Shown here: positions 1 to 44,686 of the stretch, one piece after another | How the letters are laid out: every line of letters starts with the position of its first letter | Numbering within the stretch: the stretch's first letter is position 1 | Assembly: GCF_001592045.1 (NCBI RefSeq) | Contig: NZ_BCWB01000012.1 | Location: 1 to 44,686, forward strand | Length of the DNA: 44,686 bases | Direction: 5' to 3' | From: Thermobifida fusca NBRC 14071 = JCM 3263 | GTDB lineage: Bacteria; Actinomycetota; Actinomycetes; Streptosporangiales; Streptosporangiaceae | Notes under the pieces: generated by a model | Told to the model about the DNA's origin: nothing | The model's input: only the letters and a program-made list of their open reading frames with translations | Databases searched by the model: none | Program-made: the position numbers and the translations under genes

Positions 1-813
1 CAGCTCCTCACCGGATCGCTCAGCCTCTACCACGATCTGCTCTGGCAGCGGCCGTGGACTGCCTTGCCGCTCATCCGCGGCCACCGCCTCCTGGCGGGAC
101 TGTCGCTGTCAGAGACCTTCGCTTCGCTCGCTGACCGCCGTGACCTCCGCGCATGGCTTGCCGATATCCGGCACTCCATCGCCACGGGAGAACCGCCGCG
201 CCGCTCCCTGTTCGGATGGGACGTCCTGCCCAAGTGCGGGCCGTGGCTGACCGCCGAGGCGCGCGAGCGCGTGCTGGCCCGCTTCGACGCGGTCCTGGAG
301 TCGCTGGAGCCTCTCGCCCCGACCCGAGGCAGGCACGCTGACCTGGCCGCGATCCGCGCGGCCGGCCGCGACCTGCGACTGCTGCACCAGCTCGGCAGCA
401 GCGACCTGCCCCGCATGGAATCGCCGTTCCTCGACGACCGCGTGGTGGAGGCCTGCCTTCAGGTGCGCCACGAAGGCCGGATGAACCCGTTCGAATTCAA
501 GTCCCTCATGAAAACGGCCATGGCTTCCCTCCTCCCCGCGGAGTTCTTGACCCGCCAGTCGAAGACCGACGGCACTCCGCTCGCTGCGGAGGGGTTCACC
601 GAACAACGCGATCGCATCATCCAGATATGGCGGGAGTCCCGACTGGCGGAACTGGGGCTCATCCACCCCGACGTGCTCGTGGAACGGGTCAAACAGCCCT
701 ACTCGTTCCGGGGCCCGGACTGGGGCATGGAGCTCACCCTCACCGTCGAGCTGTGGCTGCGGTCCCGCGAACGTGTCCTCCAAGGAGCAAACGGTGGAGA
801 CAACAGGAGCTGA
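1..813 (+). CDS. Lasso peptide cyclase (asparagine-synthetase-like), 3' part
   Basis: The reading frame is open from base 1, so the gene starts left of the window and only about 270 C-terminal codons are present. The protein resembles the C-terminal domain of asparagine synthetase B, the fold used by lasso-peptide C proteins to adenylate an acidic side chain of the core peptide and close the macrolactam ring. The supporting stretch is around MNPFEFKSLMKTAM followed by a helical tail typical of this family. The identity rests mainly on context: an RRE/PqqD-like gene, a B2-type peptidase and an ABC exporter follow directly. The ATP-binding SGG motif is upstream of the window and could not be checked. 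The RRE gene begins inside its last codons. Confidence 0.82.
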   Translation, partial: QLLTGSLSLYHDLLWQRPWTALPLIRGHRLLAGLSLSETFASLADRRDLRAWLADIRHSIATGEPPRRSLFGWDVLPKCGPWLTAEARERVLARFDAVLESLEPLAPTRGRHADLAAIRAAGRDLRLLHQLGSSDLPRMESPFLDDRVVEACLQVRHEGRMNPFEFKSLMKTAMASLLPAEFLTRQSKTDGTPLAAEGFTEQRDRIIQIWRESRLAELGLIHPDVLVERVKQPYSFRGPDWGMELTLTVELWLRSRERVLQGANGGDNRS

Positions 814-1066
814 ATTCCGGCTACGTCCCGAGATCTCAGTCGCGCAAACCGACTACGGCATGGTGCTGCTGGACGGCCGCAGCGGTGAGTACTGGCAGCT
901 CAACGACACCGCGGCGCTGATCGTGCAGCGGCTGCTGGACGGGCACTCCCCCGCCGACGTGGCCCAGTTCCTCACCAGCGAATACGAGGTGGAGCGGACC
1001 GACGCGGAACGCGACATCGCCGCGCTCGTCACCAGCCTGAAAGAGAACGGGATGGCGCTGCCATGA
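794..1066 (+). CDS. RRE / PqqD-like lasso peptide leader-binding protein
   Basis: This is a small PqqD-family RiPP recognition element of about 90 residues. Such proteins bind the leader of the lasso precursor and present it to the leader peptidase and cyclase. The motif GEYWQLNDTAALIVQRLL in the middle is the classic PqqD-like strand-helix segment. I chose GTG 794 because AAGGAG lies six bases before it. An in-frame GTG at 773 would add seven residues but lacks such a site. The gene overlaps the cyclase by 20 bp, and its stop overlaps the next start (ATGA), which points to translational coupling. Confidence 0.85.
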   Translation: METTGAEFRLRPEISVAQTDYGMVLLDGRSGEYWQLNDTAALIVQRLLDGHSPADVAQFLTSEYEVERTDAERDIAALVTSLKENGMALP

Positions 1067-1479
1067 GCGAGAACGTAGTGCTGCAGCGCAGCAACGTGCG
1101 CCTGTCGTGGCGGACGAAGTGGGCGGCGCGCTGCGCGGTGGGAGCGGCCCGGCTCTTGGCCCGCAAACCCCCGGAGCGGATCCGCGCTACCCTGCTGCGT
1201 CTCCGGGGCGAGGTGCGGCCCGCCACCTACGAAGAGGCCAAAGCCGCCCGGGACGCGGTGCTCGCGGTCAGCCTGCGCTGCGCCGGACTGCGGGCCTGCC
1301 TGCAGCGTTCGCTGGCTATCGCACTGCTGTGCCGGATGCGCGGCACCTGGGCCACCTGGTGTGTGGGGGTTCCCCGCCGCCCGCCGTTCATCGGACACGC
1401 CTGGGTGGAGGCCGAAGGACGCCTCGTGGAAGAAGGCGTCGGCTACGACTACTTCAGCCGTCTGATCACCGTGGACTGA
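1063..1479 (+). CDS. Lasso peptide B2-type leader peptidase (transglutaminase-like)
   Basis: This 138-residue protein matches the lasso-peptide B2 family, a transglutaminase-fold cysteine protease that removes the leader peptide with help from the RRE protein. The expected nucleophile is Cys79 in the RACLQRSLAIAL motif, and the catalytic His is His112 in GHAWVE. Length is normal for a stand-alone B2 protein, so the ancestral B protein is split here into RRE (E or B1) and protease (B2) genes. It starts in an ATGA overlap with the RRE gene and ends seven bases before the exporter gene. Confidence 0.88.
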   Translation: MSENVVLQRSNVRLSWRTKWAARCAVGAARLLARKPPERIRATLLRLRGEVRPATYEEAKAARDAVLAVSLRCAGLRACLQRSLAIALLCRMRGTWATWCVGVPRRPPFIGHAWVEAEGRLVEEGVGYDYFSRLITVD

Positions 1480-1486
1480 CCCTGCC

Positions 1487-3223
1487 GTGCCTCTGTCTCC
1501 TCCCCGCTCCCTGCGCCTGCTCGTCGCCCACCTGTGGCCGCACCGCCGGGCCGTGGCCTTCGGTGCGCTCCTCGGACTGCTCGGCGGTATCGGCACCCTG
1601 GCTGAGCCGCTGGTGGCCATGGCCGTGGTGGACGCACTAGGAGAAGGGTCCCCGCTGGGCTGGCTGCTGGCCCTGCTCACCGTGCTGGTCGTCGGCGGGG
1701 CCGCGCTTGCCGGGCTGAGCTCCTATGTGCTGCACCGCACCGCCGAGAGCATGGTCGCCGCGGCCCGGAGACGCCTGGTCTCCCACATTCTGCTGCTCCG
1801 CGTGCCCGAGCTCGACCGGCTCAAGCCCGGCGACCTGCTCTCCCGGGTGACGTCCGACACCACCTACATCCGTTCCGCGGCCGGCCAGGCCCTGGTCGAC
1901 TCCGGGAGCGCGCTGCTGGTCGCGATCGGCTCGATCGTGCTCATGGCCTGGATCGACCTGCCGCTGCTGCTGGTGTGCCTGGCCGTGATCGGGGTGATCG
2001 GGGTGGGGTCGGCCATGATGATGCCGCCGATCCGCAGGGCCAACGAACGTTCGCAGCGGGCTGTGGGCGAGGTGGGCGCGCTGGTGGAGCGCGCACTGGG
2101 CGCGTTCCGCACGCTCAAAGCCAGCTCAGCGGAGCGGCGGGAGATCAGCGCGGCCAAGGCCGCGGTGCGGACCGCGTGGCGGGAAGGGGTGCGTTCCGCG
2201 GCGTGGACCGCGGCGACCAACGTCGCTGTTGTCGTCACGTCGCAGGCCGCGTTCCTCGTGGTGCTGGGGGCAGGCGGCGCCCGGGTAGCGATGGGGGCGA
2301 TCGACGTCTCCGAGCTGATCGCGTTCCTGCTCTACCTGATGCGGCTCACCGGTTTCGTCGCCCAACTGGCGCAGGCGGTCAGCAGCCTGCAGAGCGGGCT
2401 GGCTGCGATGCGCCGCATCGCGGAAGTGGAGCAGCTCCCAGTGGAGCACATCGGCGTACCGCCGCGGCGCACCCCGGCCGCGACCTCCGCGGCTTCGGTC
2501 TCGTTCACCGGGGTGTCGTTCCGGTACCGCGAGGACGGGCCGTGGACCTTGCGGAATGTGACGCTGGACGTGCCCGCGGGCGGGCTGACCGCACTGGTGG
2601 GCCCCTCCGGGGCAGGGAAGACTACGCTGTTTTCCCTGGTGGAGCGGTTCTACGATCCGCATGAGGGCGTGGTCGCCATCGACGGCGTCGACGTGCGCGA
2701 CATTCCGCTGGTCCGGCTGCGGTCCATGATCGGCTACGTGGAGCAGGACGCCCCCATCCTGGCGGGCACGCTGCGCGACAACCTCTGCTTTGCGGCCCCG
2801 CACGCCGACGAAGAAGAGATCCGGCGGGTCGTGGAACTCACCCGGCTCACCTCTCTCGTGGAGCGGCTGCCGGACGGGTTGGACACGCAGGTCGGCCACC
2901 GGGGCACCACCTTGTCGGGGGGTGAGCGCCAGCGGGTGGCGATCGCCCGGGCCCTGCTGCGGCGGCCCCGGCTGCTGCTGTTGGACGAGGCGACGTCGCA
3001 GTTGGACGCGACCAACGAGACCGCGCTGCGGGACGTGGTCGTCGCTATCGCGAAGACGACGACGGTCATCATCATCGCGCACCGGTTGTCGACGGTGGTG
3101 GACGCGGACCGGATCGCGGTTGTGGAAGGCGGCCGGATTCGGGCCGTGGGCAGACACACCGACCTGCTTCTCATCGACGACCTCTACCGGGAGCTGATCG
3201 AAGCCCAGCTTCTCGCGTCGTGA
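1487..3223 (+). CDS. ABC transporter, fused membrane and ATPase domains (lasso exporter)
   Basis: This 578-residue half-transporter has an N-terminal membrane domain (about residues 20-310, with hydrophobic stretches near 22-50, 58-80, 138-176 and 245-290) followed by an ABC ATPase. It has Walker A GPSGAGKTT at 372-380, Q-loop Gln420, signature LSGGE at 476-480, Walker B LLLLDE at 496-501 and switch His532. Cluster position indicates the D protein that exports the mature lasso peptide and gives self-immunity; that role is inferred. It starts at GTG with a weak ribosome site, so it probably relies on coupling to the peptidase gene. Its last 40 bp overlap the convergent kinase gene. Confidence 0.88.
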   Translation: MPLSPPRSLRLLVAHLWPHRRAVAFGALLGLLGGIGTLAEPLVAMAVVDALGEGSPLGWLLALLTVLVVGGAALAGLSSYVLHRTAESMVAAARRRLVSHILLLRVPELDRLKPGDLLSRVTSDTTYIRSAAGQALVDSGSALLVAIGSIVLMAWIDLPLLLVCLAVIGVIGVGSAMMMPPIRRANERSQRAVGEVGALVERALGAFRTLKASSAERREISAAKAAVRTAWREGVRSAAWTAATNVAVVVTSQAAFLVVLGAGGARVAMGAIDVSELIAFLLYLMRLTGFVAQLAQAVSSLQSGLAAMRRIAEVEQLPVEHIGVPPRRTPAATSAASVSFTGVSFRYREDGPWTLRNVTLDVPAGGLTALVGPSGAGKTTLFSLVERFYDPHEGVVAIDGVDVRDIPLVRLRSMIGYVEQDAPILAGTLRDNLCFAAPHADEEEIRRVVELTRLTSLVERLPDGLDTQVGHRGTTLSGGERQRVAIARALLRRPRLLLLDEATSQLDATNETALRDVVVAIAKTTTVIIIAHRLSTVVDADRIAVVEGGRIRAVGRHTDLLLIDDLYRELIEAQLLAS

Positions 3224-4098
3224 ACGGGCTGGTGCCCGTCCCGGAGGGCGCCGATTGCTGCGGCGAGTTCCGCTGCCGCGGGCCTGCGGTCCGGGTCGGT
3301 GTCCAAGGCGGCCTGCACCCAGGGCAGCAGCAGGCTGGGGGTGCCGCGCAGGTCGGCTTCCCCGTGGAGGACGCGTTCCACGGTCTGCCGCAGTGTGCCG
3401 GATCCGAACGGCCGCCGCCCGGTGGCGGCGTAGGCGACGAGGCCGCCCCAGGCGAAGACGTCGGCGGCGGGTCCGGGAACGCGGTGGTGGAACTGTTCTG
3501 GGCTGATCCACCCGGGGGACCCGAGGATCTTGCCGCTGTCCGCGTCGCCGGTTTCGCTGGTGCGCCGGGCGATCCCGAAGTCGATGATCTTCGGGCCGTC
3601 TCCGGCGAGGAGGACATTGCCGGGTTTGAGGTCGCGGTGCACGATCCCGGCACGGTGGAGGGCCGCGACCGCTTCGGCCAGCCCGGCGGCGAACTCGAGG
3701 AGCTCTACCCCCATGAGCGGTCCTTCCGCGTCGACGCGGCGGCCCACGGTGGGGCCTGCGATGTAGCGCATGGCCAGCCAGGGCCGCTCGGTGTGGATGT
3801 CGGCGTCGAGGAGCGGGGCCGTGTACGTGTCGGCGACCTCCCTCAGCAGGGCGACTTCGCGGGCGAACCGGTTCCGGCAAGTGGTGTTGGCGGCGACCAT
3901 CGGGTGGAGGACTTTGACTGCCACCCAGTGGCCTGCGGAGTCGAGGGCGGCGTAGACCGCCGCGGCGCCTCCGGTGCCGATCCGTTCGACGATCCGGTGC
4001 CCGCCGATCTGCTCCGGCTCTTCCTCGGGTTCGTCGGTGCTTTCGACGTCGTCGACGAGGGCGTAGGGAACCGTGCCCAGTTCACCAGAAACCGCCAT
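3184..4098 (-). CDS. Hanks-type serine/threonine protein kinase, soluble
   Basis: This 304-residue eukaryotic-like kinase has a glycine loop IGTGGAAAVY (40-49), Lys62 in VAVK, catalytic loop HRDLKPGN (154-161), DFG (173-175) and an SPE version of the APE motif (200-201 region). No membrane segment or PASTA repeat follows the kinase domain, so it looks cytoplasmic. An acidic stretch (DEPEEEPEQ) precedes the domain. The start at 4098 is preferred over the longer frame to 4131 because GGGGGGA lies five bases upstream. The gene converges with the lasso exporter and overlaps it by 40 bp. A functional link to the lasso cluster is possible but not shown. Confidence 0.88.
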   Translation of the reverse strand: MAVSGELGTVPYALVDDVESTDEPEEEPEQIGGHRIVERIGTGGAAAVYAALDSAGHWVAVKVLHPMVAANTTCRNRFAREVALLREVADTYTAPLLDADIHTERPWLAMRYIAGPTVGRRVDAEGPLMGVELLEFAAGLAEAVAALHRAGIVHRDLKPGNVLLAGDGPKIIDFGIARRTSETGDADSGKILGSPGWISPEQFHHRVPGPAADVFAWGGLVAYAATGRRPFGSGTLRQTVERVLHGEADLRGTPSLLLPWVQAALDTDPDRRPAAAELAAAIGALRDGHQPVHDARSWASISSR

Positions 4099-4235
4099 GA
4101 AAGTCCCCCCGAACGCAAACCAGTCAGGCACTCACTTACCGGCCGCCACTTCCCAAACCGCCCACTTTTCTCACATGGGTGCGGGGAGAAATCCCGGCGT
4201 GGTCCTGGAGTGCCCGCGGGTGGGCGGATGTCCGG

Positions 4236-5039
4236 CTAGGTGAGGCGGTCGGCGTCCAGGTCGGGTTCGCAGAAGAGACCGCCGACGGTGGGCCCTTCGG
4301 GGTCGAGGTCTTCTTCCGGAGCGTCCCCTTCCCACTTGTCGGCGAACACTTCAGCGTCGTCGCGGGGGGTGTATCCCAGGGCACGGGCCTCGTCCAGGGA
4401 CCACCAGCGCCGGGTGTTGTCGGAGACGCCCCACACCACCCGGAATCCCGGGGAGGGCGCGCGCAGGCAGGCTTCGACGAGGTTCGCGCAGTCGTCGGGG
4501 GACAGCCAGGTGGCCAGCCCGTGGCGGCCGAGGGGGTGGGGTCCGCAGTAGCCGATGCGCAGGCAGATGATGTCCATGCCGTAGCGGTCGGCGTACAGGC
4601 TGCCCAGGGCTTCCAGGGCGACTTTGCTGACCCCGTAGTAGGTGTCGGGTCGGGGGAACAGGTAGTCGGGGGCGGTGCCCGCAGCACGGGGGTGGAATCC
4701 TACGGCGTGGTTGGAGCTGGCCAGCACCATGCGGGTGACTCCGGCCCGGCGGGCCGCTTCTACTGCCACGTATCCGCCGTGGATGTTGGTGTGCAGGATT
4801 TCTTCCCACGGCGCTTCGGTGCTGCGGGCAGCCAGGTGGACTACGGCGTCCACCCCGTCCATCGCCTCGGTCATCGCGTCCAGGTCGGTCGCATCACAGG
4901 TGACGATCTCCACGCCCGGCCCGGGTTCGAGCGGGCGACGGTCGTGCAGGCGGAGGATACGTCCGGGGCGGACCATGCGGGGGCGCAGCAGGGTGCCGAT
5001 CCGGCCTCCTGCACCGGTGATGAGGATGCGTTCGGTCAT
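4236..5039 (-). CDS. udh: NAD-dependent SDR, uronate dehydrogenase-like
   Basis: This is a 267-residue extended short-chain dehydrogenase with an N-terminal Rossmann motif TGAGGRIG (8-15), SSN (108-110) and a YGVSK catalytic pair Tyr135/Lys139. The segments around LRIGYCGPHP, STWLSPDD-type (here ATWLSPDD) and GVSDNTRRWW follow the pattern of uronate dehydrogenases, which oxidise glucuronate or galacturonate to the aldarolactone. That would fit a plant-biomass degrader. No other uronate-pathway gene is adjacent, so substrate is inferred from family resemblance only. It could be another sugar-nucleotide or uronic-acid SDR. The - strand start ATG has only a weak upstream purine tract. Confidence 0.72.
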   Translation of the reverse strand: MTERILITGAGGRIGTLLRPRMVRPGRILRLHDRRPLEPGPGVEIVTCDATDLDAMTEAMDGVDAVVHLAARSTEAPWEEILHTNIHGGYVAVEAARRAGVTRMVLASSNHAVGFHPRAAGTAPDYLFPRPDTYYGVSKVALEALGSLYADRYGMDIICLRIGYCGPHPLGRHGLATWLSPDDCANLVEACLRAPSPGFRVVWGVSDNTRRWWSLDEARALGYTPRDDAEVFADKWEGDAPEEDLDPEGPTVGGLFCEPDLDADRLT

Positions 5040-5735
5040 GGGCGTATCTTTCTAGGTGCGCCGATCGGGGGAGAAGCCGGGGCGGTTTCCGCAGGGCGTA
5101 GGCAGGCAGCGCCGGCCGGGTTCCGTACTTCGTGTCTGGCTGCGGGGAGGCGGCGCTGACGGCAGAGGGGGTGCCGCCTGCCGGTCGTGTGAGGCGGGGT
5201 TCGGGCATCCCGCGCCTTCGCGGGCGGGACCTCGGGGCTGACTGCCGCTTCGCTCAGGGGTGTCCTCGTGGGACTGTGCCCCCCGGGGCGTTGGAGCACC
5301 GCTGTTCGGCTGCTGGCCGCTTCCCGGGCCTGGCAGGGCAGGCGCCTGCTCCCCTGCGGGTGCTGTTCGATGGCTTACCCGGCGGGCACAGGAATGCGCG
5401 GATGTCCCATGCCGGTCTCGGCTCGAGTGTGCCTCGGAACTGAGGACGGGGCGCAGCGCGGCGTAGACAGAGGGCTGGGGCCGGTGTGCTGCCTGGGTGG
5501 ACCGGTGCACCCGTGGGGTGGCGAGGTGTCCGGCCCGCACGCTTAGGGTCTCCGGCTGGGCGCGGGCTCTGCTGCCGGGGCGGGGTGGCTGGGTCGGGCA
5601 GCAGGGGGTTTGTGGGGATGGGTGGGGCGCAGGGCTGGGAGTGCCTGCCTGGGGGCCGTGGGTTGGTGCGGCGGCTCGCCCGTGCTGGTTTCGGGTGCCT
5701 TCCCGGCCCACGGGACGTGGGGGTGGACTGTGGGG
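5040..5735. other. Gap without a recognisable gene; strand-skewed G-rich DNA
   Basis: About 700 bp separates the uronate dehydrogenase and thioesterase genes. Open frames cross it on both strands but all are low-complexity (Pro, Arg, Ala, Gly) with no ribosome site and no family resemblance. The + strand is strongly G-rich, particularly 5490-5735. I saw no tRNA, hairpin terminator or mobile-element end. Confidence 0.5.
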
Positions 5736-6398
5736 CTAGGCAGGCGGGGTTTCCAACTGCACCATGATGGCCCGGCCTTCCGCGGTGACTTCGCCGTTGC
5801 AGCGGATCTCCCCGGAGACGAACACTTTGCGGCGTTCCACGCCGGTGATCCGCGAGGAGACGACCAGCGGCGTGTTGAGCGGTGTGGGACGGCGGTAGTC
5901 GACGGTGAGGTTGCCGGTCAGGCAGACGCGGCCGAAGACGGCGGTGGCTTCGCCGAGCACCTGGTCGAGGAGGGCGGCGACCCACCCGCCGTGCACGAAT
6001 CCGGGAGGGCCTTCGTAGAAGCTGTCGAGGGTGACTTCCCCGTAGAGGCCGTCGCCTTCGACGCGCAGGTTCTGGAGGGGGGCCATCGGGTTGGCGGGGC
6101 CGCTCACCGCGTTCGCGATCGTGTTGTAGTCGATTCGTCCGCCGTCCCACGTCTGCCGCACCATGGCGCCGACGGGACGGCGGCGGGTGTTGAGCCGCCC
6201 GGTGAGTTCTTTGACGATCCGGTTGGCTTCGGCGAGTTCGTCCGGGTCGGCCTCCGTGTGTGCCACAGCGTCGACCAGTTCCCGCACTTGGGCGACCAAG
6301 ATGCGGAGTTCCTCGGGGAGTTCGTGGCGGTCGACCACGGTGAACCCGTAGTCGGCCGGGTTAGGCAGGTCAGCGATCGGGTGTGCATCGACCGTCAT
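5736..6398 (-). CDS. PaaI-family hotdog thioesterase
   Basis: This 220-residue protein has a C-terminal hotdog domain (about 105-215) with the PaaI/YbdR signature GPPGFVHGGWVAALLDQVLG, including the HGG at 136-138 and Asp145 near the active site. Such enzymes hydrolyse acyl-CoA thioesters; the acyl group here is unknown. The N-terminal 90 residues form an extra helical region common in actinobacterial members. The gene stands alone on the - strand. A 14-bp palindrome lies about 65 bp upstream of the start and could be its operator. Confidence 0.83.
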   Translation of the reverse strand: MTVDAHPIADLPNPADYGFTVVDRHELPEELRILVAQVRELVDAVAHTEADPDELAEANRIVKELTGRLNTRRRPVGAMVRQTWDGGRIDYNTIANAVSGPANPMAPLQNLRVEGDGLYGEVTLDSFYEGPPGFVHGGWVAALLDQVLGEATAVFGRVCLTGNLTVDYRRPTPLNTPLVVSSRITGVERRKVFVSGEIRCNGEVTAEGRAIMVQLETPPA

Positions 6399-6707
6399 GG
6401 GATTGTCATTAGCCCTTCGTCACAGGTGAACTCGGTGGGAATCGCCGCAACCACCACGATGTTACTTACGAGTAAGTCTGTGGACTACTGTACCCCGGGG
6501 AAGTCGAATGAAATTCACATTCTCGGGGATTGATACATCCTGTCCCCTCCTCCCCCGTACGGTCCGCGACGGGACGCCTGACCGCTGGCCGGATGCCCCT
6601 TCGGGCGCGCACGCTCCGCTATGGCGGTTTCACCGGGGTCTCGCCCGCCGCGGCGATAGCCAGGTCAGGTTTCTGTCTTCGGCTGCGGGTCGGCTAGGTT
6701 CTCTGGC
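6399..6707. other. Divergent intergenic region between thioesterase and azlC
   Basis: This stretch of 309 bp must hold the promoters of the thioesterase (-) and azlC (+) genes. The only clear structure is the palindrome at 6464-6477, described separately. No gene was seen. Confidence 0.5.
6464..6477. promoter_or_regulatory. Palindromic candidate operator (TetR-like)
   Basis: ACTTACGAGTAAGT has six-base inverted arms around a two-base centre. The size and symmetry resemble operators of TetR-family regulators of acyl-CoA metabolism, which would suit the adjacent thioesterase. No regulator gene is next to it, so the link is inference. Confidence 0.4.
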
Positions 6708-7439
6708 GTGAATCGTCCAACCCCGCTGTCCCGCCTTTTCGCGCTGGCGCGCCGACCCCCCGTCCGCGACGGGTTCGGGGTCGGGCTCGCTGTCGGCCTC
6801 TCCGGCCTCGCTTTCGGCACCACGGCAACCACCGCGGGCCTCTCTGTTGCCCAGGCGTGCGTGCTCAGCCTGCTGGCGTTTACCGGCGCCTCCCAGTTCG
6901 CGCTGGCCGGGGTGGTGGCTGGAGGCGGAAACCTCATCGCGGGGGCGGTGGGCGCGCTGCTCCTCGGCTTCCGCAACACGTTGTACGGCCTGCGGATGAG
7001 CGAGCTCCTCGGCTGGCGCGGCCCAGCGCGGGCCCTCGCCGCTCACGGAGTGATCGACGAGACCACCGCGGTGGCTCTGGCGCAGCACGGGCGGGCAGAC
7101 ATCCGCGCCGGCTTCACCACGACTTTCGCCACCCTGTTCCTCTTGTGGAACGCCACCACTGTGATCGGCGCGATCGCGACCGAGCGCATCGGCGACCCTG
7201 CGACTTTCGGTCTCGACGTGGTGGGTCCGGCGACTTTCCTGGCCCTGCTGTGGCCGCGGTTGAAGGAAGGGAACCGCGTGCTGGCTATCGCGCTGCTGGG
7301 GGCCGCGATCGCACTGGCCACGACTCCCCTGCTGCCGCCGGGCGTCCCGGTGCTGCTGGCGTCGATCGCTGCCCTGCTCGCTTTGGGGGACCGTGCCGCG
7401 GACACCGCGCAGACCACGGTGGAGGAGGACGGGAAATGA
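6708..7439 (+). CDS. azlC: AzlC-family branched-chain amino acid permease
   Basis: This 243-residue, very hydrophobic protein matches AzlC: an early GVGLAVGLSGLAFG helix, LLAFTGASQFALAG near residues 63-76 and LGFRNTLYGLRM around 94-105 are family hallmarks. AzlC and AzlD together form an inner-membrane exporter of branched-chain amino acids or related compounds. The start is GTG 6708 with only a weak ribosome site, possibly a near-leaderless transcript. Its stop overlaps the azlD start, so the two are translationally coupled. Confidence 0.88.
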   Translation: MNRPTPLSRLFALARRPPVRDGFGVGLAVGLSGLAFGTTATTAGLSVAQACVLSLLAFTGASQFALAGVVAGGGNLIAGAVGALLLGFRNTLYGLRMSELLGWRGPARALAAHGVIDETTAVALAQHGRADIRAGFTTTFATLFLLWNATTVIGAIATERIGDPATFGLDVVGPATFLALLWPRLKEGNRVLAIALLGAAIALATTPLLPPGVPVLLASIAALLALGDRAADTAQTTVEEDGK

Positions 7440-7750
7440 TGTTGTGGATCGCCGTGGTGGCCACCGGGCTCGGCTGCTATCTGCTCAAATACGCGGGAAT
7501 GGCGGCGCCGCGTGCGCTTCTCGACCACCCGCTGGTGCGCCGGTTCGCGATGGCTGTCCCCGTGGCCCTGCTGGCCGCGCTCATCGCCCTGCAAACCGTA
7601 GCGGAGGGCAACCAGTTGGTCGTCGACCTGCCGCGGCTCGGCGGGATCGCGGCCGCGGTGGTGGCTCTCCTCCTGCGGGTCCCTTTTCTGCTCGTGCTGG
7701 TGATCGCCGCGGCGACCACGGCGAGCCTGCGGGCGCTCGGACTGGGCTGA
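7436..7750 (+). CDS. azlD: AzlD-family membrane protein
   Basis: This 104-residue protein has three to four membrane segments and the AzlD pattern, with Leu-Lys-Tyr (LLKYAGMAAPRALLDHP) near residues 19-33. It is the small partner of AzlC in the export complex. ATG 7436 overlaps the azlC stop; a second ATG follows immediately at 7439. A hairpin after the stop probably ends the transcript. Confidence 0.85.
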   Translation: MMLWIAVVATGLGCYLLKYAGMAAPRALLDHPLVRRFAMAVPVALLAALIALQTVAEGNQLVVDLPRLGGIAAAVVALLLRVPFLLVLVIAAATTASLRALGLG

Positions 7751-7767
7751 AGCGCCGGAGCAATTCA

Positions 7768-7792
7768 GCACCCCGGGTTTCCCGGGTGGTGC
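7768..7792 (+). terminator. Hairpin after azlD
   Basis: GCACCCCGGG, a TTT loop and CCCGGGTGGTGC form a stem with a two-base bulge 17 bp after the azlD stop. There is no long T-run, as is usual in high-GC actinobacteria. Confidence 0.5.
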
Positions 7793-7936
7793 AGCGGATT
7801 CGGAATGTCCTTCCGCTGGGGAAGACATCCGGTCGCGGGGGCGTCACAGGACAGCAATAGAGTACAGAAAATCCTTTTCTCTCCTATTCCTGCTTTTCGC
7901 CCCCTTATCGACCGAATTGTCGGTTCGCTGGTGGGG

Positions 7937-8143
7937 CTATCCCCGCTGCGTCTCCTGGGAAAGGTAGAGCTCGAACGCCCGGAGCACCGCCTCTGGTGCG
8001 GCACGCTCCTCGGTCTCGCCTGCAAGGAGGGTGTCTAGGTCTCCCATGGGCACAGCGGCCAGCAGGTCGCCTTGCGCTGCCGTCTCGCTGTTCTCCACGA
8101 AGCGGACGGTCGGGCTAGCCATTTCCTCTTCTTTGTCAGGCAT
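7937..8143 (-). CDS. Small acidic protein, unknown
   Basis: This 68-residue protein is acidic and has no cysteine, signal peptide or membrane helix. I do not recognise a family. The start ATG 8143 is preceded by GAGAAAGG eight bases upstream, and a plausible promoter lies further upstream, which argues that it is expressed. A longer version from GTG 8161 is possible. Its N-terminus (MPDKEEEM) and mixed amphipathic C-terminus could suit a regulatory peptide or a RiPP-type precursor, but no modification enzyme is adjacent, so no function is claimed. Confidence 0.45.
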   Translation of the reverse strand: MPDKEEEMASPTVRFVENSETAAQGDLLAAVPMGDLDTLLAGETEERAAPEAVLRAFELYLSQETQRG

Positions 8144-8182
8144 AGCGAATGCCTTTCTCACCTGGAGAACAAATATTGCCCG

Positions 8183-8211
8183 AGAGTAACAGCGCCCTCA
8201 CCAATAGACAA
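8183..8211 (-). promoter_or_regulatory. Candidate promoter of the small acidic gene
   Basis: On the - strand TTGTCT (8211-8206), a 17-bp spacer and TACTCT (8188-8183) form a housekeeping-type promoter. Transcription would start near 8176, about 33 bases before the ATG. Confidence 0.4.
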
Positions 8212-8631
8212 CACCTTAAAGCCCGGTCTTATCCCTTTTCTTCACATCTGCGCACACAGAATTGTTCCGCGACACGGAATTCCCTGCCAGAGTCATCCGG
8301 ATAAGTCGTCTCTGAGAAATCGGTGTCGGCCAGGGCCGCTGCACTGTCGCCGGACGTGCCTGCCCGCCGAGACACCTCGGCTCGACGGGCACCCCACCAG
8401 GGGGCCTTGTCCGTGGATGCCCTGGATACTCTGGACGTGGCACAGGCTTGCCGTTCCCTGGCTCAGGCTGTGACCGCGGCACTGGTCAGCTCTGCTGCAC
8501 CCCACGTGCCGAGGGATGCCCGGTCGGTGCTGGACGATTGCGCAGAGAAGCCGACCGTCGCTCGGCGTTACGGGACCCCGGTGCCGCTGGCAGGGAAAGC
8601 GGGCACAGAGCGCCTCGCGGCGCTGCCGTGC
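8212..8631. other. Gap without a recognisable gene
   Basis: About 420 bp. One + strand open frame (8323-8721) crosses it but runs into the 3' end of the convergent membrane-protein gene, has no ribosome site and resembles nothing. I see no RNA gene or repeat. Confidence 0.4.
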
Positions 8632-9603
8632 TTACGCCACTTTCCGGTACCGGGAAGCGCCGATCGTGCCGCGGAGTTCCGCGCGTTCGACATCGGTCGC
8701 CGCGCCGATGTACCCGGCTAGCTCAACCAGGTCCTCTTGGCTGGCCCCTTCCCAGACGACCTGTACCCGGGTGGAGATGTCGAGGGGGATGTGGAGGACT
8801 GGACCGCTGAACGGGTCGCTGAGCACGGTGAAGCCGTCGTATTCGATGACCTGGTAGATCCTGTGGTCGTCAGGCTGCCCCTTGTACCGCCCGTTCGTCT
8901 CCTCAGGACGGTACACGTAGAGCTGGATCGGCTGGGCGCTCGCCTTCTTGACGTGCCGGTATTCCACGAGGACGTCTTGCTGCTCCGGGTGGGGCTCCAC
9001 GCTGGTGAGCGTCCAGTCGGGGTGGCGGAGCACCGGGATGGCGGAATACCGGTCGTATTCAGCGCGCAGCACAGTCTGCGTCACCTGGCTCTCCGTGACA
9101 ACCCCGCCGATGAGGGTGGCGAACGTGATCCCGGTGAGGATCATCGGCACTGTCCTGCGCTTGTGCAGGCTGGCAGCCACCAGGCAGACCACCACCCCGC
9201 AGGCCGCGGAAAGCCCTGTCGTCCACCACACGCTGAGGACCGTGCCGTACACCGCGGCCCGCACGATCGCATATCCCAGGGGGACGACCAGCGCGAAGGT
9301 GGTGAACACGGCGCTTCGCGGCACGCCGAGGCTGTGCAGGGTCTGGCGCAGCACTCCCCACAGCCCGATGAGGGCCAGGAGTCCCGCAAGCCCAAGGGCG
9401 ATGACGGCTCCAGGGGCTAACGGGAAAGAGTCGTCCGGCCATAACAGTTCAACCGGCGCGAAGACGGTGGTGAGCGCCGCCACCGCCATCACTGCGGAGG
9501 CGAGTGCGAACACAAGGGCACCTACCGTGCGCCGCCACCACACCGGCGGGTGCTTCGTGGCGCTTCGGTCAGCGACAGGGGCGGGGGATGGAGAAACAGT
9601 CAT
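8632..9603 (-). CDS. Five-TM membrane protein, unknown, under a CelR-type operator
   Basis: This is a 323-residue protein. Hydrophobic segments at roughly 26-50, 62-84, 98-120, 126-146 and 151-170 give five membrane helices, followed by a soluble C-terminal domain of about 150 residues beginning near ESQVTQTVLRAEYDRYS. I do not recognise the family. The open frame extends to 10116, but ATG 9603 is the natural start because everything upstream is low complexity and the operator and -10 box lie there. The 14-bp CelR cellulase operator sits 23 bp before the start, so expression may respond to cellobiose. Export, sensing or cell-surface roles are all open. Confidence 0.72.
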   Translation of the reverse strand: MTVSPSPAPVADRSATKHPPVWWRRTVGALVFALASAVMAVAALTTVFAPVELLWPDDSFPLAPGAVIALGLAGLLALIGLWGVLRQTLHSLGVPRSAVFTTFALVVPLGYAIVRAAVYGTVLSVWWTTGLSAACGVVVCLVAASLHKRRTVPMILTGITFATLIGGVVTESQVTQTVLRAEYDRYSAIPVLRHPDWTLTSVEPHPEQQDVLVEYRHVKKASAQPIQLYVYRPEETNGRYKGQPDDHRIYQVIEYDGFTVLSDPFSGPVLHIPLDISTRVQVVWEGASQEDLVELAGYIGAATDVERAELRGTIGASRYRKVA

Positions 9604-10097
9604 GGTCGGTGGTCCAATCACTCTTTGGGAGCGCTCCCACAATGTAGACCATTTCTCTCGGAAATAATGCGCTGTTACTCCATCCCCAGGTGTGATGTTT
9701 CCGGCAGCCCCGCCGCGGATCCGCAGTACCACCGCACCAATCTGGTGCGTATCCCCACAATGGCGTGCGACGTACCGGACCCCAGAATTCCTCGACGTGG
9801 CGGTGAGTGCGCGCTGTCCGACCCCTGCACGCCGGAAATCCCGCGCGGGCAGCGCACCCGTCAGGTGTGCCGGACATGGCCGCCGCCGGCGGTTTCCAGC
9901 GCGTGACCGCGTTTTCCTCTTCTTCCGCTTCCGGACTACCCAGGCCGACGGAGACCCGCTTTTATCCCCGAGAATCGTAGGAGCTTTCGGCCGTCTCCTC
10001 AGGTTCTGATCACTTCGGATACCACGAAATCCCCATTGTTGCATGGGAAGGCAATTCTCTGCCGGGCAGGGGTGTTCCATGGGCGTAGTCTCACCCC
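9604..10097. other. Divergent regulatory region
   Basis: This gap of about 490 bp lies between the five-TM gene (-) and the DinB-like gene (+). It holds the CelR-type operator and a -10 box near the left edge and a possible TAGTCT -10 box (10086-10091) seven bases before ATG 10098, suggesting that the DinB-like transcript is leaderless. The middle 400 bp show no gene. Confidence 0.45.
9626..9639 (-). promoter_or_regulatory. CelR-type operator, perfect 14-bp palindrome
   Basis: TGGGAGCGCTCCCA is a perfect palindrome and identical to the inverted repeat bound by CelR, the LacI-family repressor of Thermobifida fusca cellulase genes, released by cellobiose (established knowledge). On the - strand a TACATT -10 box (9646-9641) lies two bases upstream, so the operator covers the expected transcription start of the five-TM gene. 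That position suits repression. Confidence 0.85.
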
Positions 10098-10604
10098 ATG
10101 ACCGGTACTGCCCCACGCGGCGATGTGCGCCCGCCGACCATCCACGCCGATGAGAAGACCACCCTGCTCGCTTTTCTCGACTATCTACGGGAATCGATCA
10201 CCGCGAAATTAGCGGGACTGTCGGACGAGCAGGCCCGCACCCCTGGAGTGCCGTCCGGCACCAGCTTGCTGTGGCTGATCAAACATCTCACCGCGGTAGA
10301 GCACGACTGGGTCATGTGGGCTTACCGCGGTGAGACAGGTCCACGACGGGAACGTCAGGTGCGGATCACCGCGGACGACACCGTGGCCCAAGCGGTGGCC
10401 GCGTATCGGGAGATGGCGCAGCGCACTACGGAGATCGCATTGGCCTGTGACGACCTCCACCGTCCCGGCGTGCGGTCGCTGCGCGAGCACGGCCCCGCGC
10501 CCTCGCTGCGCTGGGTGCTGGTGCACCTGGTAGAGGAGACGGCCCGCCACGCCGGGCACGCTGACATCCTCCGCGAGCAGATCGACGGCGCGGTTGGCCG
10601 CTGA
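10098..10604 (+). CDS. DinB/DUF664-family protein
   Basis: This 168-residue four-helix-bundle protein of the DinB superfamily has the expected metal-binding histidines: His63 and/or His69 in IKHLTAVEHDW, and His151/His154 in RHAGHADILRE near the C-terminus. Members include mycothiol- or bacillithiol-dependent transferases and many uncharacterised proteins. The genes near it give no pathway. A TAGTCT box seven bases before the ATG suggests a leaderless mRNA. Confidence 0.83.
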   Translation: MTGTAPRGDVRPPTIHADEKTTLLAFLDYLRESITAKLAGLSDEQARTPGVPSGTSLLWLIKHLTAVEHDWVMWAYRGETGPRRERQVRITADDTVAQAVAAYREMAQRTTEIALACDDLHRPGVRSLREHGPAPSLRWVLVHLVEETARHAGHADILREQIDGAVGR

Positions 10605-10664
10605 GACAGCGCGGCCTACCGTCCTGCTCGGAACGCAGCGCCCCGAGGTGGCGAGCCTGCTGGC

Positions 10665-10694
10665 GCGGGCCGTGACCGGCACTCCACGGCCCGC
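10665..10694. terminator. Bidirectional hairpin between convergent genes
   Basis: GCGGGCCGTG, a ten-base loop and CACGGCCCGC form a perfect 10-bp stem between the stop codons of the DinB-like gene (+) and the DUF574 gene (-). Confidence 0.6.
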
Positions 10695-10706
10695 TGCCGG
10701 CCGACG

Positions 10707-11558
10707 TCAGGGTTTGCGGAGCACGCCGCCGAGCTCCCAGATCTTCTTGGTCTCAGAGGAGCGGCCGACGTAGGGGCGCAGCGGCTCGGGGACGGGGCTG
10801 AGCGGCGGCTGGTTGGGGTCGGGCCGCCATTGGGCGACGTCGACGATGCCGGGCTCGACGGGCTCCAGACCGGCGACGAACGCGTGCAGCTCCGCGGGGC
10901 GGCGCACCCGCCCCCACGGCCCCAGGGCGAGCATCTCTGCGGTGAAGGCGTCCCCCGCAGCCACATCGTCGCTGCACAGATGGGAGATAGCGAGATAGCT
11001 GCCGGACGGCACCGCGTCGAGCATGGTCCGCAGCGCACCCCCCGGGTCGGCACTGTCCGGCAGACAGTGCAGGACCGAGAAGTACAGCAGACCGACCGGC
11101 TGGTCGAAGTCGATGAGGGCCCGCAGGTCCTCGCTGGCGAGGATCTCCTCGGGACGCGCCATGTCCGCCGTGATCACCGTGGTGTTGCCGTCTCCGGCGA
11201 GCAGCGCACGCCCGTGCGCCAACACGATCGGGTCGATGTCGACGTACACGACCCGGGCGTCCGGTTGGAACTGCTGGGCGACCTCGTGCACGTTGTTCTT
11301 TGTGGGCATGCCGCTGCCCATGTCGATGAACTGGCGGATTCCGGCCTCGCGCGCCAGGTAGCGCACCGCGCGGTAGAGGAAGAGGCGGTTCTCCCGCGCG
11401 ACGTCGAGCATTTCGGGCGAGACCTGGACCAGAGCGAGCGCCGCCTGGCGGTCGACCTCGAAATTGTCCTTACCCCCCATCCCATAGTCGTAGATTCGGG
11501 CGACGGTGGGCTGATCGGTACGGATTTCCGGAGACATCGGACGGGTCGGTCCGGACAC
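10707..11558 (-). CDS. SAM-dependent methyltransferase, DUF574 family
   Basis: This protein of about 283 residues carries the DUF574 signatures: ARIYDYGMGGKDNFEVDR (20-37), a SAM-binding IDMGSGMPT motif (78-86) and YVDIDPIVLAHGRALL. The family is abundant in actinomycetes and its substrates are unknown. I place the start at GTG 11558 because AGGAG ends ten bases upstream. ATG 11537, eight residues later, is an alternative, and the frame is open to 11645. It is alone on the - strand. Confidence 0.86.
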   Translation of the reverse strand: MSGPTRPMSPEIRTDQPTVARIYDYGMGGKDNFEVDRQAALALVQVSPEMLDVARENRLFLYRAVRYLAREAGIRQFIDMGSGMPTKNNVHEVAQQFQPDARVVYVDIDPIVLAHGRALLAGDGNTTVITADMARPEEILASEDLRALIDFDQPVGLLYFSVLHCLPDSADPGGALRTMLDAVPSGSYLAISHLCSDDVAAGDAFTAEMLALGPWGRVRRPAELHAFVAGLEPVEPGIVDVAQWRPDPNQPPLSPVPEPLRPYVGRSSETKKIWELGGVLRKP

Positions 11559-11891
11559 CTGACGCACACTCCTCACGGGATTTCGCTCATTGCCGTCGTG
11601 ACGATAGTAATCGTTAGAGCAAGAATTTACCGATCTTTGACGCAATTAATTTCATATTTCAACCGTCATCGCCGCAGCACGCTCGTTTCCCGTGGTCACG
11701 ACGCCCGCAACCCATTTCCTCATAAGGAATCGAAATGTCGCACTTATGACTTTCTGCCGGTTTTTAGTCCTGGGCTTCGCAGAGATTCCTGCGCTGAGCA
11801 GACACCGCCCCTCCACCAGCACCAGGCGTCTCGCCATGATCATTGTTGCTCGCACGCCGCAAAAAGAACCCGCAAAACCCCTCTTTTCGGA
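11559..11891. other. AT-richer intergenic region
   Basis: About 330 bp between two - strand genes. It is markedly richer in A/T than its surroundings (11580-11760), consistent with the promoter of the DUF574 gene. No gene, repeat or RNA was seen. Confidence 0.4.
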
Positions 11892-11907
11892 CAGCACCTT
11901 GGTGCTG
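11892..11907 (-). terminator. Short hairpin after the zinc-ribbon gene
   Basis: CAGCACC, a two-base loop and GGTGCTG lie directly after the stop at 11910 on the - strand, followed by A/T-rich DNA. Confidence 0.45.
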
Positions 11908-11909
11908 GC

Positions 11910-12824
11910 TCAGCGCAGCGCAGACTCGTATTCCCTGCGGGTGTAGGTCTCAGACGTGCGGGTGCCCCGGACACTGCAGGAGACGCTCAGATACTCCGCC
12001 GCATCCTCGCCATGGTCAAGGAAAACCAGGTCTGGCCTTTCCTCCTTCGGCACGTTGAGCATGAAAACGGCGCTCGTCCGGTCGAGGAGGCCGTCCCACC
12101 GGGTCACCGCAGCGGGTGCAGGCAGGGAGGACAAGCGGACCGTTCCCGGACAGGTCTTCCGGACCAGGGCGAGGGTTTCCGGAGTGTCCATCATGAGGGG
12201 CGCCCGGTCACAGAAGCGGGCCCACTCCCCCGCGCTCGCGCACTCCCCCGGCCTTTCCTCAGTCGGCTTGCTCTCGTCATGCACCGGGGGTGCACTGTCT
12301 AGCCCGGACGGCCGGGGACCGAACTCCTCGCGCAGAGTCACCCGTCCCATGTACCGGCTGTAGTAGGAGCCGGAGTAGTGGGTGCCGACCACGGCAAGGT
12401 CGAAACGGCCGGGCAGGTACTTCCACAGTGCCCAGAGGACCCCTTCGAACTGCTCCTTCCAGTCCGCGGGGATGCTGCCGCCCAGGTCGTCCTCCACCGA
12501 CACCGAGGCGTAGACCACCGTGCCTTCCGCCTCGTCCTCGTAGACGAGGACAAAGGGATCGAGCGAACTCCCTTGTCCCTCGAACTCTTCGAGGAACACT
12601 GCGACGTCAGTGGGGCGGGTGGGGCGCGGGCCGTACTGGACGGCGAGGAAACCGAGGATGAGCAGGAGCACCAGGCTGAGCACTCCCCCGATCACCAGCC
12701 AGGCAGCCTTACGCGAGGCGTGGGGAGCCGGCGTCTGCGGTGGGACGGCGGCAGGCCCCAGGGGAAGACCGCAGTGGCTGCAGAACGGACCGCGGACAGG
12801 TGCAGTGCAGCGGGGACAGTTCAT
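11910..12824 (-). CDS. Zinc-ribbon membrane protein, unknown
   Basis: This 304-residue protein starts with a zinc ribbon (Cys3-x2-Cys6 and Cys15-x2-Cys18, pattern CPRC...CSHCG), a Pro/Ala linker, and one membrane helix at about 43-66. The remaining 235 residues should face the outside and show no motif I recognise; four cysteines occur there. The arrangement of a cytoplasmic ribbon, single helix and extracellular domain is common in uncharacterised actinobacterial proteins. ATG 12824 is chosen over 12836 because GAGGA lies just upstream and the ribbon starts right after it. It is monocistronic, with a hairpin after the stop. Confidence 0.78.
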   Translation of the reverse strand: MNCPRCTAPVRGPFCSHCGLPLGPAAVPPQTPAPHASRKAAWLVIGGVLSLVLLLILGFLAVQYGPRPTRPTDVAVFLEEFEGQGSSLDPFVLVYEDEAEGTVVYASVSVEDDLGGSIPADWKEQFEGVLWALWKYLPGRFDLAVVGTHYSGSYYSRYMGRVTLREEFGPRPSGLDSAPPVHDESKPTEERPGECASAGEWARFCDRAPLMMDTPETLALVRKTCPGTVRLSSLPAPAAVTRWDGLLDRTSAVFMLNVPKEERPDLVFLDHGEDAAEYLSVSCSVRGTRTSETYTRREYESALR

Positions 12825-13328
12825 GGCATTCCTCAACGGTGGGGGATGGATACCGCAAGGCTCGAGGCCCTCAGCCGAGAAGCCCGCAACCCGAAGAGCG
12901 TGTGACGATTACACCACGACAAAACTATGTTTGCAAAGTTTTCGCTGATTAAGTGAAGCCATGTTAACTCTCGGTAGAGTGTCCTGGGCTGCCCGCCTTT
13001 GACCGCTCAGCGCCGAGAGGCGGCGCAGTCGACAGCAACGGGCTATCGCCACACCGCCAGCAGGTGCCCCCTGGGAAACGGAGTCTTGTTCCTACGACCG
13101 GCACGGTTGACCATCGCGCCTGCACAGGGCGTGACCGGCTAGTGGGACAAAGGGGTGCGGCGGTGGCGGGACAAGTCCGTGCCGCCACACCTGGAGTCCG
13201 GGTTCGCTATCGAAAGTGCCTGGCTGCGGGCAGGCCGAGACCGCCGGGCTCACCTGGTCGAGGAGCTGGACGAACAAGCCTGAGAGGCATCTGCTGATAC
13301 AGCAGTGGATGCTCTTGAGCCTTCCCGG
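12825..13328. other. Gap with one possible gene remnant
   Basis: About 500 bp. The only protein-like stretch is on the + strand at 13155-13283 (42 codons from GTG, stop TGA), reading VRRWRDKSVPPHLESG at its start. The frame continues upstream across a TAG at 13140, so it could be the 3' end of a broken gene. I do not recognise it. The DNA near 12900-12970 is A/T-rich and may hold the zinc-ribbon gene promoter. Confidence 0.35.
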
Positions 13329-13599
13329 CTACAACCGGTCGTTCTTGACACTTGCGAGGAAGGCGACCCATTCAGCCTGGATGAAACCCAGGTGACCGAG
13401 GTGTCGGTTCTGAATGTCACGCACCAGGACTGACTCGGGAGTCCCAGCGACCTCAACGCAGTTGCCGCCGGTCTGGTTGCTGTGACTGGACTTGCGCCAG
13501 GAAATGGCGACCTCGACGCAAGCTCCCGCGTTACCGCCGCTGCAGCTGGATTTACGCCAGTCAAGGCTCTTGATCGCGAGAGTTCTCCTCTCGCTTCAT
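13329..13599 (-). pseudogene. DUF397 protein with duplicated motif, start disrupted
   Basis: The reading frame ending at 13329 carries two DUF397 units: DWRKSSCSGGNAGACVEVA and SWRKSSHSNQTGGNCVEVA, then SVLVRDIQNRHLG and EWVAFLASVKN. DUF397 proteins usually partner a DUF5753/XRE regulator, here just upstream. This frame contains no ATG, GTG or TTG before the first unit; an in-frame TGA lies at its head. The ATG expected at 13599, overlapping the regulator's stop (ATGA), instead reads only 12 codons to a TGA. A one-base shift would join it to the DUF397 frame. It is therefore probably frameshifted like its neighbour. Confidence 0.6.
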
Positions 13600-14393
13600 G
13601 AAGGATCTTGAGGGGGTTCACGTCGAGGCAAGGCCTCCGCCTGCAGCGCACCGAAGATAGTGTTGCATCGCTGTATATCTTCAAGTGTGCCAGTGACAAA
13701 TTCCCCATCATGTGCTCTGCATGAGCTAGTGGTGAGCGATCCGAGAACGCCATGATGCGAAACGGTCCGGACAGTCCGGGATGGGATACCAGACGTCCTG
13801 GGGAATCACTTGGAACTTGATTCGGTCCTCGTCCACCAATTTCGCTATATGGTGAAGTTGGTCTCGCATAATCTCTGGCGTTCCGAAACGGCGGCGGAGG
13901 ACGACTTCGTCCACAACGAACCACAGTAGCGGCCTGTCAGGTCCCTCAACTACTTTACTTCATGCCGTTTGACGCGAGCTTCCGCAAGCCGATCGATCTC
14001 GTCTTTCCCCGCAATAGGACGCCCTTCACGCATGACCACTCGCGCGTAGTCCTCTGTCTGGAGAAGTCCAGGGATGAGGACCGTTTGGTACTCGCGGAGC
14101 TCGGTTGCTACCCGCTCCAAAGCGATGATGCCAGCAAACCAGTCAGGCGCTCCTTCCCGGCTTGCAAGGCTGATCCACAGCCGGGTGAAGGAGCTTCCTG
14201 TGTTGTAGACAGCGTCCAGTTTTCCGCAAAATCCTTTGTGGGAAGTCGTGTTCCCCACTCAATAGCACTGAACATCGACGGAGAAACATTTTTTCGCCTT
14301 GGCCACCTCAGCCTGCGAAAGCCCAGATAGTTGCCTGAATCTTCACAGCTCGACCCCAAACCGAATCCGCACCGGGTGTTGGGTGTCCACCAT
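13596..14393 (-). pseudogene. Decayed XRE-family regulator with DUF5753
   Basis: Pieces of one helix-turn-helix/DUF5753 protein lie in order across all three - strand frames. MVDTQHPVRIRFGVEL ends at an in-frame TGA, then GLSQAEVAKA, a shift at an A-run, VSPSMFSAIEWGTRLPTK, a shift at another A-run, then WFAGIIALERVATELREY and PGLLQTEDYARVVMREGR. A further shift at HEVK, then WFVVDEVVLRRRFGTPEIM, a shift after QDVWY, HPGLSGPFRIMAFSD, a shift at a G-run, and GTLEDIQRCNTIFGAL to the stop. That makes one nonsense change and about five frameshifts, so the gene is inactive. These regulators often control secondary metabolism or development in actinomycetes. Confidence 0.85.
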
Positions 14394-14605
14394 GCTCTAC
14401 ATCTCAACACAAACCAACTGGATCCACTATTGAAATCGACTAAAACTCCAAATGAGTGGACCCTATAGAAAAGGGTTCTTCGCGGTGAGGCTGTCCCCCG
14501 GCCAGCCCGCCCCTCGCAGCGCCCGACCCGCACTCACCTGTCCGCCGCGCTGGCTGCAGGGGACCACCCCCTGCGCGGCGCCCGACCAGTGGAGAAACCG
14601 CACCC

Positions 14606-14857
14606 ATGGACCACGACACCGCCCCCTCCGGCGAGGGGTTCGTGACCCTGTACGCCGGGCCGCTGGACGGCCTGGTGCTCACTGCCGCCCACCTGGACCG
14701 CATGGCCCAGGACCACGGCAGCGAACGCTACTTCCTGCTGACCAACCGCGGCGTCACCGGCCTCTACCAGGAGGTCGACGGCCGCTGGGTCTACGCCACC
14801 CCGCGCCTGCCGGCCGCCCCCGACCAGCCCACCGACCAGCCCGAGGAGCCCGCATGA
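14606..14857 (+). CDS. Small hypothetical protein, 83 aa
   Basis: This 83-residue acidic protein contains YAGPLDGLVL (near 18-27) and a C-terminal Pro-rich tail. The GPLDG pattern recurs in small uncharacterised actinobacterial proteins, but I cannot name a family. It starts at ATG 14606, with GGAG about 12 bases before, and its stop overlaps the next start (ATGA). Its codon use is almost entirely G/C-ending, like the downstream large genes and unlike the decayed regulator to its left. Confidence 0.6.
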   Translation: MDHDTAPSGEGFVTLYAGPLDGLVLTAAHLDRMAQDHGSERYFLLTNRGVTGLYQEVDGRWVYATPRLPAAPDQPTDQPEEPA

Positions 14858-15180
14858 CCCCCACCCCCAAGACCCCGGACGGGCAGGAGACCGACGAGGT
14901 CTACCGGGTGCGCGGCCAGCGGGTCTGGCGCGACGGCGCCGAGCTGTCCACCCGCCGCATCGAGGCCTTGGCCGCCCGCCTGGCCGCCGTGGCCCGCGCC
15001 CGCCGCGAGGCCGAACTGCGCGCCGCCTACCCCGTCGGCACCCGGGTGTGGCTGAGAGGCGACCCGACGCCCCGCACCGTCACCGGCTACACCGACTCCC
15101 CGGGCCTTCCGCCCTCGCTGCGTCTGTCCGGCCACACCATCGCCCGCCCCCGCCAGGTCACCCGCAACCCCCCGACCTGA
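14854..15180 (+). CDS. Small hypothetical protein, 108 aa
   Basis: This is a 108-residue basic protein. The middle (about 38-67) is a strongly predicted helix, with the segment RIEALAARLAAVARARREAE. The C-terminal half (VGTRVWLRGDPTPRTVTGY) looks like a small beta domain, comparable with SH3-like modules. No family is recognised. It is translationally coupled to the preceding gene through ATGA. Composition places it in the same transferred block. Confidence 0.6.
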   Translation: MTPTPKTPDGQETDEVYRVRGQRVWRDGAELSTRRIEALAARLAAVARARREAELRAAYPVGTRVWLRGDPTPRTVTGYTDSPGLPPSLRLSGHTIARPRQVTRNPPT

Positions 15181-15250
15181 CCCGGGCACACCACGACCTT
15201 CTTTCCGCCCGACGGCCGCCCGGCCGTCCCGACCCCCACGGAGCCGCACC

Positions 15251-15583
15251 ATGCCCGTGTCCGTTCCGCCGTCGCCGCCGCCCCGCCCCCGGATGCGCCC
15301 GCCGCGCCCCTGGGTGCCCGACGACCCGCCCGAGACCGTGCTGCCCGCCTGGATGTACGCCTGCCGGGAGCCGCACCCGCCGCACCGCGTGGTCCGCCCC
15401 GACGCTCCCCCGCCGTCGGAGCCGGTCCGGCCGCGGCGGTCCCGCGGCCGGCACGCCCGGCACCGGCGTGTCCGAGAGTGCTCTGCAGAGCAGCGGGAGC
15501 TGATCGTGCTGGCCGCGCTGCTCGGCGCGCTCCTCGGCGGGTACGCCTGCCTCGCCGTGACCGTCTCCGTCTGCCCCCTGTGA
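15251..15583 (+). CDS. Small Pro/Arg-rich membrane-anchored protein
   Basis: This 110-residue protein has a Pro/Arg-rich N-terminal 75 residues and a single hydrophobic helix near the C-terminus (LIVLAALLGALLGGYACLAV, about 84-103), so it may be a tail-anchored protein. ATG 15251 follows CGGAG at a suitable distance. The long frame and the membrane helix support a real gene, but low-complexity sequence in this composition can also be open by chance. It lies 70 bp after the previous gene. Confidence 0.48.
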   Translation: MPVSVPPSPPPRPRMRPPRPWVPDDPPETVLPAWMYACREPHPPHRVVRPDAPPPSEPVRPRRSRGRHARHRRVRECSAEQRELIVLAALLGALLGGYACLAVTVSVCPL

Positions 15584-15741
15584 ACAAGGGCGGGGAGCGG
15601 AGAGTGCGCCGCCGGGCCGGGACGCCCTCCCGGCCCGGCGGTGTTCTTCCTCCGCGACCTCGGAGAACCGGACACGGCGGCACGTTCCAGCCAGTCTGTG
15701 TACACCGAGCACCAAACAACAACAGACGAAACAGAATGGGA

Positions 15742-15771
15742 TTGACATAGTTTTCGTACATCATCTAAGTT
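15742..15771 (+). promoter_or_regulatory. Promoter of the helicase operon
   Basis: TTGACA (15742-15747), an 18-bp spacer and TAAGTT (15766-15771) form a good housekeeping promoter in an A/T-rich island of otherwise very G/C-rich DNA. It lies 70 bp before the start of the 1,135-residue gene and drives the two-gene operon. Confidence 0.6.
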
Positions 15772-15840
15772 CGCAGCAACGTAACTCCCCCGTTCCGGCC
15801 CCGCCCCCGCTCGCGTCCGCCCCCGCGTGTTGGAGCCCTC

Positions 15841-18800
15841 ATGCCCTCCCCTGACCGAAAGCCCCGCCAGGTCACCCCCACCGAACTGCTCGACATCCGC
15901 GAAGCCGAGTGGCGGCCCCGCCTGGAGTCGCGCTCCCTCGTCAGCGAGACCGTGCTGCCCCAGAAACACCTGGACCAGGCCGCGGTCGCGCTCGGCCGCG
16001 TCCTCACCCAGGCCCTCGACCGGGGACGCGAGCCCCGTCTGCTCCGCTGGCCCGCCTGCGTGGCCGCCGTCACCGCCGGCATCGCCACCGCCCGCTACTC
16101 CCAGGGCGCGTTCTGGCCCGCACTGTGGGAGACCGCCCGCGTGCCCGCCGCCCGGCAGGACGCCGACACCTGGGGGAAGGCGTTCCTGGGCGCCCTGGAC
16201 CGGCTGGGCCTGGACCCCTTCCCCGACGAGCACTTCCCCTACGTCACGCCGATCCTCATGCACGCGGGCATCCCCACCTACTGCCTGGGCGACGTGTTCA
16301 CCCTGCTGCTGGAACGCAGCGTGCGCACCCCCGGCCTGGACGCCCCCGCCTTCCACCACTGGGCCGTGTCCGGACGGCACCGCCTCAACAGCCTCGACGT
16401 GCCCGCGCGGCGGTTCATCACCGAGGGCGGCGACTACGCCCTGGAGGTCGTCGACCGCTGCCTGGACCTGCTCGACCGGCTCCGTGACGACCCCGACGCC
16501 GACTGCCGGTCCGTGGGCCTGCCGCCGCGCTTCCTCGCCCCCGCCCGCGAGGCCCTGGAACGGGCCGCCGCGTCGGGGACCCCGGTCGCGCGCCCCGCCA
16601 CCGGCGGCCCCCGGCGGCAGCAGGGCGCCCGGCCCCGGCTGCGCCTCGACCCCTACGCGCACGGCGTGCACGTCGCGCTGCCCGTCATCGGCGACAGCGA
16701 CGACCACATCGTGCGCTGGCGCATCACCACCGACAGCGGCACGTACCAGGTGCGCGGCCACGGCCGGTGGGCCGCCGCCGCGGGCACCGCCTCCCCCACC
16801 CTGTTCCCGCTGCCCGCCCCCAGCCGCACCGTCCGCGTGGAACTCGGCGACACCGGCTTCACCGAACACCTGCCGCTGGTCGACCCCGAGGACCCGCTGC
16901 TCGTCTTCACCGACGACGGCGACCCGCTCGACCCCCGGCTCGCGCTGCCGCCCGGCCGCCTGTGGCTGCTGCACCCCGCCGACCGGGCCCTGCTGCGCTC
17001 CGGCGGCGACACCGGCGACGACCTGGTCGGCGACACCCCCTACGGCTGGGAGGGGTGGACACTGCTGCGGGTGACCCTGCGCCGCGGCGACCGGATCGGC
17101 CTGGAGGGCTGCCCCGAGCGCCTCGTGCACGGCCGCGCCCGCCCCCACCTCGACCAGTCCGCTCCCGTGCGGGGCGTGTCGACCACGTCCGGCTCCCCCG
17201 TCCACGCCGACCTGCCCGTGGTGGTGCTGCCCGACGCCGAGGGCGAGGCCGTGGACTGGCACATCGACGTGCTGCACGCCGACACCGGACGGCTGCTGGC
17301 CGGCGCCACCGGCCGCAGCGGGCAGCGCGTCAGCCCGCTGGAGGGCCTGCCCCGCCCCGTGCTCGGCTCGTTCCTGGTCACCGTGCGCGGCCCTCTCGGC
17401 CGCGGCCTGCGCCGCCACCTCACCGTCGCCGAAGGGCTCACCGCCCGCTACGAGCCCGCCTTCCGGGCGCTCACCCCCACCGGGCTGGAACCGGTGGACG
17501 CCGTCCTGGCCGGACCCGACGGGCTGGACGTCGAACCGGAGGCGCAGCGGCTCGGCTCCGGCGAGGCGACGCTCGCGGCGCGGCTGCGCACCGCCGCCGC
17601 CGAACTGGCCGTCACCGTCCGCCCGCCGCACCTGGCCGTACTGTGCACCGGCGACCCCAGCCCCCAGTGGCGGCCCCAGCCGCTGCGGCTGGCCACCGAG
17701 ACCGTGACCGGGGTCGGCGACCTGCTGCTGCGCCTCCCCGAAGGCGAGGAGGACAGCGGGCTGCCCGGGCCGCTGTCGGTGATCTCCGGTGAGGACGTGG
17801 TGCAGCGGGTGGAACCCGCGGCGCACCGGGGCGGCGCCACCGTCCGCTACCCGATCGCCCAGATCGGCGACACCGCCGCCGCCCACCGGCACCTGCGGAT
17901 CGCCGCCCCCTACCGGGACCGGGTCCTGCACGTCGCCGTGGTCAGCCCGCGCCGCCTGGCCACCGGGGCGCACCAGGAGGACGGCGCCGTCGTCCTGGCG
18001 GACTTCCCCGGCATGCCCGGGGTCGATGCCGCCCTCTACCCGCACCGCGCGCCGTGGCGGCCGCCCCGGGTGGTGCCGGTGTCCAAGGACGGCCGCATCG
18101 CCCTGCCCGAGGACCTGCGCGACGGCGGCCCGCTGGAGGTGCTGCTGGCCGTGGACGACCCGTGGTCGGCGGCGGAGTGGCCCGACTGGCCCGACCGGCG
18201 CGACGCCAACCGGCTCACCTGCCCCGCGCCCGGCGTCCCCGACTCCGACGACCCCGAGGAGGTGCTGCTCTCCCGGGTCCTCGCCGGGGAGGCCGACGCC
18301 GACCGGCTGCGCGGCACCGACGAGACCGCCGCCCGGCTGTGGCGGGTCGTGGGCCTGGCCGACCGGCTCGTCTCCGTCGGCGTGGACCGCGCCGCCGTCG
18401 ACGCCTGTGCCCGCGCCCTCGGCGCACACCCCGTCACCGCGCTGCTCGCCCACGGCTCCGCCGGACTGGACCCCGCCGACAGCGTCCGCACCCTCATCGC
18501 CAGCGGCCTGGCCGCCGCACCCCAGCACGACCGGGTCACCGTGGACGAGGCGGTCCGGCTGTGGCAGCGGCTGCCCGCCGCGGCCGCCCTGGCCACCAGC
18601 GACCTGCTGCCCCGCATCCCCACCGACCCCGCCCGGCAGCGGCCCGAGCACGCCGAACTGCTGGAGGAGCTGGAGCACAGCTGCGGGCCCGCCGCCGCGC
18701 AACTGCTGGCCGGCGACGCCGACCCGCACGCCCGCGTCGGCCGCTTCGACGCCTCCGCCGAACACCTCGCCCGCATGCCCGAGGCTCAGGTCAGGGCCGC

Positions 18801-19248
18801 GTGGCGGGCCGCCGGAGTGGTGCCCCGGGCGCTGCTGGACGCCGACAACCGCTCCCAGGCCGCCCTCGCCCTGTTCGGGGTGCGCAACAGCACCGCGCTG
18901 CACGGGGTGCGCTCCCGGGCGGCCACCGTCCTGAAGCTGACCGCCGCGGTGTGCGACCGGCTCCCCGACGCTTACCGGACAGCGGCACGCGCCCTGATCG
19001 ACAGCCGCCGCCCCGACCGGCCCGGGTCCTGGCGCGACCTGCCCGCCCTGTCCGCCGCGCTGGCCACCGCCGCCCGCCTGGCCGCCCGGGACGTGGACGA
19101 CTGCCGACGGCTGGTGGAGCGCTACCGGCAGGAGTGGGCGGAACTGGCCGCCGCGGCCCCCGACCTCGCCGCCGTCGACCTCGTCCTCGCCGAACTCACC
19201 CTCGCCGGAACCGAACGCGCCCGACTGTTCAAGGAGCCGACCGCGTGA
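15841..19248 (+). CDS. Large unknown protein, partner of the DUF1998 helicase
   Basis: This 1,135-residue protein has no signal peptide, membrane helix or catalytic motif I recognise. An alpha-helical N-terminal region (about 1-250) includes ARYSQGAFWPALWETA (about 83-98) and ILMHAGIPTYCLGD (about 139-152). A long beta-rich middle (about 270-750) follows, and a helical C-terminal region (about 820-1130). ATG 15841 has GGAG five bases upstream. Its stop overlaps the helicase start (GTGA), so the two are made together and probably form a complex. Conserved-looking Trp/Tyr-rich patches in the N-terminus may bind a substrate or the helicase. By position it could correspond to DruH of type III Druantia, but I cannot confirm homology. 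Nearly all codons end in G or C. Confidence 0.8.
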   Translation: MPSPDRKPRQVTPTELLDIREAEWRPRLESRSLVSETVLPQKHLDQAAVALGRVLTQALDRGREPRLLRWPACVAAVTAGIATARYSQGAFWPALWETARVPAARQDADTWGKAFLGALDRLGLDPFPDEHFPYVTPILMHAGIPTYCLGDVFTLLLERSVRTPGLDAPAFHHWAVSGRHRLNSLDVPARRFITEGGDYALEVVDRCLDLLDRLRDDPDADCRSVGLPPRFLAPAREALERAAASGTPVARPATGGPRRQQGARPRLRLDPYAHGVHVALPVIGDSDDHIVRWRITTDSGTYQVRGHGRWAAAAGTASPTLFPLPAPSRTVRVELGDTGFTEHLPLVDPEDPLLVFTDDGDPLDPRLALPPGRLWLLHPADRALLRSGGDTGDDLVGDTPYGWEGWTLLRVTLRRGDRIGLEGCPERLVHGRARPHLDQSAPVRGVSTTSGSPVHADLPVVVLPDAEGEAVDWHIDVLHADTGRLLAGATGRSGQRVSPLEGLPRPVLGSFLVTVRGPLGRGLRRHLTVAEGLTARYEPAFRALTPTGLEPVDAVLAGPDGLDVEPEAQRLGSGEATLAARLRTAAAELAVTVRPPHLAVLCTGDPSPQWRPQPLRLATETVTGVGDLLLRLPEGEEDSGLPGPLSVISGEDVVQRVEPAAHRGGATVRYPIAQIGDTAAAHRHLRIAAPYRDRVLHVAVVSPRRLATGAHQEDGAVVLADFPGMPGVDAALYPHRAPWRPPRVVPVSKDGRIALPEDLRDGGPLEVLLAVDDPWSAAEWPDWPDRRDANRLTCPAPGVPDSDDPEEVLLSRVLAGEADADRLRGTDETAARLWRVVGLADRLVSVGVDRAAVDACARALGAHPVTALLAHGSAGLDPADSVRTLIASGLAAAPQHDRVTVDEAVRLWQRLPAAAALATSDLLPRIPTDPARQRPEHAELLEELEHSCGPAAAQLLAGDADPHARVGRFDASAEHLARMPEAQVRAAWRAAGVVPRALLDADNRSQAALALFGVRNSTALHGVRSRAATVLKLTAAVCDRLPDAYRTAARALIDSRRPDRPGSWRDLPALSAALATAARLAARDVDDCRRLVERYRQEWAELAAAAPDLAAVDLVLAELTLAGTERARLFKEPTA

Positions 19249-22200
19249 CCACCACCCTGGACCCCATCGGCGTCAGCGCCCTGATCAGTGACAGCTACCG
19301 CCGCTACCTGCGCTCCCTGCTGCCGCTGCGCGACCGCGGACTCGCCGACGCCCTGGAGGAGCAGATCAGCAGCAGCCCGCTGCTGACCAAGGGGCCGCTG
19401 CTGGAGGCCACCCCGCCCTACCGGACCGGCGCCACCCCGCGCCAACTGGTCGCCGAAGGCGTGCTGTCGCCCTCCTTCGCCGCGCCCGGCGGCCCCGCGA
19501 TCCACCTGGACCGCCCCCTCTACCTGCACCAGGAGCAGGCGATCCGCAAGGCCCGCGCCGGACGCAACCTGGTGGTGGCCACCGGCACCGGGTCGGGCAA
19601 GACCGAGAGCTTCCTGCTGCCCATCCTCAACGAGCTGGAGGAGCAGCACCGGCGCGGCGAGCTCGGGCCGGGCGTGCGCGCGCTGCTGCTGTACCCGATG
19701 AACGCGCTCGCCAACGACCAGCTCAAACGGCTGCGGGAACTGCTCTCCGGCAGCCCGCACATCACCTTCGGCCGCTACACCGGCGAGACCAAGGACAGCG
19801 ACCGGCAGGCCCTCGACTCCTACCACCGCCTGCACGGCCAGCGCGACCCGCTGCCCAACGAGCTCATCAGCCGCGAGCAGATGCGGCGCAGGCCGCCGCA
19901 CCTGCTGCTCACCAACTACGCGATGCTGGAGTACCTGCTGCTGCGCCCCGCCGACCTCGACCTGTTCGAGGGCGAGCACGCCGGGCACTGGCGGTTCGTC
20001 GCCCTGGACGAGGCGCACGTCTACGACGGGGCCAAGGCCGCCGAACTGGCGATGCTGCTGCGCCGCCTGCGCGACCGGGTCGCCCCCGGCCGCCGCCTGC
20101 AGTGCATCGCCACCAGCGCCACCGTCGGCGACGACCCGCAGGCGGTGATGACGTTCGCGTCCCGGCTGTTCTTCGACGCGCCGTTCGAGTGGGACGCGAC
20201 CGACCCCGACCGGCAGGACCTGGTGACCGCCGCCCGCCGCACCGACGCCCCGGGCCGGCCGTGGGGGCCGCTGTCGGCCGCCGACTACGCGGCGATCGGC
20301 CGCGCCGCCGACCCCGGGGCCGAGCTCGTCGCCGCCGCCCGGCGGCACGGCGTCCCCGACGGCGACGCCTACCGGGTGCTCGCCGCCGAACAGCGCATGC
20401 GGAAACTGCGCGCCCTGCTCGCCGACGGCGGCCCGCAGCCGCTGGAGGACCTGGCCGTGCGGGTCTTCGCCGGAGAGCACGACGGCACCGTGCGGCCCGC
20501 CGCCGCGCTGGCCGCCCTGGTCGCCCTGGGCAGCCGGGTGCGCGACCCCGACGGCAACCCGCTGCTCTCCGCGCGCTACCACCTGTTCACCCGCGCCACC
20601 GAGGGCGCGTTCACCTGCCTGTCCGGGAAGGGGCCGCACGTCTGGCTCTCCCGCCACGAGCACTGCCCCGACTGCCACGCGCCCGCGTTCGAGCTCGCCG
20701 CCTGCAAACGCTGCGGCGACGCCTACCTGGTGGGCACCACGGCGGCCGAGGACGCGGCGGTCCGCTTCCTGCCCCAGCGCCGCCCCCAGGACCAGGTCCT
20801 GTGGCTGCACCTGGGCGACTCCCCGATCGCCGTCGACGACGATGACGACACCCTGGAGGAGCCCGTCGCGCGGACCACCCCCGAGGACGACCACCTGTGC
20901 GTCGGCTGCGGCGCGCTCGGCACCGCGGCGCGCGCCTGCGTCTCCGGCTGCCCGGGCCGTGCCGTGCGCGCGGTGCGGAAGCTGCGCAGCAGGAACGGCC
21001 GCCCCAGCGGCTGCCTGTCCTGCGGGGCGCGCGGCCTCGACACGGTGCGCCGCCTGGAGAGCGGCAACGAGGCCGCGGCGGCCGTGGTGGCGACCGCGCT
21101 CTACCAGGCGCTGCCCGAGGACGCCGACGCCGGGCGCGCCGACCGCCCCGGCGGGGGCCGCAAACTGCTCACGTTCAGCGACAGCCGCCAGGCCGCCGCG
21201 TTCTTCGCGCCCTACCTGGAGCACAGCTACTCGCTGCTGCAGCAGCGGCGGCTCATCCTCGAGGGGCTGGAGCACGGCTTCGACGCCGCCGACGACTTCC
21301 GGGTCGACGACCTGATCGGCCACACCGCGCGGCGGGCCGCGCGCGCCGGGAACTTCGAGCGGCGCGTCTCCCGCCAGCGCCGGGAGCACGCCGCCGGCCT
21401 GTGGGTGATGCGGGAGCTCGTCGCCACCGACGACCGGCAGTCCCTGGAGGGGCGCGGCCTGCTGCGCGTCCGCATGGAACGCCCCGAGGGCGTGCGGCTG
21501 CCCCCGGCGCTGACCCGGATGCTCGGGCTGGACGAGGACGAGGCGTGGGACCTGCTCGGCGAGCTCGTGCGCACCCTGCGCCAGCAGGGCGCGCTGACCA
21601 TGCCCGAGGGGGTGGCCCCCGACGACGAGGCGTTCGCGCCCCGGCGCGGCCCCGTCTACGTGCGGGAGAGCGGCCCCGCCCCCAAGCGGAAGGTGATCTC
21701 CTGGCTGCCCGGCCAGGCCAGCAACCGCCGCGTCGACTACCTGCGGCGGCTGCTGGACCGGCTCGGCGTCGCCGACCCCTCGCTCACCCCCGAGGACCTG
21801 CTGCGCGGCGCCTGGAAGCTGCTCACCGGGCTGGGCGGCGGGCGCGAGGGCGAGGGGTGGCTGTGCTCGGACAGCGACCGCGTCCTCGGCACGGTGTGGC
21901 GGGTCGACCACACCGCCCTGCTGCTGGCCCCCGTGGGCGCGCACGCCCCGCTCCACCAGTGCGACAGCTGCCGCCGCCTGCACCCGGTGTCGGTGCGCGG
22001 GGTGTGCCCCACCCTCAACTGCCCCGGCACGCTCCACCCGTTCACGCCGCCCGCCCCCGAGGCGGACGACGACCACTACCGGCGCCTCTACCGCAGCCTC
22101 AACCCGGTGGTGCTGCGCGCCCAGGAGCACACCGCGCAGTGGTCCACCGAGGAGGCCGCCCGCATCCAGGAGGACTTCGTCGAGGGCCGCGTCAACATGC

Positions 22201-23930
22201 TGTCCTGCTCCACCACCTTCGAGCTCGGCGTGGACGTGGGCGAGCTCCAGGCGGTGCTGCTGCACAACATGCCGCCCACCACCGCCAACTACGTGCAGCG
22301 CGCCGGACGCGCCGGGCGGCGCACCGACTCGGCCGCGCTGGTGGTCACGCACGCCCAGCGCCGCTCCCACGACCTGTTCCGCTACCAGGAGCCCGAGCAG
22401 ATGATCGCCGGGCAGGTGCGCGCGCCCTACGTGCCGCTCGCCAACGAGCGCATCGCCCGCCGCCACGCCCACTCGGTGGCGCTGGCCGCGTTCTTCCGGC
22501 ACTGGCACCGCGCCACCGGGGAGGCCTGGGCCACCGTCGGCGCGTTCTTCCTGCCCGGGGAGAACGGAGCACCCGCACCGGTGACCCGCGTGGCTGACTT
22601 CCTCACCCCGGTCCCTGAGGAGATCAGGGCCGCACTGCGGCGCATTCTGCCGAGCAACGTGGCCGCCGACATCGGGGTGGACGACGACCGGTGGGTTACC
22701 GAACTGTGCGAACACTTGGAGCAGTTGCGTCTCGAAGTCGACCAGGACGTCGCCGACTTTGAACGCCGCCGCGTGGCAGCCTTTGAGAAACGCAACGACC
22801 TGCTGGCTGGGCGGTTCGGGAAGACCATCAACACCATCGTGCGCCGCTCGCTGCTCAGCTTCCTGGCGACCCGCAACGTGCTGCCCAAGTACGGATTCCC
22901 CGTCGACACCGTGGAACTGCGCACCCACCATGCCGAAGAGCCGGTGGGCAGCAAACTTGAGCTGGCCCGCGACCTCACCTCAGCGATCTACGAGTACGCG
23001 CCAGGCGTGGAGATCGTGGCGGGCAGCAGAAAATGGCAGTCGGGCGGGGTGTACCGGCTGCCCGGGCGGGAGCTGCGCCGCTTCTCCTACCGGGTGTGCG
23101 ACACCTGCGGCTACTACGCGGAGAGCACGGAACGGCTCGCTGAAGTCTGTGCGGCCTGCGGGACCGCAGCCACCGGCACGCCCACCGAGTACTGCATTCC
23201 CGAGTTCGGTTTCGTGGCCCTGCCCAAGACGGAAGCCGCGGGCCTAACTCCGCCGCAGCGGTCCTGGCACGGCTCTACCCACGTGCTCCGGCTCGCGGTC
23301 GACCCCGTGGAACGACGGTGGCCGCTGCCCAGCGGAGGCGAAGTGGTGTGCCTGGCAGGCAGCCGCGGGGAACTCGTGGCGCTCTCCGAAGGGCCGTCTG
23401 GACGCGGATTCTGGATCTGTGAATGGTGCGGCTGGGGCGGCAGAGCAGCCCAGAAGCGTCCTAAAGAGCACACGCACCCGCTCAAAGGCATCCCGTGCAC
23501 CGGCCCGCTCAGCCGCCTGTCCTTGGGGCACAAGTACGAAACCGACCTCGTGGACATCACCTTCCACGGGAAGCTGAACATCACCACAGCGTCGCCCCAG
23601 ACCCGGTATTCGCTGCTGTACGCTCTGCTGGAAGGCGCGTCAGCCGCGTTGGAGATCAGCCGCGACGACATCGACGGCACCCTGTTCTTCCAGGCCGGGC
23701 AGACCACCAGCCTGGTGCTGTTCGACACGGTGCCTGGCGGGGCAGGCGGCGCCGTCCGGATTGCCACGCACTTCCGCGAAGTGCTGCTCGCCGCCCGGAA
23801 ACGGGTGGAGAACTGCGAGTGCGGGGAAGAGACGTCCTGCTACGGGTGTCTGCGCACCTATCGCAACCAGACCCGCCACGACCTGCTGGTGCGCAGGGAC
23901 GCGCTCGCCGCGCTGCACTCGCTGACCTGA
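19245..23930 (+). CDS. Superfamily-2 DEAH-type helicase with DUF1998/MZB C-terminus
   Basis: This is a 1,561-residue protein. Helicase motifs: LHQEQAI (94-100), Walker A TGTGSGKT (113-120), motif Ia YPMNALANDQ (150-159), DEAH (255-258), SAT (291-293), FSDSRQA (644-650), ELGVDVG (993-999) and QRAGRAGR (1018-1025). Cysteine pairs at 474/477, 487/490 and 552/555 suggest zinc ribbons inserted between the two RecA lobes. The C-terminus has LPKYGFPVD (about 1213-1221), further CxxC pairs (1285/1288, 1301/1304) and an MZB-like cluster Cys1524/1526/1531/1534. The same architecture occurs in DruE (Druantia) and in DISARM helicases, so defence is the likely role. The GTG start has AAGGAG eight bases upstream. 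Codon use changes near 22,565 (residue 1108). Confidence 0.9.
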   Translation: MTTTLDPIGVSALISDSYRRYLRSLLPLRDRGLADALEEQISSSPLLTKGPLLEATPPYRTGATPRQLVAEGVLSPSFAAPGGPAIHLDRPLYLHQEQAIRKARAGRNLVVATGTGSGKTESFLLPILNELEEQHRRGELGPGVRALLLYPMNALANDQLKRLRELLSGSPHITFGRYTGETKDSDRQALDSYHRLHGQRDPLPNELISREQMRRRPPHLLLTNYAMLEYLLLRPADLDLFEGEHAGHWRFVALDEAHVYDGAKAAELAMLLRRLRDRVAPGRRLQCIATSATVGDDPQAVMTFASRLFFDAPFEWDATDPDRQDLVTAARRTDAPGRPWGPLSAADYAAIGRAADPGAELVAAARRHGVPDGDAYRVLAAEQRMRKLRALLADGGPQPLEDLAVRVFAGEHDGTVRPAAALAALVALGSRVRDPDGNPLLSARYHLFTRATEGAFTCLSGKGPHVWLSRHEHCPDCHAPAFELAACKRCGDAYLVGTTAAEDAAVRFLPQRRPQDQVLWLHLGDSPIAVDDDDDTLEEPVARTTPEDDHLCVGCGALGTAARACVSGCPGRAVRAVRKLRSRNGRPSGCLSCGARGLDTVRRLESGNEAAAAVVATALYQALPEDADAGRADRPGGGRKLLTFSDSRQAAAFFAPYLEHSYSLLQQRRLILEGLEHGFDAADDFRVDDLIGHTARRAARAGNFERRVSRQRREHAAGLWVMRELVATDDRQSLEGRGLLRVRMERPEGVRLPPALTRMLGLDEDEAWDLLGELVRTLRQQGALTMPEGVAPDDEAFAPRRGPVYVRESGPAPKRKVISWLPGQASNRRVDYLRRLLDRLGVADPSLTPEDLLRGAWKLLTGLGGGREGEGWLCSDSDRVLGTVWRVDHTALLLAPVGAHAPLHQCDSCRRLHPVSVRGVCPTLNCPGTLHPFTPPAPEADDDHYRRLYRSLNPVVLRAQEHTAQWSTEEAARIQEDFVEGRVNMLSCSTTFELGVDVGELQAVLLHNMPPTTANYVQRAGRAGRRTDSAALVVTHAQRRSHDLFRYQEPEQMIAGQVRAPYVPLANERIARRHAHSVALAAFFRHWHRATGEAWATVGAFFLPGENGAPAPVTRVADFLTPVPEEIRAALRRILPSNVAADIGVDDDRWVTELCEHLEQLRLEVDQDVADFERRRVAAFEKRNDLLAGRFGKTINTIVRRSLLSFLATRNVLPKYGFPVDTVELRTHHAEEPVGSKLELARDLTSAIYEYAPGVEIVAGSRKWQSGGVYRLPGRELRRFSYRVCDTCGYYAESTERLAEVCAACGTAATGTPTEYCIPEFGFVALPKTEAAGLTPPQRSWHGSTHVLRLAVDPVERRWPLPSGGEVVCLAGSRGELVALSEGPSGRGFWICEWCGWGGRAAQKRPKEHTHPLKGIPCTGPLSRLSLGHKYETDLVDITFHGKLNITTASPQTRYSLLYALLEGASAALEISRDDIDGTLFFQAGQTTSLVLFDTVPGGAGGAVRIATHFREVLLAARKRVENCECGEETSCYGCLRTYRNQTRHDLLVRRDALAALHSLT

Positions 23931-23945
23931 CCGGTCGGGGAGGGG

Positions 23946-23996
23946 GCACGGCCCCCGCGGAAACCCGTGTTCAGAGGGTTTCCGCGGGGGCCGTGC
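23946..23996. terminator. Strong bidirectional terminator hairpin
   Basis: A perfect 20-bp inverted repeat (left arm 23946-23965, right arm 23977-23996, extendable to 21 bp) lies between the convergent stops of the helicase gene and the pseudouridine synthase gene. It starts GCACGGCCCC and ends GGGGCCGTGC, with a loop of nine to eleven bases. Confidence 0.75.
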
Positions 23997-24002
23997 ATGC
24001 CG

Positions 24003-24932
24003 TCACGACTCTGCGCGGAGAATCTCCAGCGACTTCGCCAAATCCTCCGGATACGAGCTGGTGAACTCCACCCGGCGGTACTGCGTGGGGTGGGTGAACG
24101 CCAACCGGATCGCGTGCAGCCACTGCCGGTGCACCCCCAGCCGCTCCGCCAACGTGGGATCCGCCCCGTACAGGGTGTCCCCCACGCACGGGTGGCGGAT
24201 CGCCGACATGTGGACGCGGATCTGGTGGGTGCGGCCCGTCTCCAAGTCGATTTCCAGCAGGCTGGCCGCGCGGAACGCCTCCAACGTGGTGTAGTGGGTC
24301 ACCGACGGGCGGCCGCCCGCCACCACCGCGAACCGGCCGTCCCCTGACGGGTGCCGGTCGATCGGCGCGTCGATCGTGCCGCGCAGCGGATCAGGGTGCC
24401 CCTGCACGAGCGCGTGGTAGACCTTCTCCACTGTGCGCTCCTTGAACGCGCGTTTCAGCGAGCTGTAGGCGATCTCGCTTTTCGCGACCACCATCAGCCC
24501 CGTGGTGTTGGCGTCCAAGCGGTGCACGATGCCCTGCCGTTCGGCGGCACCACTGGTCGCGACCGCGACCCCTGCGGCCAGCAGCCCGTCCACCACGGTC
24601 GGCCCCGACCAGCCGATCGTGGGGTGGGCGACCACGCCCGCGGGCTTGTCCACCACGACAATGTCGGCGTCCTCGTACACGATGCGCATCCCCGGCACCG
24701 GCTCGGGACGCGGCGCAGGGGGGTTCGGGGGCGGGGGCAGGGTGATGTCCAGCCACGCCCCGGCGTTCACCCGGTCGGACTTCGCTGCTGGCGCACCATC
24801 GACCAGCACATTGCCTTCAGCGATCAGCTCGGCTGCACGGGTCCGCGACAGGCCGAAGAGGCGGGCGATTGCCGTATCGAGCCGATCGCCTTCCAACCCG
24901 TCAGGTACCGGCATGCTCCGGTGATCACTCAC
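24003..24932 (-). CDS. rluD: RluA/RluD-family pseudouridine synthase
   Basis: This 309-residue enzyme has an N-terminal S4 RNA-binding domain (about 15-70) and a catalytic domain with [16 protein letters not shown], where Asp140 is the catalytic residue. [10 protein letters not shown] further on is the second family signature. RluD-type enzymes isomerise uridines in 23S rRNA; the exact site is not visible from sequence. The GTG start overlaps the lspA stop (GTGA), a gene order common in actinobacteria and many other bacteria. A strong hairpin follows the stop. Confidence 0.9.
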
Positions 24933-25588
24933 GCTTCGTCTCCTCGCGTCGCACCGCGTTTGTCGTCTGTCTCGCGCGTGCCGTCAATGTTGATCCCACG
25001 GAAAGCCAACAGCACGGCGAGGACACCGCCGCACACGATCGCGGAGTCGGCGATGTTGAACACCGGCCAGTAGGGCACCTGAATCCAGTCCACGACGTGA
25101 CCGTGCAACGGGGACGGCGGATGGAACAGCCGGTCCACCCACGTCCCTGGCGCGTCCGGACCCACGAGTGCCGCCGGTATCTCCCGAGTGTCAGGACGCC
25201 ACACGCGGTCGATGAAATTGCCTATGGCGCCACTGAGGATCAACCCCAGCGACACCGCCCATCCGGCGCTGCGCAGCCGAGGTGCCGTCCACAGGATGGT
25301 GCCGATGACCGCCACCATGATCAGGCTGAACACCCAGGTCATCCCGGTACCGATGGAGAACGCTGCCCCCGGGTTGAACACGAGTGTCAGCTTGAGCAGG
25401 CCGCCGAGAAGCACGATCGGGTCGCGGGGGGAGAAGTACGCGAGCGCGATCTCCTTGGTGACGAAGTCGGCAACCAAGGGCCCGGCGGCAACCGCCAGCA
25501 GCAGCCCTATCCGGCGCGGGCGGTCCTGTGGGGACGCGTTCTCAGCCTCAGTACTCTCGATGCCCTGAGCGGGGTCGACGTCACTCAG
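24929..25588 (-). CDS. lspA: Lipoprotein signal peptidase (signal peptidase II), CTG start
   Basis: LspA is the membrane aspartyl protease that removes lipoprotein signal peptides. The catalytic aspartates are Asp127 in GNFIDRV and Asp181 in FNIADSAI, and FNPGAAFS (71-78) is a further signature. Four membrane helices are visible, including the first ([16 protein letters not shown], about 27-42). The frame has no ATG or GTG upstream of that helix, and a TTG at 25477 would remove it. CTG at 25588 has GAGGAG six bases before it and gives a 219-residue protein with a cytoplasmic N-tail, so I take CTG as the start. The stop overlaps the rluD start. Confidence 0.88.
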
Positions 25589-25727
25589 CGGGAACTCCTC
25601 AACGTGGGATACGGCGTACCGCCGCCTCCGTGGTCTCGCGGCCGTCGGTGTTCCGTCCGCGTGGCGTGCGGGCCAGCCCTCATTCTATGCGCCAACCTGA
25701 TTCCCTCATCTGGCTGCGCAGCGGCCG

Positions 25728-25994
25728 TTACTCTTCGACGTGCACGAACCCGCCGTATTCTTCGGCGAGCGCGGCAAGCCCTTCCTCATCCATGACGGCG
25801 GGAGCACCGTCCGGGCCGGTGCGGACTTCCACGATCCAGTCCACGTCTTCGGCGTCGTCTTCCCCCGCGTACATGTCCCGGTGCACGGTGCAGGGCGCGT
25901 ACCCCTGCTCTTGCAACTGCTCGGCGAGTTCTTCCGCGGCGTCGCGTTCCGCCAGCGTCACCAGGACGGCTCCCTCGTGGGTCGCTCGGGTCAC
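25728..25994 (-). CDS. Small acidic conserved protein, unknown
   Basis: This 88-residue protein is acidic and looks like a single alpha/beta domain: an N-terminal strand (GAVLVTLAERDAAEELAEQL), the central GYAPCTVHRDMYAGEDD and a second strand DVDWIVEVRTGP. It reads like a small ferredoxin-fold (signal-transducing protein-like) module often found next to lspA in actinomycetes, but I cannot name it. GTG 25994 is supported by GAGGAGG just upstream. It is transcribed towards lspA with 139 bp between them. Confidence 0.7.
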   Translation of the reverse strand: MTRATHEGAVLVTLAERDAAEELAEQLQEQGYAPCTVHRDMYAGEDDAEDVDWIVEVRTGPDGAPAVMDEEGLAALAEEYGGFVHVEE

Positions 25995-26104
25995 CGTTTC
26001 CTCCTCGGTCTCGCGGTTTTCGGCGCAAGTATGCCCCGGTCACGTTACAGCCGGAAAACGGCGGCCGGACGGTGCTGCTTCCTGGGATATCCTCAACCCA
26101 GCAA

Positions 26105-26340
26105 GGCGTTGATGGGGACGAGTACCGGCGGACACAGCCATGAGCGACCCGGGGACGGTGGAAGCCTGGGGGTATGACCGCACGGGAAGATCACCCCGGA
26201 GCCGCCGGAAGAACGGCGTCTGTGCGGACGCTCAGTAGAACCGGCCGATCAGCAACGAGTGGGGCGCGCGGCAGGACGACGGCCGCGCGGCCAAGGAGGG
26301 TGGTACCGCGGGGCGTCTGCCTCGTCCCTCCGTCAGGTGA
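26105..26340 (+). promoter_or_regulatory. T-box riboswitch of ileS (isoleucine)
   Basis: The leader of ileS carries the T-box sequence AGGGTGGTACCGCG (26297-26310), whose TGGT bulge can pair with the ACCA end of tRNA-Ile. Stem I is closed by CCGGCGG (26125-26131) pairing with CCGCCGG (26202-26208), preceded by GATGGGGACGAGTA (26111-26124). The likely specifier is ATC (26190-26192), an isoleucine codon, in GGGAAGATCACC just before the 3' arm. GGAGGG (26295-26300) can pair with CCCTCC downstream to form the antisequestrator. Actinobacterial ileS T-boxes mostly control translation; no intrinsic terminator is visible, which agrees. The outer limits are approximate. Confidence 0.88.
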
Positions 26341-26369
26341 CCAGCACCCCTGATGGAAAGGTACGCCAC

Positions 26370-29300
26370 GTGTCGAAGGAGTCGACTCGACCGTTCCCCA
26401 CGCTTCCCGCCCAGATCGACCTGCCTGCGATGGAGCACGAGGTGCTGCGGCGGTGGGAAGAACACAAGATCTTCGAACGGTCCCTAGAGCAGACACAGGG
26501 CGGCCCGACCTGGGTGTTCTACGAGGGTCCCCCGACCGCGAACGGGACGCCCGGCGTGCACCACGTCGAGGCGCGCGTATTCAAGGACGTGTTCCCCCGG
26601 TTCAAGACGATGAAGGGGTTCTACGTCGAACGCAAGGCCGGGTGGGACTGCCACGGCCTGCCCGTTGAGGTCGCCGTCGAAAAAGAACTGGGGATCTCCG
26701 GCAAGAAGGACATCGAGGCGTTCGGGATCGCCGAGTTCAACGCCCGCTGCCGCGAGTCGGTGCTGCGGAACGTGGACGCGTTCACCGAGATGACGCGGCG
26801 CATGGGCTACTGGGTCAACATGGACGAGGCCTACCGCACCATGGACCGCGAATACGTGGAGTCGGTGTGGTGGGCGATCAAGCAGATCTGGGACAAGGGC
26901 CTGCTGGTCCAGGACTACCGGATCAGCCCGTACTGTCCGCGCTGCGGCACCACCCTGTCCGACCACGAGCTCGCGCAGGGCTATGAGACGGTCACCGACC
27001 CGTCGGTGTATGTGCGGTTCCCGCTGACGTCCGGCCCGCTCGCCGGGCAGGCCGCGCTGCTGGTGTGGACCACGACCCCGTGGACCCTGGTGTCCAACAC
27101 GGCTGTGGCCGTGCACCCCGAGGTGGACTATGTGGTGGCCACGGACGGTTCTGAGCAGTTGGTCGTGGCCGAGCCGCTGGTGGGTGCGGCGCTGGGTGAC
27201 GGCTGGACGCTGACCGGGCAGCGGTTCAAAGGCGCGGAGCTGGAACGCTGGACCTACCAGCGGCCGTTCGAGCTGGTGGAGTTCGACTCCCCCGCGCATT
27301 TCGTGGTGCTCGGCGACTATGTGACCGTCGAGGACGGTACCGGCCTGGTGCACCAGGCGCCCGCGTTCGGTGCGGACGACATGCAGGTCTGCCGCGCTTA
27401 CGGGCTGCCCGTGGTCAACCCGGTGCGCAACGACGGCACGTTCGAGGAGCACCTGGACCTGGTGGGTGGCGAGTTCTTCAAGACCGCGGACGCTGCCCTC
27501 GTGGCGGACCTGAAGGACCGCGGCCTGCTGTTCAAGCACCTCGACTACGAGCACAGCTATCCGCACTGCTGGCGTTGCCACACTCCGCTGATGTACTACG
27601 CGGTGCCGTCGTGGTACATCAAGACGACCGCGATCAAGGACCAGTTGCTGGCGGAGAACGCCAAGACCAACTGGGTTCCGGCGAACGTCAAGGACGGACG
27701 TTACGGGGAGTGGCTGCGCAACAACGTCGACTGGGCGCTGTCCCGCAGCCGCTACTGGGGCACACCGCTGCCGATCTGGGAGTTCCCGGACGGTCGGCGG
27801 ATCTGTGTGGGCTCCTTGAAGGAGCTGAGCGAGCTGAGCGGGCAGGACTTGTCCGACCTGGACCCGCACCGCCCGTACGTGGACGACATCGTCATCCCCG
27901 ACCCGGACGCGGACCCGTCGCTGCCGCTGGAGCAGCGGGTGGCCCGCCGGGTGCCGGAAGTCATCGACGTGTGGTTCGACTCCGGTGCGATGCCGTTCGC
28001 GCAGTGGGGTGCCCCGCACCGCAACCAGGAGAAGTTCGAAGCAAACTTCCCCGCCCAGTACATCTGCGAGGCGATCGACCAGACCCGCGGCTGGTTCTAT
28101 TCGCTGATGGCGGTCAGCACGCTGGTCTTCGGCCGCTCCTCGTACGAGAACGTGGTCTGCCTGGGCCACATCCTCGCCGAAGACGGCCGCAAGATGAGCA
28201 AGCACCTGGGCAACATCCTGGAGCCGATCCCTGTCATGGACCGGCACGGCGCTGACGCGCTGCGCTGGTTCATGGCGGCCAGCGGTTCGCCGTGGATGCC
28301 GCGCCGGGTCGGGCACACGGTCCTGGAGGAGATTGTCCGCAAGGTCCTGCTCACCTACTACAACTCGGCGTCCTTCTTCACCTTGTACGCGGGTGCGGGC
28401 GACGGGTGGAGCCACGAGCAGTTGGCGGACGCGCCGGCGCCGCAGGACCGGCCGCTGCTGGACCGCTGGATCCTCTCCGAGCTGCACTCGCTGATCAAGA
28501 CCGTGGACGACGCGTTGGAGCGGTTCGACACGGCGCTGGCGGGCCGGGCGTTGACCACGTTCATCGACGACCTGTCCAACTGGTATGTGCGCCGGTCGCG
28601 CCGCCGGTTCTGGGCGGGTGCGGGCACGCCTGAGGGGGCTGCGGCATTCGCGACCCTGTTCGAATGCTTGGAGACCCTCACCCTGCTGATGGCGCCGATC
28701 GTGCCGTTCATCACCGACCACGTGTGGCAGGCGCTGCGCCGTCCGGATGCTCCGGAGTCGGTGCACTTGGCGTCGTGGCCGAAGGCCGACGAGTCGCTGA
28801 TCGACCCTGCGCTGTCGGAGCAGATGGCGCTGGTGCGCCGCCTGGTGGAGCTGGGCCGGGCGGCCCGGGTGGACTCGGGGCAGCGGGTCCGCCAGCCGCT
28901 GGCGCGGGCGCTCGTGGGTGCCCCGGGTTTTGCGGAGCTGCCGGAGCAGTTGCGCGCGCAGATCGCGGAAGAGCTCAACGTGGTGCAGCTCGACCCGCTG
29001 TCGGTGGTCGGCGGCGACCTGGTGGACTACTCGGTGAAGCCGAACTTCCGTGCCCTGGGCAAGCGGTTCGGCAAGACCACGCCGCGGGTCGCCCAGGCGA
29101 TCCGGGAGGCCGACGCTAAGACGCTGGTGGAGCGGCTGCGCGCGGACAATGCGGCGACCGTGGACGTCGACGGGGAGCAGGTGGTGCTCTCCGCTGACGA
29201 AGTGGTGGTCACCGAGCAGCCGCGGGAAGGCTGGACGGTGGCGTCGGAGGCCGGTGAGACGGTGGCGTTGGACTTGGAGTTGACGCCGGAGCTGCGCCGG

Positions 29301-29552
29301 GCCGGTGTTGCCCGCGAGGTGATCCGTCTGGTGCAGGATGCGCGCAAGTCCAGCGGGTTGAACATCTCCGACCGTATCCACCTGTGGTGGTCGGCGACCG
29401 ACGAGATGACAGCGCAGGCCATGGCTGAGCACGCGGAGGCGATCAGCAGCGAAGTGCTGGCGGTGTCCTTCACCGAGGGCACTGGCGACGCCGACGCCTA
29501 CGAGGTCGTCTCGGAGGAGTTCGGGATCACCCTGCGGCTGCGGAAGGCCTGA
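26370..29552 (+). CDS. ileS: Isoleucyl-tRNA synthetase, IleS2 type
   Basis: This 1,060-residue class I synthetase charges tRNA-Ile. The HIGH-equivalent is GVHH (62-65) in PPTANGTPGVHHVEARVFKD, and the KMSKS-equivalent is KMSK near residue 607 (GRKMSKHLGN). The editing domain (about 200-400) and C-terminal anticodon-binding domain are present. GVHH, GRKMSKHLGN and the length mark the eukaryote-like IleS2 branch, which is often naturally tolerant to mupirocin. The frame is open far upstream into the T-box, but GTG 26370 is the start: GGAAAGG lies eight bases before it and the protein begins VSKESTRPFP. Regulated by the upstream T-box; a hairpin follows. Confidence 0.95.
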   Translation: MSKESTRPFPTLPAQIDLPAMEHEVLRRWEEHKIFERSLEQTQGGPTWVFYEGPPTANGTPGVHHVEARVFKDVFPRFKTMKGFYVERKAGWDCHGLPVEVAVEKELGISGKKDIEAFGIAEFNARCRESVLRNVDAFTEMTRRMGYWVNMDEAYRTMDREYVESVWWAIKQIWDKGLLVQDYRISPYCPRCGTTLSDHELAQGYETVTDPSVYVRFPLTSGPLAGQAALLVWTTTPWTLVSNTAVAVHPEVDYVVATDGSEQLVVAEPLVGAALGDGWTLTGQRFKGAELERWTYQRPFELVEFDSPAHFVVLGDYVTVEDGTGLVHQAPAFGADDMQVCRAYGLPVVNPVRNDGTFEEHLDLVGGEFFKTADAALVADLKDRGLLFKHLDYEHSYPHCWRCHTPLMYYAVPSWYIKTTAIKDQLLAENAKTNWVPANVKDGRYGEWLRNNVDWALSRSRYWGTPLPIWEFPDGRRICVGSLKELSELSGQDLSDLDPHRPYVDDIVIPDPDADPSLPLEQRVARRVPEVIDVWFDSGAMPFAQWGAPHRNQEKFEANFPAQYICEAIDQTRGWFYSLMAVSTLVFGRSSYENVVCLGHILAEDGRKMSKHLGNILEPIPVMDRHGADALRWFMAASGSPWMPRRVGHTVLEEIVRKVLLTYYNSASFFTLYAGAGDGWSHEQLADAPAPQDRPLLDRWILSELHSLIKTVDDALERFDTALAGRALTTFIDDLSNWYVRRSRRRFWAGAGTPEGAAAFATLFECLETLTLLMAPIVPFITDHVWQALRRPDAPESVHLASWPKADESLIDPALSEQMALVRRLVELGRAARVDSGQRVRQPLARALVGAPGFAELPEQLRAQIAEELNVVQLDPLSVVGGDLVDYSVKPNFRALGKRFGKTTPRVAQAIREADAKTLVERLRADNAATVDVDGEQVVLSADEVVVTEQPREGWTVASEAGETVALDLELTPELRRAGVAREVIRLVQDARKSSGLNISDRIHLWWSATDEMTAQAMAEHAEAISSEVLAVSFTEGTGDADAYEVVSEEFGITLRLRKA

Positions 29553-29564
29553 GACACGTCGCAC

Positions 29565-29595
29565 GGGGCCGTGGACCTTTCGGGTTCACGGCCCC
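29565..29595. terminator. Bidirectional terminator after ileS
   Basis: GGGGCCGTGGACC, loop TTTCG, GGTTCACGGCCCC form a 13-bp stem with one G-T pair, 13 bp after the ileS stop and before the convergent acidic-protein gene. Confidence 0.7.
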
Positions 29596-29691
29596 GTTGT
29601 CGTGGAGTCGTTTCCTCAATCCGACCGTCGGCGGGCACCGCGGCCCCGGTGGGGATACTCGCGGGGGCGGGTGGGCCGGGACGGCGACGTC

Positions 29692-31083
29692 TTAGGATGT
29701 GGCGTCGTCTGCAGCGGCGGTGGTACTGCTGCGAGGCGGGTCGGCAGGGTCGGAACCGTCCTCGGAGTCGGTGGATGTGTCGGATCCGGTCTGGTCCGGT
29801 TCCGTCTCAGCGGCAGCCGCTTCCGTGCCCAGGTCGCTGCCCGTGGGGGTCCACCGGGCGGCGAGCTCGGCGATCGCCGCAGCGGAAACGCTCTTGTTTT
29901 CGTACTGCTCTTGGGATGGCAGTGTGAAAGGCGGATTCCATTCGGCTGGTTCGCGGAAGGTGATCACGGCCGTCTCGTCGACGTCCGGATCAGTGTCGTC
30001 CGCAGGATCCGCCGGGGAGTCGTCGTGGTCGGCGCTGCCGGGCGCGGCGCCGTCGTCACCGGACGGATCGGATTCGGCGGTGTCAGCGCTACCGCTGTCT
30101 GCGGCCTCGGACTCCTCGTTGCTGTCTGCAGTCTCGGAATCCGGTTCCGCGGTGGCGGCGTCGACAGACGCGGTGTCCTCGGACTCGCCGTCGTCCGCTT
30201 CCGTGTCCCGCTCGGAGTCGACTGTCAGCTCCTCCGCAGCAGAGTCCGGGGTTTCCTCGCTGTCGGCTGCAGGACCGTCGGTGTCGACCGCGGTTGCCCC
30301 GTGCAGCTGGTCGGCGAGGACAGGGAGCTCCTGGGTGGCTTCCATATCCGGGGAATGCTCCGCCGCGCTGTCGTCGGAGTCGCTGTCGGAGCAGGGAGGT
30401 TCCGCGACAGTCTCCACGGGCGGGTTTTCGTCGACCGGGTCGTCGGTGTCGACTGGGTCGGTGTCCTCCGCCGTTCCCGCCGCACGGTCCTCCGGCTCGG
30501 AGGCTGGGACGGCCTCGACTGCGTCGTCGGCGTCCTCTTGGGATGCCGCGGCAGTGGGGGTGTCGTCCGCAGAGCTACCGCTGCTGGATTCGGCGGATTC
30601 GTGCTGCTCCTCCTGGGGAGGCTCGGACAGCGTAGCGTCGCGTGCCTCCGCAGGGGGTGGAATGGATGCCTCCCGCACCGGTTCGGAAACCGGCGCGGGG
30701 ACGGAGATCCCGACTACCGCGGTCCTGTCTCCGTCGTCCTGGACTGCCACGGGAGGGCTGCCGACGCTGGTGGTCGGGGCTGCCACCTGGCCGGTAGCCG
30801 CTGCCGTGCCCAGATGCGGGACGGACGCCTTCCCCACATCGTCCGTCCGTACCGGTCCGGTCACGGCCCCGGGGAGTCCGGCACTCCGGTGATCGGGCAG
30901 TGACTCCGCACGGCCCGGCCCAAACAGGGCTTTCCTGTTGCGGACGAACTCCACCGCGAGCAGTACAGCGGCGAGCCCGCCGAGACCGAGCGCGATGTTG
31001 ACCAGAGTCAGCTCTGCGAGGGCTAGTGCTGTGCCCATCACGACGAACGCCGCTATGACCAGCACCAGGCAGACGATGATCAC
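29692..31083 (-). CDS. Membrane-anchored, highly acidic disordered protein
   Basis: This 463-residue protein begins with two membrane helices (about 2-24 and 27-47) and a short basic loop, then more than 350 residues dominated by Asp, Glu, Ser, Thr, Ala and Pro, expected to be disordered. A more ordered patch near 375-425 contains ITFREPAEWNPPFTLPS and SQEQYENKSVSAAAIAEL. Start GTG 31083. It is the gene after divIVA on the same strand (64-bp gap), at the distal end of the division cluster, so a role at the polar membrane is conceivable but not shown. The length of the acidic tail is probably variable between strains. Confidence 0.75.
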   Translation of the reverse strand: MIIVCLVLVIAAFVVMGTALALAELTLVNIALGLGGLAAVLLAVEFVRNRKALFGPGRAESLPDHRSAGLPGAVTGPVRTDDVGKASVPHLGTAAATGQVAAPTTSVGSPPVAVQDDGDRTAVVGISVPAPVSEPVREASIPPPAEARDATLSEPPQEEQHESAESSSGSSADDTPTAAASQEDADDAVEAVPASEPEDRAAGTAEDTDPVDTDDPVDENPPVETVAEPPCSDSDSDDSAAEHSPDMEATQELPVLADQLHGATAVDTDGPAADSEETPDSAAEELTVDSERDTEADDGESEDTASVDAATAEPDSETADSNEESEAADSGSADTAESDPSGDDGAAPGSADHDDSPADPADDTDPDVDETAVITFREPAEWNPPFTLPSQEQYENKSVSAAAIAELAARWTPTGSDLGTEAAAAETEPDQTGSDTSTDSEDGSDPADPPRSSTTAAADDATS

Positions 31084-31147
31084 CGGGTGAGCGCCTTACT
31101 TAGGAATCGAGAGAACGGACAGGACCGGGGTGACCGTCGACCGTCAC

Positions 31148-31990
31148 TCAGTGGCGATCGTGCGGATCACCCGGGTGGTAGCCATGCGGTGCCGGTTCGG
31201 GTGACGCGAACGGGTTCGTGCTCCCCGTGCCCGGGTTGGTGTGCTGCAGCGACGGGCTACCTCCCGTGGGAGCAGACATGGTCTGGAAACCGCCCGTGGT
31301 GTTCGGGTTGTTGCCGTAGTCGGGCGCTCCCTCGTTGAGCTCCCGCAACTGCCGTTCGAAGTACTCCTTGAGCCGGCTGCGGTACTCGCGTTCGAAGTCC
31401 TTGAGCGCGGCGACCTTGTGCTCCAGCTCGTCGCGCTGCTGCACGAGCGAGCCCATGACCTGGCGGTGGCGCTCCTGGGCATCCCGATCAAGGTTCTCCG
31501 ACCGGGCGCGAGCCTCGTTGATGATCTGCTCGGCCTGGCGGCGGGCCTTGCTGAGGATGTCCTCGGCCTCGTGGCGGGCCCGGCCCAGGGTCTCGTCGGC
31601 CTCGCGGCGGGCGTCCGAGATGGCCTGGTCAGCGGTCTGCTGTGCGAGAGCCAGCACCCGTGCCGCGGTGTCCATGTTGTCTTCGCCGCCGGGCAGGCCC
31701 ATGGCGGCTGCCGGGGCAGGCTCAGGCTGCCGCATCGGCATTTCAGGCTGGGGGGCCTCCTGAGGAGCGGGGGGCTCCTGGGGCTGGAAGTCGTTCATTC
31801 CCGCAGGGGGAACCTTGCCGCGCAGGCACTCAGCGAGTTTGCCGCGCAGTTCCTCGTTCTCCTGGATCAGACGGTCGAGCTCAGCCTCAACCTCGTCGAG
31901 GAAGGCGTCGACCTCTTCTTCGTCGTATCCCGGTCGTAGCCGGGTTGTACTGAATTGCTTATTGCGTACATCCGCAGGTGTCAGCGGCAT
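31148..31990 (-). CDS. divIVA: DivIVA/Wag31 polar growth protein
   Basis: This 280-residue coiled-coil protein has the N-terminal DivIVA domain (LTPADVRNKQFSTTRLRPGY, then EEEVDAFLDEVEAELDRL, residues 3-41), which binds curved membrane. A Pro/Gln/Glu linker (about 66-104) and a long coiled coil (about 105-225) follow. In actinobacteria DivIVA/Wag31 marks poles and recruits the apical wall-synthesis machinery. ATG 31990 is preceded by AAGGAG. It lies in the usual place downstream of yggT and sepF. A candidate promoter about 50 bp upstream may let it be expressed apart from the division operon. Confidence 0.93.
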   Translation of the reverse strand: MPLTPADVRNKQFSTTRLRPGYDEEEVDAFLDEVEAELDRLIQENEELRGKLAECLRGKVPPAGMNDFQPQEPPAPQEAPQPEMPMRQPEPAPAAAMGLPGGEDNMDTAARVLALAQQTADQAISDARREADETLGRARHEAEDILSKARRQAEQIINEARARSENLDRDAQERHRQVMGSLVQQRDELEHKVAALKDFEREYRSRLKEYFERQLRELNEGAPDYGNNPNTTGGFQTMSAPTGGSPSLQHTNPGTGSTNPFASPEPAPHGYHPGDPHDRH

Positions 31991-32044
31991 GTTCGTCTCC
32001 TTGGCGCGCTTGGACTCTGTCCGTAGGGACGCTACCTGATCGTG

Positions 32045-32072
32045 ACCTTATGGCACTCCAGATCATGGTTAA
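32045..32072 (-). promoter_or_regulatory. Candidate divIVA promoter
   Basis: On the - strand TTAACC (32072-32067), a 16-bp spacer and TAAGGT (32050-32045) precede divIVA, with a predicted transcript start near 32038, about 48 bases before the ATG. Confidence 0.4.
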
Positions 32073-32120
32073 GACGCATGTATTGGAACCGGAGCCTACC
32101 TTCCTGCCTCTCGGATCTTG

Positions 32121-32426
32121 CTACACGGTCATGACAGACGCCACGATCTGGAGGAGGATCATCACCACAAGGAACAGGATCATGAAGCTCAAGTCGAGTG
32201 CGACACTCCCCAACCGGATGGGTTTGATGAAGCGGCGCAGGAACTTGAGCGGTGGGTCCGTGATCGTATAGGTCGTCTCAGCCAAGACCAATACCAACCC
32301 GGCGGGCCGCCAGGATCGGGCATACATCCGAACCAGGTCGAACACCAACCGTCCGATCAGCGCGATCAGGAAGAGGTACAGGACGAAGATCAGAACGTTG
32401 CCGAGCACGACTTGGACGATGTTCAC
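32121..32426 (-). CDS. yggT: YggT-family membrane protein
   Basis: This 101-residue protein has two hydrophobic blocks (about 5-30 and 75-100) flanking a conserved TYTITDPPLKFLRRFIKP segment (about 52-69), the YggT signature. Members sit in the inner membrane and are linked genetically to cell division, osmotic tolerance and polar growth, with no defined biochemical activity. GTG 32426 follows GGAG nine bases upstream. It lies between sepF and divIVA, the standard actinobacterial order. Confidence 0.9.
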   Translation of the reverse strand: MNIVQVVLGNVLIFVLYLFLIALIGRLVFDLVRMYARSWRPAGLVLVLAETTYTITDPPLKFLRRFIKPIRLGSVALDLSFMILFLVVMILLQIVASVMTV

Positions 32427-32465
32427 TCTCGTACTCCGGCTGCCTCGCTGGATGTGTGTGCTGCT

Positions 32466-32987
32466 CTAACTCTGATTGAAGAACCCTCGCTCCGCGATAC
32501 GTGCCTTGTCTTCAGCGGTCACCTCAACATTAGCCGGAGACAACAGAAACACTTTATTCGTCACACGCTCGATGCTTCCGTGCAGGCCGAAGATCAAACC
32601 CGCCGCGAAGTCGACCAGTCGCTTAGCGTCGCTGTCGACCATCTCGGTGAGGTTCATGATCACCGGAATACCTTCACGGAAATGCTCTCCGATGGTACGC
32701 GCTTCGTTGTACGTGCGGGGATGGAGTGTCGTAATACGGGCGAGATCTGCGGTAGCGGGCGCCGGAGCGGGGGAACGTCGCTCATTTCGTGACGGAGAGT
32801 GATCAGAGGAATCCGTCACAGCATTGTTTCGAGAGTCGTCGCGGGGACTACGATTCCGACTGGGCCGCTCGTCGAGAGGCTCGTCGAAGTCCTCGAAGTC
32901 ATCGTATTCGTCCGCGTAACGGTGATCGTAACGGTCGTCCTCCACGAGGCCGAGGTAGACCGCCATCTTGCGCAGCGCGCCGGCCAT
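32466..32987 (-). CDS. sepF: SepF, Z-ring membrane anchor
   Basis: SepF links FtsZ filaments to the membrane. This 173-residue protein has the N-terminal amphipathic membrane-binding helix ([18 protein letters not shown]), an acidic/charged linker and the C-terminal DUF552 domain (about 85-165), with [12 protein letters not shown] and [18 protein letters not shown]. The frame is open to 33098, but ATG 32987 has GGAGG upstream and begins exactly at the amphipathic helix. It lies 120 bp after yggS. Confidence 0.93.
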
Positions 32988-33107
32988 CTCTTGTCCTCCG
33001 TCGTCCCTGTGGTGATTCACCGCAGATGACTTGCCGATGGATTCGGTCCCCGTCCACCCCTGAGCGGAGGAGGGAACAGCGTATGCCCCAGGGTTCATCT
33101 GGGGACA

Positions 33108-33830
33108 TTACCCCACGATCAACCTCCGATTGCCAAGCAACGCCGTACCTATTCTCAGATGTGTCGCTCCCCGCTCAATTGCGGCTTCTAGGTCTCCGCT
33201 CATCCCGGCGGAAATCACCGTGGCATGAGGGTAGCGAGCTTGGAGTTCCTCAGCGACCGTTTTAAGCCGGTCGAAGGCTTCTCGTGGATCACCCTGGCGC
33301 GGTGCGACGGCCATCACACCTCCCAGGGCAAGTCCTTCCTCGGCTTCCACTGCCTCCGCGAGGGCGGGCACGTCACCGGGGTCGGCACCGCCCCGGGGGC
33401 CTAGGACGCCCTGTTCGGAGTCGGGGTCCAGGTTGACTTGGATGAGGCAGGTCACCGTACGTTCCGCGGCGCGGACCCGGCGTCCCAGCTCAGTGACGAG
33501 CCGCATCCGGTCCACGGAGTGGACCACGTCAGCGTAGCGGGCCACCGAGCGGGCTTTGTTTGTCTGCAGTTGACCGACAAAATGCCAGGTGAGATCGAGA
33601 TCACGGCATTCGGCTGCTTTCGGCGCCGCCTCCTGGTCGCGGTTCTCGCCGATGTCGCGGATACCCAGTTCCGCGAGAAGACGCACGTCAGAGGCCGGAT
33701 ACTGTTTGGTCACCGCGACGATGGTGATCTCCTCGGGCTTGCGTCCTGCCGCCGCGCAGGCGGCAGCGACCCGCTCGCGGACCCGTTCCAGGTTCGCGGC
33801 GAGCTCTGCGCGTCGTGCCTCCCCGCTCAT
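33108..33830 (-). CDS. yggS: YggS/PLPBP-family pyridoxal phosphate homeostasis protein
   Basis: This 240-residue PLP-binding TIM-barrel protein carries Lys42 in VAVTKQYPASD, which forms the Schiff base, and the YggS signatures GENRDQEA, WHFVGQLQTNKA and SAGMSGDLEAAIERGAT. It has no known catalytic activity and buffers PLP and amino-acid metabolism. The start ATG 33830 overlaps the pgeF stop (ATGA). The upstream extension of the frame to 33914 overlaps pgeF and is not used. The pgeF-yggS-sepF order is conserved downstream of ftsZ in actinobacteria. Confidence 0.93.
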   Translation of the reverse strand: MSGEARRAELAANLERVRERVAAACAAAGRKPEEITIVAVTKQYPASDVRLLAELGIRDIGENRDQEAAPKAAECRDLDLTWHFVGQLQTNKARSVARYADVVHSVDRMRLVTELGRRVRAAERTVTCLIQVNLDPDSEQGVLGPRGGADPGDVPALAEAVEAEEGLALGGVMAVAPRQGDPREAFDRLKTVAEELQARYPHATVISAGMSGDLEAAIERGATHLRIGTALLGNRRLIVG

Positions 33831-34561
33831 GGGACCCTCCAGACATATCCGGCGAACCGTCCGGTGGTCGCGTCTCTGCGGTAGGAGAACAAGTCGGCGC
33901 TCTCCCGAGTACACCGACTGTCATGAGTGATATTCGTCACGCCCAAGTTCGTCAACTGTGCGGTGACTCCGGCTCGAATGTCTAGTCCTGGTGTGCCTTC
34001 CGCGGTTGTGCAGCGGGCTTCTGGAACCGTGCGGGCCACCCTGTCCTGCAGGTCGCGGGGCACCTCGTAGCAGCGGCCGCAGATCGCGGGCCCCAGGAGG
34101 GCAACACACCGCTCGGGGCGCGCCCCGTGCCGGGCCATCTCCGCCACCAGGGCAGGCACCACTCCCGCCGCCATGCCCGGGCGTCCCGCGTGCGCCGCGC
34201 CGATCACCCCGGCTGCGGCGTCCGCGACCAGCAGGGGCAGGCAGTCCGCCACCAGCACCGCCAAGGCGAGGCCTGCTTCCGGGGTGACGACTGCGTCGAC
34301 GTCCCCCGCCTGGCCGGATCCGGTCACGGTCACCGCGGTGGCGCCGTGCACCTGGTTCATCCACACCACGCGGTCGGGGGAGATCCCGAACCCGAGGGCG
34401 GCCCGTTTCCGGTTCTCCGCCACCGCTGCAGGGTCGTCACCCACGTGGTCGCCCAGGTTCAGGGTCGCGTACGGCTCCCCGCTGACTCCTCCGGCACGGC
34501 CGGTGAATCCGGCGTGTATCCCGGGGGCCAACTCGACCACGGTGCCCGTCACGGGGAGCAC
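33827..34561 (-). CDS. pgeF: PgeF/YfiH-family laccase-domain protein
   Basis: This 244-residue protein of the YfiH (DUF152) family has metal-binding residues His72 (NQVHGA), Cys107 (VADCLPLL) and His124 (AAHAGRPG). Members act as purine nucleoside phosphorylases or deaminases, and the E. coli homologue proofreads peptidoglycan peptides to remove L-Ser errors, giving the name PgeF. Position directly after ftsZ agrees with a wall-related role. It is 65 bp from ftsZ and coupled to yggS. Confidence 0.9.
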   Translation of the reverse strand: MLPVTGTVVELAPGIHAGFTGRAGGVSGEPYATLNLGDHVGDDPAAVAENRKRAALGFGISPDRVVWMNQVHGATAVTVTGSGQAGDVDAVVTPEAGLALAVLVADCLPLLVADAAAGVIGAAHAGRPGMAAGVVPALVAEMARHGARPERCVALLGPAICGRCYEVPRDLQDRVARTVPEARCTTAEGTPGLDIRAGVTAQLTNLGVTNITHDSRCTRESADLFSYRRDATTGRFAGYVWRVP

Positions 34562-34626
34562 CTCCTTATCCGATTCGTGGGGGAGCGAACGGTGCGGCCG
34601 GTCCGCGAGGACCGGCCCGGATGCGG

Positions 34627-36036
34627 CTATTTGAGGAAGTCGGGGACGTCGAGGTCGTCGCCTTCGTCGAAGACGACGCGGCGTCGCGGTGTGGGGATCT
34701 CACCGCTGCGGGAGAACGGGCTGTCGGAGACCCGGGGACGGGTGTACCCGCCCTCCCCTCCCATGGGGTAGAGGCCTCCGGGCCGGTAGGGCCGGTCTTC
34801 GTCCCGATTCGCCGGCGTGTCCTTGGTCTCCTTGGCCTCGCTGGCTGCCGCGCTGTCCGACTGCGGTTCCTCTGTTGCGGCCGGTTCCGCTGCCGTCTCA
34901 GCCCCGCTGTCCGGTTCCGTCGTGGGACGGGGGTCGCGCGCCAGGCTCGGCGTCGGCGGTTCGGAGCGGGGCGGCTCCACAGTACGCAGCGGCGGCGGAG
35001 GAGGCGGTGGCGGGGTGAACCGCTCTGGCGCCGCGGGCGTGGTCGGTGCGCTGACCGCACGGGAAGGGGTGGGGGATGGCGACTCCACCTGGGGTTCGTC
35101 GAACCCGGCGGCGATAACCGTGACCCGCACTTCGTCGCCGAGCGCGTCGTCGATGACCGCACCGAAGATGATGTTCGCCTCCGCGGCCGCGGAGTTGGCG
35201 ACGAGCTGTGCTGCCTCGTTGATCTCGAACAGGCCGAGGTCGGAACCGCCTTGGATCGACAGCAGCACTCCGTGGGCGCCGTCGATGCTGGCTTCCAGCA
35301 GCGGCGAGGAGATCGCCATCTCGGCTGCTGCGACCGCGCGGTCGTCTCCGCGTGCCGATCCGATCCCCATGAGAGCCGAGCCCGCCCCGGACATGACCGA
35401 CTTGACGTCGGCGAAGTCCAGGTTGATCAGCCCAGGGGTGGTGATCAGGTCGGTGATGCCTTGCACACCCGACAGCAGCACCTGGTCGGCGGCTTTGAAG
35501 GCGTCGAGGACGCTCACCTGCCGGTCCGAGATCGACAGGAGGCGGTCGTTGGGGATGACGATGAGCGTGTCTACTTCCTCACGCAGCATCGCGATCCCCG
35601 CCTCAGCCTGGGTGGCGCGCCGCTTGCCTTCGAAACTGAACGGGCGGGTGACGACACCGATGGTGAGCGCTCCAAGGGAGCGAGCGATGTTGGCGACTAC
35701 GGGGGCGCCGCCCGTGCCGGTGCCTCCTCCCTCACCGGCGGTCACGAAGACCATGTCGGCGCCCTTGAGGACCTCTTCGATCTCTTCTCGGTGGTCCTCA
35801 GCCGCCTTACGCCCCACATCGGGGTTGGCGCCCGCTCCCAAACCTCGAGTAAGTTCACGGCCGACGTCCAGTTTCACGTCGGCGTCGCTCATGAGCAGCG
35901 CCTGAGCGTCGGTGTTGATGGCGATGAATTCGACGCCCTTGAGACCCTCTTCGATCATGCGATTGACGGCGTTGACACCGCCGCCGCCGATCCCGACGAC
36001 TTTGATGACCGCGAGGTAGTTCTGCGGTGCTGCCAC
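34627..36036 (-). CDS. ftsZ: Cell division GTPase FtsZ
   Basis: FtsZ, 469 residues, polymerises into the Z-ring. The tubulin signature GGGTGTG lies at 103-109, and the GTPase domain (about 8-310) is complete. A Pro/Ser/Glu-rich linker of about 140 residues, including a run of eight prolines after FTP, leads to the C-terminal tail [10 protein letters not shown], which binds SepF and FtsW. The frame is open to 36237, but GTG 36036, with GAAAGG nine bases upstream, gives the usual N-terminus [20 protein letters not shown] long upstream region separates it from ftsQ. Confidence 0.96.
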
Positions 36037-36418
36037 GACGAGGGGCCTTTCCGCTCGCTTCTTGCCAGCCGCGCCGCCCCTCCGGGAGGATCGGCCGTGG
36101 GGGACGTCCCTCCCGGAACCGGTTCGGCGCGAAAGCTGTCCGGTTCTGCTTGCTTCGTGGTTCCGGGCGCCTCCGGGGAGATGCCCGGGTGGGGCATGGA
36201 CCGTGCGGGCACGTCCACGTCCCGCCCGCACCACCACTGTGGCACGGGAATGCTTGTCGTTATGTCAACTAAAGACTGTGCTTTCTGACAGTAAGCCGCC
36301 ACCCTGGTAACGGGCAACTAACCACCGCTTCAGCCTATCGGCGTGTCGCGCACTTCGGTGTCGGATACGCCAGTAAGCGCACCGTCCATCCCGCCCTGGG
36401 CAGGCAGGGTTAGGAAGA
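36037..36418. other. Intergenic region upstream of ftsZ
   Basis: This stretch of 382 bp separates ftsQ from ftsZ, where actinomycetes usually carry dedicated ftsZ promoters. On the - strand there is a TTGACA at 36268-36263 but no matching -10 box at normal spacing. The segment 36245-36330 is A/T-richer. No gene was seen. Confidence 0.45.
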
Positions 36419-37153
36419 TCACCGGACCACCGCCACCCCTTCAGCGCTCACGTCGTAGTGGCGTCCCGGTTCAGGGGGATGCTGCGCCATGAGCACTTCC
36501 AGGGCGCGGGCCTTGTCCGCTGCCCGTTCGGTGTCTCCCCACATCGCTGTGGCCCCGGTGGTGAACTCCAGGGTGAGACGGGCCCGGTCGGTCGCCACCA
36601 CGGCTGCCACATCCGCGGCCAGAGCGTCGGGGAGTGCGGCAAGCACCAGCGCGCTGTCGGCCACCGCGGGGTTGCCTTCGACGTCGCCGGATACGTGGAG
36701 CAGCGGGTAGCCTTCCGGCTCCGCTTCGCTCTTCTCCACCCACACCCCTTCCCAGTCCACGAGGAGGTAGCCGCCGTCTGCTGCGGCCAGCGCGAAGACA
36801 GGGACGCGTTCGGTCACCGCGACACGGAGCGTGGCGGGCCAGCCGCGCTGCACGTCCACGGAGTCCACGAGGCGTAGTTCGGACACTCGCGCCGCCACAG
36901 CGTCGGTGTCCACCCGGGCCAGCGGGGTCCCCGGGGTCACATCCACGGCCGCCAGCACTTCGGTCTCCGCGAGGCGGTCCAGGCCGGTGACCTCAATCTG
37001 GCGGACGGCGAGCAGGCGCGAGCCGAACAGCACCCACAGCACTGCCCCGACCAGGCCGCTCACCAGCAGGATGATGAAGGCGGCCTGCCACGGGTCCGGC
37101 CGGGACGCGCCCTCGTCGGAGACCGCTGCGCTGCTCCGCTCTTCGACCGTCAC
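36419..37153 (-). CDS. ftsQ: Cell division protein FtsQ
   Basis: This 244-residue bitopic protein has a short cytoplasmic tail, one membrane helix (about 24-44) and an extracellular POTRA domain (about 48-118, beginning VRQIEVTGLDRLAETEVL) followed by the FtsQ domain. It scaffolds the divisome with FtsL and FtsB. GTG 37153 is the start. It lies 66 bp downstream of murC and 382 bp before ftsZ, the normal dcw position. It is shorter than some actinomycete FtsQ proteins but complete. Confidence 0.92.
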   Translation of the reverse strand: MTVEERSSAAVSDEGASRPDPWQAAFIILLVSGLVGAVLWVLFGSRLLAVRQIEVTGLDRLAETEVLAAVDVTPGTPLARVDTDAVAARVSELRLVDSVDVQRGWPATLRVAVTERVPVFALAAADGGYLLVDWEGVWVEKSEAEPEGYPLLHVSGDVEGNPAVADSALVLAALPDALAADVAAVVATDRARLTLEFTTGATAMWGDTERAADKARALEVLMAQHPPEPGRHYDVSAEGVAVVR

Positions 37154-37219
37154 CCTCCTCCCTCCGCTCCCCGGTGGTCGACTGCGGCAGCATACCGCGG
37201 CGCCCGCGCCGGGCCCGGC

Positions 37220-38638
37220 TTATCCGAGGGCTTCGACGATGCGCGGGCCGAGCTCCGTCACGTCCCCGGCGCCCATGGTCAGCACGATGTCGCCTGGCTG
37301 CGCCACCGACACCACGCATTCGACCGCGGCGTCGCGGTCGGGACGGTAGTAGACCCGGTCGTGGCCGATGCGCTCGGTGATCAGCTCGGCGGTGACCCCC
37401 GGCTCGGGGTCTTCGCGGGCAGCGTAGATCCCGAGGACGACGACCTCGTCCGCCTTGGTGAGCGCGGCAGCGAACTCTTCGGCGAAGATGCGGGTCCGGC
37501 TGTACAAGTGGGGCTGGAACAGCACCACGATCCGGCCGGCCTTCCCGCCCTTGGCGGCCTGCGAGTCGAGTGCGGCGCGTGCGGCGTCCAAATCGGCGGC
37601 GATCTCGGTGGGGTGGTGGGCGTAGCTGTCGTAGACGCTCACCCCGTTCGCTTCGCCCTTGAATTCGAAGCGGCGGGCCGCCCCCGCGAATTCGGCGAGT
37701 CCTTCCACCGCGACTTCAGGGTCGTAGCCGATGGTGTCGGCGACAGCGACAGCGGCAGCGGCGTTGAGCGTGTTGTGCCGGCCGGGCAGGGGAAGGGTGC
37801 AGTGCACCGGGTCCCCGGTGGGCGGGTCGATGGTGAACATCGTGGTGAACCCGTCCACGGTGATGTCGCGGACCCGGTAGTCGGCCGTGTCGGCTTCGCC
37901 GTAGGTGAGGACTTTCAGCCCCCGCTGGCGGGCGACCTCGGCGACCCGGCGCGCCCCCGGGTCGTCCACCCCTACCACCACGGTTTCGGACACGCGGCCG
38001 ATGAATGCGGCGAACTTGTCGTGGATCTCTTCCAGGTCGCCGTAGTTGTCCAAGTGGTCGGCTTCGACGTTGGTGATCACGGCGACGCGGGGCGAAAGCA
38101 TGAGGAAGGAGCCGTCGCTTTCGTCGGCCTCCACCACGATGATGTCGTCCGCGCCCGCATCAGCGCCGAGCCCGGTGGTGACCAGCTGCCCGCCGATGAC
38201 ATACCCGGGCATGGCCCCCAGGTGCTGCAACACCACGGTGATCATGGACGTGGTGGTGGTCTTGCCGTGGGTTCCCGCGACGGCGACCCCGTAGCGGCCC
38301 AGCAGCAGTGCGCCGAGGGCCGCGGCGCGCGGCAGGATGCGCAGGTTGCGGGCGCGTGCTTCCACGAGCTCCGGGTTGGTGTCGCGGATCGCGGAGGAGA
38401 CGACGACCGTGTCGGCGTCCCCCACGTGCTCGGCGGCGTGGCCGACGTGGACGGTCGCGCCGAGCTCCTCCAGTTCCCGGAGCAGGGCGCTGTCCCGTGC
38501 GTCACTGCCGGACACTTCCACGCCGCGCTGCAGCAGCACGCGCGCGATTCCGGACATGCCCGCGCCCCCCATGCCGATGAAGTGGACGCGGCCCAGCTTG
38601 TCGACTTCGACCGGTTCGGTCGGTTCGACCAGGCTCAT
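37220..38638 (-). CDS. murC: UDP-N-acetylmuramate-L-alanine ligase
   Basis: MurC, 472 residues, adds L-Ala to UDP-MurNAc. The N-terminal domain has IGMGGAGMSGIA (21-32), the ATP-binding loop GTHGKTTT lies at 122-129, and VEADESDGSF in the middle domain is a Mur ligase signature. ATG 38638 overlaps the murG stop (ATGA), so the two are translationally coupled. Length is normal. Confidence 0.95.
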   Translation of the reverse strand: MSLVEPTEPVEVDKLGRVHFIGMGGAGMSGIARVLLQRGVEVSGSDARDSALLRELEELGATVHVGHAAEHVGDADTVVVSSAIRDTNPELVEARARNLRILPRAAALGALLLGRYGVAVAGTHGKTTTTSMITVVLQHLGAMPGYVIGGQLVTTGLGADAGADDIIVVEADESDGSFLMLSPRVAVITNVEADHLDNYGDLEEIHDKFAAFIGRVSETVVVGVDDPGARRVAEVARQRGLKVLTYGEADTADYRVRDITVDGFTTMFTIDPPTGDPVHCTLPLPGRHNTLNAAAAVAVADTIGYDPEVAVEGLAEFAGAARRFEFKGEANGVSVYDSYAHHPTEIAADLDAARAALDSQAAKGGKAGRIVVLFQPHLYSRTRIFAEEFAAALTKADEVVVLGIYAAREDPEPGVTAELITERIGHDRVYYRPDRDAAVECVVSVAQPGDIVLTMGAGDVTELGPRIVEALG

Positions 38639-39774
38639 CGGGTGTCCCCCGATTCCTCCGAATAGTCGATGGGCATCTCTGGAGTCGGCCGTTCCCCGCG
38701 GGCGATCGCGATGACCTCGCGGGCCAGCGCCATGTCGGCGTCCCGGCGTCCCAGCCGCGCCGCGGCCTCCGACATGGCCACGATTCGATCAGTGTCTGTG
38801 AGCAGCGGGATGAGGTGCTCTCTGATCCAGTCGCGGCTCAGCTCCGAGTTGGCGACCATGAGGCCGCCGCCCGCCTGCACGATCGGTTCAGCGTTGAGCC
38901 GCTGCTCCCCGTTACCGATCGCGAGCGGGACGAACACGGCGGGCAGGCCCACCGCGGTCAGTTCCGCACAGGTGAGCGCCCCCGAGCGGCACATGGCGAT
39001 GTCGGCCGCTGCGTACGCGAGCTCCATCTCGTCGACGTAGGGCACCACCACGTAGGGCACGCCGCCCCGAGTGCGGTCTTCGGGGCCGTCCGCGTTCTTG
39101 GGGCCGACCACGTGCAGCACCTGGATGCCTGCCTGGTAGAAGTCTTCGGCGCTGTCGAAAGCGGCCTGGTTGATGGCCTGGGCCCCCTGGGAGCCGCCGA
39201 AGATCAGCAGGGTCGGCAGGTCGGGGCGGAGCCCGAACTTGGAGCGGGCTTTGTCGCCCACAGCGAGCCGGTCCAGGTTGGAGATCCGGGTCCGCAGGGG
39301 GATGCCGATGTAGCGGCCGTTGCGGATCTCCGTGTGCGGATGCCCGGTGAACACGTGGGGGGTGAGCCGGGCGCCGAGCCGGTTGGCCAGGCCGGGCAGC
39401 GGGTTGGCTTCGTGGACCACAATCGGGATGCGGCGACTGCGTGCAGCCAAGTATCCCGGGGTGGCCACGTAGCCGCCGAAACCGACCAGGATGTCGGCCT
39501 GGACACGGTCCAGGTGCTTGGCTGCGGTGCTGATCGCGTTGGCCAGCCTGCCGGGGACGGAAAGCAACTGGGGGGTGAGCTTCCGGGGCAGCGGGACAGC
39601 GGGGATCTCCGCCAGTTCGTAGCCCCGCATGGGGACGAGCCGCTGCTCCAGTCCTCGCTTCGTACCCAGGCACAGCACCTGGGTGTCAGGGTTGATCCGC
39701 CGTAGCGCATCGGCCAGTGCCAGTGCGGGTTCCACATGTCCGGCCGTGCCGCCGCCGGCGAGGACTACCCTCAT
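38635..39774 (-). CDS. murG: MurG, lipid I to lipid II glycosyltransferase
   Basis: MurG, 379 residues, transfers GlcNAc to lipid I on the inner face of the membrane. The N-terminal loop GGGTAGHVEPALALA (7-21) and the second G-loop LIFGGSQGAQAIN are both intact, as is VVPYVDEMELAYAAAD near the donor site. ATG 39774 overlaps the ftsW stop (ATGA), and the murG stop overlaps the murC start. Confidence 0.95.
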   Translation of the reverse strand: MRVVLAGGGTAGHVEPALALADALRRINPDTQVLCLGTKRGLEQRLVPMRGYELAEIPAVPLPRKLTPQLLSVPGRLANAISTAAKHLDRVQADILVGFGGYVATPGYLAARSRRIPIVVHEANPLPGLANRLGARLTPHVFTGHPHTEIRNGRYIGIPLRTRISNLDRLAVGDKARSKFGLRPDLPTLLIFGGSQGAQAINQAAFDSAEDFYQAGIQVLHVVGPKNADGPEDRTRGGVPYVVVPYVDEMELAYAAADIAMCRSGALTCAELTAVGLPAVFVPLAIGNGEQRLNAEPIVQAGGGLMVANSELSRDWIREHLIPLLTDTDRIVAMSEAAARLGRRDADMALAREVIAIARGERPTPEMPIDYSEESGDTR

Positions 39775-41147
39775 CGTCGCCGATTCCTCCTCGCTTGAAC
39801 CTGCGTCGGGCGTGTCTTAGGAGCCCGGTCAGCGCCTGGGGCTGTGCGGCCCGCGCTGTTACCCAGGCCAAGCCAGCTTAGAGCCCTTTGGGGGTATGTA
39901 GGGCCTCGAGCACTGAGTGCGCTGCGTGCGGCGGGCTCGTTCCGGGCTAGCGCCAGTAGGACCCCCATGCCCAACATTGTGGGGATGAGTGACGATCCCC
40001 CGGCTGAAACGAAGGGTAGCGGGATGCCCGTCACCGGGAGCACCCCGATGACCGTGCCGATGTTGACCATCGCCTGCACACAGATCCACGTGGTGATCGC
40101 CACCGCGGACAGTCGGACGAACGGGTCGGTGGTCCGGGCCGCGACCCGCAGCCCCGAGTAGCCAAGAACCCCGAAAAGCCCGATCACCAGCAGCGTACCG
40201 AGCAGGCCGAACTCTTCGCCGATGATGGCGAAGATGAAGTCGCTCTCCGGGTGGGGCAGGTGGCCCCACTTCTCTCGGCTCGCCCCGATACCGACGCCCA
40301 GGAGGCCGCCGGTGCCCAGCGCGTACAGGCCGTGCAGCAACTGGTAGCCGCTGTTGAACGGGTCGGCTTCCGGGTTGAGGAAGGCGGTGAGGCGTTTCAG
40401 CCGGTAGGGTTCGACCGCGATCATGATGGCGACCAGGAGTCCGACGAGGCCGACCACTCCGAAGAACAGGCGGCCGGGGGCGCCGATGATCCACAGCAGC
40501 GCCACGAGGACAGCCATCAGCACGAACGAGGTGCCCAGGTCGCTGCCCATGAGGACGAGCAGCACCAGGATTCCGCAGACGGGCAGCAGCGGGACCAGCA
40601 GGTGCCGCCATTCGGTCAGTTCCCGGAGTTCTTCTTTGCGGGCCAGCAGGTTCGCTCCCCACAGCGCGAAGGCGAGCTTGGCTGGTTCGGACGCCTGCAC
40701 GGTGATCCCGCCGATGTTGAGCCAGCGGGTGGCCCCGTAGTATTCGACTCCGCGGAACGTGGTGATCACCAGGAGCACGATGGACACCAGGAGCAGCGGT
40801 CCGCCGAGCAGCCGCAGAGTCCGCGGAGGCAGCCGGGAGGCCAGCAGCATCAGCGGGATGCCGATGAGCGCGGCAACCGCCTGCTTCAAGAAGAGGGAGA
40901 ACGCGGAGCCGGTCTCGGTGTAGGAGTCGACCATGGAGGAGGACAGCACCATGACCAGGCCGAGCACGATGAGCAGGACGCTGCTGCCGACCAGCAGGTA
41001 GTAGGAGGTCAGGGGACGGTCCAGCAGCCGGGTGAACTCCTTGACCCGGCTGAGCACGGCGCCGTCCGTCTTCGCGTTCCGCGTTCTTCTGCGCGCGCCG
41101 GCGCCTCTTCCCCCCGTAGCCGAGGAAACCGGTGTGGTGGCCGCCAT
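39771..41147 (-). CDS. ftsW: FtsW, SEDS-family septal glycosyltransferase
   Basis: FtsW, 458 residues, polymerises lipid II at the septum with its cognate PBP. An Arg/Lys-rich cytoplasmic tail of about 45 residues precedes about ten membrane helices. SEDS signatures include YYGATRWLNIGGITVQASEPAKL and, near the end, VLPVTGIPLPFVSAGGSS; each is quoted here only as a landmark. ATG 41147 is used because GGAGG is next to it; the frame is open to 41243 but the extra residues are not membrane-like. Its stop overlaps the murG start. Confidence 0.94.
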   Translation of the reverse strand: MAATTPVSSATGGRGAGARRRTRNAKTDGAVLSRVKEFTRLLDRPLTSYYLLVGSSVLLIVLGLVMVLSSSMVDSYTETGSAFSLFLKQAVAALIGIPLMLLASRLPPRTLRLLGGPLLLVSIVLLVITTFRGVEYYGATRWLNIGGITVQASEPAKLAFALWGANLLARKEELRELTEWRHLLVPLLPVCGILVLLVLMGSDLGTSFVLMAVLVALLWIIGAPGRLFFGVVGLVGLLVAIMIAVEPYRLKRLTAFLNPEADPFNSGYQLLHGLYALGTGGLLGVGIGASREKWGHLPHPESDFIFAIIGEEFGLLGTLLVIGLFGVLGYSGLRVAARTTDPFVRLSAVAITTWICVQAMVNIGTVIGVLPVTGIPLPFVSAGGSSLIPTMLGMGVLLALARNEPAARSALSARGPTYPQRALSWLGLGNSAGRTAPGADRAPKTRPTQVQARRNRRR

Positions 41148-41291
41148 GTCCCTCCTCCCTCCCACGCCGCCTGAGCACTCCATGGGGTGCGTGATGCACC
41201 GTGCTGCACCAGTTTGGCGGTTAGCAGGGCCGAGGACATGCACATAACCGGCGTGTTGGGGTTTTTTCTGACTCCATGTCTTCGCAGACGC

Positions 41292-41333
41292 ACCGGCCCG
41301 CCAAAAAGTTCACGGGTTTTCGGCGGGGCCGGT
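41292..41333 (-). terminator. Hairpin between murD and ftsW
   Basis: ACCGGCCCGCCAAAAA (41292-41307) and TTTTCGGCGGGGCCGGT (41317-41333) form a long imperfect stem just after the murD stop. On the - strand it ends with a T-run, like an intrinsic terminator. ftsW starts 145 bp beyond it. Confidence 0.6.
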
Positions 41334-41346
41334 GGCGGTTGAGGGT

Positions 41347-42759
41347 TCAGCCGGCGAGTGCACGGACTTCTCGGGCGAACGCTTCACCCCGTTCGATGTA
41401 GTTGGTGAACATGTCCATGGAGGCTGCTGCGGGGGCGAGGAGCACGGTGTCGCCTTTCTGGGCGAGCCGGGCCGCGGCGGCCACCACTTCAGCCATGGCG
41501 CCTTCGTCGGTGCGGGCCACGTCCACGACAGGCACGTGGGGGGCGTGCGTGTCGAGCGCTTCCCGCAACTGGTGCCGGTCGGCGCCGAGCAGGACGACGC
41601 CGCGCAGCCGGCTCGCGGCCTGCCGCACCAGGCCGGTGACGTCGGCGCCTTTGAGGAGGCCGCCGGCGATCCACACCACCGAGGGGTAGGCGGCCAGCGA
41701 AGCGGCGGCGGCGTGCGCGTTCGTCGCTTTGGAGTCGTCGACGTAGTCGACCCCGTCGATGGTGGCCACGTGGGCGATGCGGTGCGGTTCGGGCTGGAAG
41801 TTCCGCAGTCCGGTGCGCACCGCCTCCGGGGCGACGCCGATCGACCGGGCGAGTGCGGCGGCGGCCAGCGCGTTCGCCACGTTGTGCGGTGCGCGGGGGG
41901 TGACGTCGGCCAGGGTGGCGAGTTCGGTGGCCTCGGTGCGCGGGTTGGCGACGAAAGCGCGGTCGACGAGCAGGTCCTCGACGAGTCCGAGTTCTCCGGC
42001 GCGCGGCACGTCCAGGCTGAATCCGACGAGCGGTGCAGCGGGGTCGCCGTGGGTTTCAGCGAGCTCGCGCAGCGCAGGGTCGGCGGCGTTGACGATGCGG
42101 ATGGTGCCGGCGCCGTAGACCTTGGCCTTGGCGGCCGCGTAGGGTTCCATGCCTCCGTGCCAGTCCAAGTGGTCGGGGGCGAGGTTGATGATCGCGGCCG
42201 CGTGCGGCTGCACGGTGGCGGACCAGTGGAGTTGGAAGCTGGAGAGTTCCACGGCGAGGATGTCCCAGCGGTCGGGGCCGTCGGCGAGCGCCGCGTCGAT
42301 GACGGGGGTGCCCACGTTGCCGACGGCGAGGGCGCGCCGCCCGTCGGCCCGCAGCATCGCTTCGAGCATGCGCACCGTGGTGGTCTTGCCGTTGGTGCCG
42401 GTGACGGCCAGCCAGACCTGGCCGGCGGGGCGGAGCCGCCAGGCCAGTTCGACGTCGCCGATCACCTCGACCCCGGCGTCGGCCGCCGCGACCAGGACGG
42501 GCGCGTCGGGCCGCCAGCCGGGTGAGGTGACGACGAGGTCGGTTCCCGCGGGGAGTGTGGTGGGCTCACCGAGTTCCACGGTGGCGCCGAGTTCCCGCAG
42601 GGTGCGGGCGCGTTCCCGGTTCACGTCGTCGTCGCGGCCTTCCACGACGGTGACGTGCGCCCCGTGTTTCAGCAGTGCTCGGGCGACAGGGGGTCCGGAG
42701 ACCCCCAGTCCTGTGACGCAGACCCGGCGTCCCCTCAGCTCCATCGCGGTGTCACTCAT
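41347..42759 (-). CDS. murD: UDP-N-acetylmuramoyl-L-alanine-D-glutamate ligase
   Basis: MurD, 470 residues, adds D-Glu to UDP-MurNAc-L-Ala. The N-terminal domain begins VCVTGLGVSGPPVA, the ATP loop GTNGKTT lies at 121-127, and LAPDHLDWHG is a ligase signature. ATG 42759 lies three bases after the mraY stop; a second ATG at 42744 is possible. A hairpin follows the stop. Confidence 0.95.
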   Translation of the reverse strand: MSDTAMELRGRRVCVTGLGVSGPPVARALLKHGAHVTVVEGRDDDVNRERARTLRELGATVELGEPTTLPAGTDLVVTSPGWRPDAPVLVAAADAGVEVIGDVELAWRLRPAGQVWLAVTGTNGKTTTVRMLEAMLRADGRRALAVGNVGTPVIDAALADGPDRWDILAVELSSFQLHWSATVQPHAAAIINLAPDHLDWHGGMEPYAAAKAKVYGAGTIRIVNAADPALRELAETHGDPAAPLVGFSLDVPRAGELGLVEDLLVDRAFVANPRTEATELATLADVTPRAPHNVANALAAAALARSIGVAPEAVRTGLRNFQPEPHRIAHVATIDGVDYVDDSKATNAHAAAASLAAYPSVVWIAGGLLKGADVTGLVRQAASRLRGVVLLGADRHQLREALDTHAPHVPVVDVARTDEGAMAEVVAAAARLAQKGDTVLLAPAAASMDMFTNYIERGEAFAREVRALAG

Positions 42760-42762
42760 CGC

Positions 42763-43818
42763 TTATCGAGGCATCCATTCCAGGTAGAACAAGGCCATCG
42801 CTGCGGCGACGAACAGCCCTTGAATGATCCAGAACCGGATCACGATCGTGGTTTCGGCCCACCCTTTCAGCTCGAAGTGGTGCTGGAGGGGCGCCATGCG
42901 GAACACCCGTTTCCCGGTGAGGCGGAAGGAGCCGACCTGGATGATCACCGAGGCGGTGATGAGGACGAACAGACCTCCGATGACCAGCAGCAGCAGCTGG
43001 GTGCGGGTGGTGATGGCCAGTCCCACGAGCAGGCCGCCGAGCGCGAGCGAGCCGGTGTCGCCCATGAAGATCTTGGCGGGGGGTGCGTTGAACCAGAGGA
43101 AGGCGATGCACCCGCCGAGCGCGGCTGCGGCGACCACGGCCAGGTCGAGGGGGTCGCGCACCGTGTAGCAGTTGGGCTCCAGGGCGTTGATGCAGCTCTG
43201 GCGGAGCTGCCAGTTGCCGATGATGACGTAGGCGACGAGGGAGAGGATGGTCGCTCCGGTGGCCAGGCCGTCGAGGCCGTCGGTGAGGTTCACCGCGTTG
43301 GAGGTGGCCACGATCAGCAGCAGCGCCCAGATCACGAACAGCCACACGGCCATGGGGGGACCGAAGTCGCGCAGCAGGGACAGGTGGGTGGAGCCCGGCG
43401 TGTAGGTGTAGGAGTTGGGGAACATGGTGACGCCGATGGCGAACCCTACGCCCACGATGATCTGGCCGAGCATTTTCGCACCGCTGCGCAGGCCCAGGCT
43501 GCGGCGCTTGTAGATCTTGATGAAGTCGTCGAGGAATCCTACGCAGCCCAGCCCGACGAACAGGAGGATCACCAGCACGCCGGAGACGGTCGGCGGTGTC
43601 ATGGTGACCGCGTGCGCGCCGAAGTAGCCGACGACCGTGCCGAAGATGATGGCGATACCGCCCATGGTGGGCGTGCCCTGCTTGGTCTTGTGGCCTTGCG
43701 GACCGTCGTCGCGGATCTCTTGTCCAAACTTGAACCGGTAGAGGATCCTGATCAGAGGGGGCAGGAGGAGGAAGGAGACCAGCAGGGAGATCCCCGCAGC
43801 TGCGATGATGCCGGTCAT
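42763..43818 (-). CDS. mraY: MraY, phospho-MurNAc-pentapeptide translocase
   Basis: MraY, 351 residues and about ten membrane helices, makes lipid I from UDP-MurNAc-pentapeptide and undecaprenyl phosphate. Conserved aspartates lie in FLDD (97-98) and NLTDGLDG (177-184), with GDTGSLALGG in the middle and HHFELKGW near the C-terminus. ATG 43818 overlaps the murF stop (ATGA). Confidence 0.96.
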   Translation of the reverse strand: MTGIIAAAGISLLVSFLLLPPLIRILYRFKFGQEIRDDGPQGHKTKQGTPTMGGIAIIFGTVVGYFGAHAVTMTPPTVSGVLVILLFVGLGCVGFLDDFIKIYKRRSLGLRSGAKMLGQIIVGVGFAIGVTMFPNSYTYTPGSTHLSLLRDFGPPMAVWLFVIWALLLIVATSNAVNLTDGLDGLATGATILSLVAYVIIGNWQLRQSCINALEPNCYTVRDPLDLAVVAAAALGGCIAFLWFNAPPAKIFMGDTGSLALGGLLVGLAITTRTQLLLLVIGGLFVLITASVIIQVGSFRLTGKRVFRMAPLQHHFELKGWAETTIVIRFWIIQGLFVAAAMALFYLEWMPR

Positions 43819-44686
43819 TCAGCCGCCTCCACATCGATCAGCTGCTCGGCTACCTGCTCCAGCCCAGCCACTCGTGATCCCTTCAACATGACGATGTCCT
43901 TGGGTCTGAGACGCTCTTTGAGCACCGCGACCGCCTCGGTCACGTCGGCGACCGTGACGGTCTCCCCTTTCCAGTCGGCAACGGAGGCGGCGCCGTCCGC
44001 GATGCTCGCGGCCTGCTCTCCGACGGTGATGAGGACGTCCACTCCGCTTTCGGTCACCAGCCGTCCGATCCGTTCGTGTTCGGTCCGGTGCGCGGAGCCG
44101 AGTTCGGCCATGTGGCCGAGGACCGCGAAAGCGCGGCGGCCGGAGGCCAGCGTCGCCAGGGTGCGCAGTGCCGCACTCATGGATTCGGGGTTGGCGTTGT
44201 AGGCGTCGTTGACGATGGTTACGCCGTCAGGCCGCTCGGTGACCTCCATGCGCCAGCGGCTCACCGGTCCGGCTTCGCTCAGTGCCGCGGCGATAGCGGT
44301 GACCGGTTCGCCGAGTTCGCGGAGGACTGCGGCGACGGCCAGGGCGTTGTGCACTTGGTGGGTGCCGACGAGCCGCAGACTCACGGGGGCGGTGTCCTCG
44401 CCGATGGCGAGGGTGAAGCGAGGACGCCCGCGTTCGTCTAGGGCGATGCCTTCAGCCCGCACGTCGGCGTCGGGGGCCAGGCCGTAGCTCACGACTCGCG
44501 CTGCGGTGCGCGAGGCCATGCCGATGACGGCGTCGTCGTCGGCGTTGAGGACGGCGACCCCTCCTTGCGCGGCCGCGGGAAGCGCTTCCACGAGTTCGCC
44601 TTTGGCCTGGGCGATGGTGTCCCGGCTGCCGAACTCGCCCATGTGGGCGCTGCCGACATTGAGCACGACTCCGATGCGTGGCGGCG
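43815..44686 (-). CDS. murF: MurF, D-Ala-D-Ala-adding ligase, 5' part missing
   Basis: The frame runs to the right edge of the window, so the N-terminus is outside. The roughly 290 C-terminal residues include LNVGSAHMGEFGSRD, the middle-domain signature NDAYNANPESMSAAL and the C-terminal domain FAVLGHMAELG. MurF adds D-Ala-D-Ala to the UDP-MurNAc-tripeptide. The ATP-binding GTNGKT loop is off-window. Its stop overlaps the mraY start. Confidence 0.92.
   Translation of the reverse strand, partial: PPRIGVVLNVGSAHMGEFGSRDTIAQAKGELVEALPAAAQGGVAVLNADDDAVIGMASRTAARVVSYGLAPDADVRAEGIALDERGRPRFTLAIGEDTAPVSLRLVGTHQVHNALAVAAVLRELGEPVTAIAAALSEAGPVSRWRMEVTERPDGVTIVNDAYNANPESMSAALRTLATLASGRRAFAVLGHMAELGSAHRTEHERIGRLVTESGVDVLITVGEQAASIADGAASVADWKGETVTVADVTEAVAVLKERLRPKDIVMLKGSRVAGLEQVAEQLIDVEAAE

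Follow-up and report, generated by a model that had tools for sequence, protein, structure and literature searches.

A CelR-type operator at a membrane-protein gene in Thermobifida: conservation within the genus and possible role of the product

Thermobifida fusca serves as a model of cellulose breakdown under aerobic conditions, and the repressor known for its cellulases is CelR. In the available text of the papers on this protein, CelR/CebR is described as a repressor that acts at the 14-bp palindrome considered here (PMC3377646, PMC4697097, PMC5332605), and cellobiose is described as the signal that releases it (PMC3377646, PMC4697097). According to the available part of PMC3377646, the only tested T. 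fusca site is that of celE. The same part of that paper includes kinases and regulators among the predicted CelR targets of other actinobacteria, so that non-enzyme targets would not be unprecedented, and it reports that some actinobacteria have several close CelR homologues, with variant palindromes upstream of similar operons.

Operator and promoter region of the membrane-protein gene

The window analysed here is the whole stretch of T. fusca DNA, 44,686 nt in length; its features are given in Table 1. The palindrome TGGGAGCGCTCCCA occurs in the window as a single perfect copy. With up to three mismatches allowed, four matches were found versus 5.47 expected by chance, so only the perfect copy is informative. 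A perfect CelR operator had been claimed by the sequence-only reading, and the exact 14-mer was confirmed at its place. That reading had also placed the operator over the expected transcription start of the gene. The -10-like hexamer TACATT ends one base ahead of the operator and, if used as a -10 element, would put the start inside it; against this, a sigma-70 consensus scan of positions 8300-10200 reported no promoter, and a start at this place is putative.

Table 1. Positions of the features discussed (window numbering unless a contig or locus is named)
Feature	Position	Strand	Basis
Membrane-protein gene of 323 codons (product 323 aa; ATG at 9603, stop at 8632), probable target of the operator	8632..9603	-	ORF, orthologues
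About five predicted membrane helices (residues 28-172), N-terminus predicted inside	9088..9522	-	Hydropathy, charge
C-terminal domain (residues 172-323), predicted outside, with strands and helices	8635..9090	-	Topology, low-confidence model
Perfect 14-bp CelR/CebR palindrome (operator)	9626..9639	.	Scan and invariance in 4/4 genus orthologues
Putative -10 hexamer TACATT	9641..9646	-	Read from the sequence, inferred
Short conserved upstream block TCACA	9691..9695	-	Invariant in the four-sequence alignment
Divergent neighbour gene (168 aa), unlikely target	10098..10604	+	ORF list; gene order in G001
Probable structured RNA of about 390 nt	G000:C38:79735-80164 (L152:1587-2016)	-	Promoter, fold, hairpin, conservation

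The genus set comprised T. fusca (G000), Thermobifida cellulosilytica TB100 (G001), G002 and G003, which are all of the genus genomes among the matches listed. Orthologues of the membrane protein were found in all three of the other genomes, with 53, 46 and 42% identity over the alignment. The perfect operator precedes the ATG in all four, by 22 nt in T. fusca and by 32, 23 and 23 nt in the others. When the upstream and leader regions were aligned, all 14 operator columns were invariant, compared with 29 of the 131 other ungapped columns, among which no invariant run exceeded five columns. At the place of TACATT the sequence is TAGATT in G003 and G001; the counterpart in G002, TAGCAT, lies 10 nt from the operator instead of one. 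Some 50 nt upstream of the operator, the four orthologous promoters all keep the block TCACA unchanged. A -10-like hexamer of the form TAnnnT was also sought at a fixed distance from all operators, for which 44 of the 48 perfect sites of the genus set were used (all but L077, L087, L095 and L098; L048 and L102 were oriented to the neighbouring gene, not to the structured RNA); no offset between -40 and 0 exceeded three of the 44 contexts.

Gene order is kept in the four genomes: one flank of the membrane-protein gene always has the divergent gene, and the opposite flank has a conserved pair of small genes. Identity to the T. fusca counterparts is 82-93% for the small-gene pair and for the next gene past the divergent one, and 67-81% for the divergent gene; set against the 42-53% of the membrane protein, these values show that it evolves faster than its neighbours. 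In G001 a gene of 510 aa, kinase-like by eye, lies between the divergent gene and the operator, and the operator was assigned to the membrane-protein gene for this reason. Kinase-like genes (by eye) adjoin the membrane-protein gene in G001 (L033:7742-9274) and an array of homologues in G291 (L142:6337-8175); these are two cases only. In G002 a partial second copy, resembling the membrane-helix part, lies directly upstream of the orthologue (L034:9335-9676).

The CelR regulon in the genus and homologues elsewhere

A genome-wide scan for the 14-mer, which the sequence-only reading had suggested, was run on the T. fusca genome (3,643,897 bases, 82 contigs) with the reversed pattern of the 14-mer as the control. 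Eleven perfect copies were found, versus none of the control; with up to two mismatches there were 53 matches, the 11 perfect ones included, versus 14 of the control. G001, G002 and G003 have 13, 12 and 12 perfect copies, respectively, and the control is absent from each. For the 48 perfect sites of the four genomes, neighbouring genes were called by a simple script and the proteins were clustered. Nine site sets are common to all four genomes and cover 36 of the 48 sites. Eight of these sets are gene targets (cebE, two GH6, two GH9, GH48, LPMO and the membrane protein) and the ninth is a non-coding element. The other twelve sites belong to an MFS transporter gene (three), a GH5+CBM2 gene (two), another GH5 gene (two), a SARP-like regulator gene (two), a xylanase-like gene (one) and a flavoprotein-like gene (one), and one lies inside a called gene of G002 (L098).

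A Pfam check of the regulon genes, covering the T. fusca members, confirmed GH6 (two), GH9 (two), GH48, GH5+CBM2, LPMO_10, the solute-binding protein, MFS and LacI; the second GH5, SARP, xylanase and flavoprotein genes were named by eye. Cel9A and the solved E4 cellulase of T. fusca show, by eye, a single difference over 605 aligned residues, on which the assignment of the genome to T. fusca is based. T. fusca has a celR-type LacI gene (L103:4100-5092, minus strand; Pfam LacI and Peripla_BP_3), which is the last of a run consisting of cebE, two permease-like genes, one glucosidase-like gene and the LacI-type gene itself; within this run the Pfam check was confined to the first and last genes.

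Some further sites may be recorded here. The perfect site before the MFS transporter gene (G000:C1:54516, L039; also L071 and L086) is present in three of the four genomes, G002 being the exception. The SARP-like regulator gene, of 656 aa and named by eye, has a perfect site approximately 100 nt upstream in G003 and G001 (L076, L088); this site is absent from the 11 T. fusca sites. The LPMO promoter has a second palindrome, of 16 bp, which lies between the LPMO gene and a divergent regulator-like gene and precedes the CelR site by 19-20 nt (L044:5102-5117; also L073, L084 and L097). This palindrome is perfect in G000 and G001 and has one pair off in G003 and G002.

The perfect site in all four genomes, in the company of the cellulase, LPMO and cebE genes, indicates by comparative genomics that the membrane-protein gene is very probably a core CelR target. 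Of the eight gene targets common to the four genomes, seven come from families whose part in cellulose use is known; the remaining one is this membrane protein, which matches no curated family and is as such a direct candidate for deletion.

Three other accounts of the site were weighed. It could be read here by another LacI-family regulator instead of CelR, for which the close CelR homologues and variant palindromes reported in the available part of PMC3377646 would give room; since the cellulase genes of four genomes have a site identical to it in every letter, we consider this quite improbable. The operator could serve the divergent gene, which diverges from the same intergenic region; its start is approximately 460 nt from the operator, however, and in G001, where the 510-aa gene intervenes, the membrane-protein gene stays 23 nt from the operator, so that this target was rejected as very improbable. 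A chance match, with which the unenriched window at up to three mismatches would agree, is dismissed because the perfect site is retained in four of four genomes, at one and the same place in the promoter, within DNA that has otherwise diverged.

In the loci covered outside the genus, the association of operator and gene was not seen. G026, a genome of another genus, has 11 perfect sites and a GH48 gene; its orthologue is 36% identical over the alignment, and its 3.6-kb locus holds no site within three mismatches. In each of six further genomes there are one or two perfect sites; G075, which is among the six, additionally has one match of the reversed control, and little can therefore be read into single sites outside the genus. 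The membrane protein was found in nine of 250 family genomes (five strong and four weak matches), versus 145 of 250 for GH48; its gene is therefore no general companion of cellulolysis, and a role drawn from co-occurrence with cellulolysis was set aside. With a broader profile, homologues were found in 37 of 297 genomes of the order, the five close ones included, and some genomes have several copies.

Upstream of 20 of the 44 listed matches outside the genus and G026 (21,620 bases), no site with up to two mismatches was found; two of these 20 stretches hold a three-mismatch site. Fifteen longer loci (L035-L038 and L141-L151) contain three two-mismatch matches, in L037, L142 and L145, none of which is directly before a homologue. 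The absence of the site at the distant homologues covered and in the G026 locus suggests that the family was recruited into the CelR regulon within the genus, or was lost from it elsewhere. Eleven distant-homologue loci, viewed by eye, have no shared neighbour beyond those of near relatives, and no role could be drawn from gene partners. Tandem arrays of distant homologues are present in L141:5084-8825 (G314) and L142:2696-5997 (G291); CelR-like sites with up to two mismatches are absent from L141, and L142 has one two-mismatch match 3.5 kb from the array.

Topology, structure and possible role of the membrane protein

Hydropathy analysis gave nine overlapping segments, which were merged by eye into five helices with peaks at residues 30-48, 67-85, 98-116, 128-146 and 151-169. 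A low-confidence model has four helices in the membrane region, one of which is long enough for two. Lysine and arginine charges number four on the N-terminal tail, three on the loop after helix 4 and one on that after helix 2; the two remaining loops have no such charge. Since positive charge is highest on the tail and on the loop after helix 4, the N-terminus is predicted to lie inside and the C-terminal domain of approximately 150 residues outside. Three distant homologues have a Cys pair within the C-terminal domain, which agrees with this location and does not prove it.

Searches of the 323-aa protein against Pfam and NCBIfam returned nothing above the curated cut-offs. Phage_holin_2 reached 19.2 bits (Pfam cut-off 32) over residues 22-89 only and 7TMR-DISM reached 9.1 bits (cut-off 29). 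The protein is therefore no recognised hydrolase or sugar transporter. These results bear out the sequence-only reading in its description of a five-helix protein (the helices being merged by eye) that is neither a glycoside hydrolase nor a known sugar transporter. Its further suggestion, a member of the regulon such as a cell-surface protein, is well supported for the regulon by the sites in all four genus genomes; a place at the surface fits the predicted outer C-terminal domain, and a sensor, which that reading also named, is one of the roles weighed below.

Two structure models were obtained, with mean pLDDT values of 52 and 41 and two sequences per alignment. Foldseek gave no match at E ≤ 0.001, the best being 1vr8 (E of 4.5e-3), which is also a weak sequence-profile match (E of 0.34 and 0.86). 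In a second look at the Foldseek candidates with VIA-align, the C-terminal domains of RseB and MucB came top, with Z scores of 8.2-8.5 over 88-95 residues, values that rest on a low-confidence model and are common without kinship. Other structural matches to the outer domain were 1vr8 (Z of 7.1), the Tse3-Tsi3 complex (Z up to 6.9), BT_1490 and PsbP, and STAT chains matched the helical part (VIA-align, Z up to 7.4); the STAT and Tse3-Tsi3 matches were set aside. Lauroyl acyltransferase chains 5kn7 and 5knk (E of 0.00037 and 0.00043, then 0.023 and 0.071) and HPr-like proteins (profile E of 0.43-0.44) were judged to be chance matches.

For the role of the protein our best guess, offered tentatively, is an accessory function on the envelope side, exerted through the outer domain during cellulase secretion and cellodextrin uptake; a sensor ranks second and a transporter third. 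As a sensor of cellodextrins or of envelope stress, the protein would bind a ligand or partner with its outer domain and signal across the membrane, perhaps in the manner of RseB/MucB, whose C-terminal domains are the best second-look matches. This reading is doubtful: the model is poor (mean pLDDT 52) and a Z score near 8 can reflect a common arrangement, no sigma or anti-sigma gene was seen beside the 11 distant-homologue loci (by eye, each neighbour being judged on its first 70 residues), and no cytoplasmic signalling domain was matched in Pfam. An unrecognised transporter, or an export channel for cellodextrins or secreted proteins, would suit the approximately five membrane helices and an operator that is the same as that of a sugar-binding protein gene; as no transporter family was matched, we regard it as improbable.

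The arrangement found at this gene is the one that the published account of CelR calls for, and we infer the following course of events. The 14-mer is very probably a genuine operator of the LacI-family repressor CelR, which in the absence of cellobiose would sit over the transcription start and block the gene. Cellobiose produced by the cellulases would release CelR, and the gene would be turned on together with the cellulases, the LPMO and the cebE-to-celR run. The product, with its approximately five helices, N-terminus inside and C-terminal domain outside as predicted, may then serve the cell envelope with that outer domain while cellulases are secreted and cellodextrins are taken up.

Non-coding element and comparison with described systems

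The ninth site set common to the four genomes lies in a probable structured RNA (Table 1). Its T. fusca site (G000:C38:80107-80120) had been considered as the promoter site of a FAD-oxidase gene; this was dropped, as the site is part of a conserved non-coding element. The element is also present in L153, L154 and L155 and in part in L156; DNA identity to T. fusca is 88-89% in the genus, all four genomes having it, and G044 has it in part (81% over 99 nt). Some match was found in nine of 120 relatives, of which the four beyond the genus and G044 are short and weak. The promoter TTGACA-18-AATAAT has 11 of 12 consensus bases (one match versus 0.1 expected), and the palindrome starts 15 bases past the last -10 base. 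When the five genomes are compared, 25 of the 30 columns in the promoter are invariant, as are all 14 in the operator, versus seven of 20 columns just upstream.

The region after the palindrome folds 6.4 standard deviations better than shuffled sequences, and the element has a terminator-like hairpin, one of two found versus 0.8 expected. The consensus fold has 128 pairs, nine of them changed on both sides; the overall covariation term is unfavourable (+4.53), and in G044 many pairs are disrupted by mismatches or gaps. In G000, G001 and G003 three hairpins have the tip GGTGC-GTGCGG-GCGCC in common; two of these end in GCACC in G002, and G044 has one hairpin with the stem changed to GACGC/GCGTC. 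No Rfam match to the element was found at the gathering thresholds. A covariance model of the first 104 positions matched seven of 345 genomes of the order, two of them weakly (G365 and G236); these two were judged false. By eye they show no resemblance beyond the CelR-type site, which at the matched place is perfect in G236 and has one mismatch in G365. Coding in this stretch was viewed through the ORF list only, in which short ORFs exist. As the palindrome also forms a hairpin within the fold, it could belong to the RNA structure, serve as an operator or do both.

It is possible, and we put it forward with reserve, that a conserved non-enzymatic arm exists in the CelR regulon of Thermobifida, consisting of this envelope protein and a structured RNA of approximately 390 nt, both undescribed. 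If so, the two together would adjust the envelope and gene expression at the onset of cellulose digestion. The RNA, if real and controlled by CelR, would add an RNA layer to a system that is otherwise described, in the available parts of the literature, as a repressor and its operators.

The outer domain of the membrane protein may have a fold similar to that of the RseB/MucB C-terminal domain, to judge from the low-confidence model; RseB and MucB are periplasmic regulators without membrane helices of the kind predicted here. Among the matches listed in the literature on CelR/CebR targets or RNAs, the available text presents neither the membrane-protein gene nor the RNA as a CelR target, and the available parts of PMC5746737 and PMC4948018 hold nothing on the membrane-protein gene. 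We consider the membrane protein to be a new member of the known CelR regulon and not a new kind of system; an earlier listing is possible. The Streptomyces CebR regulon has the same 14-bp consensus, at which cellulase and cello-oligosaccharide uptake genes are repressed, according to the available part of PMC5332605; the portion of the S. scabies gene table available from that paper contains no such membrane protein. From the other members of the T. fusca CelR regulon the present target differs in being a membrane protein that is neither an enzyme nor a known part of a transporter, and it resembles them in having the identical 14-bp operator in its promoter region, in the same genome, conserved in four genomes of the genus.
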